Positions 1 to 64,000 of a DNA stretch of 64,000 nucleotides are shown in pieces. Positions within the stretch are counted from its first letter, which is position 1; each line of letters opens with the position of its first letter. Under the pieces are notes generated by a model, which saw only the letters and a program-made list of their open reading frames with translations, made no database searches and was not told where the DNA came from. A program made the position numbers and the translations under genes. This stretch comes from Glycomyces algeriensis (GTDB lineage Bacteria > Actinomycetota > Actinomycetes > Mycobacteriales > Micromonosporaceae). The DNA lies in assembly GCF_027622855.1 (NCBI RefSeq), contig NZ_JAPZVR010000009.1, positions 47,865-111,864 on the forward strand, in the 5' to 3' direction.

Positions 1-110
1 CATCCCCCCCGCCCGCCCCCCCCCCCCCCACACCCCCCCCCCCCCCCCCGCGGGGGGGGCCCCCCCCCCCCCGCCGGGGGGGGGGGGGGGGGCGCCCCCC
101 CGGTCGGGGT
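1..110. other. G/C homopolymer runs, probable assembly edge
   Basis: Long uninterrupted C and G runs with almost no A or T. No gene or structure can be read. This looks like a contig end or poly-G sequencing artefact rather than biological sequence, and bases here should not be trusted. The real sequence seems to begin around 105-120, where normal composition returns. Confidence 0.6.
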
Positions 111-125
111 TTCCGGTGGTGCGGT

Positions 126-292
126 CTAGGGCCTGTCCTGTGCATCAGACCGGTCGTTATCCGGCCCGTTTGCCCGCACGCTGCGTTGTCGGCCCGCCAG
201 ATACAACACCGGTATCTGGCGGGCCTTCCGCCTTGCGAGCGAACAAACGGACTCGGATACCGCCGCTCCCTGATGCACAGGACAGGCCCTAG
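126..292. mobile_element. MITE-like palindromic element (167 bp)
   Basis: Perfect 23-bp terminal inverted repeats at 126-148 and 270-292 (outer core GGGCCTGTCCTGTGCATCAG). The interior continues as an imperfect palindrome, with another strong pairing of GGCCCGCCAGATA around the centre. There is no room for a transposase. A CTAG (or minimal TA) occurs at both ends, compatible with target duplication as in IS5- or IS630-like elements. Removing the element and one target copy rebuilds a continuous sequence in which the neighbouring gene still ends at TAG. Family assignment is inference; a folded RNA role is an alternative. Confidence 0.75.
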
Positions 293-1008
293 GCGGCGAG
301 GCGCTCCTGGACGCGGGTGACCTCGGCGTCGATCGTGGCGGTGCGGACCGGGCTCAGGGGCCGGGGCGCGTCCGACTCGGTGAGCGAGGCGAGCAGGCCC
401 TTGGCGAGCGTGGCCTGGGTGATGGCGAAGCCGCGCAGGACCAGCGGCAGCAGCAGGGCCATGACCAGGCCGCCGAGGACGGCGAGGAGGGAGGCGGCGG
501 CGTACGAGTCGCCCCAGCCGAGCCAGCGGGTGGCGTACTCCAGGCCGTCGCCGCCGTTGGTGCCGTCGACCGCGCGGTTGATGATCCAGGCGTACAGCGG
601 GTAGGCCAGGGAGGCGACGGTGGCGATCCACCAGCTCAGGGCGACGCAGAAGCCGGCGACGGCGAGCGGGAAGTTGACCAGGCCCCACAGGAGGTTCAGC
701 CAGGACTGGCCGTCGGTGACGGGCGTCAGGGCGCGGCGCAGCGCGGAGGCGTTTTCGGGGGCCCGCTTGTAGTGCGGCTGGTTGACCGGCTGGTTCAGGA
801 CGTTGCCGAGCTGGCTGCGTCCGGCGGCGGCGAGGCCGCGCATGGCGAAGAGGGTCGCGGCGAGGATCGGGACGCCGACCCAGACGACCGCGGTCCCGAT
901 GCCGGCGGCGAAGCCGGTGACGGTGATGACGAACGCGGGAAGCGCGATCGGAAACGAGGAGAGCAGGTACGCGGAGTCGGCGCCGAGCTGCTTGAAGATC
1001 TTGTTCAT
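289..1008 (-). CDS. Orphan sensor-domain membrane protein
   Basis: 239 aa. The start is MNKIF at 1008; the longer upstream reading is low-complexity Arg/Pro/Ala and is not believed. About five hydrophobic segments (roughly residues 18-38, 40-58, 105-128, 130-146, 170-195) with a loop between match the membrane sensor domain found at the N-terminus of actinobacterial two-component histidine kinases. The protein stops just where the linker helix to the kinase would begin (VQERLAA), so there is no HisKA or ATPase domain. The stop codon TAG straddles the border of the adjacent MITE, but the inferred pre-insertion sequence also reads TAG. It is either a genuine stand-alone sensor or a gene truncated before insertion. 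The ligand is unknown. Confidence 0.7.
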   Translation of the reverse strand: MNKIFKQLGADSAYLLSSFPIALPAFVITVTGFAAGIGTAVVWVGVPILAATLFAMRGLAAAGRSQLGNVLNQPVNQPHYKRAPENASALRRALTPVTDGQSWLNLLWGLVNFPLAVAGFCVALSWWIATVASLAYPLYAWIINRAVDGTNGGDGLEYATRWLGWGDSYAAASLLAVLGGLVMALLLPLVLRGFAITQATLAKGLLASLTESDAPRPLSPVRTATIDAEVTRVQERLAA

Positions 1009-1175
1009 GTCGTTAATCTTCGTCCGATCCGGGCGCCGCAACGACCCTGCGAGCAGGCATTTCGCGGGTAGGGACAGCCCTACCGGGGTTGTCGGGCCTG
1101 CCCGGGCGGTCGGGTCGGAGGGCGCCGGCGGCCGGATGCCGCCGACGCGCGTCCGGGTTCGGGGTGCCGCCGTCG

Positions 1176-1592
1176 CTAGGTCCGCAGGGTCCACCACGGG
1201 CCGGGCGGTTTGCTCGGCAGGGGGATGGTCAGTTGCAGGAACCGTTCGTCGAGCGGTGCGACGAGCCGCCGCAGCTCCTGGGCGGAGCGGCGCGGCAAGA
1301 GGTGCAGGGCCAGTTCCAGGACGTCGCGGCTCGGCGGATTGCAGTACTCGCAATCGGCGTGCAGCGCATGGTCCCGTGCACGGCGGGCGGGGCCGCTGTT
1401 CACCCGCTGCCAGACGCGGAACGCCGAGGCGACATCGCCGGGGCTGAAACGGGGGTCGTCGTGCTCGAGGCGCGTGATCGCGCCTTGCAGAGCGCTTGAG
1501 GCGCCGGGGATGCGGGGGAGGGGCCGGTCCCTCACGGAGGTGACGCGGCGGTGCTGCTGTGCGCGTACTCGCGCGGGCGGCCTACGCGGCAT
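1176..1592 (-). CDS. Conserved actinobacterial hypothetical protein
   Basis: 138 aa, no membrane segment. The C-terminal half contains a Cys-x-x-Cys pair in CEYCNPPSRDVLE, followed by a helix rich in Arg and Leu and the segment LRRLVAPLDERFL. I recall this arrangement from unannotated proteins in many actinomycetes, but no function is known to me. The two cysteines could bind a metal. The N-terminus is basic and disordered. No operon partner: the gene is flanked by non-coding sequence on both sides. Confidence 0.6.
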   Translation of the reverse strand: MPRRPPARVRAQQHRRVTSVRDRPLPRIPGASSALQGAITRLEHDDPRFSPGDVASAFRVWQRVNSGPARRARDHALHADCEYCNPPSRDVLELALHLLPRRSAQELRRLVAPLDERFLQLTIPLPSKPPGPWWTLRT

Positions 1593-1652
1593 GGCCCTTT
1601 CGGTCGTCGGTCATGGCGACCATTGTGCCGCGCCCGTGCCAGGGCATAGGTG

Positions 1653-1684
1653 CGGCCCGGGTCGTTGACCTCGACACCGGGCCG
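1653..1684 (-). terminator. GC-rich hairpin downstream of permuted tRNA
   Basis: Perfect 8-bp stem CGGCCCGG/CCGGGCCG with a 16-nt loop, about 50 nt after the 5' half of the candidate permuted tRNA on the minus strand. It lacks a T-tract. It may terminate the tRNA transcript or be a structural part of a flanking RNA. Confidence 0.45.
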
Positions 1685-1733
1685 CCATGTGCCACATAGT
1701 GGCCGCTGCGATCTGCGGTAGCCGTTGAGTCTG

Positions 1734-1814
1734 CTGCTAGCACCGTGCTCTGCCATTGAGCTACCGCCGCATGTGGTGCGGCGGGAGGGATTCGAACCCC
1801 CAACATCAGTGACC
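1734..1814 (-). tRNA. Candidate circularly permuted tRNA (3' half before 5' half)
   Basis: Read on the minus strand, the order is: anticodon 3' stem CACTG (1811-1807), variable loop ATGTT, T stem GGGGG, T loop TTCGAAT, T stem CCCTC, acceptor CCGCCGC and encoded ACCA (to 1774); a 3-nt linker CAT (1773-1771); then acceptor GCGGCGG (1770-1764), TA, D stem GCTC, D loop AATGGCA, GAGC, A, and anticodon 5' stem CGGTG (1745-1741). The two halves match as one tRNA: 7/7 acceptor pairs, 5/5 anticodon-stem pairs (one G-U), T stem 5/5 with one G-U, and the expected U8, A14, A15-U48, G18G19, A21 and A26. No ordinary tRNA can be built in the usual order. The anticodon cannot be read because the join point is unknown; possible joins give UAG, AAG, AGG or AGC. 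Position 3:70 is G-C, arguing against normal Ala identity. Confidence 0.65.
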
Positions 1815-2027
1815 TAGAGGAACTACTCGCGGATACGCGCGGCGTGGCGAATGCTGAAGCTGGAGCGAGAGTCTCAGTTTCGGCGGAGAAACGGATCCGT
1901 ACGCTGCGGGGTTAAATTCCGCAGGGGACCGTGTTCCCGCCTGATACTCGGACTGAATCTCAGTTTCAGCGTGTTCGGCGCTTTTCGGGCGCCACCCCTG
2001 TCGCTCAAAACAGGGGGGTCTGTGGGC
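1815..2027 (-). other. Structured non-coding leader before the permuted tRNA
   Basis: Gene-free stretch on the 5' side of the tRNA 3' half. It holds a hairpin CTGCGG/CCGCAG (1904-1909 with 1919-1924), a hairpin GGCGC/GCGCC (1977-1981 with 1989-1993), and a 14-mer TCTCAGTTTCGGCG repeated with one mismatch at 1872-1885 and 1958-1971. CTAG occurs next to both tRNA half-ends. It could be one part of a permuted self-splicing RNA, but I could not identify a group I or II core by eye. Confidence 0.4.
1995..2016 (-). terminator. Hairpin after the 244-aa protein gene
   Basis: Stem CCCCTGT/ACAGGGG with an 8-nt loop, 12 nt after the stop codon of the minus-strand gene ending at 2028. It is followed by a second small hairpin rather than a T-tract. 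Likely intrinsic terminator of that gene, which would separate it from the tRNA transcript. Confidence 0.55.
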
Positions 2028-2762
2028 CTATTCGCCGAGCAGGTAACCGAAGACCTTGGCGCCGATCTTCTCGTCGACGACCTCGGTCCCGTTGGCCTCC
2101 TCCCGGGCGAACTTGACGGCGATCTGGAGCTTCTCGAGCCGCTCGGAGAGCTGCGCGACCCGCTTGGCAGGGGCCGCGCCCGAGAACTTCACGGTCGTCC
2201 AGTACCCGACCGGGATGTCCTCGTAGTACACCTCGACCTGCGCCGGGTGCTCCTCGGTCGCCTCGGCCTTGACGTGGTTGCGCGGGATCTTCTTGGTGCG
2301 CACCGTTTTCACCGCGTCGGTCGCGAAGGCGTCGGACGCGTCGTTGTACGTCCACGACTCGCCCGCGTCGAGCACCGGCAGGGCCTTGACGAATGCCTGC
2401 AGCTCCGCGAGCTGCTTCTCCAGGAACAGGAGGTAGGTGACGGGGACGTCGGCGACGAGCACCTCACCGTCCACTGTGATGTCAGCGGTGGCGAGCGCGT
2501 TCGTGCGGTCCTTCGTGGCCGTGACGTCGAACAGCCGGGTCATCGCCGCGGACACCTCGCGCAGCTGCTCCTCGACGCGGCGCTGCACCTTCGTCGACTC
2601 GGGCGGCAGCTGCTCGCCCTCCTCGTCCTTCGGCTGGTAGGTCCGGGAGATGCCGGACAGCAGCGGCGCCTTGGCGAGCTCGCGCCCGGCGTCGCCGAGC
2701 GCACGCGCGGCCTTCGCCTTGACGCTCTTCTCGATCGCGATGATCTGGTTCAACTTGGTCAC
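2028..2762 (-). CDS. Conserved 244-aa cytoplasmic protein of unknown function
   Basis: The GTG start at 2762 is preceded by a GAGGG ribosome site; the longer upstream reading is out-of-family sequence. 244 aa, soluble, mixed alpha/beta, rich in Glu and Lys. The N-terminal helix (TKLNQIIAIEKSVK) and the segment SWTYNDASDAFAT are recognisable from a widely conserved actinobacterial family without known function, also seen in phage-like contexts. No catalytic motif is visible. Monocistronic, with its own downstream hairpin. Confidence 0.65.
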   Translation of the reverse strand: MTKLNQIIAIEKSVKAKAARALGDAGRELAKAPLLSGISRTYQPKDEEGEQLPPESTKVQRRVEEQLREVSAAMTRLFDVTATKDRTNALATADITVDGEVLVADVPVTYLLFLEKQLAELQAFVKALPVLDAGESWTYNDASDAFATDAVKTVRTKKIPRNHVKAEATEEHPAQVEVYYEDIPVGYWTTVKFSGAAPAKRVAQLSERLEKLQIAVKFAREEANGTEVVDEKIGAKVFGYLLGE

Positions 2763-2832
2763 GGAGCAACCCTCACTTTCGGAGATCACCTTAGGACCCG
2801 CGCGCCACTCCGGGCAACGCGTTAACCGCGAA

Positions 2833-2867
2833 GCGGCCGCCGGAGGATCGAACCCCCCGGCGGCCGC
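2833..2867 (-). terminator. Terminator of the 171-aa membrane protein gene
   Basis: Perfect 11-bp stem GCGGCCGCCGG/CCGGCGGCCGC just past the stop of the gene at 2879. No T-tract, as is common in high-GC actinobacteria. The loop region resembles a T-loop but no tRNA surrounds it. Confidence 0.6.
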
Positions 2868-2878
2868 GTCGTGCAGTG

Positions 2879-3394
2879 CTACTCGTTGCACCAGCGCTTG
2901 GAGTCCGCAGTGGACAAAAGACCGATGATGATGGCGGCCAGCGCGATGCCGATGACCGCGCCGATCACGCCGCCCGCGGCGCTGCTCCCGGCGTCGGCGG
3001 TGCCGGTGACCTCGACCTCGGGGGTGAAGATCCACGACAGGACCGAGAGGGCCAGGCCGACGAGCTCGAGGATGATGGCGCCCTTGCGGGCGCCGGCGCT
3101 GCGCTTGGCGATGCGAACCGCGAAGATCGCGCGCAGGACCGTCCAGACCAGGATCTGCACGACCGAGATGATGAGGAACGGCATGAAGGACGACGGGATC
3201 ACCACGTCGCCGGTGTCCTCCAGGGCCGCGAGCATCGTGTACCCGAAGACCGAGAGGGCGCCGCCGCAGATGCCGAAGCCGAACAGGATCCACAGGAGCA
3301 CGACGGCGCCCTTCGTGGAGCCGGGCATGGTCTCGGGCCCGGAGCCGAGCGGCGGGCCGGGCGGGGGTGCGGGGGGAAGCGGGGGATTGCTCAT
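2879..3394 (-). CDS. Pro-rich N-terminus four-helix membrane protein (paralogue 1)
   Basis: 171 aa, started at MSNPPLP (3394) with a GGAGAA ribosome site. A Pro-rich cytoplasmic N-terminus is followed by about four membrane helices and a short tail ending RWCNE. It shares with the next gene the same start MSN, Pro-rich leader, the motif AKRSAGARKGA between helices 2 and 3, and the W-C-N/D acidic ending, so the two are tandem paralogues. Function unknown. The basic inter-helix motif also occurs in many small actinobacterial membrane proteins. Confidence 0.65.
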   Translation of the reverse strand: MSNPPLPPAPPPGPPLGSGPETMPGSTKGAVVLLWILFGFGICGGALSVFGYTMLAALEDTGDVVIPSSFMPFLIISVVQILVWTVLRAIFAVRIAKRSAGARKGAIILELVGLALSVLSWIFTPEVEVTGTADAGSSAAGGVIGAVIGIALAAIIIGLLSTADSKRWCNE

Positions 3395-3431
3395 GGGGGG
3401 TTCTCCTAACATCGGGCGGATCAAAGGGGAC

Positions 3432-3992
3432 TCAGCGGTCGCACCACCAGAGCGACCGCGAAGCGGACAAGAAGCAGATGACCAGGATCGGGAGTACGAG
3501 ACCGGTGCAGTCGAAGGTGAAGTTGTAGTGGTACCCGCTCGTGAGCCGGATATTGGAGAGCGCGGCGAACGAGGCGGCCAGGTACGCCAGCTGGAACGCG
3601 AGCCCGATCGATTCGACCCAGACCGCGCCGCGGCGCGCCCTGGCGCTGCGCTTGGCGATCTGCAAAGCGAAGTACGCGCGAAACCCGGCCCAGACCATGC
3701 CGTGCACGGCGGTGACGGCCATCAGCCACACCGTCCAGTCCCCGAGCGGCTCGAACAGTGGCGACGAGGCCACCGGTTGCAGCGCCAAGAGCGTCACCAG
3801 CGTCAACACGCCCCCGACCACGCTCAGAGCGACCATCACCCACATCAGCACGATCGCAGTGGTGGTCATCCCCGGCATGCGCGGACGCGGGGGCTGCCAG
3901 TTCGGGGGGTACGGCGGGGGGTAGTGGTAGGCGGGGTGCGGGGGGACGGCCAACAGCTGACCTCCAGGGGCAATGAGGGGGTAGTTGCTCAT
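3432..3992 (-). CDS. Pro-rich N-terminus four-helix membrane protein (paralogue 2)
   Basis: 186 aa beginning MSNYPLIAPGG, then a Pro/Tyr-rich leader and four hydrophobic segments, with the shared motif AKRSARARRGA and the ending LWWCDR. It lies 37 bp upstream of its paralogue on the same strand, so the pair is probably one operon. A perfect 26-bp palindrome lies 15 bp upstream of the start codon and may control it. No clear Shine-Dalgarno is seen. Function unknown. Confidence 0.65.
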   Translation of the reverse strand: MSNYPLIAPGGQLLAVPPHPAYHYPPPYPPNWQPPRPRMPGMTTTAIVLMWVMVALSVVGGVLTLVTLLALQPVASSPLFEPLGDWTVWLMAVTAVHGMVWAGFRAYFALQIAKRSARARRGAVWVESIGLAFQLAYLAASFAALSNIRLTSGYHYNFTFDCTGLVLPILVICFLSASRSLWWCDR

Positions 3993-4007
3993 TGTAGGTG
4001 GTTCGCG

Positions 4008-4033
4008 GCCGAAACGGGGTACCCCGTTTCGGC
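4008..4033. promoter_or_regulatory. Perfect 26-bp palindrome, operator candidate
   Basis: Two 13-bp arms (GCCGAAACGGGGT and its exact complement) meet with no spacer. The palindrome lies between divergent genes starting at 3992 (minus) and 4211 (plus), close to the start of the minus gene. Symmetry and position suggest a binding site for a dimeric repressor; a cruciform or terminator is the alternative. Confidence 0.45.
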
Positions 4034-4210
4034 AACCATCACGCGCGCAGAGAGAACACCCAGGTCAGACCAGTGGTGTTCAGGCGTTTCGCGAAGGGGT
4101 ACTAGGCTGGACGAAGATCCCGCGCCGCCCGAAATGACGGGTTCGTCGCGGCGCTGCGGCGAGTGCGAACGCCGTGCGGGAGAGCGGTCGACGGTTGGAC
4201 GGAGGAGCAG

Positions 4211-4948
4211 ATGATCACGCGATTGGCCGAGTCCCTCGGGTACCGGGTGCTTGAGGTGCAGGACGGGGACGGCACCCTCTCAGTGGGCGGCCACGACGGG
4301 GCGAGCGCGCTCCGCGTCGGCTGGAGACCCCTCATCGTCGAGGGCTATACCGGTTCCGGCTCGATCGACCGCTTCGCGATCCGCACCCGCGACGCGGCCT
4401 TCCGCGGGTCCCTGCGCGACCTGCGCGGGCGCCTGCGCCACGCCACCCGCGACACCGACCCGGTCGAGCTCGCGCGGCCGATCCTCGGCCTCCTGCAGCC
4501 CGGCCACTACGGAGTCCGGATCTGGCGCGACGCGAACGTCCACATAGAACCGTTCGGCGAGAACGGCACCGCCTGGTGGTACCCGTACGAGCCCATCGGC
4601 ACCGAGGGCACCGCCGTCATCCCCACCGACGTGTGGCCACCCCGCGACGAGGAGACCATCATCGGTTACGTCGACGCCATCGAGGACGGCGACCGACCGC
4701 TCGCGGTCATCCTCCGCTCCGAACCGCCCGGCGACGAGCAGGACTGCGCGTCGTTCCTCATCGACGGCCACCACAAGCTGGCCGCCTACCGGCGCACCGG
4801 CATCGCCCCCCACTTCCTCGACATCGCCCGCCTCGCCGACCGCCGGCCGTGCCCGCCCGACGACCTCCGCGATGTCATCGACGGCGACGCAAAACTCCAG
4901 CAGTCCGCGGCGAACCTCATGCGCTACCTGGAGGACCGCCGCAACTGA
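4211..4948 (+). CDS. DGHHK-motif protein, ParB/SerK-like fold candidate (paralogue 1)
   Basis: 245 aa, ATG at 4211 chosen because GGAGGAG lies 4 bases upstream. The C-terminal part contains LIDGHHKLAAY. DGHH/DGNH motifs mark nucleotide-binding ParB/sulfiredoxin-like folds such as serine kinase SerK and DUF1015 proteins. The block PILGLLQPGHYGVRIW, PNVHIEPFG, VIPTDVWPP and the DGHHK motif are all repeated in the next gene, which is a tail-to-tail paralogue. The exact reaction is unknown. The fold assignment is inference from the short motif. Confidence 0.55.
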   Translation: MITRLAESLGYRVLEVQDGDGTLSVGGHDGASALRVGWRPLIVEGYTGSGSIDRFAIRTRDAAFRGSLRDLRGRLRHATRDTDPVELARPILGLLQPGHYGVRIWRDANVHIEPFGENGTAWWYPYEPIGTEGTAVIPTDVWPPRDEETIIGYVDAIEDGDRPLAVILRSEPPGDEQDCASFLIDGHHKLAAYRRTGIAPHFLDIARLADRRPCPPDDLRDVIDGDAKLQQSAANLMRYLEDRRN

Positions 4949-4970
4949 CCGGCCGTGACGGGACCGGTCA
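4946..4970. terminator. Hairpin between convergent paralogues
   Basis: Stem TGACCGG/CCGGTCA with an 11-nt loop, starting inside the stop codon of the plus-strand gene. It sits between two convergent genes and could stop transcription from the left one. Confidence 0.4.
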
Positions 4971-5055
4971 GCGAGAGTGTGGCAGTTGTGGCAGCGGCTT
5001 CACCGTCGCCTCCCGCAACGCCCGGCCCTCCATATTGGAGGGGTCGGACGGGTCC

Positions 5056-5700
5056 TCAGCAGGACTCGATCACCACGCACACCGGATCACGTTCGAGCGC
5101 AAGGTAAGCCGCGAGCTTATGGTGCCCGTCCAGCAGGTAGTGCGCCTCCGACTCCGGGTGCGTGACCAGGATCAGCGCCGGTTGCGCCCGCTCGTCGATC
5201 ATCCGGTCCCGGTACGCCGCAACAGCCGCCTTGTCCGGCGGCGGCCAATGATGCGTCGGGATGATCGTGTGGCCGAAGCTCGGAATGTCGCTGTCGGCGT
5301 ACCAGCGCGTCTCCTTGCCGGTCTGCACCGCCCGCACATGGACGTTCGGCATGGTCCCGACCCAGATCCCGTACCGGCCGGGCGCGAGCAGCCCCAGCAG
5401 CGGACGCAGCGGTGCCACCGGATCGTCCTCAGGCTCGACGTGCCGCACCCACTGCCGCAGCACGTCCCACTCGTGCGGCTCGACCCACGTCTGTGGACGG
5501 TGCAGCGGCTCGTCGTCCGGTTGCGGCGCAATACGACGGGCCAGCCGCATGATCGAACCGCCGCCATCATGGCCGTCACGCGCGATCGGATCCCCGGCGA
5601 GCTTCAGCGTGACCCGATCGGGACCAGCGTCGAAGTCGACGACCCCGAGACCGTCCAGCACCTCGACGCGGTGAACGGGGAGCGGAAATTCGGAGGGCAT
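5056..5700 (-). CDS. DGHHK-motif protein, ParB/SerK-like fold candidate (paralogue 2)
   Basis: 214 aa. Same layout as the convergent gene ending at 4948: LLGLLAPGRYGIWVG, PNVHV, a WYADS segment, IIPTHHWPPP, then LLDGHHKLAAY near the C-terminus. It ends IESC. The paralogues face each other across ~107 bp, so the pair probably arose by inverted duplication. The conserved His-His-Lys of the motif would be the key residues if the protein is a nucleotide-using enzyme. Function unknown. Confidence 0.55.
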   Translation of the reverse strand: MPSEFPLPVHRVEVLDGLGVVDFDAGPDRVTLKLAGDPIARDGHDGGGSIMRLARRIAPQPDDEPLHRPQTWVEPHEWDVLRQWVRHVEPEDDPVAPLRPLLGLLAPGRYGIWVGTMPNVHVRAVQTGKETRWYADSDIPSFGHTIIPTHHWPPPDKAAVAAYRDRMIDERAQPALILVTHPESEAHYLLDGHHKLAAYLALERDPVCVVIESC

Positions 5701-5715
5701 GGCGGACCGACCGAC

Positions 5716-6297
5716 CTAATGCCCCGCGGCGAGTACGAGCTGCGGGGCGTAGGCGATCACGATGAAACGGATCGAGCGTCCGACCAGGCAGGCCGCCACG
5801 AACAGCGGGAGGTTGATGCGGGTGCCTGCGGCGTAGATGCTCGTGGCCATCAGCGGCGGCAGACCCGTTGTGGCGCTGAGGAGCAGGATCGGCACGGCCA
5901 GGGACGGGCGGTCCAGCAGGGCGAGGAGCTTGCGTCCCATCTCGATCAGCGCTGCGAACGGACCGCGGCGCACGCGCACGCCGGTCGCGATCGGAGCGGT
6001 TCCTGAGCCTGCGGCGGCGTCTTCCCCCGCGGCGCTGGCACGCCGCCGGTCACGCCGCTCCTCGGCGGCCTCGACCCACCGGCGCAGCCGAGCCGACCGG
6101 AACGCGCCGCGCGCCCCAAGGAAAAGTGTCGTCTTCCCGATCGTCTGGCCAACGGCCGCAGCCACACCGAGCGCGATCGGGCTGTACTCGGTAGCGGCGG
6201 CCAGCGCCAGCAGGTAAGGCTCGACGGGCGTGATCGGGAAGAACGCCGACACGAGCGCGGTGAGCGCGGCCGTCAAGCAGGCGGCGATCACGGGCAC
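5716..6297 (-). CDS. VTT/DedA-superfamily (YqaA-like) membrane protein
   Basis: 193 aa with a GTG start. An N-terminal hydrophobic region contains the SNARE-associated/VTT pattern: acidic residue and Pro-rich re-entrant turn (FPITPVEPYL), then VGQTIGKTTLFLGARGA. A charged central loop of ~45 residues follows, and a second hydrophobic part has GLPPLMATSIYAAGTRI. This family moves lipids (for example undecaprenyl phosphate) across membranes. The Arg/Glu-rich insert is longer than usual. No operon partner except the DGHHK gene 15 bp downstream. Confidence 0.65.
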   Translation of the reverse strand: MPVIAACLTAALTALVSAFFPITPVEPYLLALAAATEYSPIALGVAAAVGQTIGKTTLFLGARGAFRSARLRRWVEAAEERRDRRRASAAGEDAAAGSGTAPIATGVRVRRGPFAALIEMGRKLLALLDRPSLAVPILLLSATTGLPPLMATSIYAAGTRINLPLFVAACLVGRSIRFIVIAYAPQLVLAAGH

Positions 6298-6473
6298 GCC
6301 CTCGGCGCGAGGGCGGGCGGCGGGGCCGCGTCGCTATCGCTGAGGGCCCTCGGGGCGGGGGTGGCGGGTCGCTCGATCATTCCCAGTTCGTGTTCGCTGG
6401 CGGGGGTGCGGCTTGGCGCACTGGGAGCGACTGTAGTGCACCGATGCGGGCCCGGGAACCCCCACTACGTCGT

Positions 6474-7169
6474 TCAGCGGTCCGTTTCCGTGCGCCCCAT
6501 GGGGATACCGCCTTCTTGGTCGATCGCCTTGAACAACGCCTTCGCGTCCCAGTCGGTCGGCCTCGCGCCCTCGGCCGACTCGAGGTACGCCTCCATGAAC
6601 GTGCGCAGCGGCCCGCCCGCGAGGCGGTCGGCGCCTTCCTGCGTGAACGACGGGTCGGCGTGGAGGACGAGCAGCAGCATTCCCTGCACGCGCCGTGCGG
6701 GGCCGCCCATGCCGGGCTGGAAGTACGGCAGGTCGAGCGCGCGGGCGCCCGCGTTCTCGTAGAACGCCAGGCGGCGGCGCGGGTCGCCGTACGCCTCGTG
6801 CACCGCGGGCGCGTCCGGGGACTCGACCTCGGCGACGATCATGCACGGGTCGTACCGCTCGCGCCACGCCTCGACCGCATCGCGCAGCAGCCGCCCGCCG
6901 AGCCCGTGCCCGCGCGTACTCGGCTTCACCGCCAAGTACGCCAGCAGCTGCACCCGCGACGCCTCCGACCAGCGCCCAAACGCCGCCCCAGCCGGCCGCC
7001 CCGCGTCATCGACGGCCACGAGCAGGCTCCCGAGCCCGGCCTCCAGCGTTTCGATGACGCCCGCCTCGCTCTCCAACTCCTCAGCCGGAAACGCAGGCGC
7101 CAGCACCTCCCGGTACACCTGCTCCACCAGCCCGCCAGGCCGCGTCTGCTCCATGATCCGGTACTTCAT
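6474..7169 (-). CDS. GNAT-family N-acetyltransferase
   Basis: 231 aa, ATG at 7169 behind GAGGGGG. The acetyl-CoA binding motif is KPSTRGHGLGGRLL (R-G-H-G-L-G) at about residues 92-105, preceded by the typical beta strand VQLLAYLAV. The C-terminal ~60 residues form an extra helical region. Substrate unknown. An upstream GTG at about 7266 is in frame but less likely. A four-copy CTCAAG array with 15-bp pitch lies directly upstream and may regulate it, or may be an N-terminal coding extension with Leu every fifth residue. Confidence 0.75.
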   Translation of the reverse strand: MKYRIMEQTRPGGLVEQVYREVLAPAFPAEELESEAGVIETLEAGLGSLLVAVDDAGRPAGAAFGRWSEASRVQLLAYLAVKPSTRGHGLGGRLLRDAVEAWRERYDPCMIVAEVESPDAPAVHEAYGDPRRRLAFYENAGARALDLPYFQPGMGGPARRVQGMLLLVLHADPSFTQEGADRLAGGPLRTFMEAYLESAEGARPTDWDAKALFKAIDQEGGIPMGRTETDR

Positions 7170-7179
7170 CCCCAGCCCC

Positions 7180-7230
7180 CTCAAGGGCCAGTATCCCAAG
7201 AATTCCCAGCTCAAGAGGCCACTCCTCAAG
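7180..7230 (-). repeat. CTTGAG array with exact 15-bp pitch
   Basis: CTCAAG on the plus strand at 7180, 7210 and 7225 and CCCAAG at 7195, giving four sites 15 bp apart immediately upstream of the acetyltransferase start. Regular phasing suggests cooperative protein binding. The half-site resembles that of HAIR elements, but the sites are direct rather than inverted. Confidence 0.35.
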
Positions 7231-7531
7231 ACCGGCGGCTCGTAAGGAGGGGGATGCGGAGTCACGTGGGGCCACCTGATCGGCGCTCCCGGCTCGCGCC
7301 CGGCCCCGCACGAAAATGGGTCGAGCTCGGCCTGCACACGCTTCTCTTTCAGCGGCGCCCTTCGCACTCTCGACATATAGGACGTGAACCCCAGCAGTTG
7401 TAGGTACTGCGTAACATCTCCATGACTGATCCCTCACTGCGAGAACAGGACACCCCACCCTTGTCTGCCATCGCCACCATGCGACGACGTCCCTCTGCGC
7501 GTTTTGCTGCCCCAAGCGGCGGTGAGGTGCG
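7231..7531. other. Divergent intergenic region before T7SS module A
   Basis: 300 bp without a convincing gene, separating the minus-strand acetyltransferase from the plus-strand T7SS module. It must hold promoters for one or both directions, but I could not identify a clear -35/-10 pair. Open frames here are antisense shadows with poor composition. Confidence 0.5.
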
Positions 7532-7927
7532 TTGATCGACCGCATTCCCGACCCCGAATCCGCCCGGAACCGCATCAACGCCTGGCAAGGCCGTATCGAA
7601 GCCCTGGCAGCCGACACCAAGTCGATGAGTGACCAGATGCAGGCCGTCCGTGTCACCGTCACCGACCCGGATCAGATGGTCGAGGTGACGGTCGACTCGA
7701 GCGGGAACCTCGTCAACCTGCGCATGAGCGAGAAGATCCGCAAGGCCGCGCCGGGCGAGCTCGCGGACACGATCATGGCGACGGTCCGGGCTGCGAAGGC
7801 CGAAGTCGCAGAGCGTTCGGTCGAGATCATCTCCTCGACCCTCGGCACTGAATCGCCGACGGCCCGCGCGCTCACCGAGCGCGTCCGCCAGCAGTTGACC
7901 CCTCCGGAAGCGGAAGAGGAGGCCTGA
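7532..7927 (+). CDS. YbaB/EbfC-like protein, T7SS module A
   Basis: 131 aa. TTG at 7532 is the only possible start: an in-frame TGA lies at 7523 and GGTGAGGT precedes it. It has the YbaB-type core: a first helix, then paired strands (VTVTDPDQMVEVTVDSSGNLVNLRMS), then a long C-terminal helix. YbaB folds bind DNA in some bacteria, and the ESX-1 protein EspL of mycobacteria is YbaB-like. Here it heads a five-gene set with an EspC-like protein, a WXG protein, a toxin and a putative immunity gene, suggesting a chaperone or co-substrate role. That role is inferred from the repeated synteny at 27413. Confidence 0.7.
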   Translation: MIDRIPDPESARNRINAWQGRIEALAADTKSMSDQMQAVRVTVTDPDQMVEVTVDSSGNLVNLRMSEKIRKAAPGELADTIMATVRAAKAEVAERSVEIISSTLGTESPTARALTERVRQQLTPPEAEEEA

Positions 7928-7931
7928 CGCG

Positions 7932-8252
7932 ATGGCAGACGGACACAGCGTCGATCCGGACCAGCTGCGCGAACACGCGAACCAGCTTGAAGCCCTTGGG
8001 GACCGCCTGCAGGCTGTCCACGACGCGAGCATTTCCATCGTCCAGGACGACGAGGCGTACGGCATCCTGTGCGGCTGGATCTCCGGCCTCCTGGAAGAGC
8101 GCCACGCCGAGCAGGACCGGCTCGTGAACAAGGCCTACGGCAACCTCAGCAAGGCCGCGACCGAACTGCGAGCCACCGCCGACGACTACGAAGCCGCCGA
8201 CACCGATTCGGGGGCCGCATTCGACGACCTCGAAGGCCAGCTCTACTACTGA
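7932..8252 (+). CDS. EspC-like T7SS small helical protein, module A
   Basis: 106 aa, all helical, four bases after the previous gene. The start HSVDPDQLREHANQLEALGDRL and the tail with ADDYEAAD are typical of the ESX-secreted EspC-like family; YEAAD fits the YxxxD/E general secretion signal of T7SS substrates. A WISG tetrad in the middle (residues ~49-52) could be the helix-turn of the WXG-like hairpin. Probably forms a complex with the following WXG protein and is exported with it. Confidence 0.75.
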   Translation: MADGHSVDPDQLREHANQLEALGDRLQAVHDASISIVQDDEAYGILCGWISGLLEERHAEQDRLVNKAYGNLSKAATELRATADDYEAADTDSGAAFDDLEGQLYY

Positions 8253-8264
8253 CAGGAGACCGAA

Positions 8265-8966
8265 ATGTCAGACAACCCCTTGGTCGCTCCGGTCACCTCG
8301 ACCCGGACCGACTGGACCGGCTCGGGCATCCCCGAGAGTTATCTGGACGTGAAGAAGGCCATCGAGGAGGGGTCCTGGGTCGAGGCGAGCCTGGGCGGTG
8401 TCGGCTTGGCGCTGGAGACGGTCGGGTCGGTCATGGACCCGTTCGGTTCGCTGTTCTCGGCCGGCATCGGCTGGGCCATGGAGTACTTCGAGCCGCTGCG
8501 GGAGATGTTGGAGGAGCTCACCGGCAAGGCCGATGTGGTCATGTCGCACGCAGCGACGTGGAACAACATGGCGGCCGAGCTGTTCAGCGTCTCCGAAGAA
8601 CTCGCCACCCGTCTCGACTCGGACCTGTCCGAATGGTCCGGCGACGCGCATGTCGCCTATCAGACCCTGATGGGCTACAACGTGGACGGCATCGGCGGCC
8701 TGGGCGCGACCGCCGCTGCGATCGGTGCGGCGACCGAAGCTGCCGGCGGTTTGGTCCAGGTTACGCACGACCTGGTGCGGGACCTGATCGCAGAGCTGGT
8801 CGGACACGTTATCGCGTGGGTGATCGAGGCGATTTTCGTAGTCACGCTCCCCCTGATCGCCGTCCAGATCGTTGGTGCGGTCGTGAAATGGGCCGGAATG
8901 ATCATGGGCTACGGCATGGCCCTGGTGCAGTCACTCATGAACCTCAAGACCCTCGTGTGCGGCTGA
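8265..8966 (+). CDS. WXG-type membrane-associated T7SS protein, module A
   Basis: 233 aa. An N-terminal helix, a long central helical domain with the WxG turn (SEWSGDAHVAYQ at about residues 125-136), then a C-terminal hydrophobic region of ~80 residues with one or two membrane segments. This is the T7SS substrate helical hairpin fused to a membrane domain rather than to a toxin. The toxin is a separate downstream gene. It probably serves as carrier or channel for it. It is related in design to the genes at 22882, 28178, 34903 and 46417. Confidence 0.65.
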   Translation: MSDNPLVAPVTSTRTDWTGSGIPESYLDVKKAIEEGSWVEASLGGVGLALETVGSVMDPFGSLFSAGIGWAMEYFEPLREMLEELTGKADVVMSHAATWNNMAAELFSVSEELATRLDSDLSEWSGDAHVAYQTLMGYNVDGIGGLGATAAAIGAATEAAGGLVQVTHDLVRDLIAELVGHVIAWVIEAIFVVTLPLIAVQIVGAVVKWAGMIMGYGMALVQSLMNLKTLVCG

Positions 8967-8974
8967 GCGAACCG

Positions 8975-9643
8975 ATGCGACGCGCCCTCAAACTCCTCCT
9001 GCTCATCGGTATCGGACTTGCTCTCGCAGGCAATAGGCCCAACGGTCCCAACGGCACACCCGGCAACTTCGACAAGGTCGACATACCGCCCAAGTACAAG
9101 GGCCTCGAAGGCAACAGCACCGCAGAAAACCACGACGCCATCGAGGGCAAGCTCGAAGATGGCGACCCCAGCGGCAATGGCAAAGGCGCAGACGAGTCCA
9201 GCGATGGAGATTCGGGTGTCGTCGACCCCTCCGGAACCCCAGATCCCAGCAATCGGCCCACCGGTCCGGAAACCGAGCTCGCCGGTACCGCTGACAACCG
9301 GCGATCACTGACGCGGGAAAACGAGTCGGCTGTGACTCTCGCGCAAAACGGCTTCGATGTCGAACAGAACCCGCCAGGTCGAGACAACGGTAAGAATCCC
9401 GACTATAAGATCGAAGGCACATACTTCGATTGCTACGCTCCGACATCCGGCAGCCCTGGCAACATCATGAGCTCGATCAATAAGAAGGTGTCGAACGATC
9501 AGGCGAGCCATATCGTTCTGAATCTCGACGATTCGTCTCTGAACCCAGCCGACCTGCGGGCAAGGCTTGAGAGGTACCCTATAAGCGGGCTCGAAGAGAT
9601 CAAGATCATCAAAGACGGCCAGGTCATTAACTTCTATCCTTAG
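8975..9643 (+). CDS. Secreted toxin with CdiA-type tRNase C-terminal domain
   Basis: 222 aa, ATG at 8975. A short basic N-terminus and hydrophobic stretch (LKLLLLIGIGLALA) act as signal or anchor. A disordered Gly/Asp/Ser linker follows to about residue 115. The C-terminal ~105 residues carry the pattern of contact-dependent tRNA nucleases (CdiA_C family): ENESAVTLAQNGFDVEQNP, NPDYKIEGTYFDCYAP, INKKVSNDQASHIVLNLDD and IKIIKDGQVINFY. The paired acidic and Lys residues of those blocks are the likely active site. Base composition falls towards the 3' end, a sign of an acquired cassette. The next gene is the presumed immunity protein. Confidence 0.75.
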   Translation: MRRALKLLLLIGIGLALAGNRPNGPNGTPGNFDKVDIPPKYKGLEGNSTAENHDAIEGKLEDGDPSGNGKGADESSDGDSGVVDPSGTPDPSNRPTGPETELAGTADNRRSLTRENESAVTLAQNGFDVEQNPPGRDNGKNPDYKIEGTYFDCYAPTSGSPGNIMSSINKKVSNDQASHIVLNLDDSSLNPADLRARLERYPISGLEEIKIIKDGQVINFYP

Positions 9644-9654
9644 TGGAGCGTGAG

Positions 9655-10137
9655 ATGTCCATTTCGTACAATCTGTATATTTCTGCGATTCCCCTCGAGG
9701 ATTTGTCTGAACATCTCGCTTCCAAACTGAATCTGTCGCCGGTTCACGCCGAAAGCCCTGCTCCGCTGAAAAACGATGAATGGTGGTGCAATCTCGTGCA
9801 CCAGTCTAGGAATCCACATACTGAATCAGACAGTGTTCGACTCGAGGTTGATCGATATGTTGCGGTCGTATTCGAACCTGGCAAGTTTATTGGTTGGGAA
9901 CACCATTTTCGCGGCTTGTCCCTGATCCTTGATGCGACTCGGATTCTGCTCGACCAGAACCCGCAGTCTTCTGCATTTTTCGATTTCAACTATGAAACCG
10001 TAGTTCTAGAAAAAAAGAAGTACCAAAGCCTGATCGTGGATCCTCGGCTTGTCGATAGCAATGACCTCGACAAGGACGGTGTCTTTGCGAAGATGTTCAG
10101 CGCTTACGTGAAGGTTCCGTTGGCGCAACCAGAGTAG
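9655..10137 (+). CDS. Probable immunity protein for the tRNase toxin
   Basis: 160 aa. ATG at 9655 is preferred because GGAG lies 6 bases upstream; a GTG at 9643 overlapping the toxin stop is possible. Soluble, no cysteine-rich or enzyme motif. Its GC content is visibly far lower than its neighbours (many TTT, AAT, GAT codons), typical of immunity genes acquired with a toxin. Function is inferred from position directly after the CdiA-type toxin. I do not recognise the family. Confidence 0.6.
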   Translation: MSISYNLYISAIPLEDLSEHLASKLNLSPVHAESPAPLKNDEWWCNLVHQSRNPHTESDSVRLEVDRYVAVVFEPGKFIGWEHHFRGLSLILDATRILLDQNPQSSAFFDFNYETVVLEKKKYQSLIVDPRLVDSNDLDKDGVFAKMFSAYVKVPLAQPE

Positions 10138-10275
10138 GTTGGCCTCGATTCTGACTCCGCACCTACACCCCGCCCTGTTGGAACTGCCGATGTTCCGTCA
10201 GACAGGAGCATGCGGTGGAGATTCGAGGGTGAGTTCTGGTTGAGGTCGGTGGGTGCGGTCCAATAGGGTGGGGTC

Positions 10276-11250
10276 ATGGGTAGGTTGTTCCGGCGTGTCG
10301 TTCGTACCGCTCGTGGTCCGCGCCGTGCTAGCCGCGGGTCCACGGTCCGCAGCTCGGACGGCAGGCAGTACCGCGTCGTTGCGGTCGACAAGGCCGAGGA
10401 CACCGAGTTCGCCGACCCGCCAAGGAAGTGGGGTCGGGTTGGGGCCATGGCAGCCCTCTGGGCCGTTCTTCTGGGCTTGGGCGGCTGGGCCGCCCCGGGT
10501 ATCGCGGCCAGCGGCAATCCCGAGAACACAGACTCGCGAGACGAGGCCGCATCCAGTGCGAACAATGCAGCTTGGCGGTACTTGCGGTACGGGTCGAACC
10601 AAGACCTGGAACGGTCGGAAGACACCCTCTGCGAAGATGCCTCTCCTGAAGTCACCCCGAGCGATCTGAACGACCTCCGGCAGTCCTACTCCGATGAGCT
10701 TGGCGGCATCACCGATGTAGATCTCGAGACCGGCGATCCGGTAACTTCGAGTGATGGGGTCACCGTCGCCGCGACGGTTTCGTATATCTACCAAGGCTCT
10801 CAGCGCCACGAGGAATTCATCGTTACCGTCCAGGAGTCCGACGGCGTCTACTGCGTGTCGAACGCAGTACGTATCCAGGGCGAGGAACCTAGTCCGAGTG
10901 ATGGCACTGGTGAACCGGTCGACGCACAAGCACTGGTCACTGATTTCATGCGGTCGATCGTTAACGATCGAGATCCCGAGGCCGCCAAGTCATTCCAATG
11001 CGACGACAGCTTCGAAGGCATAACGCCCGAAGATCTTGATGCCGCAATCACCGTGTGGGCCGAAGCGAACGGCGAAACGGTGCGCTTCCTCAGCGCCGTC
11101 GACCCCGCTGAGTCCTCAGAGACGTCAGTCACGGCCTTCGCGGTCGAAGTCTTCCTTGAGGCAGACCTGAACAAGCAGGAATTTGACTTTGTTGTTGGCG
11201 TGCAAGGAAACTGCGTTGTATCACTCGAAGGTGGAGACGGCCTGTTCTGA
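10276..11250 (+). CDS. Membrane-anchored protein with two extracytoplasmic repeats
   Basis: 324 aa. A basic cytoplasmic N-terminus, one membrane helix at about residues 57-77, then an exported part. The exported part contains two related units (SANNAAWRYLRYGSNQDLERSEDTLCED and ALVTDFMRSIVNDRDPEAAKSFQCDD), each like the NTF2-like lumazine-binding folds of mycobacterial membrane proteins, each followed by PSDLNDL or PEDLDAA. Cysteines pair within each unit (C-E-D ... YC; C-D-D ... NC). Probably a surface protein. It is separated from module A by 138 bp and its role is unknown. Confidence 0.55.
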   Translation: MGRLFRRVVRTARGPRRASRGSTVRSSDGRQYRVVAVDKAEDTEFADPPRKWGRVGAMAALWAVLLGLGGWAAPGIAASGNPENTDSRDEAASSANNAAWRYLRYGSNQDLERSEDTLCEDASPEVTPSDLNDLRQSYSDELGGITDVDLETGDPVTSSDGVTVAATVSYIYQGSQRHEEFIVTVQESDGVYCVSNAVRIQGEEPSPSDGTGEPVDAQALVTDFMRSIVNDRDPEAAKSFQCDDSFEGITPEDLDAAITVWAEANGETVRFLSAVDPAESSETSVTAFAVEVFLEADLNKQEFDFVVGVQGNCVVSLEGGDGLF

Positions 11251-11482
11251 AGGCTTCGGAGCCTAAATCCACATAAGACTTCGCGACGCGCCGGAAGCGG
11301 CGGTTGACAACCGGGCGATGTTCGCTCACCATTTGGTCAGCGCGTCTCGCACCTTCGGTTGATCCGTTTGCGCGAAGACCGTACCCAACTGAATATGGCA
11401 GAGACAAATCTGCCGCCCGGTGGCTCTAACTTTGGCGAGTCCAGACCACCGGGCGGCCCCTTAACCAGAGGAGCAAGCTCCC

Positions 11483-12382
11483 TTGGCAACTACGACCATA
11501 CTCGATTTCGGGCTGCCCGCAAACAGCCATTCCGGAGCGAATCAGAACCGCCTTCCGGGTGATTACTCCTGCCTTGAACAGGGGGTTTACGCCACTTCCG
11601 TCGGTTCGAACTCACTCGGCGCGTACCGCTACGACCCCGACGCCTCCGACCCTAGCCTCCCCGAATCGAACCCGGATTCCCCGCGCTACGAGCCGCCGCA
11701 TCTGCGGCACCGGCCCGGCGACACGTGGATCATCGACCGCGATCGTCCGCACGATCTGCTTGACCCGGGCCCGTTCGGTTCGGAGGGCTGGCTTCCTGAC
11801 AGCCGTACAGGCAGGCACCGCCGAGGCGAACTGCCTGACCCGCCCCGCGAGACTGAGGACGACCAGCCCCGATCCGACCGCGCCCATCGCCCCTCACCCG
11901 GGCCGACCTCCGAAGGGGCCGAACGGCGTCGCCCGTTTCCCGGCCGGGATGGCATCGAGCCTCCCGAACCGCCGGAGCGGCGCCGCCGCCGGTTCTGGGA
12001 GGACGACCACGAAGACCGGTACGACTTCGGCAAGCTCCGGGAAGACGCCTGGACGCGGTTCCTGGCCGGTTCGCAAGAGCTGCACCACGCGCACATGATC
12101 GCCTCGACCACGTTCGCCGACCGCTGGATGGATTTCTGGGTGACCATGCGCGCCTTGCTTTTCCGGGTGCTCGGCATTGGCTCGGCGGCTGATCTGCCAC
12201 CCGTGGAAGGCCCGACCATGCCGCTCCGCATCGTGCCCTTGGTCCAGTCCAACTTGCGCCCGTCGATGGGCGGAACGCCTTTCCAAGGAGTGCGCCGAAC
12301 CAACCCGATCAGCCCTTACCTCGGCAACTGGGAGCGGCATTTCGATGAGCGTCAGGCCTTCCGCGAGGCGGTGGCGATATGA
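11483..12382 (+). CDS. Hypothetical Pro/Arg/Asp-rich protein
   Basis: 299 aa from a TTG start at 11483 with GAGG about 10 bases upstream. The first ~190 residues are disordered and rich in Asp, Pro and Arg. The last ~110 contain a helical segment with Trp (DAWTRFLAGSQELHHAHMIASTTFADRWMDFWVTMRALL split by short turns), which may pack on a membrane. Its stop overlaps the next start by ATGA, so both are translated together. Function unknown. Adjacent to T7SS genes, it may be an accessory or substrate. Confidence 0.5.
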   Translation: MATTTILDFGLPANSHSGANQNRLPGDYSCLEQGVYATSVGSNSLGAYRYDPDASDPSLPESNPDSPRYEPPHLRHRPGDTWIIDRDRPHDLLDPGPFGSEGWLPDSRTGRHRRGELPDPPRETEDDQPRSDRAHRPSPGPTSEGAERRRPFPGRDGIEPPEPPERRRRRFWEDDHEDRYDFGKLREDAWTRFLAGSQELHHAHMIASTTFADRWMDFWVTMRALLFRVLGIGSAADLPPVEGPTMPLRIVPLVQSNLRPSMGGTPFQGVRRTNPISPYLGNWERHFDERQAFREAVAI

Positions 12383-12708
12383 GTTTCGAATACGTCGGGG
12401 GTATCGACGAGCGCCCCACTGCGTCTACTGATGCCGACCTGGACGGCCTGCATTTCGCGGCCGTGATCGGCGGACGGCGGCTCTACTTCGCGGCGATCCC
12501 CTCCCAAGCGCGCTTTCGCATCACGATGGCGCGGGCATGGGAGCAGCGGACAGGGCCGCTCGGCTCGGTGATCCGACTCGATACCGACAGCCCTGGCCTG
12601 CGAGTGTGTGCGCCGATGGAAGTCGAGTGGGCAGACAAGCACGCAGAAAGAATCGTTGCAGAAGCCGTGTCGGTCTGGAGGTCGATCGCTCGCGGTCGCG
12701 AAGGATGA
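12379..12708 (+). CDS. Small protein coupled to upstream gene
   Basis: 109 aa, start ATG overlapping the previous stop (ATGA). A compact alpha/beta protein with segments LHFAAVIGGRRLYFAAIPS and a C-terminal helix. No motif recognised. Translational coupling makes it a likely partner of the Pro/Arg-rich protein. A T-tract terminator follows. Confidence 0.55.
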   Translation: MSFEYVGGIDERPTASTDADLDGLHFAAVIGGRRLYFAAIPSQARFRITMARAWEQRTGPLGSVIRLDTDSPGLRVCAPMEVEWADKHAERIVAEAVSVWRSIARGREG

Positions 12709-12727
12709 CCGGAGGATGAGGGAGAGG

Positions 12728-12763
12728 CCGGCGCACCGCGGTGGGGCAGTGCGCCGACCTTTT
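12728..12763 (+). terminator. Intrinsic terminator with T-tract
   Basis: Stem CGGCGCAC/GTGCGCCG with a 12-nt loop followed by CCTTTT, 20 bp after the stop of the 109-aa gene. It is one of the few hairpins in the window with a classical T-run. Confidence 0.7.
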
Positions 12764-12941
12764 CATTATGAAGGTTCGAAATACCTGCAGCACAACCTGT
12801 CGGGCGTTTCGCGCGGCGCGGCGTTCAGAACTGCTCAGATCGCCCGACGAAAGCGTGCGCGACCACAGATTCCCGATCGACCGGTTCGCATTGCCCTCAG
12901 CGCAGCCTCGGGTCTACTACACATGGCGACCCACTTGGTCG

Positions 12942-14108
12942 CTATCCGAGCGGGGCGCCCATCTGGTTCATGAAGTCGACCGGGTTCACCGCGCCCGCAG
13001 GGCTGCGGTCGGCGTTCAGGTGCGTCTCGAAGTGCAGGTGCGGGCCGCTCGACCGGCCCGACGAACCGACATAGCCGAGGATCTGACCGGCCTGGACCAC
13101 GTCGCCCTCCTTCACATTCGGTGCGTACTGGAAGTGGCAGTAGCGGGTCAGGTAGTCGCCGGCGTGCACGATGTTGACGTACCAGCCGCAGCCGGCCACC
13201 TCAGGCGAACCGTCCTGGTTGCAGGAGTACGGTGCTCCGTACAGGCTGGCGTTGCACTCCGCGGTGATCACGGTTCCCGCCGCCGCGGCGACCACGGTCG
13301 CGCCGCGCGGTGCGCCGATGTCGACGCCGTTGTGGGTCGGCCGCTCAGGGGTCCGGAATCCGGAGTTGAGCGGCCCCTTGACGGGAATCATCCATCCCGA
13401 GGCCGAGAGTTCGCCCGACGGCGTGCAGTTGCCGAGCTGCGTGTCGACTGCGGCGACTCGGCCGCCGCCACCGGTCAGGGTGTTGACGATCTCGGTCGCC
13501 TTCGGTTCGTGCTTGGCGTACGCGTTGGGGAAGGCGGAGATCTGGACTCGCTGTGCCGCGACGGTGAGCGGCAGTGTCTCCCAGTCGTCGATGGTCATGA
13601 GCTTTTCGTAGAACTTCGTCGAGGCGTACACCGGGTCCTGGATCTGCTCCGGCGTGCCCCACCCCGAAGACGGGCGCTGCTGGAACAGGCCGAGGGAGTC
13701 GTGGTCGTTCTGGTCGCCGAGGTGGCCGTGGTTCGTCAGGCTCGACTCCTGCATCGACGTCGCGACGGCGATGATCCAACCCCGGGCCGGAATCTCGAGG
13801 TCCTGTCCGACCGAGATGATGATCGCGGCGTTCTTGATCTCCTCGGAGGTGTAAGGAGCGATCGCGGGGAATTCGGCGTTCGGGTCGACGGTGGAGGTCG
13901 TGCCGCAGCCGGTCAGGCTCACTGTGCCGTCGTCGCCGTTCGACTGGTCGGACAGCAACTGCACGATGGAGACGACCGCGCCGAGGCAGCACACGCTGAC
14001 CACGGTGACGATCCATATCCACGGTCGGAGCTTCTTGGGGATCTTGGGGGCGGTGGGGTCCGCGTAGCGTTCCTTCGCGGTGGTCTGATCGTCGCCGACG
14101 GCACTCAT
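12942..14108 (-). CDS. Bifunctional cell-wall hydrolase: lysozyme-like domain + M23 peptidase (VirB1-like)
   Basis: 388 aa. Single membrane helix at about residues 30-52, then a lysozyme-like domain (MQESSL with probable catalytic Glu; DSLGLFQQRPSSGWG). A C-terminal M23 (LytM) metallopeptidase has zinc ligands HNGVD and HLHFE. Such double-domain hydrolases open peptidoglycan for Gram-positive T4SS. It is the last gene of a minus-strand operon with VirB4- and VirB6-like genes and overlaps the preceding gene by ATGA. Its N-terminus faces the cytoplasm and the enzymes face the wall. Confidence 0.8.
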   Translation of the reverse strand: MSAVGDDQTTAKERYADPTAPKIPKKLRPWIWIVTVVSVCCLGAVVSIVQLLSDQSNGDDGTVSLTGCGTTSTVDPNAEFPAIAPYTSEEIKNAAIIISVGQDLEIPARGWIIAVATSMQESSLTNHGHLGDQNDHDSLGLFQQRPSSGWGTPEQIQDPVYASTKFYEKLMTIDDWETLPLTVAAQRVQISAFPNAYAKHEPKATEIVNTLTGGGGRVAAVDTQLGNCTPSGELSASGWMIPVKGPLNSGFRTPERPTHNGVDIGAPRGATVVAAAAGTVITAECNASLYGAPYSCNQDGSPEVAGCGWYVNIVHAGDYLTRYCHFQYAPNVKEGDVVQAGQILGYVGSSGRSSGPHLHFETHLNADRSPAGAVNPVDFMNQMGAPLG

Positions 14109-14644
14109 GACTGCTCCCAGTCGATCGCCGAGACGAGCCAGCCGGTCCCGGTCAGGTTGTTGGAGCCTTCAGTCATGGTGAGCGTCAAAGTTCCCGTGTC
14201 CATAGGAAAGGCGACCTTCAGGCCATCGGGGACCGGTGCTCCGGTGATCTCCGTGGCGGGGACCTCGCTGGGGTCGACGCCCTGCAACAGTTCGGCCTGA
14301 TCCTCGGTGAGGAACGGAATGATCGAGTCGTACCAGCCGTCGGGGCCGTAGCCGTTCGGATTGAGCCAGGCTTCAGCGAACTCGACCGACTGGTCTACTG
14401 CTTCCTGCGGAAGCTCTTCCTCGGGGTAGCAGTCGTCGCCTTCGCAGTTCTCGGTCGCGAGACCGTCGTCCTCGGTGAAGGCCTCGGAGCTCGCTTCTGA
14501 GGTCGAGCCTCTATTGCTGGAGTTCCCGCCGTCGAGCGGTGTCTGCGCGCGTTGGCTGGCCAGTGCGATCACGCCGAGCACGAGGATCAGGATGATGACA
14601 ACGATCCCGTAACGGGAGAAGATGATCCGGAGGGCTCGGTTCAT
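14105..14644 (-). CDS. Single-pass membrane protein of T4SS-like operon (TcpC/VirB8-like position)
   Basis: 179 aa: a short basic N-terminus, one membrane helix (residues ~13-31), an acidic Ser/Glu linker with C-E-G-D-D-C, and a small extracytoplasmic domain (EFAEAWLNPN ... GTLTLTMTEG). The size and NTF2-like rhythm of the outer domain would fit a VirB8/TcpC-like channel component, but similarity is too weak to be sure. It overlaps the hydrolase gene and lies 3 bp from the polytopic gene, so it belongs to the operon. Confidence 0.55.
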   Translation of the reverse strand: MNRALRIIFSRYGIVVIILILVLGVIALASQRAQTPLDGGNSSNRGSTSEASSEAFTEDDGLATENCEGDDCYPEEELPQEAVDQSVEFAEAWLNPNGYGPDGWYDSIIPFLTEDQAELLQGVDPSEVPATEITGAPVPDGLKVAFPMDTGTLTLTMTEGSNNLTGTGWLVSAIDWEQS

Positions 14645-14647
14645 CGG

Positions 14648-16582
14648 TCACTCTTTTCTCGAAGGTCGGTAGACCTCTCCACCACCAGAGCCGCCGCCTC
14701 CGCTGGACGCAGCCGTCCCGCTTTGGCCGCCGGCGCCGGCCGGTTGGTCGGCTCCCGTCTTCTGCTCTGGCAGGGTGTCAGTGCCGCGCGGCGTGCGCAC
14801 GGAGTCGGGGACCTCTTCGGGTCGCGCGTCGTCGCGGCGGCGCGAGGTCCGTTCGCGCTCTCGCTCGCGTTCGGCCTCGCGCTCGGTTTCGCTGGTCCGT
14901 CTGCCAAGAAGGGAGTCGGCGACGCCGCCGCCTGCGACGAGTCCAGCGATGCGCCTGCCTGGTCGCAGAAGAAGCCAAGCCGCTACGCCTAGCAGTCCAA
15001 TAAGGACAACTTGTAGCCAGACTGGCATTGCCGTACCCAGGATGCGACTCGAGGCCCAGATGTAGATCACGGCGGCGAGCGAGAAGATCGCGACGTTGAT
15101 GATCGCGCCGAGGACCGTGTTGACCAGGCGCTTGAATGGGCCACCGGCCGGGCGCAGGAGCGCGATGGTGCCGATGATCGGCAGGGCGACGATCGCGAAG
15201 CGGACGATCATGAAGCCCAGGATGATCAGGATCGACGCGGTGAGGTCGAAGAGGGAGAAGAAAATCGCGGTAAGCAGGGCGAGGAAGCCGGTTCCGGTGC
15301 GCTCCCAGGCGCGCTGCCCGCTGATGTTGGCGTAGGCCTCGGGGTCCTCGGTCTGGATCTGGGCGACCAGGTTCCGCCAGAGTTCCTGCTTTTCCTCAAT
15401 GAGGTCATTGCGGGTGCCGGGGTCGTCGGCTTCGGCGTCTTCCTGCCATGAGAAGGCTTGAGCGGCAAAGAGTGCGGGTCCGTACTTGTAAGCTGCGTTG
15501 GATTCGGTGACGACCGGGTTCCCGTCGGCGTCCTCGACCACTTCGCCGTCGCGCTCCTGGAACGTGACCTCTTCGCTCTGACCGAGCATGGTCCGCAGCC
15601 AGTTCTGGTAGAGCACCTGACCGGCGACGGTGTCGGAGGCGACTACGGCGGCGGTGCGGGTGTCGATACAGAAGTCCTCGCCGTTGAGCTCCTTGAGCTC
15701 GTCGTAGCGTTCGCGGTCCATGCCGTCTTCGCGGATGCAGCCCTCGACCTGGTCATCGTTGATGAGCACAGTACTGAGGTTCATGCCGATGGTCAGGGCT
15801 TGGTCGGTGTACTCGGCGGCCTTGACCGGCCAGCGGACCACGGCGGTGACGAGCACGAGGATGAGCACCGCCCAGGCCACGGTCGTGACCGCGTTGTTCA
15901 TGTCGGCTTGCTTTGAGCGCCAAAGCAGGTAGAGGCCGATGAGGCCGACGGTGACCGCGCCGAAGACGGTGAAGATCTGGCGGTACAGGACCTCGGTGCC
16001 CTGCTCCATGAATTCGTTGGACCAGCCCCACATGTTGTCGGGCTCCCACGCGGCCTGGCGCATCGAATTCGCCGCGCCGACCGTGGCTACCGACAGGTTG
16101 AACTCCATGTTCGCCAGGGCGTTCGCGGTGTCGGCGCCGTTGGGGACCGAGACCGCGTCGACGCAGCCGCCGCCGATCGCCATTTCCTGGGATCCGTACA
16201 TCGGAAGCTGGTAGCCGGCGTAGCCGTAGCGGCTGTAGGTGCCGATGCCCTCGCTCTTGTCGAGGTTGCTCGGGTCGGCGAACCAGCCGGCCATGCCGGA
16301 GTCGGGTGAGGCCGGCTGCGGCGCGGCCTCGCACTGGAGTTCCTGTCCCGTCGGCAGTTCCTCGACGCATTGAGACCACGCGGTGTGCCACTCATAATCC
16401 GTGCACCCCTCCGCATCAGCCTGCGCCCCAGCCATACCCGGTGTGAACACTAGGGCCCCGGCAGCCGCCGTCAAGGCGAGCAGGACCCGGCCTAGACGTC
16501 CGGCCGCGCGTTTGGCGAGGCCCGGTCGTCGGGGTGCGGGGGTAGGAGGAGCAAGGTCGTGATCGGCGGAGGGGTCGGTCAC
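14648..16582 (-). CDS. Polytopic VirB6/TrbL-like transfer channel protein
   Basis: 644 aa from a GTG start at 16582 that overlaps the VirB4 stop (GTGA). Signal peptide with a basic N-region and cleavage near AGAQA. A Cys-containing outer segment is followed by a membrane helix around residues 200-225, a large outer loop, and a cluster of four or five helices at ~400-545 with a Gly/Pro core (LLRPAGGPFKRLVNTVLG). The C-terminal tail is cytoplasmic, very charged (Glu-Arg repeats) and ends with a Gly-rich stretch. Topology and position after VirB4 match VirB6-like proteins of Gram-positive T4SS. Confidence 0.7.
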   Translation of the reverse strand: MTDPSADHDLAPPTPAPRRPGLAKRAAGRLGRVLLALTAAAGALVFTPGMAGAQADAEGCTDYEWHTAWSQCVEELPTGQELQCEAAPQPASPDSGMAGWFADPSNLDKSEGIGTYSRYGYAGYQLPMYGSQEMAIGGGCVDAVSVPNGADTANALANMEFNLSVATVGAANSMRQAAWEPDNMWGWSNEFMEQGTEVLYRQIFTVFGAVTVGLIGLYLLWRSKQADMNNAVTTVAWAVLILVLVTAVVRWPVKAAEYTDQALTIGMNLSTVLINDDQVEGCIREDGMDRERYDELKELNGEDFCIDTRTAAVVASDTVAGQVLYQNWLRTMLGQSEEVTFQERDGEVVEDADGNPVVTESNAAYKYGPALFAAQAFSWQEDAEADDPGTRNDLIEEKQELWRNLVAQIQTEDPEAYANISGQRAWERTGTGFLALLTAIFFSLFDLTASILIILGFMIVRFAIVALPIIGTIALLRPAGGPFKRLVNTVLGAIINVAIFSLAAVIYIWASSRILGTAMPVWLQVVLIGLLGVAAWLLLRPGRRIAGLVAGGGVADSLLGRRTSETEREAERERERERTSRRRDDARPEEVPDSVRTPRGTDTLPEQKTGADQPAGAGGQSGTAASSGGGGSGGGEVYRPSRKE

Positions 16583-19500
16583 TTCGCCTCCCCGGGCGTG
16601 GTGTTCAGGTACTCGAGCAGGTTGCGGACCCAGCTGAAGTCGGCGCGGATGCGCTGCACGCGTCCGTCGACGTCGCGCATCACGAACTCGCGGTAGGGGA
16701 GCTTCTGCGTCTCCGCCGCGTCCACCTCCGAAAGCGAGGCGAGGACGCTCTCGTACCCGACCCCCGTGGGTACGCGGAGCAGCTTCAGCGCTTCTTCGGC
16801 CACCTCGCGGTCCTCGGCGATGCGGCCGACGAAGACCGTGGAGACGAGGTTCTGGACGTCGAGGCCGAGGATGTCCTTGGGGTTCTGGCTCGCCACCAGC
16901 GCCGCGAGGTTCCACTTGCGGGAGTCGCGGGCCAGGCGGACCAGGAACGAGCGGCCGGACTTCCAGCCCTCCATGAAGTGCGCTTCGTCGAGGCCGACGA
17001 GCTTGCGGCGGTGCATGTCCCCGCCGTAGGCGCGGCGCACGGCCAGGCGGTGCGCGGTGTGGAGCATCGGCAGGGCCAGGGCCTCTTCGGCGCTCCAGTA
17101 CTCGCGTTCGATGCCGAGGTCGGGGAGGCGCAGGCCGGACATGGTGATCACCGTGAGCGCGGTGTCGTCCTCCAGGACGCCCTTGTCAGGGCTGCCGAAG
17201 AACAGCTTCGCGAGCGGCATCTCGGCGGTGTCGAGCAGGAGCGCGGCGAGTTCGGCGCCGTCGCCGGTGACGTGGTCCTCGGCGTCCTGCAGGGACTCGA
17301 CGATGTCCTCGATGGTCGAGTCCTCCTCGGCCGGCACGTGCCGGGCCGCGTGGCGCAGGAGCCGCGCCGTGGAGGCCTCGCGCTGGATCTGAGGAGGCAG
17401 GAGCATCGCGCAGATGTCCTGCACGAGCATGCGCCGTTCGCTGCGCGCGTTGGAGACCGCGATGTCGTACTCGCGCTGGCCGTCAGGGGAGTCCTCGTAG
17501 TGCTCGCGCTTCGGGGACGGGATGAGCGCGTATGGCGCGAGCGTCCCGTACTCCGAGCCGGTGAGGTTGAGGACCCGCGAGAACGGCTTGAGCTCGGGCA
17601 TCTCGCACAGCCGCGCGAGCGGGCCCGAAGGGTCGAGGAGCGTGACCTGGACGCCGCGGCGGGCCGCGAGGTAGCCGATCGCGCCCATGAGCGTCGATTT
17701 ACCGCCGCCGGGTTCGGCGACGAAGACCGAGAGGCCGGACTTCTCGCGCACTTCGGTGGCGAAGTGCATGTCGAGGAAGACCGGGCGGCGGCAGGTGCCG
17801 GCGGTGCGGCCGATGAGGTCGCCCCGCTGGTCACCCACGGTCGAGGCGGCCTGCGGCAGGGCCGCGGCGAAGAGCTTGACGGGCATGCGGCGCACGTAGC
17901 CGGTCTGGGCGACCGGTTCGCCGGGGATGAACTCGCGGGCGAGCCAGTCCTGGTTCTTCGGGTGCTGGAGGCTGATGCGCATGTCCCGCTGGTACATCTG
18001 CATCAGCGTGCGGGCGCGCTCCAGGCACTCCTCTTTGGTGTCGGCGGTGACGGCGATGCGATGCCAGCCGTGGGCGCGGGCGGCGTCGATCGGCAGGCCG
18101 GTGGTCATCTCGTCGCCCACGCCGAGGGCGCGTTCGGCGAGGCGCTGGAGCTCCGGCGGGGCGTCCATCGCGTGCTCGTCGTAGTCGCGCTGCTGGCTCC
18201 GGATGAGGCGCAGGCGGTGGTCGAGGTCGCGGAACGCTTCGCCGGGGCCGAGGATGTCGATGCGGCTCGAGAGCTCGACGGGCCAGGGGCAGCGCTCGTG
18301 GAAGTGCAGCCACGGCTCGTGGCGCTGGGGGATCTCGAGCTCTTCCATGCGCCCCACGGTGAGGACCGCGGTGTGCTTCTCCTCGCCGGTGAGGCGGTTG
18401 ACGAGCTTGACGGTGGAGCCGTAGGGGCTGCGGTAGCGCTCGATCGACTCGGTGAGGGCCAGGACGTCGCCGGACTCCCACTCGCCGTTCGAGCCCGAGA
18501 GCAGGCGCGGCGGCGCCATGCCGAGCGCGACGGAGCGGTAGACGAGCCATTCGAGCTCGGCAGTGGTGGCGCGGCGGGCGCGCACGCCGAAGGAGCCGAG
18601 GACCTCGTCGAACTGGAGGCTGCGCTTCTCGATCTTCTCGCGCTCGGAGAGCTTGGTGCCGCGGCCGAACATGCGGCCGACCTTCTCGCCCAGCTGGTCG
18701 AGGGCGCCGCGGCGGCTGAAGGTGATGCCGAGGAACGTCTCGCCCTCGGCGTGCGAGAGCTGCTGGAGGTGGCGCTGGGCGGCCACGAGGTGGTCGGCCC
18801 AGCTGGTGCCGCCGGGGACGGTGCGCAGCGGGCGGGCGGTGTTGTGGTCGACGGTGCGGGCCCACTGGTCGGCCGGGAACGGCCGGGTGGTGCGGCGCAG
18901 GTGGACGCGCATACCCGCGAGGCCGGCGAACTGCTCGGCGATGGCGATGATGAGCGCCTCGCGCTCGAGGTCGGGCCGGAAGGACCAGCGCACGCCGGGC
19001 AGCTTGTACCAGGCGGTGACCGAGGCGGGCGTGAACGTGGCGTGCCCGGCGATCTCGGTGAGGCTCAGCTCGCGGAGCGGCTGCTTCTCCTTGTCGCGGG
19101 GCAGCGGCTTGACGCGGGTCGGTTTGAGGTCCGTCGTCTGGAGCTGTGCTTCCTCGGCGCGGGCCTGCTTGACCGGGACGAGGTCCTGGCCCGGCACCCG
19201 TTGTGCACCCTTTTGTTCAGCTGCTGTACGACCTGTGGAAACATTCCCGCGCCGCTGGTCAACAGCCTGTGGATAACTCTGCCCCTGCTGTGGATAACTT
19301 CCGTTGTGCTGTGGATAACCCTGTGGATTTCCGCTGGTCGGAGCCTGTGGGTAACGCTGTTGATAGCCCTGTGGATAACTCCCCGGATTCTGTGGATAAC
19401 CCTGGGGATAAGCCTGTGGACGACTCCCTGCGGGCGGCGTCATCGGCGCAGGTGGCGAAGCGTGTCGGACGGAGTCCGAAGAGGAGGCCGGGCGACCCTG

Positions 19501-19725
19501 CTCTACAGGGGAGGGCTGGGCGGCGGGGCTCGGCTGCGTGGGCGCCGGCGCGGGCGGGCTCGCTGAGCGGACCGACTTGACCGGCTCTGCTCTGAATACC
19601 GCGTCCGCCAGGGCGGTGGCGTCGTCGCCGAGGTCGCCGGTCTGCCGCTCCCGGTCCCGCACGGGTGCGGGGGGTCGGGGGGCGGAGAACTTGGCGACGG
19701 GCTGTCGGCGATCCTCGCCGCTCAT
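16579..19725 (-). CDS. VirB4/TraC-like secretion ATPase with YPQ repeats
   Basis: 1048 aa. Residues ~95-165 are a Pro/Gln/Tyr/Gly repeat region whose DNA holds a DnaA-box cluster. The central part is the VirB4 N-terminal domain (LRHVRWSFRPDLE-type segment, PFPADQWARTVDHNTARPL). The P-loop EPGGGKST lies near residue 673 and Walker B LVGLDEAHF near 912, followed by ASQNPKD (sensor). It powers assembly of, and transfer through, a T4SS-like channel at the cytoplasmic membrane. It overlaps genes on both sides (ATGA/GTGA). The disordered N-terminus is an addition to the usual family layout. No relaxase or VirD4 coupling ATPase is nearby. Confidence 0.8.
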   Translation of the reverse strand: MSGEDRRQPVAKFSAPRPPAPVRDRERQTGDLGDDATALADAVFRAEPVKSVRSASPPAPAPTQPSPAAQPSPVEQGRPASSSDSVRHASPPAPMTPPAGSRPQAYPQGYPQNPGSYPQGYQQRYPQAPTSGNPQGYPQHNGSYPQQGQSYPQAVDQRRGNVSTGRTAAEQKGAQRVPGQDLVPVKQARAEEAQLQTTDLKPTRVKPLPRDKEKQPLRELSLTEIAGHATFTPASVTAWYKLPGVRWSFRPDLEREALIIAIAEQFAGLAGMRVHLRRTTRPFPADQWARTVDHNTARPLRTVPGGTSWADHLVAAQRHLQQLSHAEGETFLGITFSRRGALDQLGEKVGRMFGRGTKLSEREKIEKRSLQFDEVLGSFGVRARRATTAELEWLVYRSVALGMAPPRLLSGSNGEWESGDVLALTESIERYRSPYGSTVKLVNRLTGEEKHTAVLTVGRMEELEIPQRHEPWLHFHERCPWPVELSSRIDILGPGEAFRDLDHRLRLIRSQQRDYDEHAMDAPPELQRLAERALGVGDEMTTGLPIDAARAHGWHRIAVTADTKEECLERARTLMQMYQRDMRISLQHPKNQDWLAREFIPGEPVAQTGYVRRMPVKLFAAALPQAASTVGDQRGDLIGRTAGTCRRPVFLDMHFATEVREKSGLSVFVAEPGGGKSTLMGAIGYLAARRGVQVTLLDPSGPLARLCEMPELKPFSRVLNLTGSEYGTLAPYALIPSPKREHYEDSPDGQREYDIAVSNARSERRMLVQDICAMLLPPQIQREASTARLLRHAARHVPAEEDSTIEDIVESLQDAEDHVTGDGAELAALLLDTAEMPLAKLFFGSPDKGVLEDDTALTVITMSGLRLPDLGIEREYWSAEEALALPMLHTAHRLAVRRAYGGDMHRRKLVGLDEAHFMEGWKSGRSFLVRLARDSRKWNLAALVASQNPKDILGLDVQNLVSTVFVGRIAEDREVAEEALKLLRVPTGVGYESVLASLSEVDAAETQKLPYREFVMRDVDGRVQRIRADFSWVRNLLEYLNTTPGEAK
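19268..19411 (-). repeat. Cluster of DnaA boxes inside the VirB4-like coding repeat
   Basis: Perfect TTATCCACA (minus strand) at 19268-19276, 19289-19297, 19310-19318, 19370-19378 and 19391-19399, with one-mismatch copies at 19346-19354 and 19403-19411. All have one orientation and are spaced by 12, 21, 24 or multiples. They encode YPQ, and all five perfect copies use the codon string NNT-TAT-CCA-CAG, unlike the GC-ending codons of the rest of the gene. This looks like a replication origin or DnaA-titration site written within a protein repeat. Simple expansion of a YPQ-coding unit is the alternative. Confidence 0.7.
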
Positions 19726-20111
19726 AGACGCTCCTCAGTTCGGACGGGCTCCACGAGTGTGGGCCGCAAGCGGATCGAACGGGTCGTGAACGCCGGGATC
19801 CGCTTCTCGTCGCCGGCGTCGCGCGTGTGCTTCCAGTCGGTGAGCAGGGTGCGGACGACCGTGGTCGCGGGGCGGTCGGAGTCGACGTAGCGGAAGATCA
19901 GCGAGGTGGCGACGAGGGCGAGGGAGATCTCGATGGCGGGGAAGAGGTCCACGTCGCCGGTGAAGGTCCAGCGGAGCAGCATGAACAGCGCGAGGAGGGC
20001 CGCGAAGGCGCCGTACTGCCCGTAGGGGAGGTGGACGGGGAGGGTGTATCCGGGAGGGCCGAGGTACAGCAGCCGGGCACGGTAGATGTCGTCGTCGGTG
20101 CGCAAGCGCAT
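19722..20111 (-). CDS. Small membrane protein before VirB4 (PrgI/VirB3-like)
   Basis: 129 aa. An N-terminal DIYRARLLYLGPPGYTLPVHLPYGQYG segment, interrupted by turns, is followed by two membrane helices at about residues 35-52 and 60-77 and a basic tail. Two-helix proteins of this size directly upstream of virB4, overlapping it by ATGA, are the VirB3/PrgI-like inner-membrane partners of the ATPase. The assignment rests on position and topology rather than sequence motif. Confidence 0.6.
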   Translation of the reverse strand: MRLRTDDDIYRARLLYLGPPGYTLPVHLPYGQYGAFAALLALFMLLRWTFTGDVDLFPAIEISLALVATSLIFRYVDSDRPATTVVRTLLTDWKHTRDAGDEKRIPAFTTRSIRLRPTLVEPVRTEERL

Positions 20112-20158
20112 GGCTGTCCTCCGTCCGGCCTTGCTTCAGGGGCGATGTGGGGGCTCTG

Positions 20159-20437
20159 CTAGTCCTCGGAGCTGAAGAGGACGTCGACCAGGCCGCTGCC
20201 TACGGCGACCAGGACCACGGCTCCGGCGATGAACGCGATGCCGATGATCGCGATCGTGGAGGAGGTGAGCACGCGGCTGACCTCGCCCTTGTTGGAGCGC
20301 GCGATGAAGATGAGTCCCAGGATGGCCAAGAGGATCGGGGCGATCTTCGACAGGAAGAAGCCGATGATCCCCTGCGTGTTGATCTCGGCGCCGGCCTGGG
20401 CGTGCGCGGCCACCGTCCAGAGTGTCTCACTCATCAT
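20159..20437 (-). CDS. Small two-helix membrane protein (VirB2/TrbC-like)
   Basis: 92 aa from ATG at 20437 (alternatives 20449 and 20434). A short N-terminus, then two hydrophobic helices (about 25-45 and 57-82) joined by a basic loop ARSNKGEVSR, and an acidic end. This is the layout of VirB2/TrbC pilin-like subunits, and it is the first gene of the minus-strand transfer operon. No signal-peptidase site is obvious. Confidence 0.55.
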   Translation of the reverse strand: MMSETLWTVAAHAQAGAEINTQGIIGFFLSKIAPILLAILGLIFIARSNKGEVSRVLTSSTIAIIGIAFIAGAVVLVAVGSGLVDVLFSSED

Positions 20438-20822
20438 CGTCAGTCCCATCCTTCCGTCACAGGAGTCACTGTTGTCTCACGTAACGCAATTTTCACTCAT
20501 GTTTCTTGTCTCCCAACCCAATGCCGGGTCTTGCCCTCATCATATGCCGCGGTGCTGACAGAACGCACCTTCGTCGGGCCGAAGAGCGACTGCAAGCGCT
20601 GCCAGGAGACAGTGAATCTGATTCGGCAGCGGATGGCAATCCGATGGACGCGATCACTCCGTGTCGGCAATCCGACACTAAACTCAGGGAGGACGGTGTC
20701 CTACGCTCGGAGACGGCCTGGCACCGCACAATAGAGCCCGAGTACCCAGCACCGCCCGCCACAACCGAATCCAGCCCACACCGCCGGCCACCAGGCCGAG
20801 CAACGACCTCTCGGAGACCACC
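20438..20822. other. Divergent control region of the transfer operon
   Basis: 385 bp without a convincing gene, between the start of the T4SS-like operon (minus) and the 277-aa membrane protein (plus). It carries a perfect palindrome at 20661-20678 and otherwise no feature I can name. Promoters for both directions should lie here. Confidence 0.5.
20661..20678. promoter_or_regulatory. Palindrome GTGTCGG-CAAT-CCGACAC, operator candidate
   Basis: Perfect 7-bp arms with a 4-bp spacer, placed centrally in the divergent region. It suits a small HTH dimer that could control the transfer operon, the plus-strand operon, or both. Confidence 0.4.
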
Positions 20823-21656
20823 ATGGACTACATCGACGACATCGCCGGGCGGCTGACCGCCGCCGCGATCGCCTTCGCCGTCGCCGGTCTCGCCGTCGCC
20901 GCCCTCTCCGCCGCCGCCCTCGGCGGGGTGCGGGCCTCCGAGAAGTGGCCCTCCGCGCCCGTCCCGCGCTTCGGCCGCCCCGCCGTCATGGCCGGCGCCC
21001 TCCTCGGCCTCGTCATGTTCGCCCTCGCCGCGGGCCTGTTCTCCTTGGCGCAGTTCGGGACCGGGCTCAACGCCAACGTGCGGGTGCTCCTCGCGGTCGG
21101 CGTCGACCTGGCCGCCCTCGCCCTCGGATTGTGGTTGGTGAGCTACGTTGCGGGGAACATCGAGATGCGCACGCTCATCAACGTGCCCGACCAGCCGATG
21201 AACCCGCCGCCCATCCCGGTGTCGGGCGATCCGACCCGCTACCAGATGCCGGACTACACGGAGACCCCCATGGAACCCGAGCCGCAGGACTACCCGCACG
21301 CCGCACCGGAACCGCGCCACCCGCAGCAGTACCAGCAGGCGTACTCCGAGCCGCGGTCGCCGTACGCGCCTGACACCGCCGCCACCGGCAGCCTCCCCGC
21401 CGCCCGCTCCAAGGTCCCGACCATCCCCACCGACACCCGGCCCGGCTGGGTCTTCCAGGACCGCGGCACCGGCGCCTACTACGCCGCCGTCGCCCAGAGC
21501 CGCGGCGGCATCAGCCTCCTCGCCCTCGACGACTTCACCGTCGCCCGCACCGCCTCCCTCGTCGGCCCCCTCGAACTCGTCGGCTCCGTCGAGGCCACCG
21601 TGTGGCCCTTGGAGAACGGCGAGAACGGCAGGACCGAGGCCGAAGCCGACCGCTGA
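20823..21656 (+). CDS. Four-helix membrane protein with Pro-rich tail
   Basis: 277 aa. Membrane helices at about residues 10-32, 52-75 and 85-112 plus a weaker one, then a long cytoplasmic Pro/Tyr/Glu-rich linker and a small C-terminal folded segment (RPGWVFQDRGTGAYYAAVA ... LALDDFTVARTASLVGPLELVG). Transcribed away from the T4SS-like operon and towards T7SS-like genes. Function unknown. Confidence 0.55.
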   Translation: MDYIDDIAGRLTAAAIAFAVAGLAVAALSAAALGGVRASEKWPSAPVPRFGRPAVMAGALLGLVMFALAAGLFSLAQFGTGLNANVRVLLAVGVDLAALALGLWLVSYVAGNIEMRTLINVPDQPMNPPPIPVSGDPTRYQMPDYTETPMEPEPQDYPHAAPEPRHPQQYQQAYSEPRSPYAPDTAATGSLPAARSKVPTIPTDTRPGWVFQDRGTGAYYAAVAQSRGGISLLALDDFTVARTASLVGPLELVGSVEATVWPLENGENGRTEAEADR

Positions 21657-21790
21657 CACGGCGGTCAGAGCAACGCCCTCCACGCCGGTGAGCTGCCCGA
21701 ACGGTAGTCCCTACCCCTCGCGCAGCGGTGCGCTCCGCACTCGTTTGTTCGGTATTGTCATGGTGACGTCCACCGAAGTGAGCCGCCGCT

Positions 21791-22567
21791 GTGACCGATC
21801 CCGGCCAGACTTTCACCGACATCGATGAATATGTGACGCTGCGCCTCGACGACGACAAGATCATCGTCGCGGTGACGGCCGCCGGTTTCCGTCAGCCCAC
21901 CAGCACCATCGCCCGCCTCGTCACCGAGCTCGCCGCCCGGCTGCCCCGCCCCGGAGCCGAAGCCGACGCCGCGGTCGCCAACGGCGTCAAGGCGATCGGG
22001 GAACTCCAGCAGGCCGCCGCCACCGGCGGCTACGAGGCCTTCGCCGCCATGATGCGCGGCCGCCTCGGCATCGACGGGACGCCCAGCCCCATCGGGCCCG
22101 CGAACACCCTCAGCCGCGACCCCGAGCACGACCGCGCCCTCGCCGGGCACCTCGACGGCGTCCTCAAGACCATGCGCGCCGCCCAGACCGCCCGCACCGG
22201 CCCCGCCGCCGACCGCGACCGCCTCGAGGTCAAACTCCACAGCGACGAAGGCGACCTCGCCGTCACCGCCAGCGCCGCCCTGGCCGTCGCCGCCGTCTGG
22301 ATCGCCCCCGCCGCCCGCCAACGAGGCCTCGACGGACTCGGCCAAGCCCTCACCGACCTCATCGCCCGCGCCCGCGGCGAACTGCGCCGCGCCGCCGAGC
22401 AGCGGGCCCGGGACGCCCTCCCCGCCGACCTCGCCGCCAAGACCGAGCAGGCCCCCGCCGCCGCCGACCGCGCCACCCGCGCCGCCAGCGACATGGCCGA
22501 CCACGTGCAACGACTCAGCCAGCGGATCAGCGACCTCAGCAACCAGGGAAAGGCAGGACCCCGATGA
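21791..22567 (+). CDS. Long YbaB-like helical protein, module C
   Basis: 258 aa, GTG start at 21791. Starts with strands like YbaB (YVTLRLDDDKIIVAVTAAGF), then helices, and a second strand-helix unit (LEVKLHSDEGDLAVTASAAL). It may therefore be two fused YbaB-like units. The last ~75 residues form an Ala-rich coiled coil. It overlaps the next small helical gene by ATGA and heads a T7SS-type set, as YbaB-like genes do in modules A and B. The YbaB assignment is weaker here. Confidence 0.5.
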   Translation: MTDPGQTFTDIDEYVTLRLDDDKIIVAVTAAGFRQPTSTIARLVTELAARLPRPGAEADAAVANGVKAIGELQQAAATGGYEAFAAMMRGRLGIDGTPSPIGPANTLSRDPEHDRALAGHLDGVLKTMRAAQTARTGPAADRDRLEVKLHSDEGDLAVTASAALAVAAVWIAPAARQRGLDGLGQALTDLIARARGELRRAAEQRARDALPADLAAKTEQAPAAADRATRAASDMADHVQRLSQRISDLSNQGKAGPR

Positions 22568-22869
22568 CCCGCGTCTTCGACAGCGAATTCGTCCGGCAGC
22601 TCGGCGCCGACATCGAGGCCAACGTGGTCCCGATCCTGGAGAGCACCGACCAGCTCCTCCAGGTCATGAGCGAGATCGACCGCGGGCTCTACACCACCGT
22701 CACGCTCCCCATGGCCGCCGCCTACTCCATCGCCACGTCCACTGTCACCGAGTCCATGGCCGGAGCCGCCGAATGCTTCCGCGAGGTCAACGCCGCACTT
22801 GACGCGTGCGCGCAGGATATGGACGACACCGACGAAGCCTGCGCCACCGCGTTCGGCGCGAACGGATAG
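22564..22869 (+). CDS. Small helical WXG100-like protein, module C
   Basis: 101 aa, helical, overlapping the previous stop by ATGA. Begins FDSEFVRQLGADIEANVVPILES, with a second long helix after about residue 50. There is no WxG triad and no YxxxD tail, so it is a divergent T7SS small partner. It occupies the same slot as the EspC-like genes of the other modules, before a WXG/membrane protein. Confidence 0.5.
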   Translation: MTRVFDSEFVRQLGADIEANVVPILESTDQLLQVMSEIDRGLYTTVTLPMAAAYSIATSTVTESMAGAAECFREVNAALDACAQDMDDTDEACATAFGANG

Positions 22870-22881
22870 GAGCGGGCGACC

Positions 22882-23853
22882 ATGTCAACGGGGCAGCGCA
22901 TCATGGAGGCCGGGGAGGCGATGGCCGGCGAGTACAACGCCGTCATCAAGGGCTGCGCCATCGGCATCGCCGCGCCCGCCATCGCCTTCGGGCTCTCCAC
23001 GCAGGCGCTCGCCACCGTCGTCTACCTCAACCAGTGCAACCCCGGCGACATCATGAAAGGCGCCGGCGCCTGGATCGCCTTGGCGGAGAAGAACCTCGAA
23101 GCGGTCGAAGCGCTCCAGGCCGAGTTCGACAAAGTCAACGACGAGAACTGGTCCGGCGACGACGCCGAAGCGTTCAAGGCCGCCGCCGGGGACGTCAAGG
23201 CCCAGCTCACCCAGCTCGCCGTCAACGCCTACCTCGTCGGCGCGCAACTGCTCGCGTTCGCGGTGATGCTCACCGTCTTCTGGATGTTCCTCACCGCCGC
23301 CACCGCCATCATGGCCGTCTACTTCGGCGCGTACCTCGCCGCGCTCGGCGGCGTCGTCAGCGCCGTCGGCGCCCCCGCGATCCTGACCAGCGCGAACGTC
23401 ACCGCCGCCGCGCTGCTGGCCACCGCCAAGAGCTTCGAGGCCACCCTCATCTCGATCTCGACCGGGTGCGCGGCGATCACCGGCGCGATGTCGGTCTTCA
23501 CGTTCGCGTTCCAGAAGGCCCAGGGCAACCCGGTCTCGCCGCTCGACATCGCCGGCGCGGGCCTCACCAACATGATCGAGGGCCTGCTCGTCTACGGGCT
23601 CAACGCGGCCACGATGACCTCGGGCGGGCGGCACGCCACCGGCGCGCTGGCCAGCGGCTGGGCGCTCGCGGGGCACTTGACGCAGGCGGCTTCGACGGCG
23701 TTTCCGGCGTACAAGGGCGAGGACGAGGGCTGGGAGACCGGGTTCGACGGCGGCGGGCCGCTGCTCGGTGTGCCCGACTCGGCGCTCAACTGGCTGTGGG
23801 AGGACAACGCGCCCGAGTCGATGAAGAACCCCGAAGACCTGGACTGGTCCTGA
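22882..23853 (+). CDS. WXG-type multi-pass membrane protein, module C
   Basis: 323 aa. An N-terminal hydrophobic helix at about residues 25-47, a helical hairpin with the WxG turn (NWSGDDAEAFK near residues 91-101), then a bundle of hydrophobic helices from about 120 to 240 rich in Ala and Gly. The tail is short and acidic. It belongs to the same carrier family as the genes at 8265 and 28178 but has more membrane segments, and no toxin gene follows it. It may form the secretion pore or anchor. Confidence 0.6.
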   Translation: MSTGQRIMEAGEAMAGEYNAVIKGCAIGIAAPAIAFGLSTQALATVVYLNQCNPGDIMKGAGAWIALAEKNLEAVEALQAEFDKVNDENWSGDDAEAFKAAAGDVKAQLTQLAVNAYLVGAQLLAFAVMLTVFWMFLTAATAIMAVYFGAYLAALGGVVSAVGAPAILTSANVTAAALLATAKSFEATLISISTGCAAITGAMSVFTFAFQKAQGNPVSPLDIAGAGLTNMIEGLLVYGLNAATMTSGGRHATGALASGWALAGHLTQAASTAFPAYKGEDEGWETGFDGGGPLLGVPDSALNWLWEDNAPESMKNPEDLDWS

Positions 23854-25211
23854 TGCGCACGGGGAGCCCTTCGTTCAAGCCGCCGCGGCCGGGCTGGGAG
23901 CTCATCCGCATCGGCGAGCCGCATCCGGCGGACGGCGGGGGCGTGCTGAACCTGCGGGTCGGCCACTGCGGCGGCGCGACCGACAAGACGCCGGCGCAGG
24001 CGGCCGTGAACGTCTCTGAGCGCCGCAAGGCGGGCGACCCGATCGCGGTCTGGAGCGACCTGCGTTCGAGCCTCGTGCCGGTGGTGCTCGTCGACGGGAC
24101 GCCGACGGCGACCGGCTGGGGCCGCATCGAAGTCCCGCTTCCCGTGGGCCGGCACCTGATCGAGGTGCAGAGCCAGCATTCGCGGACGTGGCGGGCGTTC
24201 GACATCGAGGCCGGGAAGACCACGAAGCTCGACTACATCGGGATGCTCGGGGAGGCGCACCGGGCGTACGGCGAGGCGGAGGTGCGGTGGAACCTCAGGG
24301 GCCTCCACGGGCACACCGTGGGGCCGCGCGGGCGGCTGAACTACTTCCAGTACCTGCCCGCGAACGCGAAGGAGCGCAGGAGCTTCCTGGCGTTCATGGC
24401 CTCGCTCCTCGTCGCGGCGACGCTCGCGGGCACGCTCGCCTTCGCCGGGCTCCCGATCGACGTCGTCATGTCCGTCGCCAGCGCGATCTGGTTGGGCGCC
24501 TTGGCGGTGTGGGGCTTCAGGGTCCTGTGGACGCACCGGCGGTACAACCGGCTGGCGCCCGAAGCGCCGCTCGACACGCGCCCGTTCACGCGCGGTGCGG
24601 TCGCGCCGCTCGTGCTGGACGCCGACGGGGACCTGCCCGAGCTGGGGCCGGGGTCCGCGGCGGTGCTGCTCGACGCGCGGTTCTTGAAGGGCGACCTCGC
24701 TTCCGATGAGCTGGCGCTGCAGCTGCCCGAGGGTCAGGCGCGCATCGACGGGAGGCAGGCCAAGGCGTTCAACGCGGTCGGCGAGGTCGTCCCGATCCGG
24801 CACCGGTACGCGGTGCCGCCGCCGGAGGTCCTGCTCGACGGGGTCGCCTTGGGGGCGTTCTGGACCCGCATGTGGCTCGAGGTCCCGCCCGGAACGCACC
24901 GGCTCGAAGTGCGCACGCCCGCCGCGCCGCTCCCGGTCGAGGGGAAGGCGCACCGGCCGCACACCGCCGCGGCGCAGATCAACGTCGAGGCGGGCGAGGT
25001 CGCGCGGATCGACCTCGCGGTCACGGTGACGGCGGTGCCCGACCCGCTGCGTCCGGTGCTGCACCTGTGGCACTGCCGCATCGACCGGCTCGGCCCCGCC
25101 GCGGCGCACGAGCCGCCCGCCGCGCCGAGGGCGGACGTCCGCGGTGGCCTGCGGCGCGCGGTCACCGGCCGATTCTGGGAGACTGGGGACGACATGCCCC
25201 CCGAGCGGTGA
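23853..25211 (+). CDS. Membrane protein with repeated beta domains
   Basis: 452 aa, ATG at 23853 overlapping the preceding stop (TGATG). A soluble N-terminal domain carries PVVLVDGTPTATGWGRIEVPLPVGRHLIEVQ. Two membrane helices at about residues 185-230 follow. The C-terminal domain has the same pattern (PPEVLLDGVALG ... MWLEVPPGTHRLEV). The two halves are therefore PEGA/carbohydrate-binding-like beta sandwiches flanking the membrane. Coupled translation ties it to the WXG protein. Function unknown. Confidence 0.55.
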   Translation: MRTGSPSFKPPRPGWELIRIGEPHPADGGGVLNLRVGHCGGATDKTPAQAAVNVSERRKAGDPIAVWSDLRSSLVPVVLVDGTPTATGWGRIEVPLPVGRHLIEVQSQHSRTWRAFDIEAGKTTKLDYIGMLGEAHRAYGEAEVRWNLRGLHGHTVGPRGRLNYFQYLPANAKERRSFLAFMASLLVAATLAGTLAFAGLPIDVVMSVASAIWLGALAVWGFRVLWTHRRYNRLAPEAPLDTRPFTRGAVAPLVLDADGDLPELGPGSAAVLLDARFLKGDLASDELALQLPEGQARIDGRQAKAFNAVGEVVPIRHRYAVPPPEVLLDGVALGAFWTRMWLEVPPGTHRLEVRTPAAPLPVEGKAHRPHTAAAQINVEAGEVARIDLAVTVTAVPDPLRPVLHLWHCRIDRLGPAAAHEPPAAPRADVRGGLRRAVTGRFWETGDDMPPER

Positions 25212-25298
25212 ACCCGCCGTTCGGAGGTTCCCATCGATGGCGCCCGGTTGCTACCGTGAACCCATCCGGTCACCCCTGAAGCCGCGAGGTGCGTATCG

Positions 25299-26879
25299 AT
25301 GAGCGACAACTCGAGCGGGTCCTACCCTGGGCTCGACGCCGCCGCCCCGGCCTTGGGTGCCCCCGCGTTCGGCAGTGCCGCGCCGCCGGCGGCGCCGCCG
25401 CCTCCCGCCGGCGATGCGGTCGTTCCGGTGGTCGAGGAGAGCCTCCCCGCGGGCCGGACGCCGTGCTCCAACCCCAACTGCGGCAACCCGACCGAGCACC
25501 CGGCCGAACTCGACTGGCAGCAGCTCGTCTCGGCCGTGCCCGTCACGGGCCAGCTGTACCGCCTGCGTCCCAAGGAAGCCGGGATGGCGTTCCCGACCGA
25601 GGCCGACTTCCGCGCCGCCGTCGCCGCCGTGCGGCCCGAGCGCGCCGACGCGCACTCGCTCGAGCACCTGCGCCACGCCTGGACCGAGAACGTGGCCGGG
25701 CGGCTCTCGGACTGGTCGGAGCAGATCAAGTCCAACCTGAACGACCTCGCCGAAGGCTGGTCGGGCACCGACTTCGAGGCCTTCGAGTCCGCCTGCACGC
25801 AGACGCGCGAACTCGTCGAGGACCTCATCGACGACATCGACGGCACGGTCGCCAGTCTCCAGTCCACTGAGGAGGCGCTGTACTCGATCCAGGGCGGCAC
25901 CTCAGGCGAGATCCCGTACCCCGCACCGCAGTTCTGGATCGACGGCGACTGGCACAGCTGGGTGTCCGTGCATGTGCGGCCGGCGTGGTGGCACGGCGAC
26001 TGCATCGAGTACACCTGCCAGGACGCCGAGCACGTGCTCGCCCTGGGCGGGGCCGAACCGGAGTTCGCCACCGAGGTCATCGACTACATCGACGAGCGGA
26101 TCCTCCACTACATCGACTACTACGCCAGCCCCGTCAACATCGAGCGAGACGGCCTGGACCCCGCGAAGGGCCTGACGGTGGTGGAGGCCAAGGAACTCGC
26201 CGTCGCCGACGCGATGGAGCACTACGGGACGCTCGTCGACCAGAGCTGGGGCGCCTACGACGCCCGCCAGGCCGAATCCAATGAGGACATCCAGCAGCGG
26301 AGCACCGACACCGACGCCGAGGACCGCTCCGTGCGGACCGTGCGCAGCGACAAGGAGTACCCGGCGACCGCCGACCCCGCGTACATGAACCTCGAACCCC
26401 CGCCGATGGAGCAGCCCACCGGCACTGCGCAGCCCATGGCCAGCGAAGATCCCTCCCTCGACCCGCCCGTCGGCGAAACCCTCGCCGAACCTGTGGAGCC
26501 CGACAAGCCCGCAGAGGACGACGGCGAGGAGCCGAGCGGCGGCCTGGCCAGCGGCGGCGCGAGCACCAGTACCGCGGGCGGCTTCGGTGGAGGAGGCGGC
26601 GGCTTCGGCGCCGGTGCCGCACCCGCTGGCACCGCTTCGACATCCGGCGCCTCGATGGGCGGCGCCCTCGGCGGCGCGGCCCTCGGCGCCGCAGCGGGCG
26701 GCGCGGCGGCGGCCGCCCCGGGCTCGCGCGCCTCCACGTCCATGATGAGCGGCGGCGGCGGCGCAGGCGCCGGACGCGGCATGAACATGGACGACAAGGA
26801 CCGCGAACCCGACGTCGACCTGGTCGAGGACGAGAACATGTGGGGCTTCGTCAACGAGGACGACGACCCCTACGCCTAG
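25299..26879 (+). CDS. Large Gly-rich WXG/PPE-like T7SS protein (paralogue 1)
   Basis: 526 aa. Pro/Ala-rich start, a Cys motif PCSNPNCGNP (residues ~56-65), a conserved block AVPVTGQLYRL, a helical WXG region (AEGWSGTDFEAFESA near 150), a beta-rich domain with QGGTSGEIPYPAP and HVRPAWWHGDC, then a linker, a Gly/Ala-rich tract (~410-490) and a conserved acidic ending with MWGF and DPYA. The same order of blocks occurs in the gene at 32318. It is probably a secreted or surface-displayed T7SS substrate. The small helical gene 33 bp downstream is its likely partner. Confidence 0.6.
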   Translation: MSDNSSGSYPGLDAAAPALGAPAFGSAAPPAAPPPPAGDAVVPVVEESLPAGRTPCSNPNCGNPTEHPAELDWQQLVSAVPVTGQLYRLRPKEAGMAFPTEADFRAAVAAVRPERADAHSLEHLRHAWTENVAGRLSDWSEQIKSNLNDLAEGWSGTDFEAFESACTQTRELVEDLIDDIDGTVASLQSTEEALYSIQGGTSGEIPYPAPQFWIDGDWHSWVSVHVRPAWWHGDCIEYTCQDAEHVLALGGAEPEFATEVIDYIDERILHYIDYYASPVNIERDGLDPAKGLTVVEAKELAVADAMEHYGTLVDQSWGAYDARQAESNEDIQQRSTDTDAEDRSVRTVRSDKEYPATADPAYMNLEPPPMEQPTGTAQPMASEDPSLDPPVGETLAEPVEPDKPAEDDGEEPSGGLASGGASTSTAGGFGGGGGGFGAGAAPAGTASTSGASMGGALGGAALGAAAGGAAAAAPGSRASTSMMSGGGGAGAGRGMNMDDKDREPDVDLVEDENMWGFVNEDDDPYA

Positions 26880-26912
26880 CCGCCCACGACTCCTTCGGAA
26901 GGGAACCCCGAC

Positions 26913-27251
26913 ATGCCCACGCGCGCTTTCGATCCGGCCGCACTCGAGCGCTACCGGCAGTTCCTCGCCGAACGCCTCGAAGAGCTCGAGAACGAGATCA
27001 TCCCGTCCCTCAGCGACGGCGACCTGAAGAAGGCCCCCGCCTTCGGCACCGCCCCCGGCGCTGCCGAGAACGCCGCCGTCGAGTACGCCGAATTCCACGC
27101 CACGACCTGGCGCAACCTCCAGTACCTCCGCGGCACCCTCCACGGCCTCATCGCCGGCCTCCAGACCGCCATCGACACCGGCGGCACCGTCGACCAGCAA
27201 GTGGCTACGGACATGACCCGCCTCGCCGAAGGCGACGACCTCTACGCCTGA
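26913..27251 (+). CDS. Small helical partner protein (YAEFH/TTW motif, paralogue 1)
   Basis: 112 aa, all helix. Shares with the gene at 31171 the motif EYAEFHATTWRNLQYLRG and an N-terminus starting FDPAALERY. Both sit beside a large Gly-rich WXG protein, so they look like the PE-type or EspC-like small partner of that substrate. No WxG triad is visible. The tail ends DDLYA, similar to the DPYA ending of its neighbour. Confidence 0.55.
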   Translation: MPTRAFDPAALERYRQFLAERLEELENEIIPSLSDGDLKKAPAFGTAPGAAENAAVEYAEFHATTWRNLQYLRGTLHGLIAGLQTAIDTGGTVDQQVATDMTRLAEGDDLYA

Positions 27252-27412
27252 GCGGTGCTGCAACGCTCTCTGGAGCAGCCGCAGTGTTCTTCGCACGCGA
27301 CACGGCAGAGTGACGGAAGTGGTTGCTGCGCAACGAATCGACGAACCCTCCGGTTTGCACTGCCGATATATGATGAGTGATCCTCAGATAGCCCAAAGCG
27401 ACTGGAGATCAC

Positions 27413-27814
27413 ATGTTCGGAGAGGACGCGATCGCTCAGCAGCTCGCGGACGCCCGCGCCACGCTGAGCACGGCCATCAAATCCCCTGAGGCCGGTCAAG
27501 TAGCACCAGTGGTAGTCGAAGGCGTGGAAGGGCTTCTGCGCCTCACCCTCGGAACCGAAGGCCGCGTCGACAAGTTCGAGTTCGACCCCCGCATCATGCG
27601 CATCGGTTCCGAAGTGCTCTTCGGCGAGATCAAACGCATGGTCAACGCCGCCTTGGACGAACGCGCCGAAGCGATCGGAACGGACGAACCCCTGCCGGAC
27701 CTCGAGGCCATCAACGAGTCGGTCGCCGAGATCCAGGACCGCTCGCTGCGCCAGTTCCAGGCCATGCGTGCTTCGATCGACGAGGTCATGTCGAAGATCC
27801 ACGGAGGCAAGTAG
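27413..27814 (+). CDS. YbaB/EbfC-like protein, module B
   Basis: 133 aa. Helix - paired strands (LLRLTLGTEGRVDKFEFDPRIM) - long helix, the YbaB plan, as in the gene at 7532. It has an ATG with GGAG upstream, following a ~160-bp gap that should contain the promoter. First gene of the second complete copy of the T7SS toxin module. It may act as chaperone, co-substrate or nucleoid-type regulator. Confidence 0.65.
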   Translation: MFGEDAIAQQLADARATLSTAIKSPEAGQVAPVVVEGVEGLLRLTLGTEGRVDKFEFDPRIMRIGSEVLFGEIKRMVNAALDERAEAIGTDEPLPDLEAINESVAEIQDRSLRQFQAMRASIDEVMSKIHGGK

Positions 27815-27816
27815 CC

Positions 27817-28143
27817 GTGCCGAGCTTCGACATCGACCCGGACTCCATGCGCCAAGCCGCCGACCAGCTCGACGCCGCCAAAGAAGAAGTGCAGGGACTC
27901 CTCGACCAGTTCACCGGTGCACTGGAGCAGTTCGCCGACGCCTTCGGCGGCGACGAGATCGGCACGCTCGTCGGCATCGCCCACCAGGCTTGCGCTGACG
28001 CCCTCAGCGAATGCTTCGGAACCAACATCGAAGAGATCGCCGACTACGCGCAATGCGTCCGCGAGATGGCCGACAACCACCAGGCCACTGACGACGAGGC
28101 CGCGCAGATCTTCAACGAGCTCCTCGGCGAGCTCGGCACCTGA
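27817..28143 (+). CDS. EspC-like T7SS small protein, module B
   Basis: 108 aa from a GTG start 2 bp after the preceding stop. SFDIDPDSMRQAADQLDAAKE matches the first helix of the EspC-like gene at 7932 (SVDPDQLREHANQLEAL). Two-helix hairpin, four Cys residues in the second half. There is no clear YxxxD tail. Candidate co-secreted partner of the next WXG protein. Confidence 0.65.
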   Translation: MPSFDIDPDSMRQAADQLDAAKEEVQGLLDQFTGALEQFADAFGGDEIGTLVGIAHQACADALSECFGTNIEEIADYAQCVREMADNHQATDDEAAQIFNELLGELGT

Positions 28144-28177
28144 CCTCAACCCCGGCCTCCGAGGAGGTACCACCCCC

Positions 28178-28672
28178 ATGGGCTTGCAACTACCCTCAGA
28201 ACTCACCGGCCTGCTGAGCATGCTCGGTTACGACTTCCCCGAATCCGACGAGGAATCGATCTTCAATCTCGCCGGTGAGTGGACCGGCATGGCGGACCAG
28301 ATCTCGGGGAGGATCGAGTCGCTGAACGCCGCCGCATCGACGCTCCTGGAGAACAACGTCGGCAAGGAGATCGAAGCGTTCAAGAGCGAGTGGGACGATG
28401 CCGAGTCGGCAGTCCGGAACATCGCCGACGCCGCAGATCCCACCAACATCATCAACATCGGCCTGACCATCGCGGCCGGAGTCGTGCTCGCTCTGAAGGT
28501 CCAGGTCATCGTGCAACTGGTGATGCTCGCCTTCCAGATCGCACAGGCGATCGCGACGGCCGCGGTCACCTTCGGGGCCTCCCTCGTCCAGATCCCGATC
28601 TTCAAGACGATCACGGGCATCATCGTCGACCAGCTCATCAGCATGGCGATCGAGATGGTGCTCAATGGCTAG
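28178..28672 (+). CDS. WXG-type membrane carrier protein, module B
   Basis: 164 aa, ATG at 28178 behind a strong GAGGAGGT. Helices with the WxG turn (GEWTGMADQIS near residues 33-43), then a hydrophobic half (residues ~90-160) with at least two membrane helices. Its stop lies inside the start region of the toxin gene (8-bp overlap), which couples carrier and toxin. It corresponds to the 233-aa gene of module A but is shorter. Confidence 0.65.
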   Translation: MGLQLPSELTGLLSMLGYDFPESDEESIFNLAGEWTGMADQISGRIESLNAAASTLLENNVGKEIEAFKSEWDDAESAVRNIADAADPTNIINIGLTIAAGVVLALKVQVIVQLVMLAFQIAQAIATAAVTFGASLVQIPIFKTITGIIVDQLISMAIEMVLNG

Positions 28673-29183
28673 GCCGCGCACGAACGCGCAGATCGCCAGG
28701 AACGCCGTCGGCGGCAAATTGGTCAGCAAGGTCCTGGGCAGGAACAACGTCTTCAAGGTCGCCAAGGGCGGTAAAGGCGGACCCGACTACGTGATCATCC
28801 TCAAAAGGAACACGAAGCACCCCACGGGGGACTTCCGGAAGAAGATCAAGGCGCTCCAGGGCCTGGGCTCGCGCGGCAAGCTGAAGAAGACCCCAGCAAG
28901 TCAGATCAACCGGACCGGCAAGGCCCAGGCGGACTACCGGAAGAAGATCCAAGACCAGATCAACGCCGAGCCCGATGCTGCGAAGCGGAAGACCATGCAG
29001 GACACGTTCGACACGATGGATGCCGACCACATCCACGAACTGCAGGCCGGAGGGTTGGATATAGCCTCCAACATGTGGATGCTCGACAGCGGCGTGAACC
29101 GCAGCGTGGGGGCCCAGATCATGAACCGGATCAAGGACCTCCCGAACGGCGCGACCTTCCAGATCGCTGTGAGCAGATGGTGA
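28665..29183 (+). CDS. HNH-type nuclease toxin, module B
   Basis: 172 aa, very basic (Lys/Arg) with a DNA/RNA-binding look in the first 110 residues. The C-terminal part has the HNH/Endo VII-like core DADHIHELQAGGLDIASN, followed by LDSGVNRSVGAQI. The D-H pair, the later Asn and the Asn-Arg-Ser would form the metal site and active centre. There is no signal peptide and no WXG domain of its own, so delivery must depend on the coupled upstream carrier. Two SUKH-like genes follow as immunity. Confidence 0.75.
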   Translation: MARPRTNAQIARNAVGGKLVSKVLGRNNVFKVAKGGKGGPDYVIILKRNTKHPTGDFRKKIKALQGLGSRGKLKKTPASQINRTGKAQADYRKKIQDQINAEPDAAKRKTMQDTFDTMDADHIHELQAGGLDIASNMWMLDSGVNRSVGAQIMNRIKDLPNGATFQIAVSRW

Positions 29184-29193
29184 GGGAGGCTTT

Positions 29194-30363
29194 ATGGACC
29201 GCAGCCGGGTGCAGACCAAGATCGACCAGGTCAGAGGTGCGATTCCGACAGATGCTGACAGCCTGTGGGCGCTGCCGCGGGGGCGCAGTGCGTCCGGCGC
29301 CGCGCCGAGCCAGATCGAGCAGCTGTACGAGATCACCTACGCTCCTCGCTGCGGTTCGATGGTGTTCTGGACGATCGAGAAGATCGAGGCCGGCCGCCAC
29401 GAGGCCACGGACGATTTCGAGGAGTGGGAATTCCTCGAGCCCGAGCCGGAGCGTTGGGCGCCGTTCGGCAGGTGCGCTGAAGCGACGGTCTACCTGCACA
29501 CCGAAACCGGCGCCGTCGCGGTTACCAGCGCCGACGAGATCAAGGCCGGCAGCCGCCGCTTGCGCAGGCTCGCTCCCGATATCTTCGAGTTCTTCGACCG
29601 TTTCGCACTGGGACCGGAGTATCCGACCATTGCCATGGACCCGTCGCAGATGACCGTGCACCTGGGCGATGAGGACGGGTGGCTCGGGCTGCTCGAATCC
29701 GCCGGCTGCTACGAGCCAGATGTTCTGCGGCAGCTGAAAGCGCAGTGGGACGGGCAGTACCTCCAGCCGACGACCGAGCCGCCCCGGGCATGGACCGAAG
29801 CGGAACCCGGCGCCTCGGAGCGGGAGTTCGAGGAGAAGTTCGCCCGGATCAAGGCCGCCGCCAACAAGGTTTTCAAGAAGCCGGCCAAGCTTGCTGCGTG
29901 GGACCTCGACCGCATGGGCATAGGCCATTTCGAGGGTGCGAGCATGACCGTGAAACCGCCTATGCGCCAAGACTTGTGGCGGCTCTACGGGCAGCAGTCC
30001 GCATCCGATTACGGGGTGCTGCAGTTCTTTCCCGATGAGATCCTGTACGAGCGCACCGACGATCTGGCCGAGACTTTCCGAACGTGCGGGATCGATCCTG
30101 CGGGAAGCGGCCAATGGATCGCGATCGCCCAGTATCACGAGAAGGCGACCTTGCTGCTGCACAAGGAGAGCGGTGAAGTCGCCGGTTTGGAGCCCGCACC
30201 CGCCCGGCGTGTGCGCTCGTTCAGCCCTGACCTCTTCGCGTTCGTCAACGAGTACGCCATGGGGCCCCGTCATGGCGAGCTGTGCTTCAACCCGAAGGAC
30301 CGCAAGCAGGCCCGGAACTCACAGCATTGGATAGAGTTCCTCCACGCGAACGGCCTGATCTGA
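29194..30363 (+). CDS. Double SUKH-like immunity protein
   Basis: 389 aa, 10 bp after the toxin. It contains two similar halves: VYLHTETGAVAV with LAPDIFEFFDRFALGP, and LLLHKESGEVAG with FSPDLFAFVNEYAMGP. The xES/TG-x-V strand turn followed by the F-x-x-F-V/F helix is the SUKH fold signature and also appears in the next gene. It is probably a tandem SUKH immunity protein neutralising the HNH toxin. The duplication inside one polypeptide is unusual but known for polyimmunity proteins. Confidence 0.65.
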   Translation: MDRSRVQTKIDQVRGAIPTDADSLWALPRGRSASGAAPSQIEQLYEITYAPRCGSMVFWTIEKIEAGRHEATDDFEEWEFLEPEPERWAPFGRCAEATVYLHTETGAVAVTSADEIKAGSRRLRRLAPDIFEFFDRFALGPEYPTIAMDPSQMTVHLGDEDGWLGLLESAGCYEPDVLRQLKAQWDGQYLQPTTEPPRAWTEAEPGASEREFEEKFARIKAAANKVFKKPAKLAAWDLDRMGIGHFEGASMTVKPPMRQDLWRLYGQQSASDYGVLQFFPDEILYERTDDLAETFRTCGIDPAGSGQWIAIAQYHEKATLLLHKESGEVAGLEPAPARRVRSFSPDLFAFVNEYAMGPRHGELCFNPKDRKQARNSQHWIEFLHANGLI

Positions 30364-30391
30364 CCGCGAGCCCTCAATGAAAGGAAATGCG

Positions 30392-30919
30392 ATGCCGAGC
30401 GCCGCGGAATACCTAGCGGCCTGGGGACCTGAGAACAACGTTCCCTATCCGCGGAAGCTGTGGATGGAAGTGCTCCCGGCTCCTGCAGCCTCGTACCCTT
30501 CCATCGACTTCATCCCGTTGGACATGTCTGAGGTCTTCACCGCGTACCTCGAAGGCGAGGTCGAGCTCTACGACCAGGTCGAGGTGCGCATCACCGACGT
30601 GAAGCCGTACCGGCTCATGCTCATCGGCACGGTTCCCGCCAACCGGGACATGTGGTTCGTGTTCAATGCCGAGTCCGGTGAGGTCATGCTCCTCGACATC
30701 GAAGCGCCGACGATCGAGCCGGTCAACTCCAGCCTGGCCGCTTTCGTGGACTTCCTCTACCACCTCGGCATATTCATCGACTGGGACAACGGCACACCCG
30801 GCAGAGCGCCTCGTGCGGTGGAGCTCAAACGACAGCTCAACGAGATCGACCCGCCCGCGTTCGCCGATCCTGAATCCTGGTGGTCGGCCGTCATCGACCA
30901 GCTGAAGAGCGGTGGCTGA
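30392..30919 (+). CDS. SUKH-4-type immunity protein
   Basis: 175 aa. ATG at 30392 is preferred to 30377 because AAGGA is correctly spaced before it. WFVFNAESGEVMLLD, VNSSLAAFVDFLYHLGIFID and a final helix with WWSAVIDQLKSGG fit SUKH-4 immunity proteins, which bind and block nuclease toxins. A second immunity gene may give a second specificity or cover toxins of competitors. Confidence 0.7.
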   Translation: MPSAAEYLAAWGPENNVPYPRKLWMEVLPAPAASYPSIDFIPLDMSEVFTAYLEGEVELYDQVEVRITDVKPYRLMLIGTVPANRDMWFVFNAESGEVMLLDIEAPTIEPVNSSLAAFVDFLYHLGIFIDWDNGTPGRAPRAVELKRQLNEIDPPAFADPESWWSAVIDQLKSGG

Positions 30920-31170
30920 GCGAGGTCCCGGTCAGGCGGTCCGTTCGACCACTCGAACGCCGCCTTGGAGGATCTCCTCGACAGAGCGGCCCGCGAGCAG
31001 GTACGGGGGGAGGTCGGGCTCCTTGAGATTCGCGCTGCCGCAAGGGCCGCTCGTGAACGCCTTGAGCTGGTCGTTCACTGGAGTTCGCCAGGACTGTACG
31101 GGTTGCGAGCCCCTGCTAACCTGAATTTGGACTTATACCCGAGACCTGTCATGCCCCCGGAGGACCCCCT

Positions 31171-31503
31171 ATGGCCCAGAACAAGTTCGACCCCGAGGCC
31201 GCGCGTGAGTTCCAACGGACCATCCGCGAGAAGCTTCTGGACCCGATCGAGACGCAGCTGATGACCAAGTTCGAAGAGGGGCAGGTCCTCAGTCGCGAGC
31301 CGCGTTGGGGGACGCTTCCGGAGTCAGGCACTGCGCAAGGCACCTACGCGGAATTCCACAGCACGACCTGGCAGAACCTGGAAACGACCCGGGCTGCGCT
31401 GTACGGAATGCTGGAGCAGCTCGATGGCGTGATCGACCAGTACGCAAGCTCCGAAGACGCGACCGTGGCCGAGCACGAATCCTACGGAGACGCGCTCTCG
31501 TGA
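31171..31503 (+). CDS. Small helical partner protein (YAEFH/TTW motif, paralogue 2)
   Basis: 110 aa. Paralogue of the 26913 gene: TYAEFHSTTWQNLETTRAALYG and an N-terminus starting FDPEAAREFQ. Helical throughout. It precedes a lipoprotein gene and then the large Gly-rich WXG protein, whereas in the first copy the small gene follows the large one. Confidence 0.55.
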   Translation: MAQNKFDPEAAREFQRTIREKLLDPIETQLMTKFEEGQVLSREPRWGTLPESGTAQGTYAEFHSTTWQNLETTRAALYGMLEQLDGVIDQYASSEDATVAEHESYGDALS

Positions 31504-31561
31504 GTGCCGCCTGGGGACACAACCACAAGCAGTCGCCGAAAACCAAGGGAGTTCGAAAGCA

Positions 31562-32308
31562 ATGAAGGCTTGGCGCAAGCTCATGATCGCGGCCGTCGGA
31601 TCGACCGCTCTGCTGGCCGGCGCGTGCAGCCAGGGTCAGGACGGCGGGGACTCCGACTCGTCGGAGGAAGCCGCCGGCAGCGCGGTGGCAGAGCAGATGC
31701 GGTCCTGGGACGCCTGCGAGGTCCTGGACGGTCTGCAACCCGTCCGCGACTACATGCAGATCGCGGCCGTCGAGGACGGCGAGCTGGCGAGCAACCCTTG
31801 GGGCTCGGGCATGGACCAGCAGGCGCTGACGTGCAACGGGCTCGTGACCGTTTCGACCTTCACCATGGCGACCGGCACCGAGATGACCAACGACGGCGAA
31901 CTGTGGGGCGGCATCATCCCATGGGACACCGAGGCGGAAGCCGAGGAGAGCTACGTCGAGCGCACGGTCGACGACCAGGAGGCCCAAGCCGAGCAGAGCT
32001 CGACCTGGGAAGAGCTCGACCGGGTCGATCTGGGGTCGGAGTGGGATGAAGGCGTGCTGATCGTCGCCAAGGACGACCAGTCCCACAGCTTGAACGCGAT
32101 CGCCCGAGACGGCGAATGGATGATCCAGATCCTCATCCGCTACAGCAACGACCTCGGCAGGGAATACTACGAGGCCAACCAGGACGACCTGAGCGGGCAG
32201 TCAGTCGAAGACTTCGCCTACCCGTTCGAAGATGAGGCGCTGCAGCAGTGGCTGGTGAGCGACTACATCCCCTCCGTGCACCAGTCGATCACCGAGACAA
32301 TCGGTTAG
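31562..32308 (+). CDS. Secreted lipoprotein of the T7SS island
   Basis: 248 aa. Signal peptide with a classical lipobox LLAGAC near residue 21, then a Ser/Asp/Glu-rich tether and a mixed alpha/beta domain (DACEVLDGLQPVRDYMQIAAVED ... GTEMTNDGELWGG) typical of DUF3558-like actinobacterial lipoproteins, with a Cys pair (DACEV, LTCNG). Likely sits on the outer face of the membrane. The large WXG gene starts 9 bp downstream, so both are one operon. Confidence 0.65.
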   Translation: MKAWRKLMIAAVGSTALLAGACSQGQDGGDSDSSEEAAGSAVAEQMRSWDACEVLDGLQPVRDYMQIAAVEDGELASNPWGSGMDQQALTCNGLVTVSTFTMATGTEMTNDGELWGGIIPWDTEAEAEESYVERTVDDQEAQAEQSSTWEELDRVDLGSEWDEGVLIVAKDDQSHSLNAIARDGEWMIQILIRYSNDLGREYYEANQDDLSGQSVEDFAYPFEDEALQQWLVSDYIPSVHQSITETIG

Positions 32309-32317
32309 GAGCAGCTC

Positions 32318-34063
32318 GTGAGCGATAAAGTCGATTACGGGGAATACGACCAGGAAACGTACGCCGCCATGGAACAGGGCGGCAATGCGATGGATCAGCA
32401 GCGATTCCAACGCAACTTCGTCAACGGTTCCGGATGCACCAACGGCAGTTGCCAGAACAAGAGCAACCCCGGTGAAGAACCCTGGCTGCAGTTGATGTCC
32501 GCGATTCCGGTCAAGGGCCAGATCGGCCGGATCAAGGCGATCCCCTCCGGGATGGCGACCCCCAACGACATGGAAGTCAGCGAAATCGTCGCGCAGTACC
32601 GGGGCGCGGACGGAGACGACTACTCCATGGAAGCGGTCAAGGACGGCTGGAAGGAATTCCTCGTCACCTTCGATCCGCTCGAGAGCAAATTCACCTCTGC
32701 CCTGGAAGCGCTGACCCAGGAATGGGCGGGCGACGACCTCGACGCTTTCACCGACCAGGCCGAGATCGTCAAGACCAATCTTGCGAAGATCAAAGAGGAC
32801 ATCGGCACCGCCGACGGCAACGGTGGCGGCAGCGGTGCCCTCGCTCTTCTGGAACAGAAGGAGCAGTCGGTCTACGCCCTCCAAGGCGGCGACTCGGGTG
32901 AGGTCCTCTACCCGGCTCCGCTGATCTGGACCGACGACAGGGGTTTCTGGAAGAGCGCCCAGTTCCACGTCCGCCCGGCATTCTGGAGCGGCGAGTGCAA
33001 GATCATCGACGACGCGTGCTCGAACGAGAGCGGCAACGACATCCTGAAGATGGCCGGATTCAATCCGGACGGCGAAGGATCGAATTACCGCGACGAAGTC
33101 AACAACTTCGAGCAGGCCCGCTCGGACTACTACTTCGAGTACTACAACAGCGAGGCCAACGGATTCACGCCGGGAAGCTTCTCGCGTGACCAGGCCAACA
33201 ATCTGGCAGCCGAAGACGCGAACGCGCAGATCACCGAGGACGTCCAAGACCTCGACGACAACTACCAGCAGCGTCTGGACAACATCAACAACGACATCAC
33301 CGGCCGTCGCGACATGGCCAGCAGCGAAGTGTCGACCTTCAAGCCCACGGTGACGAAAGCCGAACCGACGACGTTCAACGAGGGCCAGCCGACCAATCAG
33401 TACCCCGGAACGAACCCCGGCGGCGGCGGAAGCATGCCCTCCGCGGGAGGAAGCCTCAACCCGCCGTCGTTCGATTCGCCGACCCCGGACACACCTTCGA
33501 CTCCGCCGTTCAACCCGCCCAACCCCGATGGCTTCGACCCGCCCGGTACCGGCGGCATCGACCCGCCGGGCAACGGAGGCATCGACCCCGGCGGGCTCGA
33601 CGACAACCCCTGGGACTCCAACGTTCCCGACCCCGATGACATCTCCGGTGGTCTGGCCTCCGGTGGTGGGCTCGGCGGCGGTGGCGGCGGGCTCGGTGGT
33701 GGGCTTGGCGGTGGCGTCGGCGGCGGTGCCGGTGGCGGCATGGGCGGTGGGGCCGGTGGTGGTCTCGGTGCCGGCGGCCTCGGCGGTGGCATGGCCGGCG
33801 GCATGATGGGCGGCGCCGGTGGCGGCCGTGGAGCCGGCGCAGGTGCCGGCGGCGGTCGTGGCGCAGGAGGCCGTGGGGCCGGTGGCGGTCCCAAGGGCAT
33901 GGGCGCCGGTCGCGGTGGCATGGCCGGCGGCATGATGGGCGGCGCCGGTGGCGGCCGCGGCATGGGCGGCCAAGGTGAAGGCGAGCAGGAGACCGGCACC
34001 TGGCTGACCGAGGACGACGACGTCTGGGGCATCGGCAACGAAGAATCGGACCCCTACACGTAA
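32318..34063 (+). CDS. Large Gly-rich WXG/PPE-like T7SS protein (paralogue 2)
   Basis: 581 aa, GTG start. Same block order as the gene at 25299: GCTNGSCQNK Cys motif, AIPVKGQIGRIKAIPSGM, a WXG-like helical domain (QEWAGDDLDAFTDQ), QGGDSGEVLYPAP, HVRPAFWSGECK. Then come a Pro/Gly linker with PPGTGG and PPGNGG units, a ~150-residue Gly-rich tract (GGG/GMGG repeats) and the ending VWGI with DPYT. Probably exported and anchored or assembled through the Gly tract. Coupled to a lipoprotein. Confidence 0.6.
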   Translation: MSDKVDYGEYDQETYAAMEQGGNAMDQQRFQRNFVNGSGCTNGSCQNKSNPGEEPWLQLMSAIPVKGQIGRIKAIPSGMATPNDMEVSEIVAQYRGADGDDYSMEAVKDGWKEFLVTFDPLESKFTSALEALTQEWAGDDLDAFTDQAEIVKTNLAKIKEDIGTADGNGGGSGALALLEQKEQSVYALQGGDSGEVLYPAPLIWTDDRGFWKSAQFHVRPAFWSGECKIIDDACSNESGNDILKMAGFNPDGEGSNYRDEVNNFEQARSDYYFEYYNSEANGFTPGSFSRDQANNLAAEDANAQITEDVQDLDDNYQQRLDNINNDITGRRDMASSEVSTFKPTVTKAEPTTFNEGQPTNQYPGTNPGGGGSMPSAGGSLNPPSFDSPTPDTPSTPPFNPPNPDGFDPPGTGGIDPPGNGGIDPGGLDDNPWDSNVPDPDDISGGLASGGGLGGGGGGLGGGLGGGVGGGAGGGMGGGAGGGLGAGGLGGGMAGGMMGGAGGGRGAGAGAGGGRGAGGRGAGGGPKGMGAGRGGMAGGMMGGAGGGRGMGGQGEGEQETGTWLTEDDDVWGIGNEESDPYT

Positions 34064-34113
34064 GTGGATTCCGGGCCGGACGATGATCGATGTCGTTCGG
34101 CCCGAATTGCGAT

Positions 34114-34140
34114 GATGGCCGGGCCGCGTGCCCGGCCATC
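34114..34140 (+). terminator. Terminator after the Gly-rich WXG gene
   Basis: Perfect 11-bp stem GATGGCCGGGC/GCCCGGCCATC with a 5-nt loop followed by GTCTT. It lies 50 bp past the stop of the 581-aa gene and just before the ribosome site of the next gene, so it may also act as an attenuator. Confidence 0.6.
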
Positions 34141-34162
34141 GTCTTATCCGAAGGAGCACAAC

Positions 34163-34795
34163 ATGGTCGAGATGCTGCTCGAAGGCCTCATCAACTCGGG
34201 CGTGGACTCTGTCGATCAGCGTCTGCACGCCCGCCGCACGGCCCGCTTCGCGGAGAGGAACGGTCTCCGCTACGACGCGGCCGTCCAGGCGCCCCACATG
34301 GCGCGGACCTTCGGCGAGATCGGTTCGGGGCGCCTCACCAATGTCGTCTCCGGGCAGGTCGACGGCGGCCACGCCATCGCCTGGGAGCGGGTCGTCAAGG
34401 TCCCGCTCGGCGAGGACCACGTCCAGTACCAGAACCTGCACCCGGGCGGGGCCTTCGTCGCCGTCCCGCTGCAGCGACCGCGCCCCGGACTGGTCGTCCG
34501 GCAGTGGGTCCCGGTGATGACGAGCGATGAATGCGGTTGGCTCCCAGGGGCGACCAGGTTCCACCTGCAGGACGCGACGGCCGAGCGGCTGCTGCGGGTC
34601 TCGGCCGTCGACCACGCGTTCGCCCGGCACCTTCTGGACGAGCGCGAGCTCCTCGCCAAACCCCGCCGTTCATGGGCGCTCCTCGGCGGTTGGGCGGTCG
34701 TGTTCGGGGACCGGATCCGCCGCCGGGGCAAGCGCGGTCTGCACGCTGAGGTGGCGTTCCTCCGCGCGCTGGCGGGTCGCTGCGACCGTATGTGA
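34163..34795 (+). CDS. Hypothetical cytoplasmic protein of the T7SS island
   Basis: 210 aa, ATG at 34163 with AAGGAG upstream. Predicted soluble, with beta-strand rich middle (FVAVPLQRPRPGLVVRQWVPV) and a basic helical end (RIRRRGKRGLHAEVAF). No family recognised. Lies between two T7SS genes and could be a regulator or folding factor, but nothing in the sequence proves it. Confidence 0.5.
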   Translation: MVEMLLEGLINSGVDSVDQRLHARRTARFAERNGLRYDAAVQAPHMARTFGEIGSGRLTNVVSGQVDGGHAIAWERVVKVPLGEDHVQYQNLHPGGAFVAVPLQRPRPGLVVRQWVPVMTSDECGWLPGATRFHLQDATAERLLRVSAVDHAFARHLLDERELLAKPRRSWALLGGWAVVFGDRIRRRGKRGLHAEVAFLRALAGRCDRM

Positions 34796-34806
34796 GGGAA
34801 CGACAC

Positions 34807-34837
34807 TTGACCGGGGATTGCCCGGATGCGTTAGATT
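34807..34837 (+). promoter_or_regulatory. Housekeeping-type promoter for WXG gene
   Basis: TTGACC at 34807-34812 and TAGATT at 34832-34837 with a 19-bp spacer (18 if TTAGAT is used). It lies ~65 bp before the ATG at 34903 and fits the primary sigma factor consensus of actinobacteria. Confidence 0.5.
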
Positions 34838-34902
34838 GGGCCGGTCGCCGACCCCGAAGCGACACGGAGTGTTCATCCCCCGGCCCACTGGAGTCTGATG
34901 CC

Positions 34903-36192
34903 ATGGCAGGCAACGCCGATCAACACGGATCCGACATCTCGCAGTACGACAAGCCCACCGAAGACGGCACCCTCACCGACATCGCCCAGGGCACCCCCGT
35001 CGTCAAGAGCGTCTACAAGACCGCCGAGGACATCTACGGCACGGTGGCCGGCGACGACCGGATGGCCTCCGCGGCGGGGCTCGCCGGCGACATCTACACC
35101 CTCGGCCTCGACGCGATGCTCGCCGTCCGCGACCCGGTCTACGCACTCGTCAACGCCGGCTTGAGCATCGTGCTCGAACTCGTCGACCCCCTGCAGGAGA
35201 TGCTGCACGCGGTCTCGGGCGACCCCGACGAGATGCAGGTCCAGATCGATGTCTGGGGCCAGGTCGCCGAGGCGCTCACCGCGCTCAAGGACGAGACCGC
35301 CGACGCCGTCAACAGCCACCTGACCTCGTGGACCGGCCAAGCCGCCGACGCCGCGTTCGACCAGCTCGGCGGCCTCGAGGCCTCCGCCTTCGCGGCCGCG
35401 CACGAGGTCGAGGGCGTGCAGCAGCTCCTGAAGTGGTCGAAGCTCCTGGCCGAGACCATCGAAGCGGTCATCCGCTCGATCATCGCCGAACTCGTGTCGT
35501 GGCTGATCATGCGCGGCCTCGTGGCGCTGGCCTCCAGCGCATTCACGTTCGGCGCCTCGGTCGCCACGTTCCTGCTCTCGGCGGCCTACAAGTCGTACTC
35601 GATGTTCAGCCGCGCGTTCCGGAAGTTCTCCGAGGCCAGCAAGCTCTTCCGCATGCTCTACGGCTTCCTCGGAAAGTTCCTGCTGGACAACCCTACGATC
35701 TTGCGCGGCGCGGGCGGCTTCCTCGACTTCCTGAAGGCCATCGGCGCCAAGGCCGGCCTCTCGATCGCCACCGTCGGCGGCCTCGGGGCGGTCATGCAGG
35801 GCAAGGACATCGGCAAGAACGCCGCCATGGACGCGTTGATGCCCAACGAGAGCGGCATCTCGCGCGGCAGCGGCGGGCAGCTGGCCGTGGACCCGGACGA
35901 GCTGGTGGCCACCGCCTCGGCGCTCGACGGCCTGGCGAGCAACACCGACTCGATCAAGTCGGTCGCCCAGGAGGCCACGTCCGCGGACATGACCTGGGGC
36001 CTCCCGGGCATGATCTTCGCGAGCAAGTACACCGACACCGGCCAGGGCCTCACCGAGGTCATCGGCGACCTCTCCACGGCCCAGACCGGGACGGCGACGA
36101 GCCTGCGCCAGTGCGCCGACGACTACGCAGCGGCCGACGGCGACATCGCCGGCGAGTTCGGCAACCTCCAGGGGCAGCTCGACGGCAAGTAG
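34903..36192 (+). CDS. Large WXG/EspC-fusion T7SS membrane protein (paralogue 1)
   Basis: 429 aa, ATG at 34903 (MAGNADQHG). The N-terminus with HGSDISQYD is followed by an alanine-rich start and a helical WXG-like hairpin (TSWTGQAADAAFDQL near residue 145). A hydrophobic region (~190-235) and further helices follow. The last ~90 residues are an EspC-like domain with LAVDPDELVATASALDGLA and ending ADDYAAADGDIAGEF, where YAAAD fits the T7SS YxxxD signal. It is homologous along its length to the minus-strand gene at 46417. Here carrier and EspC-like partner are fused in one protein. Confidence 0.65.
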   Translation: MAGNADQHGSDISQYDKPTEDGTLTDIAQGTPVVKSVYKTAEDIYGTVAGDDRMASAAGLAGDIYTLGLDAMLAVRDPVYALVNAGLSIVLELVDPLQEMLHAVSGDPDEMQVQIDVWGQVAEALTALKDETADAVNSHLTSWTGQAADAAFDQLGGLEASAFAAAHEVEGVQQLLKWSKLLAETIEAVIRSIIAELVSWLIMRGLVALASSAFTFGASVATFLLSAAYKSYSMFSRAFRKFSEASKLFRMLYGFLGKFLLDNPTILRGAGGFLDFLKAIGAKAGLSIATVGGLGAVMQGKDIGKNAAMDALMPNESGISRGSGGQLAVDPDELVATASALDGLASNTDSIKSVAQEATSADMTWGLPGMIFASKYTDTGQGLTEVIGDLSTAQTGTATSLRQCADDYAAADGDIAGEFGNLQGQLDGK

Positions 36193-36202
36193 CAGTGAAC
36201 GC

Positions 36203-36239
36203 CCGGGTCCCGGCCGGAAGCGCGTCGGGACCCGGCTTT
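36203..36239 (+). terminator. Terminator after WXG/EspC-fusion gene
   Basis: Stem CCGGGTCCC/GGGACCCGG with a 15-nt loop followed by CTTTG, 10 bp after the stop codon. The following YbaB-like genes must therefore have their own promoter in 36240-36392. Confidence 0.6.
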
Positions 36240-36392
36240 GTCGGTGTCGGAGACCGGGGTGCGGTCGGGCGCAAAGGCCGGCACGGACTGTGCGACGGCG
36301 TGCGCACGCTGTGTTCGGTCGCTAGCGGGGCCCGGTTAGCATCAGGTGAACCGCGGGCGAAGCCCGGTCGCGGGGAATCGAGAGGAGGCGCC

Positions 36393-36725
36393 GTGGACGC
36401 GGACCCGACAGCGGACATGCAGCGCAAGGCAGCCGATATCCAGCGCCTCGCCGTCGAGGCGCAGGGCGAGGCGGTGAGCGAGGACGGCTCCGTCCGCGTC
36501 GTCACCGGTGCCGCCGGGGACCTCCGGGAGCTCGATCTGCGGCTCAGCGCGTTCCAGTTGAGCGGCGTCGAACTCGGCGAGGCGATCGTCGAGACGATCC
36601 GGGCGGCCGAGCACAAGGTCCAGGCCGAGCTCTCGGCCGAGATGGGCCGCATCATGGGCCTGCCGGTCAGCGAGAACGTGTTCGGCGGCGGGCTGCCGCG
36701 GGTCGACCCCGAGACGGAGGCGTGA
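36393..36725 (+). CDS. YbaB-like protein, module D (first of pair)
   Basis: 110 aa, GTG at 36393 preceded by GAGGAGG. Helix (DMQRKAADIQRLAVEAQ), strands with VSEDGSVRVVTGAAGDLRELDLRLS, then a C-terminal helix: YbaB/EbfC plan, shorter than usual. Its stop overlaps the region of the next YbaB-like gene, so the two are probably made together and may form a heterodimer. Confidence 0.6.
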   Translation: MDADPTADMQRKAADIQRLAVEAQGEAVSEDGSVRVVTGAAGDLRELDLRLSAFQLSGVELGEAIVETIRAAEHKVQAELSAEMGRIMGLPVSENVFGGGLPRVDPETEA

Positions 36726-36727
36726 CG

Positions 36728-37123
36728 ATGACCGACCGGAACCGCGACCCCCAGGAAATGCTGCGGCGCCTGGAGCAGATGCAGGCCGACGCCGAGCAGA
36801 TGATGGCGAGGTACGAGCAGCTCGCTGATGAGATGGGCGCCAGCGAGGTCGAGGTGGTCTCTGAGGACGGCCTCCTGCGCGTGAAGCTCGACGCCGAGGG
36901 GAAGGTCGCCCAGATCGGCATCGACGAGTACGCGATGCGGATGCGCCAGTCCCTCGCGCCGTCGATCATGATGCTCATCGAGCAGGCCAAGGCCGAGTAC
37001 GGCGTCAAGATGACCGAGATGGCCCAGTCGCTGCTCGGCGACCGCATGGACGTGATGGGCATGGTGCGCAGCACGCTGCCCGAGGACCAGCGCGCCCGGT
37101 TCGACCGCGAACGCGGCCTCTAG
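36728..37123 (+). CDS. YbaB/EbfC-family protein, module D (second of pair)
   Basis: 131 aa. ATG at 36728 is best placed for GGAGG; a GTG two codons upstream is possible. Clear YbaB features: MLRRLEQMQADAEQMMARYEQL helix, EVEVVSEDGLLRVKLDAEGKVAQIGID strands, long C-terminal helix. Directly follows a second YbaB-like gene and a WXG/EspC-fusion protein, repeating the link between YbaB folds and T7SS genes seen across the island. Confidence 0.7.
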   Translation: MTDRNRDPQEMLRRLEQMQADAEQMMARYEQLADEMGASEVEVVSEDGLLRVKLDAEGKVAQIGIDEYAMRMRQSLAPSIMMLIEQAKAEYGVKMTEMAQSLLGDRMDVMGMVRSTLPEDQRARFDRERGL

Positions 37124-37178
37124 ACCGGCGCCGACAGGCCCCCGACGCCGCGAAACCGGGTGACTGGCCCGAGAGCTG

Positions 37179-37184
37179 TATCTT
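37179..37184 (+). promoter_or_regulatory. -10 box for a leaderless transcript
   Basis: TATCTT ends 7 bases before the ATG at 37191, with no Shine-Dalgarno in between. Transcription would begin at or within a base of the start codon, so the mRNA is probably leaderless. Confidence 0.4.
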
Positions 37185-37190
37185 GCTCGC

Positions 37191-38072
37191 ATGGGAATGA
37201 AAGACCGCCTTGAGCAGATGAAGCAGCGCGCGCAGGAAGCGGGCAAGATGGTCGTCGACGTGGGCGTCGACGCGGCCCGGGAGAAGCGCGACGCCGCCGT
37301 CGGCCTCGCCAAGAGCAAAGTGGACGCCACCACCGGCTATGCGGTCGCCAAGCGGGACGGCGCCGTCAACTTCGCGAGCGACGCGAAGACCGCGTTCAAA
37401 GAGGGCGACCTCGAAGAGCTCCTGCGGCGCCTGCCGCTGCCGGCCTCGCCGGTGCAGGAGGAGTGGCAGTGGAGCCTCGGCAAGCTCATCACCTCAGGCA
37501 GCAAGCCCCCCATGGGGACCGGGATGCTCCTGGGCCTGCTCGACAACTTCGGGACCATCGACATCGGCCCCGAAGAGGTCGGCTTCGACGGCTCCACGGC
37601 CAAGTGGCCCAAGGTGAAGGCCATCCGCACGCGTTCCCTGGACGGCATCATCCAGAAGCTCTCCACCGACTCGTTCAGCGAGAGCATCGAGAACCTGCTG
37701 CCGCTCGTGCCCGGCCGCGGCTGGGTCGCCGAGAAGGCCACCTCCGCGATCTTCACGATCTGGGCGATGGTCGCCGACCTCGCCATCCGCGACCCCGAAG
37801 CCGGTCGGCGCCAAGTGGTCTGCGAGATCGAGTACAAGGGCTGGATCCGCACGAAGGAGGCCGAGACCGGGTTCTTCACCGGCCCCGTGATGGCCCTGCT
37901 GCCCGGCCTCGACCAGGTCTTCCGCGAGGAGGCCGCGCGGCGCGGCGTGCTCGTCGAGGAGGCCGAGCAGACCGCGATCGAGACCGCCGAGAACCGGGTG
38001 GCGTGGCTGCGTGAGAAGCACGCCGCCATCGCGGCGAAGCGCGAAGAGGCCCGCAAGCAGATCGAGTACTGA
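37191..38072 (+). CDS. Hypothetical protein with helical repeats
   Basis: 293 aa. An N-terminal charged helix with Ala/Lys/Asp repeats (MKQRAQEAGKMVVDVGVDAA) resembles LEA-type amphipathic helices. A folded domain (TGMLLGLLDNFGTIDIGPEEVGFDG) and a hydrophobic segment near 175-200 follow, then a C-terminal coiled coil. It begins at a probable leaderless start. Not recognised; it could associate with the membrane. It converges with the oxidoreductase gene 26 bp away. Confidence 0.5.
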   Translation: MGMKDRLEQMKQRAQEAGKMVVDVGVDAAREKRDAAVGLAKSKVDATTGYAVAKRDGAVNFASDAKTAFKEGDLEELLRRLPLPASPVQEEWQWSLGKLITSGSKPPMGTGMLLGLLDNFGTIDIGPEEVGFDGSTAKWPKVKAIRTRSLDGIIQKLSTDSFSESIENLLPLVPGRGWVAEKATSAIFTIWAMVADLAIRDPEAGRRQVVCEIEYKGWIRTKEAETGFFTGPVMALLPGLDQVFREEAARRGVLVEEAEQTAIETAENRVAWLREKHAAIAAKREEARKQIEY

Positions 38073-38098
38073 TCCGCCTGCGGGCCTTCAGGCCTGAG

Positions 38099-39091
38099 TT
38101 ACCTCGGGTGGGTCTCGCCGGGGTAGCGCAGCCCGATCTGGGCGCGCGCCTCGTCCATGATCTCCATGACCTCGATGGTGCTCTGGGGCGGCACGAGCGT
38201 CGACTCGAGTCGCCCCTGGCGCAGCGCCCGGTGCACCTCCAGCGCCTCGTGGACGTAGCCGTGGCCGACGTACGGCGCCTCGAACTCGCGGGGCGACTCC
38301 TCGTACCGGACCAGCGTGTAGCCGCTCGGGCGGTAAGCGTAGTCGCGCAGTTCGATGCGGCCCAAGGTGCCGCTGATGGTGACCTCGCTGGCCGGCCCGC
38401 CCCGGTAGGAGCAGGAGAGCTGCGCGATCGCGTTCGGGTACTTGAGGGTCAGCGCGGTCTGCGCGTCCACCCCGGTGGTGTCCATGACGCTGTGGGCCTG
38501 GACCGAGTCGGGTTTGCCGAGGACCAAGTGCGCCAAGGTGATCGGGTAGACCCCGAGGTCGAGGAGGGCGCCCCCGGCGAGCTCGAGGTTGCGGAGCCGG
38601 TGGCTCGGCGGGATGTCTCCGGCGAAGGAGAAGTTGCCGTTCACGGACACGACCTCGCCGATCATGCCCTCCTTGATGGCGCGGCGCATCTCGCGGATCG
38701 CAGGGTTGCAGCGGGTCCACATGGCCTCCATGAGGAACCGCTGGTGCTCGCGGGCGACGTCGAACATCGTGCGGGCCTGCGAGGCGTTGTAGGCGAAGGC
38801 CTTCTCGCACAGGACGTGCTTGCCGGCTTCGAGGAGCTGGAGGGTGGGCAGGTAGTGATGGGAATGCGGGGTCGCGACGTAGACGATGTCTACTTCGTCG
38901 TCCGCCGCAAGGGCCTGGACGGACTCCCAGGCCTGGGGGATGTCGTGCTTCTTGGCGAACGCGGCGGCGCGCTCCGCCGATCGAGAGGCCACAGCAGTGA
39001 CGCGGCAATCGTCGAGGAGGGCAAGATCTTCCACAAAGGTCGATGCGATTCCACCGGTCGCCAGGATTCCCCATCGGATCGGTTCAACCAT
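38099..39091 (-). CDS. Gfo/Idh/MocA-family oxidoreductase
   Basis: 330 aa, ATG at 39091. The N-terminal Rossmann fold has GILATGGIAS, followed by VASRSAERAAAFA and YVATPHSHHY. The EK motif (LCEKAFAYN) carries the catalytic Lys. A C-terminal alpha/beta domain contains GGALLDLGVYPI. It uses NAD(P) to oxidise or reduce a sugar or related diol; the closest pattern is the dimeric dihydrodiol/anhydrofructose-type group. Substrate cannot be told. Monocistronic. Confidence 0.8.
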   Translation of the reverse strand: MVEPIRWGILATGGIASTFVEDLALLDDCRVTAVASRSAERAAAFAKKHDIPQAWESVQALAADDEVDIVYVATPHSHHYLPTLQLLEAGKHVLCEKAFAYNASQARTMFDVAREHQRFLMEAMWTRCNPAIREMRRAIKEGMIGEVVSVNGNFSFAGDIPPSHRLRNLELAGGALLDLGVYPITLAHLVLGKPDSVQAHSVMDTTGVDAQTALTLKYPNAIAQLSCSYRGGPASEVTISGTLGRIELRDYAYRPSGYTLVRYEESPREFEAPYVGHGYVHEALEVHRALRQGRLESTLVPPQSTIEVMEIMDEARAQIGLRYPGETHPR

Positions 39092-39271
39092 GGACGTAAG
39101 CACACCACAACTTCTCGCGATCGTCAACACGAGGGTCAGCGGTACTATCTGCGCCAACCGGGCCATATTCGCCGACGTTGCTCACCGTCCGTCACGCCAC
39201 TCCTGTGACCTGGTGATTGATGTGACCTTTCCCGCAACGGGGAACCGAACGCTCCGTGGCACTATGGCGAA

Positions 39272-39973
39272 ATGGATCGAACTCCCACACTTCGCTCGAA
39301 AGCCCGGCGCGCCGCCGCGCTCGCGCTGGCCGCCGCGAGCGGCGCGCTCCTGACGCTCGGCCTCGCCTCCCCGGCCGCGGCGCACGCCGCGCTCACGGGC
39401 ACCGACCCCGAGGACGGCGCCACCGTCGCCGAAGCGCCCGCCGAAGTCTCGGCCACGTTCTCCGAGATCCTCGACCAGGCCTCGACCGAGATCGCGGTGA
39501 CCGACCCGGCCGGCACGGTCGTCGACGTGGCCGACCCGGCCTACGACGGGGACACGTTCATCCAGCCGATGCTCTACACCACCCCCGGCGAGTACACGCT
39601 GGCGTTCCGGGTGATCTCCGAGGACGGGCACCGGGTGGACGACGCGATCACGTTCACCGTCGAGTCGATCCCCGAAGGCCTGTACGCGCCCGGCGCGGAA
39701 CCGACCGCCGAAGCCACGACCGGCGCCGAAGTGACCGCGGACCCCACGACGCAGGAACCGACTGCAGGCGAGACCGACGAGGCGACCGGCGCCGCCGAAG
39801 AGGACTCGAACACGGGCGCGGCGCTGGCCGCGATCCTGCTCGGCCTCCTGGTGGTCGTGGTCGGCGGCGTGGTGCTCGTGAAGACCGTGGGCCGCAAGCA
39901 GCAGGACGACGACGGCGGCGAAGCCAAGGGCGGCGACGAGAGCAAGGGCGCCGGCGGCGAGGGTTCGGCCTGA
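39272..39973 (+). CDS. CopC-domain copper-binding membrane protein
   Basis: 233 aa. Signal peptide ending AAAHA, so the mature protein begins at or just before a His (HAALTGTDPEDGA), the usual copper ligand in CopC/YcnJ-type domains. EDGHRV holds the second His. The linker is rich in Thr/Glu/Ala, and a C-terminal membrane helix at ~185-207 with a Lys/Gly tail anchors it outside the cell. No CopD gene follows, so it is a stand-alone CopC. No Shine-Dalgarno is seen. Confidence 0.8.
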   Translation: MDRTPTLRSKARRAAALALAAASGALLTLGLASPAAAHAALTGTDPEDGATVAEAPAEVSATFSEILDQASTEIAVTDPAGTVVDVADPAYDGDTFIQPMLYTTPGEYTLAFRVISEDGHRVDDAITFTVESIPEGLYAPGAEPTAEATTGAEVTADPTTQEPTAGETDEATGAAEEDSNTGAALAAILLGLLVVVVGGVVLVKTVGRKQQDDDGGEAKGGDESKGAGGEGSA

Positions 39974-40063
39974 CGCGGCGAACGTGAGCGGAGGGTCCCG
40001 GCAAATCGGACATCGATGGGCCCCCGGTATAAACCCTGCACCACGGGTACGACATTTTGCGAA

Positions 40064-40092
40064 ACGGCCGCGGGGCCCAGCCCCGCGGCCGT
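40064..40092. terminator. Bidirectional terminator between copC-like gene and moaE
   Basis: Perfect 13-bp stem ACGGCCGCGGGGC/GCCCCGCGGCCGT with a CCA loop, between two convergent genes. It can serve both. Confidence 0.65.
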
Positions 40093-40203
40093 TGTCGTTG
40101 AGAGAGTCCGTCGGTGTCGGTGTACGGGTCGATCCCGGCGGGCGGCAAGCGCGGGGTCGGGCTCGCCGGGCATCGCTGCGAGCCCGACATGCACCGCTCG
40201 GCG

Positions 40204-40617
40204 CTAAGGGCAGTTGACCCATTCGTCGGTGCCGTCGTCGAAGAACTGGTGCTTCCAGATGGGGAGGCGGGCCTTCACTTCGTCGACGAGGTCGGCGCAG
40301 GCGTCGAAGGCCTCCTTGCGGTGCTCGGCGGCGACGGCCGCGACGAGGGCCGGGTCGCCGATCGCGAGGTCGCCGATCCGGTGGGAGACGACGACGCCCC
40401 GCACGCCGGGCCGGGCCGCGATCTCCTCGGCGATCGTGCGCAGCAGCTCGCCCGAGGACGGATGCCCCTCGTAGGACAGCCGGAGTACGCCCCGGCCGTG
40501 GTCGTGGTTGCGGACGACGCCCGAGAACGACACGACCGCCCCGGCCTCGGCCGCGGCGACCGCGGCCTCGTGCTCGGCGACGTCGAGCGGTGCATCGAGC
40601 ACGTGTGCGCGGATCAT
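40204..40617 (-). CDS. moaE: Molybdopterin synthase catalytic subunit
   Basis: 137 aa. Typical MoaE sequence: GAVVSFSGVVRNHDHG, YEGHPSSGEL, IGDLAIGDPALVAAVAAEHRKEAF with the conserved basic cluster, and the ending IWKHQFFDDGTDEWVNC. With MoaD it converts precursor Z (cPMP) into molybdopterin. No moaD is present in the window. Lies 4 bp downstream of moeA in the moaC-mog-moeA-moaE run. Confidence 0.9.
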   Translation of the reverse strand: MIRAHVLDAPLDVAEHEAAVAAAEAGAVVSFSGVVRNHDHGRGVLRLSYEGHPSSGELLRTIAEEIAARPGVRGVVVSHRIGDLAIGDPALVAAVAAEHRKEAFDACADLVDEVKARLPIWKHQFFDDGTDEWVNCP

Positions 40618-40621
40618 GGGT

Positions 40622-41794
40622 TCACGCTCCAGGGACGGTGGCGAGTTCGACTGTGGCGCCTTCGGCCCCAGCGCTGTCGGGGCCGATCACGGCGAACCCG
40701 GCGGCGTTCGCCAGGCCCCGCAGCATCGCGGAGCCGTGGTGGCCGAGGCGGTGCCCGGCCCGGTCGACCAGGGCCAGGTGGGTGAAGCCGCCGCGGCCCG
40801 GGACGTCTTCGGCGAGGGTCACGGAGCCGAGTTCCGGCAGCGGCAGGCCGCGTAGGCCCGCGAGCAGCGGCGCGACGAGCGAGACGACCGCGATCACCGC
40901 GGACTGCGGATTGCCCGGCAGCCCCGCGATGAACTTCCCGTCCTCGGTGCGCGCCAGCAGCATCGGGAAGCCCGGCCGCACCGCGACGGTGTTGATGACG
41001 TACTCCGCGCCGATCTCGGCGAGCGCGGCGTGGAGGTGGTCGACCGGGCCGACCATGGTGCCGCCGGTGGTGCACACCAGGTCCGCGTCGGCGAGCGCTT
41101 CGCGCAGCGCCGCGACGTGCGCTTCGAGGGTGTCCTCGACCGGTCCGATGCTCGGCCCGGCCGCCGCGCCGGCGGCCGTCAGCATGTGGGGGACCATGGG
41201 CCCCAAGGAGTCCCGCACCCGGCCGTCGCGGGAGACGCCGGAGGTCAGCAGCTCGTCGCCGAAGACGACGACGCGGACCGCGGGCCTGGCGTGCGCGGGC
41301 AGTGTCGCGTGCCCGGCGGCGGCCGCGAGGCCGATCACGGGCGCGCTGATCGGGGTGCCGGCCGCGAGCAGCTCCTCGCCCTGCGCGGCCTCCTCGCCGG
41401 CCTCGCGCCATTCGCGCGCGGCGGGCCCGTTGACCAGGCCGTCCTCAAGTTCGGTGTGCTCCAGGCGAATGATGCCCTCGGTCCCCTCGGGGACCTGCGC
41501 GCCGGTCGCGATCTTGACCGCCTGCCCGGGTTTGAGCGCCTCCGGCACCTGGCCGGCCAGTACGGCCCCGCCGAACTGCGCCGGTTCGACGCGCCACGGG
41601 CCCTCACCGGCGACGGCCCACCCGTCGACCGCCGAGGTCGGGAACGCGGGCAGGTCGGAGACGGCCACGAGCGGCGCGGCCAGCGCCGAGCCGACCGCCT
41701 CGCCGAACGGCAGCTCGACCGCGGGCGTCCTGGCCGCATAGCCTGCGGCCCAAGCGGTTTCGCGGGCCACGGCCCAGGGGAGCGGGGTGGTCAT
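40622..41794 (-). CDS. moeA: Molybdopterin molybdenumtransferase
   Basis: 390 aa. MoeA landmarks in order: FPTSAVDGWAV, GTEGIIRLEHTELEDG, VVFGDELLTSGVSRDG, CTTGGTMVGPVDHL (MPT-binding domain) and GLPGNPQSAV near the C-terminal domain. It inserts molybdenum into adenylated molybdopterin. Its start overlaps the mog stop, so the two are translated in coupling. Confidence 0.9.
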   Translation of the reverse strand: MTTPLPWAVARETAWAAGYAARTPAVELPFGEAVGSALAAPLVAVSDLPAFPTSAVDGWAVAGEGPWRVEPAQFGGAVLAGQVPEALKPGQAVKIATGAQVPEGTEGIIRLEHTELEDGLVNGPAAREWREAGEEAAQGEELLAAGTPISAPVIGLAAAAGHATLPAHARPAVRVVVFGDELLTSGVSRDGRVRDSLGPMVPHMLTAAGAAAGPSIGPVEDTLEAHVAALREALADADLVCTTGGTMVGPVDHLHAALAEIGAEYVINTVAVRPGFPMLLARTEDGKFIAGLPGNPQSAVIAVVSLVAPLLAGLRGLPLPELGSVTLAEDVPGRGGFTHLALVDRAGHRLGHHGSAMLRGLANAAGFAVIGPDSAGAEGATVELATVPGA

Positions 41795-42453
41795 CAGGGT
41801 TGCCTCCGGTGTGCGTCAGTGTCGTCGCCGGGCGCGTGCGTTGTCTCGGTGCCGCCGGATCCCATTGCCGCGCTTGGGATCTCGCCGAGCGGCTGCGTCG
41901 CACCGGTGCCGTGCACCTGCGCTACGCTCGCCACCTCGCTGAACTCCGGCGCCGCTTCGGCGTCATCGCTGCGGGCGTGGTCGCCGCCGTGCAGCTGGGA
42001 CACCGCGTGCTCGATGAGCTCGGCGGTGAGGACCGCCAGCCCGTCCTTCGCGGCGCCCGTGGACCCGGCGAGGTTCACGATCAGGGTCTTCCCCGCGACG
42101 CCGGCGATGCCGCGCGAGAGCGCCGCGTGCGGCGTCTTCGCGCGCCCGGCGGCGCGGATGGCCTCGGCGATGCCGGGGACCTCGTAGTCGACGACGCGGC
42201 TGGTCATGTCCGGCGTCAGGTCCAAGGGGGTCAGCCCCGTCCCGCCGGAGGTGACGACCAGGCTGAAGCCGTCGTCCACCGCGTCGCGCAGGGCCTGCTC
42301 GACCTCGTCGCCGTCGTGCACGACGACCGGCCCGGCCACGTCGAAACCGGCGGCGGCGAACCCCTGGATCAGGATCGGCCCGGACGTGTCCTCGTAAACC
42401 CCGTCGGCGGCGCGGTTCGACGCGACGACGACGAGCGTGCTTATCGGTGCCAT
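41794..42453 (-). CDS. mog: MogA/MoaB-type molybdopterin adenylyltransferase with tail
   Basis: 219 aa, ATG at 42453. VVVASNRAADGVYEDTSGPIL, then SLVVTSGGTGLTPLDLTPDMT and PGIAEAIRA are the substrate-binding motifs of MogA/MoaB. The enzyme adenylates molybdopterin before MoeA acts. The last ~55 residues are an acidic/His disordered tail (AEAAPEFSEVAS ... DDTDAHRR) not present in standard MogA (~165-195 aa). The gene overlaps moaC by 13 bp. Confidence 0.85.
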   Translation of the reverse strand: MAPISTLVVVASNRAADGVYEDTSGPILIQGFAAAGFDVAGPVVVHDGDEVEQALRDAVDDGFSLVVTSGGTGLTPLDLTPDMTSRVVDYEVPGIAEAIRAAGRAKTPHAALSRGIAGVAGKTLIVNLAGSTGAAKDGLAVLTAELIEHAVSQLHGGDHARSDDAEAAPEFSEVASVAQVHGTGATQPLGEIPSAAMGSGGTETTHAPGDDTDAHRRQP

Positions 42454-42908
42454 GTGCCGGTCTTCCCTCCGAGTTTCTCCTCCACGCGGATGTCGGCGAT
42501 GACGGCGGCGGGGTCCACGGCCTTCACCATGTCCACCAACGTCAACGCCGCCACGGAGACGGCCGTGAGGGCCTCCATCTCGACGCCGGTGCGGTCGGCG
42601 GTCTTCACGCGCGCCGCGATCTCGACGCCCTCGTCGGTCACCGTCAGGTCGAGCTTCACGCCGCTGATCGCGATCGGGTGGCACAGCGGCACCAGGTCGG
42701 GCGTGCGCTTCGCGGCCATGATGCCCGCGATCCGCGCCGTCGCCAGCGCGTCGCCCTTCGCCAGCGAGTTCTCGCGCAGCGCCGCGACCACCTCGGGGGT
42801 GGTCAGGAGCCGCCCGGTCGCGAGCGCCGAACGGTGCGAGACGTCCTTCTCTGAGACGTCGACCATCCGGGCGGCCCCGGTGGAGTCGACGTGCGTGAGA
42901 TCAGCCAT
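42441..42908 (-). CDS. moaC: Cyclic pyranopterin monophosphate synthase
   Basis: 155 aa. LTHVDSTGAARMVDVSEKDVSHRSA, DLVPLCHPI and ADRTGVEMEALTAVS are diagnostic MoaC motifs; the LCHP His and the following Lys/Glu residues line the active site. It makes cPMP from the MoaA product. First gene of the Mo-cofactor run, whose promoter must lie in the ~290-bp GC-rich region upstream. moaA is not in the window. Confidence 0.9.
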   Translation of the reverse strand: MADLTHVDSTGAARMVDVSEKDVSHRSALATGRLLTTPEVVAALRENSLAKGDALATARIAGIMAAKRTPDLVPLCHPIAISGVKLDLTVTDEGVEIAARVKTADRTGVEMEALTAVSVAALTLVDMVKAVDPAAVIADIRVEEKLGGKTGTWHR

Positions 42909-42984
42909 GCCGCGAAGTCTAGTCGCGCGGTGGGACGCCGCCGAGTTTCCGAGCCGCACGCTTCGCCGCGCGAAGCCCCGGCGC

Positions 42985-43165
42985 GGGCCCGCGCACCGCT
43001 CAGGCGTCACGGGAGGGGCTGCCGGGGCCGGGCCGAGGCATGCGGCGGCCACTTCGCGGTGCGGCCTCTCGCCGCACGAGCCCCCGACGCAGGCCCGCGC
43101 ACCGCCCGGGCGTCTCGCGGGGCGAGCGGGGCGGGCCGGGCGCGGCCACTTCGCGGTGCGGCCTC
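42985..43165. repeat. Imperfect ~100-bp duplication upstream of moaC
   Basis: Two blocks recur about 100 bp apart: GGGCCCGCGCACCGCTCAGG-type sequence at 42985-43008 and 43091-43114, and an identical 24-mer beginning GCGGCCACTTCGCGG at 43045-43068 and 43142-43165. The region 42909-43201 has no gene and separates moaC from a divergent membrane operon. Confidence 0.55.
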
Positions 43166-43201
43166 GGATTCGCCGCCGGAGGCCTGTATTAGCGTCGAGG
43201 C

Positions 43202-43567
43202 GTGATCGAATGGCTCTACCTCGCCGTCCAGGCCGCCGCGCTGGCGATGAGCGCCTGGTTCTTCGTGGACACCGCCCGCTCCCAGCTCGTCGGCCGCCGC
43301 CACCTCATCGGCGTCGCGGCACTGGAGGTCCTGCTCCTGGTGCAGCTCGCGGTGTCGATCGCGATCGTGCCGGGCGAGGCCGGCGACGGGAAGGCCCTCT
43401 TCTTCTCCTACCTGGTGACGACGATTCTGGTTCCCGTGGCGGCGTGCTTCTGGGGCTCGATCGACCGGAGCCGGTGGGGGATAGGGACCGTGGCGGCGTC
43501 GGGCGTGATCGTGGCGGCGCTCATGCTGCGCGTCCACCAGATCTGGGAGCTGCAGGTCCATGTCTGA
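43202..43567 (+). CDS. Small four-helix membrane protein (first of pair)
   Basis: 121 aa, GTG start at 43202 close behind a TATTAG -10-like box (43187-43192), suggesting a nearly leaderless transcript. Four hydrophobic helices with short loops. No motif. Overlaps the next gene by 8 bp; the two make an operon of related-looking membrane proteins divergent from moaC. Function unknown. Confidence 0.6.
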   Translation: MIEWLYLAVQAAALAMSAWFFVDTARSQLVGRRHLIGVAALEVLLLVQLAVSIAIVPGEAGDGKALFFSYLVTTILVPVAACFWGSIDRSRWGIGTVAASGVIVAALMLRVHQIWELQVHV

Positions 43568-43964
43568 GGCCGAGGCGGCGCCGCGCGCGCTCGCGGCCGG
43601 GTTCGGCCGCCTCATCGTGCTGGTCTACGTGGTGTTCGCCGTCTCGGCGGGCGTGCGGGCCGTGTTCCAGGTGGTCGTGAAGTTCGACGAGGCGCCGGTG
43701 AGCTTCACGCTGAGCGCGATCGCCGCGCTCATCTACCTGGTGGCCGCGATCGCGATCATCCGCGGCGCGGGCGCCCTCGCGATGCTCGCGGTGGGCGTGG
43801 AGATGGCCGGGGTGCTCGCGGTGGGCGCGCTGAGCTTCGCGGTGCCGCACTGGTTCCCGGAGCCCTCGGTGTGGTCGCACTTCGGATCCGGGTACGGCTA
43901 CGTGCCGCTGGTCCTGCCCGCGGTGGGCCTGGTGTACCTCTTCAAGCGCCGCAAGGACGCCTAA
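43560..43964 (+). CDS. Small four-helix membrane protein (second of pair)
   Basis: 134 aa. Four helices, loop EPSVWSHFGSGYGYVPL before the last helix, and a basic end FKRRKDA. Such two-gene membrane pairs near moaC are common in actinomycetes, but their role is not known to me. Its stop overlaps the convergent TetR gene by 4 bp. Confidence 0.6.
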   Translation: MSEAEAAPRALAAGFGRLIVLVYVVFAVSAGVRAVFQVVVKFDEAPVSFTLSAIAALIYLVAAIAIIRGAGALAMLAVGVEMAGVLAVGALSFAVPHWFPEPSVWSHFGSGYGYVPLVLPAVGLVYLFKRRKDA

Positions 43965-44542
43965 GCCCGGTCGATGAGGTCGAGGGCCGTGTCGATGCTG
44001 CTGAGGGCGCTGGCGTTGTCGACGCGGGTGAGCGCGTAGGCGGCCACGACGAGGGCCGTGCAGGTCTCGGTGAGCCGCTCGACCTGGTCGGCGGGAACGT
44101 CGGCGAGGTGGCGGCGGAGGCCGTTGCCGATGGCCTCGCGCAGTTCCGCGCGGTAGGCCGCGACGGTGTCGCGCACGGTGGCGTCGTCGGCGATCGGCGC
44201 TCCGGCGGTGTTGATGAGCAGGCACCCGTTCGCGGAGGTGAAGGAGCCGGCTTGTTCGAGCCCGGTGCGCAGGCCGTGCAGGTAGTCGAGGATCGCGTTG
44301 GGGGCCGGGAGCTCGGCTTTGAGCGGCTCCAGCCGGGGGCGGACGATCTCGTCGAGGTATGAGGCGACGGCGGCGTCGAAGAGGCCGCGTTTGCTGCCGA
44401 AGGCGTTGTAGATGCTCGATCGGCGCAGTCCGGTGGCGGCTTCGAGCGCCGGGACGGAGGCGGCCTCGTAGCCGTGCTTCCAGAACACCCCGCGGGCGGC
44501 CCGGACCACTTCACCGGTGTCGAAGGTTTGCGTGCGCCCCAT
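43961..44542 (-). CDS. TetR-family transcriptional regulator
   Basis: 193 aa. HTH in the first 50 residues: VVRAARGVFWKHGYEAASV, then LEAATGLRRSSIYNAFGSKRGLF, the classical TetR recognition helix and following turn. The C-terminal ligand domain has a Cys in NGCLLINTAG, as in AcrR/YxaF-type regulators of oxidoreductases. Divergent from the MDR oxidoreductase, with a perfect palindrome between them. It very probably represses both and is released by the enzyme's substrate, such as an electrophile or quinone. Confidence 0.85.
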   Translation of the reverse strand: MGRTQTFDTGEVVRAARGVFWKHGYEAASVPALEAATGLRRSSIYNAFGSKRGLFDAAVASYLDEIVRPRLEPLKAELPAPNAILDYLHGLRTGLEQAGSFTSANGCLLINTAGAPIADDATVRDTVAAYRAELREAIGNGLRRHLADVPADQVERLTETCTALVVAAYALTRVDNASALSSIDTALDLIDRA

Positions 44543-44559
44543 GACCGACCTCTCTTTGC

Positions 44560-44600
44560 GTAATGATCGTTCCAGTATATATTAGTAGAACGATCATTAC
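44560..44600. promoter_or_regulatory. TetR operator over divergent promoter
   Basis: Perfect 13-bp arms GTAATGATCGTTC/GAACGATCATTAC separated by 15 bp of AT-rich sequence (CAGTATATATTAGTA) that should contain -10 boxes. It sits between the tetR and oxidoreductase starts, 18-20 bp from each, ideal for autorepression and substrate-induced expression. Confidence 0.75.
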
Positions 44601-44619
44601 AAAAACGAGGGGAACCGTC

Positions 44620-45630
44620 ATGTCAGCAGCCGTCAGCACCCAGATCCAGCTCGTACGCCGCCCGAAGGGCTGGCCCGAGCCCGAGGACTTCCGCATCGCG
44701 GAGGTCGCCTACGGCGAGCTCGCGCCCGGCCAGGTGCGGGTCGCGAACTCGTTCCTCTCGGTCGACCCCTACATGCGCGGGCGCATGAACGACGCCAAGA
44801 GCTACATCCCGCCGTTCGTCCTGGGTGAGACCATGACCGGCGGTGCGGTCGGCCGCGTCGTGGAGTCCGCCGCCGAGGCGCTCCCGGTCGGTTCGGTCGT
44901 CCTCCACCAGTACGGGTGGCGCGACCTCGTCCAGGAGGACGCCGCCGGGTTCACCGTCGTGCCCGAGATCCCGGGCGTCCCGCTCTCGCTGCGCCTGGGC
45001 ATCCTCGGCATGACCGGGATGACCGGCTACGTCGGCCTCACCGCGATCGCCGACCTGCAGCCGGGCGACACCGTCTTCGTCTCCGGCGCGGCCGGCGCCG
45101 TCGGCACCGCGACCGGCCAGATCGCGAAGCTCCTCGGCGCGGGCCGCGTCATCGGCTCCGCCGGCAGCCCCGAGAAGGTCCGCCTCCTCACCGAGAAGTA
45201 CGGCTACGACGCCGCGTTCAACTACAAGGACGCGCCCGTCCGTCAGCAGCTCAAGGCCCTCGCGCCCGAGGGCGTGGACGTCTTCTTCGACAACGTGGGC
45301 GGCGACCACCTCGAGGCCGCGCTCGACGTCATGAACCGCGACGGCCGCATCGCCGCCTGTGGCGCGATCTCCCTCTACAACAGCACCGAGCGCGCGCCCG
45401 GCCCGGACAACCTCGCCAAGGTCATCCAGCAGAGCCTCACCATCAAGGGCTTCACCCTCGGCGGCTACACGCACCTGCGCGAAGAGTTCGGCACCCGCAT
45501 GGCCGAATGGTTCGGCCAGGGCAAGATCGCCTACGACGAGACCATCGTGGACGGTGTGGAGCACGCGGTCGACGCGTTCCTCGACATGATGCGCGGCAAG
45601 AACACCGGGAAGATGATCGTCCGGGTCTGA
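44620..45630 (+). CDS. Zinc-independent MDR oxidoreductase (CurA/prostaglandin-reductase type)
   Basis: 336 aa, ATG at 44620 behind GAGGGG. Family blocks: FLSVDPYMRGRM, ETMTGGAVGRVVES, GMTGMTGYVGL and nucleotide-binding FVSGAAGAVGTATGQIAK. The tail is KGFTLGGYTHL. It reduces the C=C of alpha,beta-unsaturated ketones/aldehydes with NADPH. Controlled by the adjacent TetR through the palindrome upstream. Probable detoxification role. Confidence 0.85.
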   Translation: MSAAVSTQIQLVRRPKGWPEPEDFRIAEVAYGELAPGQVRVANSFLSVDPYMRGRMNDAKSYIPPFVLGETMTGGAVGRVVESAAEALPVGSVVLHQYGWRDLVQEDAAGFTVVPEIPGVPLSLRLGILGMTGMTGYVGLTAIADLQPGDTVFVSGAAGAVGTATGQIAKLLGAGRVIGSAGSPEKVRLLTEKYGYDAAFNYKDAPVRQQLKALAPEGVDVFFDNVGGDHLEAALDVMNRDGRIAACGAISLYNSTERAPGPDNLAKVIQQSLTIKGFTLGGYTHLREEFGTRMAEWFGQGKIAYDETIVDGVEHAVDAFLDMMRGKNTGKMIVRV

Positions 45631-45650
45631 TCCAGCGGGCGCTCCAAGGT

Positions 45651-45745
45651 GAACCGGGTGCCCCGGCATTTGCCGGCACCTTAGGGCGAACCGGGTGTCA
45701 CGGCGTCTGCCGACACCCGGGTCGAACCGGGTGTCACGGCGTCAA
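45651..45745. repeat. Three tandem ~36-bp repeats
   Basis: GAACCGGGTG begins at 45651, 45688 and 45724. Copies two and three share GAACCGGGTGTCACGGCGTC exactly; copies one and two each contain an internal dyad (GGTGCCCCGGCA/TGCCGGCACC and GGTGTC/GACACC). Located right after the oxidoreductase stop. Could act as repeated terminators. Confidence 0.6.
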
Positions 45746-45774
45746 CGTCCGTATCGCACCGCGTCGCCCGGCGT

Positions 45775-46407
45775 TCAGCGCTCGCAGGCCTCGGCGGCCG
45801 CCGCGAGGAACCGCAGCGCCGCCGCCGCATCGTTCGCGCCGCGGGTCCGCAGGCGGCCGCGATGCCAGCCGACGGCCCAGTTCTCCCGCACCGTCCACGA
45901 CCGGTCGAGCGGCCGCTCCCCGGCCGCGATCAGCCGATCGAGGACCATGTCGGCGAGCGCCGGGTCGGCGGCGAGCACCGTCCGGTCCGAGTCCTGCGGC
46001 ACGGGGAGCGGCATGCGGTTGGGGTCGGGCCAGAACCACTGCCCGCTCACGGCCGCGTCCTTCGGTGCAGTGACCAGCAGGTCCGGCACCGCCCGGGCCA
46101 GCCGCACCGCCGTGAACCGGTACGGGGTGTGGCGGCGCTTGCGCTTGCTCCACACCGGGTTCTCGAACCCGAGCACGTCCCGCCCCTGGTACGAGCCCGC
46201 GAACGTGTCGGCCACCGGCTGCACGAACGGCACGCCCAGCATTTCGAGCTCGTCGAACCACCCCGACGCCTCGACGTCCCCCGGGCGGCCCTCCTCCTGG
46301 AAGCCGAGGCCGACCGAAGCCGCGAACCCCGCAGCCCGTCGCCGCCGCGCAGCACGCGACGCCTCGCCGAACACGACCTCGACGACGCCTTGGGCGAAGA
46401 CCTCCAT
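45775..46407 (-). CDS. Hypothetical protein adjacent to WXG gene
   Basis: 210 aa, soluble, Arg- and Trp-rich, no motif recognised. The middle has YQGRDVLGFENPVWSKRKRRH and PDPNRMPLPVPQ. It lies 9 bp after the stop of the minus-strand WXG protein and is in the same transcript, so it may be a chaperone, regulator or immunity-like partner for that protein. This is inferred only from position. Confidence 0.5.
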   Translation of the reverse strand: MEVFAQGVVEVVFGEASRAARRRRAAGFAASVGLGFQEEGRPGDVEASGWFDELEMLGVPFVQPVADTFAGSYQGRDVLGFENPVWSKRKRRHTPYRFTAVRLARAVPDLLVTAPKDAAVSGQWFWPDPNRMPLPVPQDSDRTVLAADPALADMVLDRLIAAGERPLDRSWTVRENWAVGWHRGRLRTRGANDAAAALRFLAAAAEACER

Positions 46408-46416
46408 GTGCGGCTC

Positions 46417-47661
46417 CTAGGCCAGCTCGTTGTACTTCGCCTCGAACTCCGCCGCGGCGACCTCGTCAGAGGAGCAGTATGCCGCCTTGCAGTCCCGCAG
46501 GATCTGCCCGTGCCCGTTGAGCGACCCCGAGAGCTGCCCGGTCGACGCGACCGCCTCCTCGCACGAGCCCTGGTACGACGAGGCGAAGAAGAGGCCCGTC
46601 AGCCCCCAGGTCATCTCCTCCGAGGCCGCGCCCGAGGCGACCGAGTTGATCGACTCGCCGTTGCCGGAGAGGCCCTCGAGCGCCGACGCGAGGGCGTCCA
46701 GCTCGTCCAGGTCCACAGTGAGCCCCACCGGGCTCCCCGCCGAGACTGAAGCGGACTGCCCGCCGGATCCGCCCGACAACTGCTGCATGCCCGTGGTGGC
46801 CGCCCCGAGCCCGGCGGTGATGCCGCCCGTGATCAGCCCGCGCATCAGCACGGCCTTCCACAGCGGCTTGCCCGCGGGCAGGAAGAACTTCGACAGCAGC
46901 GGCGCGATCTTCGCGAAGATCTTGCCCGCCTTCGCGAACTTGTCGATCGCCCGCGAGATCGCGGACATCGCCTTCACCATGCCGCTGATCAGGAACTCCG
47001 CGAACGCCGCGCCGAACGTGAACGAACTGGCCGCCAACGCCACCAGGCCCCGCATGATCAGCCACGACACCAGCTCGGCGAGGATCGACTTGATGACGTC
47101 GTAGATCGTCTGCGCGACCACCTCGGCCCAGGCCAGCAGCTGCTTGATGCCGCCCGCCTCGTGCCCCATCGCGCCGATCGCGGCCGACAGTCCGTACAGC
47201 TGGTTGTAGGCCGCGTCGGCCGCCGAGCCCTGCCAGTTCGGGATGCCCGACTCGACGGCGGTGCCGACCTCCTCGCCGAGCGCGCCCAGCGCCTCCTGGA
47301 CCTGGCCCCAGACCTCCTGCTGCTGCTGCATCTGACCCGGGTCGCCCGAGACCATCTCGAGCAGGTCGTTCAACGGCGTCACCAGCTCCAGCAGGATCGT
47401 GAGCCCGGCGTTCGCGAGCGCGTAGACGGGGTCCTTGATGAACATGAGCCCGCCCGCCGCGAGCATGCCGAGGTCGGCGGCGATGCCGCCCGCGGCGTCC
47501 GCGATGGAGGTGTCGCCGTTGACGGCGTCGTTGATCTCCTGGGCGATCCCGTACACGGGCTTGGCCAGGGGGATGTCGTTCGCGATCCGCTCGCCCGCGC
47601 CCGGGCTCTGGACCGGGGCGTACTGGGTGATGTCGGAACCGTGCTCGCTGGAATCGGACAT
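46417..47661 (-). CDS. Large WXG/EspC-fusion T7SS membrane protein (paralogue 2)
   Basis: 414 aa, ATG at 47661 (MSDSSEHGSD) with AGAAGG upstream. Homologous to the 34903 gene: HGSDITQY start, helical WXG-like region with PNWQGSAADAAYNQL, ELVSWLIMRGLVAL hydrophobic segment. A C-terminal EspC-like domain starts LTVDLDELDALASALEGL and ends with AAYCSSDEVAAAEF (YxxxD). Likely T7SS substrate or channel part. Placed near the FtsK-like ATPase operon on the same strand, which could be its export motor. Confidence 0.65.
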   Translation of the reverse strand: MSDSSEHGSDITQYAPVQSPGAGERIANDIPLAKPVYGIAQEINDAVNGDTSIADAAGGIAADLGMLAAGGLMFIKDPVYALANAGLTILLELVTPLNDLLEMVSGDPGQMQQQQEVWGQVQEALGALGEEVGTAVESGIPNWQGSAADAAYNQLYGLSAAIGAMGHEAGGIKQLLAWAEVVAQTIYDVIKSILAELVSWLIMRGLVALAASSFTFGAAFAEFLISGMVKAMSAISRAIDKFAKAGKIFAKIAPLLSKFFLPAGKPLWKAVLMRGLITGGITAGLGAATTGMQQLSGGSGGQSASVSAGSPVGLTVDLDELDALASALEGLSGNGESINSVASGAASEEMTWGLTGLFFASSYQGSCEEAVASTGQLSGSLNGHGQILRDCKAAYCSSDEVAAAEFEAKYNELA

Positions 47662-47752
47662 GGTGTCAGCCTTCTGCTCGCGCAACGCAAGGCAAGGGGC
47701 GGGAACGGCCCCGCGCGGTGCTGCTGCCGCGACTATAAGCCGCGAATGCCAC

Positions 47753-48382
47753 CTAGCTGAAGAAGCCGAGGCACGCCACGACCAGCGTCGAGCCGCAGAC
47801 GACCAGGCCGAGGCGGTAATTGCGCTCCAGGCGCTTCTCCTCGTCGCCGATCTTCGGGCGGGCGGCGACGCCGATCGTCAACCAGCCCAAGCCGAACGCT
47901 CCGATAGGCGCCCCGATGAGGACCGCCGCGAGCAGGCCGACGCCGAGTGTGTCCTCCGCCCGCAGGTTGCGCAGCACGAGCAGCTGCACCAGGACGCAGA
48001 CGAGCGCGAACAGCCCGTAGACCAGCCCGTTGCGCTCGTCCGCGCGCCAGCGCGGCAGGAGCGGCGCCCGGTGGGCGAGGTACCTGGCCTCCTCGAGTTC
48101 CGCGCCGGCCGTGCGCAGATCGGTCTCGGCGGCGTCCAGGTCGGCCGTCGGGTCGCCGTGCAGGGGCGGGGGGTTCGGTGCGCGGCGCGGGGGCGCGATG
48201 CGCGCGGCGCGGGCGAGGTCGTCGACGACGGCGCGCTGGGCGGCGGCCTGCTCGGCGAGGCGGCTGGTGCGCTGGCCTAGGGATTCCGTTGCGGTGGCGG
48301 TGCGGGCGGCGGCCTCGTCGGCGGTGCGGCGGGCGTCGTCGAGGCGGCGCAGCTGCGCGATGTAGTCGTCGAAGGCGCTCAC
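47753..48382 (-). CDS. Coiled-coil membrane protein coupled to FtsK-like ATPase
   Basis: 209 aa, GTG start at 48382 overlapping the ATPase stop (GTGA). The N-terminal ~100 residues are a coiled coil (LRRLDDARRTADEAAARTATA ... LAEQAAAQRAVV). Two or three membrane helices follow at about 125-175 and at the C-terminus. Could be the membrane anchor of the ATPase, as EccCa-type proteins have. Function unknown otherwise. Confidence 0.55.
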   Translation of the reverse strand: MSAFDDYIAQLRRLDDARRTADEAAARTATATESLGQRTSRLAEQAAAQRAVVDDLARAARIAPPRRAPNPPPLHGDPTADLDAAETDLRTAGAELEEARYLAHRAPLLPRWRADERNGLVYGLFALVCVLVQLLVLRNLRAEDTLGVGLLAAVLIGAPIGAFGLGWLTIGVAARPKIGDEEKRLERNYRLGLVVCGSTLVVACLGFFS

Positions 48383-50802
48383 TGGCGGGTCCTCTCCATC
48401 GGGGTGTTGCCGCCGCTGCGCTGCGGGCCGGGCCCGTGGTCCTCGTTGCGGGAGAACGGGACGACGAGTCTGCCGCCGCCGGTGTCTGCGTGGCGGTCGA
48501 TGAGCAGGGCCCTGCCCGCGCGGGGGTTCCAGTGCTGGAACTGCTGTCCGAAGTGGCTCATGATCTCGCCGCCGGGGAGGTTGAGGACGAGCGCGCAGGC
48601 GACGTCCTCGCGGCCGGCGGAGCCGCCGATGTCGTCGGTGAAGCGGCGGAGGTTCCGCCACCAGCCGAGGAGGTGCACGCCGCGCGCGGGGCCGGTGCGC
48701 AGGAGTGCGCGGAGTGCTTGCTGCGCTTTGAGGTCGAGGGCGGCGGCGTCGAGGCCCCAGGCGGCGACGGCGGTGTCGTCGGGGATCTCGGCGAGCGATG
48801 CCGCGAACGCCTCGGGTGAAATCCTATAGGATATATCCTGCAGGATCGCGGCGCCGGTGAAGTCGGCGGCCCAGACCGAGGCGCCGTTCCCGGTGAGGCT
48901 CGTGACGGCCGCTTCGAGGGCTTCGCCGCCCACCGGGTCGGAGCCGAGCACGGCCAGGTGCCGGCCGGGGCGGCGGTCGAGGTCGACGCCGGCGGCGTCG
49001 AGGCGCAGCGAGACTTCGCGGCCGAGCAGGGCGCGTCCCGGTTTCCGTTCGCCCGGAAGGGTCTCGGCGAGGTGGACGGGCCGGTATCCGTAGAACACCC
49101 GCGGCGCGCCGACGCCCGAGTGGGCCTCGCCGAGCTGCTCGCGGAGCCGGTGCATGACGTGCGTGTCGGTGTCGGGGAAGCGCGCGACGCGGTCGGCACC
49201 GGCGGTGCCGGCCTCGGTGTTCACCACGACCTGGCCGAGCGAGATCCGCGACGCCGCATCGTTGTTCGTCTCCAGCACGGTGCGCGCGCCCGGGAGGGCG
49301 ATGCGCATCGGGAACTGCCCGAAGATCGAGTCCTTCTTCGCCCACAGCGCCTCGATCCCCGAGACGGTCTGCGAGGCGAGCACGAGGTGCACCCCGTACG
49401 ACCGGCCCTTGCGCGCCAGGTTCTCCAGCAGCGCAACGGCTTCGGAGGCGACCCGGTCGTTCCCGGCGAGGAGCACCTGGAACTCGTCGGCGACGCACAC
49501 GATCCGCGGGTACGACTCGTGCTCGCGCAGGCCCGCGAAGGACGCCACCCCGTACCGCTTCATGACCGTGGAGCGGCGCGTCATCTCCTCGTTCAGCGTC
49601 TTGAGCACCGCGAGCCCGTACTCGCGGTCGGACTCGACGCCGACGGCGCGCGCGTGCGGGATGAAACTCGGGTCGCGCTCGGTCGGGATGAACTCGGTGA
49701 ACGAGACGCCTTCCTTGAAGTCAAGCAGGAACAGCGCCAGATCCGAAGGGGCGTAACGGGAGGCGAGCCCGTACAGGACGTCGAGGAGGAACACGGTCTT
49801 GCCGCCGCCGGTGCGCCCGCCCACGAGCCAGTGCGGGGTCGCGTCGTCGAACCGCAGCCGCACTTCCCCGGCCGCGTCGCGTCCGATGAGGACTTCGAGG
49901 CCCCGTGACGGGTCGCCCGACTCGGGCCGGGCCGGGATGAGGTCGGCGAACGTGAGGGTCGCGGCGGCCTTGGCGCGCTCGGCGAGCCGCAGCGCCTCAC
50001 CGGCCACGAAGGACGGGTCGAGTGCTTCAGGCCAGTCCACCGGCGCGGCCAGGCCTTCGCCGCGCCCGAACGGCGCCGCGGGCGGATTCGTGATCGTCAC
50101 GGCCCCGGCCGAAGCGTGCATGACGGCGGCCTGCGGCAGTTCGGGCAGCCCGCAGCCGAGGACGGTGACGCCGTGCGCCAGGCCCGAGCGCGCCAGCGCG
50201 TAGAGGCGTTCGACGAGCTGGCGCGGCGCCTCACCGAGCGACGCCACGACGAGCAGCATCCGGTCGGTGCGGCGGCCCGCGATACGTTCGGCCACTTGGG
50301 ATTCGGCGAGGGCCACGGCGTCGGCCGCGGCGCGCGCGTCCGTGGCGACCGCTTCGATCACGCCCGCGTCGGCGAGCGGGCGCAGCGGCGCGAACGACGC
50401 CCCGAGCGTCGCGGTGTCGATCCCGACCACCCGCAGCCCGCCCGGTTCGCGGGTGCCGACGGCGTGGAGGATCGCGGTCCGCACGAGGTTCGCGACGCCC
50501 TCGACGCGGGCGTCCACCGAGGTCGCGAGGTGCCCGCGGGCGCCGAACGGCACGACGAGCGGCAGCGTCCGTCCTTCATGGAGGATGACGCGTCCGGCGT
50601 GGAGCAGTTCGGGGTCGGCGCGCAGCTGCTGCGCGGAGGCGGCGGCCGCGTCGGCGACCTGGCGCTCGGCCGCGAGGAGCCCGGGGTCCACCGGGGTCTG
50701 GAAGGCGGCGTCGCCGAGGCGCTGCGCCACCTGGGCGAGGCGGGCGGCGGCGGCGTCGCAGCCTGCGGCCGCGTTCGCCAGTGCGGTCTGGAAACCGGGC
50801 AC
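48379..50802 (-). CDS. FtsK/SpoIIIE-type ATPase (EccC-like motor candidate)
   Basis: 807 aa. The N-terminal half is Ala-rich helical, then an FtsK domain with P-loop GGRTGGGKT near residue 330 and Walker B-like IVCVADEF near 435, followed by QTVSGIEALW. A second Rossmann-like ATPase fold (LAVLGSDPVGGEALEAAVTSL) seems degenerate, because the P-loop Lys/Thr is missing. The double ATPase array, one active and one decayed, resembles EccC of T7SS. No transmembrane segment: the coupled membrane protein could supply it. Carries an odd palindrome cluster at 48821-48846. Confidence 0.75.
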   Translation of the reverse strand: MPGFQTALANAAAGCDAAAARLAQVAQRLGDAAFQTPVDPGLLAAERQVADAAAASAQQLRADPELLHAGRVILHEGRTLPLVVPFGARGHLATSVDARVEGVANLVRTAILHAVGTREPGGLRVVGIDTATLGASFAPLRPLADAGVIEAVATDARAAADAVALAESQVAERIAGRRTDRMLLVVASLGEAPRQLVERLYALARSGLAHGVTVLGCGLPELPQAAVMHASAGAVTITNPPAAPFGRGEGLAAPVDWPEALDPSFVAGEALRLAERAKAAATLTFADLIPARPESGDPSRGLEVLIGRDAAGEVRLRFDDATPHWLVGGRTGGGKTVFLLDVLYGLASRYAPSDLALFLLDFKEGVSFTEFIPTERDPSFIPHARAVGVESDREYGLAVLKTLNEEMTRRSTVMKRYGVASFAGLREHESYPRIVCVADEFQVLLAGNDRVASEAVALLENLARKGRSYGVHLVLASQTVSGIEALWAKKDSIFGQFPMRIALPGARTVLETNNDAASRISLGQVVVNTEAGTAGADRVARFPDTDTHVMHRLREQLGEAHSGVGAPRVFYGYRPVHLAETLPGERKPGRALLGREVSLRLDAAGVDLDRRPGRHLAVLGSDPVGGEALEAAVTSLTGNGASVWAADFTGAAILQDISYRISPEAFAASLAEIPDDTAVAAWGLDAAALDLKAQQALRALLRTGPARGVHLLGWWRNLRRFTDDIGGSAGREDVACALVLNLPGGEIMSHFGQQFQHWNPRAGRALLIDRHADTGGGRLVVPFSRNEDHGPGPQRSGGNTPMERTRQ
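48821..48846. repeat. Alternating ATCCT/AGGAT sites at 7-bp pitch inside the FtsK-like gene
   Basis: ATCCT (48821), AGGAT (48828), ATCCT (48835) and AGGAT (48842) alternate every 7 bp, giving three overlapping perfect 12-bp palindromes. The codons used (ATA, TAT, AGG, ATT, TCA) are rare in this genome. Looks like a protein-binding site kept inside coding sequence. Confidence 0.55.
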
Positions 50803-51356
50803 CGGACCTCCTTGCGCGATGTGAGTGACGGCCTGTCCGCCTTGCGAACGGACGAGCTGTTCGACCGGTCACACCATATCGCGGAGAGGCGCCCCGGCCC
50901 TGCCCAGTGCCGGGGCCCGGACGCGGGCCCGGGGCCCGCGGCGTTTCCTGAAGTCGCCTTCAGGCGTCTTCAGCGTGGCTTCAGCTTCGCCCCGCCATCA
51001 TTGCCACCAAGCGCGAATCCCAACGGAACGAGCGAGAAGGAAGGGAGGGGAGGCCTCAGGGAAGACGACGACCGTCATCGACCGTCATCCGCACACGAGC
51101 GACAGGGAGCGGGGGGTGGGGGGAGGGGGAGGGGCCCCGGTACTTCCCGGAGTGCCGCCGCGATCCCGTCCGCATCGCCGGTCGGCGGGCCGACCGTCCG
51201 CTTTGCGCAACCTTCCCCGGAGGGGGCGCGTGCATTACCCTAGAAGCAGGCCCGATCTCGCTGACCCGGAGAGACCGGCCGAACGCCTACAGCGCCGCAA
51301 GCGCCCGCATCCGCTGCCCGCGGGCCCTCGGCTTCGCCAAGAAGGACCCGTGCCCC
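50803..51356. other. 554-bp intergenic region with G-quadruplex-prone run
   Basis: Divergent gap between the FtsK-like operon (minus) and the YqiJ-like gene (plus). Contains repeats of CTTCAG near 50950-50985, a GGGCCC-rich dyad near 50915-50945, and a run of G tracts at 51105-51136 on the plus strand able to form a G-quadruplex. No gene is convincing here. Confidence 0.5.
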
Positions 51357-52007
51357 ATGAGTGAGTTCCTGGATATAGCCCTATCCTTCCCACCGGTCGT
51401 CTTCTCCTTCGGCCTCGTCGTCGTCGTCCTCTACTGGATCACGGTGATCATCGGCGCGCTCGACGTCGACATCGTGGACGTGGGCGACGCCGAACTCGAC
51501 GCCGGCGGCTTCTGGTCGGCCTTCGGGTTCGGCGCGGTCCCGTTCACCGTCGTCCTCTCGCTGTGGATCATCCTGGGCTGGATCGTGACCGTGCTCGGCA
51601 CCACCTGGGTGCGCAGTGCGGACATGTTCATCCCGCCCGCCCTCACCGGCACCGCCGTGCTCGTCGCCGGCATCGGCGTCGGCATGCTCGGCGCCAAGCT
51701 CCTCACCAAGCCCCTCGGCCGGCTCTTCGAGGACGCGCCCGCCACCGCGCACGCCGACCTCGTCGGCCGGGTCTGCGTGGTGCGCACCGGCACCGTCACC
51801 CTCGACTCCGGCCAGGCCGAGATCACCGACGACGAGGGCAGCCTCCTGCTCATCAACGTGCGCCGCTCCCCGCACGAGCCCGAAGGACTCGACGAGGAGC
51901 TGTTCGCGCGCCACTCCAAGGTCGTGGTCTTCGACTACGACGAGGTCGAGAAGGTCTTCCTGGTCGTACCGGTGGCGTTCCCGCCGGGCCTCGTCATGGA
52001 GTCCTGA
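51357..52007 (+). CDS. YqiJ/NfeD-like membrane protein with OB-fold
   Basis: 216 aa. Membrane helices at about residues 8-32, 60-82 and 95-115, then a C-terminal OB-fold (DLVGRVCVVRTGTVTLDSGQAEI ... VVFDYDEVEKVFLVVPV). This is the layout of YqiJ-type and NfeD-like partners of flotillins. 225 bp upstream of the flotillin gene; the two proteins normally act together in membrane microdomains. Confidence 0.75.
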   Translation: MSEFLDIALSFPPVVFSFGLVVVVLYWITVIIGALDVDIVDVGDAELDAGGFWSAFGFGAVPFTVVLSLWIILGWIVTVLGTTWVRSADMFIPPALTGTAVLVAGIGVGMLGAKLLTKPLGRLFEDAPATAHADLVGRVCVVRTGTVTLDSGQAEITDDEGSLLLINVRRSPHEPEGLDEELFARHSKVVVFDYDEVEKVFLVVPVAFPPGLVMES

Positions 52008-52232
52008 GCACCGCCGCACCGTGAGTTCACTCCCACCTCACAGTGGACCGCCACGTATTGCCACCGAGTGCCCGGTTTGCGCTCCCCCGATTCGTGCCCG
52101 CACCACCCTCGCGTACCCACAACCTGGCGCGCCTTGGTTAGGGTGTGGTCACGCCCGCCGCGGCGGCGCTGGCTCGCGCGTCGCCCCGCCTGAAAGTCCC
52201 CGTTCCCCCGAAGTCTCGTTAGGAACCATCGC

Positions 52233-54329
52233 ATGGACACCTCCAACTCGACGGCGCTGATCGGCCTCGTGGTCGGCGCGCTCGTCTTCATCGGCGTGAT
52301 ACTCATGGTCGTCCGGCTGTACCGGAAGGTCGCGCCCGGCCAAGCCCTCGTCGTGACGAAGCTGCGCACCCGCAAGGTCTCCTTCACCTCCGCGCTGGTG
52401 CTGCCGATCATCCACCGCGCCGAGTACATGGACATCTCGGTCAAGACCATCGAGATCAACCGCGCGGGCAAGGACGGCCTGATCTGCCAGGACAACATCC
52501 GCGCCGACATCTCCATCACGTTCTTCGTGCGCGTCAACGCCACGGTCGAGGACGTCCTCAACGTCGCCGGCGCGATCGGCACCAAGCGCGCCTCCGACCA
52601 GGACACGCTGCAGGAGCTGTTCAACGCCAAGTTCGCCGAGGCGCTCAAGACCGTCGGCAAGCAGCTCGACTTCACCGACCTGTACACCAACCGCGACGAG
52701 TTCCGCGACCGCATCCTCAACGTCATCGGCACCGACCTCAACGGGTACTCCCTCGAGGACGCGGCCATCGACTACCTCGAGCAGACCCCGATGGACCAGC
52801 TCGACCCCAAGAACATCCTCGACGCGCAGGGCATCCGCAAGATCACCCAGCTCACCGCGATCGAAGCGGTCACCACGAACGAGCACCGCCGCACCGAGGA
52901 GAAGGAGATCAAGCGCCAGGACGTCGAGGCCCGCGAGGCCGTGCTCGAACTCGAGCGCCGCCAGACCGAGGCCGAGATCCGCCAGCAGCGCGAGATCGAG
53001 ACCCTGCGCGCCCGCGAGTCCGCCGAGGTCCAGAAGGTCCAGGCCGAGGAGCGCCTCAAGAGCGAGACCGCACGCATCAAGACCGAAGAGGCCACGGGCA
53101 TCCAGCACGAGAACCGCCTCCGCGAGATCGCCGTCGCCGAGAAGAACCGCGAGCGCGTCATCGCCGTCGAGACCGAGCGCATCGAGAAGGACCGCATCCT
53201 CGAGGTCGTCGGCCGCGAGCGCGAGGAAGAGCTCGCCCGCATCGCCGCCCAGAAGGAGCTCGAGGCGCAGAAGCGCGACATCGCCGACGTCATCCGCGAG
53301 CGCATCGCCGTCGAGAAGACCGTCGCCGAGCAGGAAGAGGGCATCAAGCGACTGCGCGCGGTCGAAGAGGCCGAGCGCGAGCGCCAGCGCGTGATCATCC
53401 TCGCCGAGGCCGAGGCCCAGGAGAGCCTGGTCAAGGACATCAAGGCCGCCGAGGCCGGCGAAGCCGCCTCGAAGCACCTTGCGCGCCAGCGCCTCACCGA
53501 GGCCGAAGCGGCCCAGCAGGCCGCCGAGCTCGAGGCCCGCGCCAAGATCCGCCAGGCCGAAGGGGACCAGGCCATCGCGGCCGCCCCGGGTCTGGCCGCC
53601 GTCCAGGTCCGCGAGGCCGAGGCGGACGCGATCGAGAAGGGCGGGCTCGCCGAGGCGAAGGCCGCCGAGGCCAAGGGCAAGGCCGAGGCCGAAGCCCAGG
53701 CCGCCATCGGCAAGGCCGAGGCGACCGCGACCTCCGCGAAGGGCCTGGCCGAGGCCGAGGCCCAGGCCGCGAAGGGCACCGCCGAGGCGAACGCCCTGCG
53801 CGAGCGGCTCCTCGCCGAGTCCGTGGGCCTCACCGAGAAGGCCGTGGCGATGGACGCGCTCTCCGACGCCAGCCGCGGGCACGAGGAGTACCGCCTGCGC
53901 CTGGAGATGGAGAAGGAGCTGCGGGGCATGGAGATCGAAGCCCGCCGCTCGATCGCCGAGCAGCAGGCCGGGGTCATCTCCGCCGGGCTCAGCAACGCCG
54001 ACATCTCGCTGGTCGGCGGCGACACCCAGTTCTTCGACCGGGTCGTCGGCGCGATCGGCTACGGCAAGGCCGTCGACGGCTTCGTCGCCCACTCCGAAGT
54101 GGCGCAGTCGGTTGCGGCCACCTGGAGCAACGGCTCCACGTCGTTCGCCGAGGACCTCAAGGGCGTCCTGTCGGGGGTCGGCAGCGAGGACGTCAAGAAC
54201 CTGACGGTCTCCGCCGCGCTCGTCAAGCTCATGCAGGGCGGCGGCGACCACGACGTGCTCTCGGGCCTCCTCGGCAAGGCCAAGGAGCTCGGCGTCGCCG
54301 AGAAGCCTGCGCTAGAGATCGCCAAGTAA
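52233..54329 (+). CDS. YqiK-like flotillin
   Basis: 698 aa. A membrane helix at ~8-28, an SPFH/Band-7 domain to ~220 (PGQALVVTKLRTRKVSF, GLICQDNIRADISITFFVRV), then a long coiled coil of Glu/Ala/Lys/Arg repeats (to ~570) with many AEAEAQA units, and a short C-terminal domain. It organises lipid microdomains and is linked to envelope stress. Downstream are a AAA ATPase and a BRCT-like gene. A pair of strong hairpins follows the stop. Confidence 0.85.
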   Translation: MDTSNSTALIGLVVGALVFIGVILMVVRLYRKVAPGQALVVTKLRTRKVSFTSALVLPIIHRAEYMDISVKTIEINRAGKDGLICQDNIRADISITFFVRVNATVEDVLNVAGAIGTKRASDQDTLQELFNAKFAEALKTVGKQLDFTDLYTNRDEFRDRILNVIGTDLNGYSLEDAAIDYLEQTPMDQLDPKNILDAQGIRKITQLTAIEAVTTNEHRRTEEKEIKRQDVEAREAVLELERRQTEAEIRQQREIETLRARESAEVQKVQAEERLKSETARIKTEEATGIQHENRLREIAVAEKNRERVIAVETERIEKDRILEVVGREREEELARIAAQKELEAQKRDIADVIRERIAVEKTVAEQEEGIKRLRAVEEAERERQRVIILAEAEAQESLVKDIKAAEAGEAASKHLARQRLTEAEAAQQAAELEARAKIRQAEGDQAIAAAPGLAAVQVREAEADAIEKGGLAEAKAAEAKGKAEAEAQAAIGKAEATATSAKGLAEAEAQAAKGTAEANALRERLLAESVGLTEKAVAMDALSDASRGHEEYRLRLEMEKELRGMEIEARRSIAEQQAGVISAGLSNADISLVGGDTQFFDRVVGAIGYGKAVDGFVAHSEVAQSVAATWSNGSTSFAEDLKGVLSGVGSEDVKNLTVSAALVKLMQGGGDHDVLSGLLGKAKELGVAEKPALEIAK

Positions 54330-54338
54330 CAGTCGACA

Positions 54339-54400
54339 GGGCGCGGGCCGTGAGGCCCGCGCCCGCGACTGAGCGGCCCGGGCCGGCAGGCCCGCGCCGC
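54339..54400 (+). terminator. Two consecutive terminator hairpins
   Basis: GGGCGCGGGCC/GGCCCGCGCCC (54339-54364, loop GTGA), then a 13-bp hairpin with one mismatch starting AGCGGCCCGGGCC. They end the flotillin transcript, so the AAA gene at 54591 has its own promoter or reads through. Confidence 0.65.
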
Positions 54401-54590
54401 TGACCAGCCGAAACGGCCGATGTCGGACCCGTGTGGGACAGTCGTCCCATTTCTTCGGTTGGTCGGAGGTGGATGCGGGTGGGAAGGGGCACGCCCTATG
54501 GCCCGGCCCGCTCGCGGGCCGCAGGCCCGCCCCGCGACCCGCCTCCAGCCGCAAGAGCCTAGGCCCGCAACCGAACATCCAGAGGAACCC

Positions 54591-57500
54591 ATGGCCGAAG
54601 AGACCGCTACCGGAACCGCTGCTGAAGGCGCCGTCGCCAGTGCCGCCCTCGACGCCGGCACGTACGAGGTCCTCTCGTCCCGCCTCGCCGACTTCGCCGA
54701 CGAGCTCGCCGGGCGCGCCGAGGCGCTCAACACCGCCCGCACCGACGCCTTCGGCTCCACCGGGCTCACCCTCCTCGGCACCACGCGCATCCGCACCGCG
54801 AACAACTGCGTGCCCCGCGACATCGCCCGCGTCGGGAACCGCCTCCTCTTCGGTTACAACGTCCACATGGGACTCAAGTCCCACTCTGAGGTCGGCGACG
54901 TCTTCGCGCTCCACGACTTCAAGCGCGAGGGCAACGAATTTGCGTTCACCGAGGTCACCGAGCCCGGGCACCTCCTCGACCAGCCGAAGTTCACCGCCGA
55001 CTTCACCGAGATGTACCGGTACTACCGGTCCACCGAGCTGCTCCAGGTGCGCGAGGTCGACGGCCGCCTCCTCGCCGTCTTCAAGATCGGCGAGAACCTC
55101 GCCGACCAGCGCGTCCTGCGCTGGCAGCTCGCCCCCGGCAAGGAACCGGCCTATATGGACGCCCGCGGCGACGCGGACGCCGTCTGGCCCGACCCCTACG
55201 ACTTCGAGTGGACCCCCACCGGCCGCGAGCACCATGTCACCGGCCGCCACCCGCACGTCTCCATCGACGACGAGATCTTCGTGGAGTGCATCAACGGCGA
55301 CCTCACCGTCAAGATCGAGGACAACACCGACTCCGGCGAAGGCGTCTACACCGAGCCCGTCGCCGAGCCCCTGCAGTCCCTCGCCGACGCGGACATCGCG
55401 TACGCCCGCATCGGCCCCCTCATCCTGCTGAAGATCCTCCCGTACAAGGAGACCGTCACCCGGTACCTGATCTTCAACTCCCGCACCGGGACCATCGTCC
55501 GCGCGGACGCCATCGGCCAGGCCTGCCGCCGCCTCCCCGAGGACCACGGCCTCATCTTCCCCGGCGGCTACTACCTCAACGAGGGCAAGCTCAAGACCTT
55601 CGACCACGACGTAGCGGACCTCCGCTTCAAGCGCGTGATCCGCTCGCCCAACGGCGAAGACGTCCTCTTCGTCTTCTACCACGAGGCCGAGGGCCGCTCG
55701 CTCCTCTTGCCGTACAACGTCATCCGCAAGGAAGTGGCCGCGCCGATGAGCGTCCACGGCTACGCGGTCTTCGACGACGGCACCCTCGCGGCCTTCCGCT
55801 TCACCGGCGAGGAGGCCACGCGCGTCCACCCGATGCAGATCTGGTCGACCCCCTTCGTCTCCGAAGCCCACGCCGCCGCAACGGAAACCGGGGACACCCC
55901 GGTGCACCGCATCGGCAACGCCGAGGCCGTGCGCGCCGTCTCCGACGCGCTCTCCGTGGCCCGCATGGTCCGCGAGATGGAGCCCGCCCAAGCGGTCTTC
56001 GAAGCGCTCATCGCCGCCGCCACCCGCTGCCTCGACGACTACCCGTGGCTCGGCGACGACGGCCTCCACGACCTCGACGAGAGCCTCGCCAAGGTCCGCG
56101 ACACCGCCGAGGCCGTGCTCGACGAGTACGCCACCGTGGCCGAGCTGACCGCCGAAGCGAAGCAGGCCCTCGAACTCGCCCAGGCCGACACGGTGAAGCT
56201 CCTGCGCCGCGCCCGCGGCGAGGCCCCCAAGTCCGCCGAGCAGTGGGTCGCGCTCCTCGCCGAGCTGCGCGGCGCCGGCGGCCACCTCGTGACCCTCCGC
56301 GAGACCCGCTACATCGACCTCGCCGGGCTCGACGCGCTCGCCGCCGAGGTCACCGAGACCCTCGACTCCACCGGCCGGCGCGCCGTCGCGTTCCTGGAGC
56401 GGGAGGACGCGTTCACCGCGTACTTCGAGCAGGTCGCCGACCTCGAGCACAAGGCCGAGGCGATCAGTTCGGTCGCCGAGTCGGGCCCGCTCCTCAAGGA
56501 CCTGGACGACCGCCAGCGGGGCCTCGAGACCCTCACCGAAGTCGTTGCGACCCTGGAGATCGGCGACGCCGTGGTGCGCACCGCGATCCTCGGCCGCGTC
56601 TCAGAGGTGCTCGCCGCGGTCAACCGCGCCCGCGCCACCCTCGCCGCGCGCCGCCGCGAACTCGCCGTGGGCGAAGGCAAGGCGGAGTTCGCGGCCGAGT
56701 TCGCGCTGCTCGGCCAGTCCGTGACGGCCGCGATCGCCGCCGCCGACACGCCCGCCGCGTGCGACGAGCAGCTGGGCCGCCTGCTGCTCACCGTCGAGAA
56801 CCTCGAGACCCGCTTCGCGGACTTCGACGAGTTCCTGACTCGCCTGGCGGACAAGCGGACCGACGTCTACGAGGCGTTCTCCGGCCGCAAGCAGCACCTC
56901 CTGGACGAGGCCGCCCGCCGCGCCGAGCAGCTCGCGCAGTCGGCCGACCGCATCCTGGAGGCCGTGGCCCGCCGCACCGCCACACTGTCCTCACTGGACG
57001 AAGTGAACACGTACTTCGCCACGGACCCGATGGTGGAGCGCCTCCGCAAGGTCATCATCGAGCTGCGCGGCCTCGACGACACCGTGCGCGCCGAGGAGAT
57101 CGAGGGCCGCATCAGCGCCGCCCGCGCCGAGGCCGGGCGGGCGCTCTCAGACCGCCTCGACCTCTTCGACGGCGACGCCGTCAAGTTCGGCGAGCACCGC
57201 ATCCCCGTCAACACGCAGCCGCTCGACCTCACCCTCGTGCCCTCGGGCGACGCGCTCGCGTTCTCGCTCACCGGCACCGACTACCGGCACGTCGTCACCG
57301 ACGCGGGCTTCAGCGACACGAAGCCGTACTGGCACCAGTTCCTGCCCTCGGAGAACAACGAGGTCTACCGCGCCGAGCACCTCGCCGCCGCGCTCCTGGC
57401 CGAGCACGGCCCCGCGAAGCTCCTCGCCGAGGACCTCCCGGCGTTCACCTCCACCGCTGCGGCGGAACGCTACGACGAGGGGTACGAGCGCGGCGTGCAC

Positions 57501-59513
57501 GACGCCGACGCCGCCGCGATCCTCGCCGAGGCCCTGCGGCTGTACGCCGCGTCGGGGCTCCTGCGCTACCGCTCCGCGGAACGGGCCGCCGCCCAGCTCT
57601 ACTGGGGCCACGGCATCCCGAAGGAGGAGCGGATCGCGATCCGCACCCAGGCCCGGTCGCTCGCGCGCGCCCGCGCCGTGTTCGGCCGCGCCGACGCCCT
57701 CGCCGACCTCGGCGCGGACCTCGGCGAGGCCGTCAACCACTACCTCAACAGCACGCTGGTGCCGCTCGAGGTCGACCCCGACCTCGCGGGGGAGTACCTG
57801 GTCGAGGAGCTCGCCGACCCCAGCGGCGGGTTCGCGGTCTCGCAGCGGGCGCGCTCGCTGCTGGCCGCGTTCGAACGCCAGATCGGCCCGGGTGCCAAGG
57901 CGGACTTCGAATCCGACCTGCGCGCGCTCGAAGGCGACATGACCTCCAAGTGGGAGCTCGCCGCCGTCTGGCTCGAGTCGTTCCTGCGCCAGGCCGAACC
58001 GGACGGCTTCGACGAGGCCGACCTGCCGGAAGCGCTCGCGGTGATCCTCGCCGAGGTCGACACGTACGACGTCACCGCCGAGCTCTCCAGTAGCGTCACT
58101 GGCCTGCTCGGCACGCACGCCCGCATCGAGGGCCGCGTGCTCCCGCTGCGCCTGGACGAGTTCCTGGCGCGCACCGGCCGGTTCCGCCGCACCGTGCTGC
58201 CCGGCTACCGCGCCTACCAGCGCCGCCGCGGCGAGCTCATCGAGACGCACCGCCGGACGCTGCGCGTCGAGGAGTTCAAGCCCAAGACGATGGCCGGGTT
58301 CGTGCGCAACCAGCTCATCGACGACGTGTACCTGCCGCTCATCGGCTCGAACCTCGCCAAGCAGATCGGCGCCGGCTCCGGCGAGAACCGCCGCACCGAC
58401 CAGTCGGGCATGCTCATGCTCATCTCCCCGCCCGGCTACGGCAAGACCACGCTCATGGAGTACGTGGCCGACCGGCTCGGGATGCTCCTGGTCAAGGTCA
58501 ACGGGCCCGCGCTCGGGCACGAGACGGTGTCCGTGGACCCTGACGACGCGCCGAACGCGACCGCCCGCGCCGAGGTCCAGAAGATCAACTTCGCGCTCGA
58601 ATGCGGCAACAACGTGCTGCTCTACCTCGACGACATCCAGCACACCAACCCTGAACTGCTGCAGAAGTTCATCTCGCTGTGCGACGCGCAGCGGAAGATG
58701 GAGGGCGTCTGGAACGGGCGCACCCGCACGTACGACCTGCGCGGCAAGCGGTTCGCGGTGTGCATGGCCGGCAACCCGTACACCGAGGCCGGCCAGAAGT
58801 TCCGCATCCCGGACATGCTCGCGAACCGCGCTGACGTGTGGAACCTCGGCGACGTCCTCTCCGGCCGCGACCAGGTGTTCGCCCAGTCGTACATCGAGAA
58901 CGCGCTGACCTCCAACAAGGTCACCGCGCCGCTCGCCGGGCGCGAGCGCTCGGACACGTCGATCCTCATCCGCCTCGCCAACGGCGACCCGACCGCCGCG
59001 CCCGAATCGCTGAAGCACCCCTACAGCGCGGGCGAGCTCGACCAGCTCCTGTCGGTGCTGCGCAAGCTCGTGCGCATCCAGAAGACCGTGCTCGGCAACA
59101 ACCTCGCGTACATCGCGTCCGCTGCGATGGACGACAGCGCCCGCACCGAGCCGCCGTTCCTCCTCCAGGGCTCCTACCGGAACATGAACCGGCTCGCCGA
59201 GCGGGTGGTGCCGGTGATGAACGACGACGAGCTCGAAGCGGTGATCGACGACCACTACGCGGGCGAGGCGCAGACGCTCGCGTCCGGCGCGGAGGCGAAC
59301 CTGCTCAAACTCGCCGACCTCCGCGGCCGGCTCACACCCGAGCGTGCTTCGCGTTGGGAGGCCGTGAAAGAGGCGTTCCGCCGCGACCAGACGCTCGGCG
59401 GCTCGAGCGACGATCCAATGTCGAGAGCGGTCGGCGCCATCACCTTGCTCTCCGACCGCGTCAAGGGCATCGAAACGGCCTTGCAGCAAAGGAGCGGCAC
59501 CGAACGGGAATAA
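54591..59513 (+). CDS. Giant AAA+ ATPase of the flotillin-linked family (DUF3686-like, called DNA repair ATPase)
   Basis: 1640 aa, ATG at 54591 with AGAGGA upstream. The first ~450 residues are a repeated beta-propeller-like domain (TTRIRTANNCVPRDIARVG, PHVSIDDEIFVECINGD, RYLIFNSRTGTIVRAD). A long helical/coiled middle follows (~500-900), then another domain. A C-terminal AAA+ core has P-loop PPGYGKTTLMEY near 1280 and Walker B LLYLDDIQHTN near 1340, with AGNPYT and RSDTSIL after it. From memory, Pfam lists such proteins as DUF3686, often next to Band-7 genes; I have not verified it. Likely a remodelling ATPase of the flotillin system. Confidence 0.7.
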   Translation: MAEETATGTAAEGAVASAALDAGTYEVLSSRLADFADELAGRAEALNTARTDAFGSTGLTLLGTTRIRTANNCVPRDIARVGNRLLFGYNVHMGLKSHSEVGDVFALHDFKREGNEFAFTEVTEPGHLLDQPKFTADFTEMYRYYRSTELLQVREVDGRLLAVFKIGENLADQRVLRWQLAPGKEPAYMDARGDADAVWPDPYDFEWTPTGREHHVTGRHPHVSIDDEIFVECINGDLTVKIEDNTDSGEGVYTEPVAEPLQSLADADIAYARIGPLILLKILPYKETVTRYLIFNSRTGTIVRADAIGQACRRLPEDHGLIFPGGYYLNEGKLKTFDHDVADLRFKRVIRSPNGEDVLFVFYHEAEGRSLLLPYNVIRKEVAAPMSVHGYAVFDDGTLAAFRFTGEEATRVHPMQIWSTPFVSEAHAAATETGDTPVHRIGNAEAVRAVSDALSVARMVREMEPAQAVFEALIAAATRCLDDYPWLGDDGLHDLDESLAKVRDTAEAVLDEYATVAELTAEAKQALELAQADTVKLLRRARGEAPKSAEQWVALLAELRGAGGHLVTLRETRYIDLAGLDALAAEVTETLDSTGRRAVAFLEREDAFTAYFEQVADLEHKAEAISSVAESGPLLKDLDDRQRGLETLTEVVATLEIGDAVVRTAILGRVSEVLAAVNRARATLAARRRELAVGEGKAEFAAEFALLGQSVTAAIAAADTPAACDEQLGRLLLTVENLETRFADFDEFLTRLADKRTDVYEAFSGRKQHLLDEAARRAEQLAQSADRILEAVARRTATLSSLDEVNTYFATDPMVERLRKVIIELRGLDDTVRAEEIEGRISAARAEAGRALSDRLDLFDGDAVKFGEHRIPVNTQPLDLTLVPSGDALAFSLTGTDYRHVVTDAGFSDTKPYWHQFLPSENNEVYRAEHLAAALLAEHGPAKLLAEDLPAFTSTAAAERYDEGYERGVHDADAAAILAEALRLYAASGLLRYRSAERAAAQLYWGHGIPKEERIAIRTQARSLARARAVFGRADALADLGADLGEAVNHYLNSTLVPLEVDPDLAGEYLVEELADPSGGFAVSQRARSLLAAFERQIGPGAKADFESDLRALEGDMTSKWELAAVWLESFLRQAEPDGFDEADLPEALAVILAEVDTYDVTAELSSSVTGLLGTHARIEGRVLPLRLDEFLARTGRFRRTVLPGYRAYQRRRGELIETHRRTLRVEEFKPKTMAGFVRNQLIDDVYLPLIGSNLAKQIGAGSGENRRTDQSGMLMLISPPGYGKTTLMEYVADRLGMLLVKVNGPALGHETVSVDPDDAPNATARAEVQKINFALECGNNVLLYLDDIQHTNPELLQKFISLCDAQRKMEGVWNGRTRTYDLRGKRFAVCMAGNPYTEAGQKFRIPDMLANRADVWNLGDVLSGRDQVFAQSYIENALTSNKVTAPLAGRERSDTSILIRLANGDPTAAPESLKHPYSAGELDQLLSVLRKLVRIQKTVLGNNLAYIASAAMDDSARTEPPFLLQGSYRNMNRLAERVVPVMNDDELEAVIDDHYAGEAQTLASGAEANLLKLADLRGRLTPERASRWEAVKEAFRRDQTLGGSSDDPMSRAVGAITLLSDRVKGIETALQQRSGTERE

Positions 59514-59628
59514 GTCCTCTCCGCTGGCCCGGACCTCCCCTGCCACCCGGTACGCTCTTGAGCAAAAGCTTGGCGCGTAGCCCGTAGTGCCCCTGCAGCC
59601 GCTAACCATCGAATAAGGGAGGTCCCCC

Positions 59629-60315
59629 GTGCCGACGAAGACGGGAGATAAGGTCCGGATCATCGTCCTGGGCACCGGCCCCGACGCCGAAACTGCCCGC
59701 CTCATCGCCGAGTCCGACGCCGATGTCGCCCTCGCCAAACAGTTCACCAAGACCGTGACCCACCTGGTCATCGACGACACCGTGAAGGCCACCGAGGCCC
59801 GCCTGAAGAAGGCCGAGGAGGCCGGCGTGCCGGTCCTCTCCTTCGCCGAGTTCAAGGCGCTGCTGGTCGCCGGCGCGGAGGACGAGGTCGAAGAGGCAGC
59901 GGTCGAGGAGGTCGTGGAGGCGGAACTCGAAGAGGCCCCCGCCGAGACCCCCGTGGCCGTGGACACCGAGCCCGAACCCGAGCCCGAGCCCGACATCGTG
60001 GACGAGCCCGGTCCCGTGGTGGTGGAGCCCGAGACCGAGCCCGTCGAGGAGCCCGAGCCGGTCGCCGACCCCGACCCGGCGATCGCCGACGAGCCCGGAC
60101 CCGCCGCCGAAGCGGAGACCGCTGCGGAGAAGGACGACGTGGTGGAGCCGGTCGCCGAGGCGATCGACGAGCCGGAGGAAGTCCCGGCCGACCCCGAGAA
60201 GTCGGTCCCGTCCCAGGCGGACGCCCCCGCCATCGAGACCGACGCGAAGGGCTCCAAACCGTCCTTCATCGACAAGATCAAGTCGATCTTCGGCAAGAGC
60301 ACCGTCAAGAAGTAG
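59629..60315 (+). CDS. BRCT-like domain protein with acidic tail
   Basis: 228 aa, GTG start behind GGGAGGT. Residues ~8-80 have the BRCT plan (VRIIVLGTGPDAETARLI, VTHLVIDDTVKATEARLKKAEEAGVPVLSFAEFKALL), known from NAD-dependent ligases and DNA-damage proteins. The middle ~110 residues are Glu/Pro-rich acidic and disordered. A C-terminal amphipathic basic helix (SFIDKIKSIFGKS) may contact the membrane. Follows the giant ATPase by 115 bp and probably acts with it. Confidence 0.7.
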   Translation: MPTKTGDKVRIIVLGTGPDAETARLIAESDADVALAKQFTKTVTHLVIDDTVKATEARLKKAEEAGVPVLSFAEFKALLVAGAEDEVEEAAVEEVVEAELEEAPAETPVAVDTEPEPEPEPDIVDEPGPVVVEPETEPVEEPEPVADPDPAIADEPGPAAEAETAAEKDDVVEPVAEAIDEPEEVPADPEKSVPSQADAPAIETDAKGSKPSFIDKIKSIFGKSTVKK

Positions 60316-60326
60316 CTCCAGCGCGA

Positions 60327-60366
60327 CGACGAGGGCCCCGAGCCGCATGGCTCGGGGCCCTCGTCG
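60327..60366 (+). terminator. 18-bp stem terminator
   Basis: Perfect 18-bp stem (arms 60327-60344 and 60349-60366) with loop GCAT just after the BRCT gene. Separates it from the clpB promoter. Confidence 0.75.
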
Positions 60367-60472
60367 CACCCGGGCGCATGCGGCGGGTCGTCGGCGCCGT
60401 GCCGACGCATACGCCCCGGGCCGACCGGTTCGAGGCTTTACGCTACGGGCGAAACGGATCGAGCCGATCCCA

Positions 60473-60499
60473 GAAGTTGAGTCGGATACACTCAACTTC
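60473..60499 (+). promoter_or_regulatory. HAIR-like HspR operator upstream of clpB
   Basis: GAAGTTGAGT-CGGATAC-ACTCAACTTC: 10-bp arms with a 7-bp spacer. The HspR-associated inverted repeat of actinobacteria is CTTGAGT-N7-ACTCAAG; here the outer C is replaced by G but spacing and TTGAGT/ACTCAA halves match. Located 108 bp before the clpB start. Known HspR targets include clpB and dnaK. Confidence 0.75.
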
Positions 60500-60606
60500 G
60501 GGTCGCTTCGGCAGCCGCGCCCCGGTGCGTTGCTCGGCGGAGCACATGAGGCCCGTATTCCTTGAGACAGCATTCCTGTCAGACAGCGCAGAGGAGCAGG
60601 GGAACC

Positions 60607-63210
<2,604 letters not shown>

Positions 63211-63390
63211 GGTCTGAGCGAGTCCGGGCCGGAGCGGCGCAGCTGCCGCATCGGCCCAGATTCGGGACCGGGCCCGAGCGGGCCAACTCGCCTTCGGGCG
63301 CGTCCGAACACGGCGGTGAGACTCGCGGTGCGGGCCGCCTCACCGCTGTGATCTCGTCGCGCTTCGTAGCCGCCGCTCCCGCACCGTTCC

Positions 63391-63396
63391 TAGCAT
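63391..63396 (+). promoter_or_regulatory. -10 box for leaderless permease gene
   Basis: TAGCAT ends 8 bases before the GTG at 63404 and no Shine-Dalgarno lies between. It is the right spacing for a leaderless mRNA. Confidence 0.4.
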
Positions 63397-63403
63397 TGGC
63401 GCG

Positions 63404-64000
63404 GTGACCACGACCCCGGCAGGACCAGCAGGACCGGAGACTCCGGCGGGTCCGGCCATCCCGGAGTCGCGGAAGCGCCGCAGGTTCGACCCGCTCGACC
63501 TGGTCAGCCTCGGCATCCTCGCCGCCGGGCTGCTCTGCTGGGCCCTCGGCGTCCTCCCCACCGCCGACGCGCTCGACAACCTCACGCGCGTCGCGCCGCT
63601 CGTGCTCTTCCTCGGCACTGTCATGGTCATGGTCGCGATCGTCCAGGCCTCGCAGCTGTTCGACCTCGCCGCCGCGGCCCTCGCGCGGCTCGGCCGCGGC
63701 AGCCACGCCGCCCTGTTCGCGTGCTGCTACGCGCTCGCCACCGCGACCACCGTCTTCCTCAACCTCGACACGACGATCGTGCTGCTCACGCCAGTCATGC
63801 TCGCCCTCGCGGCGGCGACCCGCGCGCCCGCGCTCGCGCTGGCGATGACCACGGTGTGGCTCGCGAACACGGCGAGCCTGCTCCTGCCCGTGTCGAACCT
63901 GACGAACCTCCTCGCCGCCGACCGGATCGGCCTCGACCCGCTCGGGTTCGCGTCCCGCATGTGGGCGCCGCAGCTGGCGGTCCTCGCGGCCACGGCGCTG
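63404..64000 (+). CDS. ArsB/SLC13-type permease, N-terminal part (cut by window)
   Basis: At least 199 residues, open to the last base. A Thr/Pro-rich N-terminus is followed by several membrane helices. Diagnostic blocks are LNLDTTIVLLTPVMLALA and WLANTASLLLPVSNLTNLLAA, which are the paired substrate-binding helices of the arsenite/NhaD/SLC13 ion-transporter superfamily. The substrate (arsenite, citrate or sodium) cannot be told from this half. GTG start with a -10 box 8 bases upstream. Confidence 0.75.
   Translation, partial: MTTTPAGPAGPETPAGPAIPESRKRRRFDPLDLVSLGILAAGLLCWALGVLPTADALDNLTRVAPLVLFLGTVMVMVAIVQASQLFDLAAAALARLGRGSHAALFACCYALATATTVFLNLDTTIVLLTPVMLALAAATRAPALALAMTTVWLANTASLLLPVSNLTNLLAADRIGLDPLGFASRMWAPQLAVLAATAL

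What the first reader, a model, noticed from the sequence alone, without database searches (positions are those of the whole stretch)
1734..1814. Candidate circularly permuted tRNA gene in a bacterium
The tRNA's 3' half (anticodon 3' stem through encoded CCA) lies before its 5' half (acceptor through anticodon 5' stem), separated by only CAT. All four stems pair between the halves (acceptor 7/7, anticodon 5/5 with one G-U) and conserved tRNA residues are all in place, which two unrelated fragments would not show. Permuted tRNAs are known in some algae and archaea, where a bulge-helix-bulge endonuclease joins them, an enzyme bacteria lack. If real, this organism must have another way to make it.
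Basis: partly seen in the sequence, partly recalled or inferred. Interest (0 to 1): 0.92.

Follow-up and report, generated by a model that had tools for sequence, protein, structure and literature searches.

The report
Tandem tRNA-mimic RNA beside DUF7873
What looks like a tRNA gene with swapped halves is one arm of a conserved RNA that imitates tRNA, encoded right after a gene of unknown function in many soil bacteria and in viruses of bacteria; it resembles the known bacterial Y RNAs but sits beside a different partner gene.

Summary
On the minus strand of window 1741-1811, a tRNA 3' half (T arm, acceptor strand, ACCA) is followed by CAT and the matching 5' half. The halves covary, so the fold is selected. 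It is very unlikely to be a tRNA gene: no 7-nt anticodon loop is seen, and the outer ends continue as a conserved stalk helix. In relatives the acceptor end is a loop of 5-42 nt, and 72 of 169 modules lack NCCA. No tRNA endonuclease or RtcB was found in the genome. The topology (T arm, acceptor hairpin, D arm, stalk) is that of the bacterial Y RNA YrlA, Rfam's best match here (E 9e-6, below its gathering score). Unlike known Y RNAs it is not beside Ro60, which was not found in this genome, but follows a DUF7873 gene. Permuted tRNA-like modules, often two in tandem, follow DUF7873 in 50 of 51 cellular and 59 of 71 viral loci and in 79 of 80 loci from named genomes. Some phage copies lie inside tRNA arrays. 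I read it as a Y-RNA-like tRNA mimic with a new partner gene. Its function is inferred, not shown.

The parts
1741..1811 (-). tRNA-like module M2 (the finding): T arm, acceptor stem capped by the loop ACCACAT, D arm, anticodon-type stem
   Evidence: Rfam YrlA match at 1809-1742; model R1 77.3 bits, but this copy is in R1's training set
1764..1777 (-). acceptor-end loop ACCACAT (1777-1771) and the 5' acceptor strand GCGGCGG (1770-1764)
   Evidence: in the 112 7-nt acceptor loops (near-duplicates included) C stands at loop position 2 in 106 and at position 5 in 111
1823..1848 (-). 5' strand of the M2 stalk (GCCACGCCGCGCGTATCCGCGAGTAG)
   Evidence: pairs with 1691-1721; predicted consensus fold with changes on both sides
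1691..1721 (-). 3' strand of the M2 stalk (CTAC..GCGG..GTGGC)
1849..1881 (-). conserved linker between the two module sites (GAAACTGAGACTCTCGCTCCAGCTTCAGCATTC); its TTCAGC is predicted to pair with GCTGAA of 1953-1970
   Evidence: strict motif in 14 of 17 Glycomyces, 21 of 44 other cellular, 54 of 66 named-genome and 3 of 62 viral stretches; genus fold (the single-sequence fold, which starts inside this region, does not show that pairing)
1882..1941 (-). hairpin domain in the place where many relatives carry the first tRNA-like module M1
   Evidence: alignment with L005, L010, L012, L014 and L019, which have M1 here; fold
1953..1970 (-). 5' strand of the M1 stalk (GCTGAAACTGAGATTCAG)
1652..1685 (-). 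3' hairpin, loop AGGTCAA
   Evidence: GAGGTCAAC present in 17 of 17 Glycomyces stretches
2028..2762 (-). DUF7873 gene (GTG start, my reading), directly upstream of the RNA
   Evidence: PF25283 368 bits; AlphaFold model pLDDT 94, pTM 0.70

Best explanation
The locus encodes a structured RNA 3' of DUF7873 whose arm M2 is a tRNA mimic of the bacterial Y RNA (YrlA) type. A long stalk leads into an anticodon-type stem, and the T arm, a loop-capped acceptor stem and the D arm fold on top of it as in tRNA. The permuted order follows from this: the RNA enters and leaves at the anticodon side, and the acceptor end is a hairpin loop. Shown: conservation, pairing, covariation, frequent tandem modules, linkage to DUF7873. 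Inferred: that it is transcribed as an RNA of roughly 300 nt, that DUF7873 binds it (as Ro60 binds Y RNA), and that the tRNA-like arms dock or decoy proteins that recognise tRNA (modification enzymes, nucleases, PNPase), so that the pair tunes or protects tRNA or structured-RNA metabolism. No splicing into a tRNA is needed.
For: YrlA is Rfam's best match at the site, 34.7 bits, E 9e-6, and YrlA matches at E <= 0.01 occur in 8 of 17 other DUF7873 loci, 31-41 bits, in 7 of them over the whole model 1-114 (alignments of four). Model R1, built only from DUF7873-linked modules, finds modules at 33.9 bits or more in 27 of 30 Ro60 (TROVE) loci (my count from the table). Linkage: in Glycomyces the RNA and DUF7873 occur in the same 17 of 22 genomes and are both missing from the same 5. 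Modules follow DUF7873 in 50 of 51 cellular and 59 of 71 viral loci, in 61 of 64 viral loci by R1 (my count) and in 79 of 80 named-genome loci, the miss having only 123 nt downstream. Acceptor covariation. Genus-level covariation. Fold energy z -4.2. No other protein cluster spans viral and cellular loci. 26 of 71 viral loci have three or more ARAGORN tRNAs (my count; named phages), no control made.
Against: No transcript or binding data. The Rfam gathering score (69) is not reached, and 9 of 17 DUF7873 loci have no YrlA match at E <= 0.01. Ro60 is not detected in the own genome, so the known partner is missing. The basal part of YrlA is not matched in the window copy (model 23-86 only). All 17 Glycomyces M2 loops keep ACCAC, which is more tRNA-like than a plain loop needs. 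One search finds no module with 6 or more pairs in 11 of 123 stretches; L135 and L136 show none with R1 either. One of four named phage loci (Vibrio phage D491, L189) matches only weakly, 25.2 bits. The DUF7873 model gives no fold match that tells a function.
Confidence: 0.82

Rival explanations
1. A true circularly permuted tRNA gene: the precursor is circularised at the anticodon loop and cut at the acceptor end to give a mature tRNA.
For: All cloverleaf stems pair, D and T loop residues are in place, ACCA is encoded, spacer only CAT; permuted tRNAs with spacers of 1-74 bp, two of them with encoded CCA in Thermofilum pendens, exist in algae and archaea (PMC3978253, passages).
Against: No anticodon loop or strict bulge-helix-bulge in the predicted consensus; instead a conserved stalk. 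Acceptor loops of relatives lack NCCA in 72 of 169 modules. No PF01974 endonuclease or RtcB found in the genome. 48 RF00005 tRNA matches elsewhere. Often two modules in tandem behind one gene.
Confidence: 0.03
2. Debris of two tandem ordinary tRNA genes (tRNA-CAT-tRNA with outer halves lost) or an integration scar.
For: Junctions of ordinary tandem tRNAs do look permuted and give about 31 bits with R1 (G000 C12:226334-226421 lies across the tRNAs at C12:226292 and C12:226388).
Against: Conserved with covariation in 17 Glycomyces, across genera and phages; 71-81 bits with R1 in the 17 Glycomyces copies (two Glycomyces copies are in the training set); the flanks pair with each other.
Confidence: 0.02
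3. A cis-acting 3' UTR element of the DUF7873 mRNA, for instance an autoregulatory site that DUF7873 or a tRNA-binding protein recognises; no separate RNA acts in trans.
For: Fixed position shortly after the stop codon; no promoter-like site on its strand and no terminator-like site in 1500-2150 (consensus scans only).
Against: Size, two tRNA-like arms and a conserved linker resemble a stable RNA; modules of the same kind lie beside Ro60 genes, where Y RNAs are known as separate RNAs (PMC8394870, passages).
Confidence: 0.13

Closest known systems
YrlA / bacterial Y RNA (Rfam RF02553), partner of Ro60/Rsr
   Same: Order T arm - acceptor hairpin - D arm on a stalk; tRNA mimicry; best Rfam match at the site; R1 cross-detects Ro60-linked copies.
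   Different: Beside DUF7873, not Ro60 (TROVE not found in this genome; 29 of 55 DUF7873 genomes have no TROVE match); often two modules in tandem, in cells with a conserved linker; below Rfam's gathering score.
Circularly permuted tRNA genes (Cyanidioschyzon, green algae, Thermofilum)
   Same: 3' half before 5' half, short spacer, complete stem pairing.
   Different: No anticodon loop or strict BHB seen, no endonuclease found, acceptor end often without CCA in relatives, stalk conserved instead.
Permuted (two-piece) tmRNA (recalled)
   Same: Acceptor stem closed by a removable loop, 3' part encoded before 5' part.
   Different: Full D arm present; no tmRNA match at gathering score in the window. 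A tag reading frame was not looked for.

Membership tests
Bacterial Y RNA (YrlA) | tRNA-like domain in the order T arm, acceptor hairpin, D arm above a basal stem | tested here: met
Bacterial Y RNA (YrlA) | Rfam RF02553 gathering score (69 bits) | tested here: not met
   34.7 bits; of 20 Ro60 loci from related genomes 13 have YrlA matches at E <= 0.01, all only 32-49 bits, so the threshold is a weak test in this group
Bacterial Y RNA (YrlA) | encoded near Ro60 (TROVE) | tested here: not met
   no PF05731 match at E <= 0.001 in the own genome; in the 6 of 22 Glycomyces genomes with TROVE it lies on other contigs
Bacterial Y RNA (YrlA) | basal stem that binds Ro60 | tested here: inconclusive
   window copy matches model 23-86 only; whole-model matches in 7 of 17 other DUF7873 loci; binding not testable
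Bacterial Y RNA (YrlA) | substrate of tRNA-modifying enzymes (D, pseudouridine), PNPase tether | not testable with these tools
   described for YrlA in PMC8394870 (passages)
Circularly permuted tRNA gene | 3' half before 5' half with matching stems | tested here: met
Circularly permuted tRNA gene | strict (3-4-3) bulge-helix-bulge at the junction | tested here: not met
   predicted consensus shows bulges of 2 and 0 next to the anticodon stem, then a 4-pair helix, then 2 against 13 nt; a prediction, and relaxed BHB forms are not excluded
Circularly permuted tRNA gene | tRNA splicing endonuclease in the genome | tested here: not met
   no PF01974 match at E <= 1
Circularly permuted tRNA gene | mature tRNA with anticodon and CCA end | not testable with these tools
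   needs small-RNA sequencing; no 7-nt anticodon loop can be read without assuming a junction

The most novel reading that the evidence does not exclude
DUF7873 and its tRNA-mimic RNA, often with two tRNA-like arms on one RNA, form a ribonucleoprotein of a new class that does not need Ro60, shared by actinomycetes and phages; the arms capture tRNA-acting enzymes, for instance to shield phage and host tRNAs from tRNA-cleaving defences.
Probability: 0.4. Interest if true: 0.8.

Novelty: new variant of a known kind. Interest (0 to 1): 0.6.

Why it matters
Bacterial Y RNAs have been sought beside Ro60. Here RNAs with the same tRNA-mimic fold are tied closely to another, uncharacterised gene family, in many actinomycetes and in phages, some of them inside phage tRNA arrays. 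That gives a gene family without a function a testable RNA partner, offers a large natural data set on tRNA mimicry, and removes a false lead toward bacterial permuted tRNAs. It also warns that scans for permuted tRNA genes in bacteria will meet this class.

Full report
WHAT IS THERE. The window lies in contig C34 of a 5.6-Mb genome. On the minus strand, 1811-1741, a tRNA 3' half, CAT and the fitting 5' half stand in that order. ARAGORN finds no tRNA in the window, and Rfam nothing at gathering scores.

IT IS CONSERVED AND COVARIES. A search with the 111-base site finds strong matches (E 1e-19 or better) in 17 of 22 same-genus genomes including its own; of the other five, four have only weak matches (E 3e-4 to 9e-4) and one none. 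Aligned without regard to structure, the 17 copies show changes on both sides with the pair kept in the anticodon stem (columns 71-138 and 72-137: 5 and 4 sequences), the acceptor stem (101-111: 4 sequences) and the stalk (53-162: 7 sequences); 13 of 54 predicted pairs have at least one such change, while many pairs never vary. Across genera and phages I located modules by T arm and D arm only: 182 modules in 123 distinct stretches. Of these, 162 pair all 7 acceptor positions and 7 pair six; the mean is 6.67 against 4.04 with partners swapped (maximum 4.32 of 2000). The 169 modules with at least six pairs carry 99 different acceptor sequences and lie in 112 of the 123 stretches, two in 55 and three in one of them; 11 stretches have none.

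IT IS PART OF A LARGER RNA. The outer ends do not form an anticodon loop in the predicted fold. The 5' half runs on into CTAGCAGCAGACTCAACGG and the 3' half is preceded by TTCCTCTAGGT; beyond these the flanks pair as a long stalk (GTAG/CTAC, GCG/CGC, CCGC/GCGG, GCCAC/GTGGC). The single-strand fold of 1640-1960 has z -4.2. Upstream, a second stalk (GCTGAA/TTCAGC) carries in many relatives a second permuted tRNA-like module, M1; in the window species and in L004, L007, L008 and L013 that place holds an unlike hairpin. Between the modules lies a linker that is conserved in cells: its strict motif occurs in 14 of 17 Glycomyces, 21 of 44 other cellular, 54 of 66 named-genome but only 3 of 62 viral stretches.

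THE NEIGHBOUR. The gene directly upstream (2762-2028, minus) is DUF7873 (PF25283, 368 bits). In Glycomyces, DUF7873 is present in exactly the 17 genomes with the RNA and in none of the 5 without. In 151 relatives, 55 have DUF7873; in a phylum-wide sample, 7 of 396, its own included. Modules follow the stop codon within 500 nt in 50 of 51 cellular loci (L112, with a partial DUF7873, has none) and 59 of 71 viral loci, against means of 0.0 and 0.1 in shuffles and 4 of 70 upstream. In 80 loci from named genomes (Glycomyces, Streptomyces, Actinomadura, Nocardia, Catellatospora and others, one Anaerolineae MAG; the best 80 of a capped list) 79 have modules, and 41 show two. With the covariance model R1 at E <= 1e-4, 61 of 64 viral loci have a match within about 1.1 kb downstream (my count; misses L135, L136, and L137, whose contig ends at the gene). 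DUF7873 is in 73 phage records, named after Vibrio (29), Gordonia (12), Rhizobium (12), Klebsiella (7), Serratia (6), Arthrobacter (3), Pseudanabaena (2), Rhodococcus and Microcoleus; I checked the RNA in four of them (two Gordonia phages, one Arthrobacter phage, one Vibrio phage): three clear matches, the Vibrio one weak at 25.2 bits. It is in 4 records of the plasmid collection. In 36 of 71 viral loci ARAGORN makes at least one tRNA call and in 26 three or more, up to 36 in one 10.7-kb locus; six of the 36 have only a call in the RNA region itself, and I made no control with other viral contigs. Gordonia phage Phendrix and Arthrobacter phage Mimi show the gene inside annotated tRNA arrays. 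Among the 12 largest clusters of other neighbouring proteins none spans viral and cellular loci.

WHAT IT IS. Rfam's YrlA model, the bacterial Y RNA, matches the site at 34.7 bits, E 9e-6, over its tRNA-like part. The gathering score, 69, is not reached; but Ro60-linked loci in related genomes also give only 32-49 bits (13 of 20 loci), and DUF7873-linked loci 31-41 (8 of 17 loci). The YrlA consensus has the same order: stalk, T arm, acceptor hairpin, D arm. R1, built only from DUF7873-linked modules, finds modules in 27 of 30 Ro60 loci at 33.9 bits or more, above the ~31 bits that a junction of two ordinary tandem tRNAs gives in this genome. So the modules are of the Y RNA kind, but the linkage is to DUF7873. 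Ro60 was not found in the window's genome, which is estimated 100% complete, nor RtcB. Across 151 genomes 29 of 55 with DUF7873 have no TROVE match, yet the two do co-occur (Fisher p 2e-7, not corrected for kinship).

WHY NOT A tRNA GENE. (a) No anticodon loop; (b) acceptor loops of 5-42 nt, mode 7, and 97 of 169 begin NCCA, so 72 do not; among named Streptomyces M2 loops are GCTCGA and TCTTGCAC; the 7-nt loops share C at position 2 in 106 and at position 5 in 111 of 112, near-duplicates included, which looks like a loop motif rather than only a CCA end; (c) no PF01974 endonuclease match, and 48 RF00005 matches elsewhere. What remains odd is that all 17 Glycomyces M2 loops keep ACCAC; cutting there by RNase P, giving a two-piece RNA with a CCA end, is not excluded.

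HOW IT MAY WORK (inference). YrlA is reported to be modified by DusA and TruB and to tether Ro60 (Rsr) to PNPase (PMC8394870, passages), and its tRNA-like domain has been proposed as a competitive inhibitor of an anticodon nuclease (PMC7790460, passages). By analogy DUF7873 would hold the stalk or core, and the arms would engage tRNA-recognising proteins. The DUF7873 model is confident (pLDDT 94, pTM 0.70 for the best of five) but has no informative match, so the protein's role is open. A cis-regulatory role for the DUF7873 mRNA is the main rival.

NOVELTY. No held paper names DUF7873, and six further searches list nothing that I recognise as this pair (listings). The 2014 paper on bacterial Y RNAs was not held and may include some of these RNAs. 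I rate it a new variant of a known kind.

Noticed in passing
window 1-110: A tract almost only of C and G runs inside a contig (C34 from 47865), unlike the sequence after it; possibly an assembly artefact.
   Followed up: no
window 128-290: Inverted repeat (arms 128-148 and 270-290, AGGGCCTGTCCTGTGCATCAG and its complement) around about 121 bases, MITE-like, next to the Sensor-domain gene; read by eye.
   Followed up: no
L039, L040, L046, L049, L051: Some Ro60 (TROVE) loci give two R1 matches, spaced 146-157 nt in L039, L046 and L049 and more in L040 and L051; several second matches (31-33 bits) are near the level of tandem ordinary tRNAs.
   Followed up: partly
L034, L058: Actinobacterial Ro60 loci with several ordinary tRNA matches close to the Y RNA.
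   Followed up: no
control genome Deinobacterium chartae: Has DUF7873, TROVE and RtcB matches; the RNA beside its DUF7873 was not looked at.
   Followed up: no
window 5056-5700 (-) and 4163-4948 (+): Two hypothetical proteins that both contain DGHHKLAAY toward their C-termini, no Pfam match at E <= 0.01.
   Followed up: no
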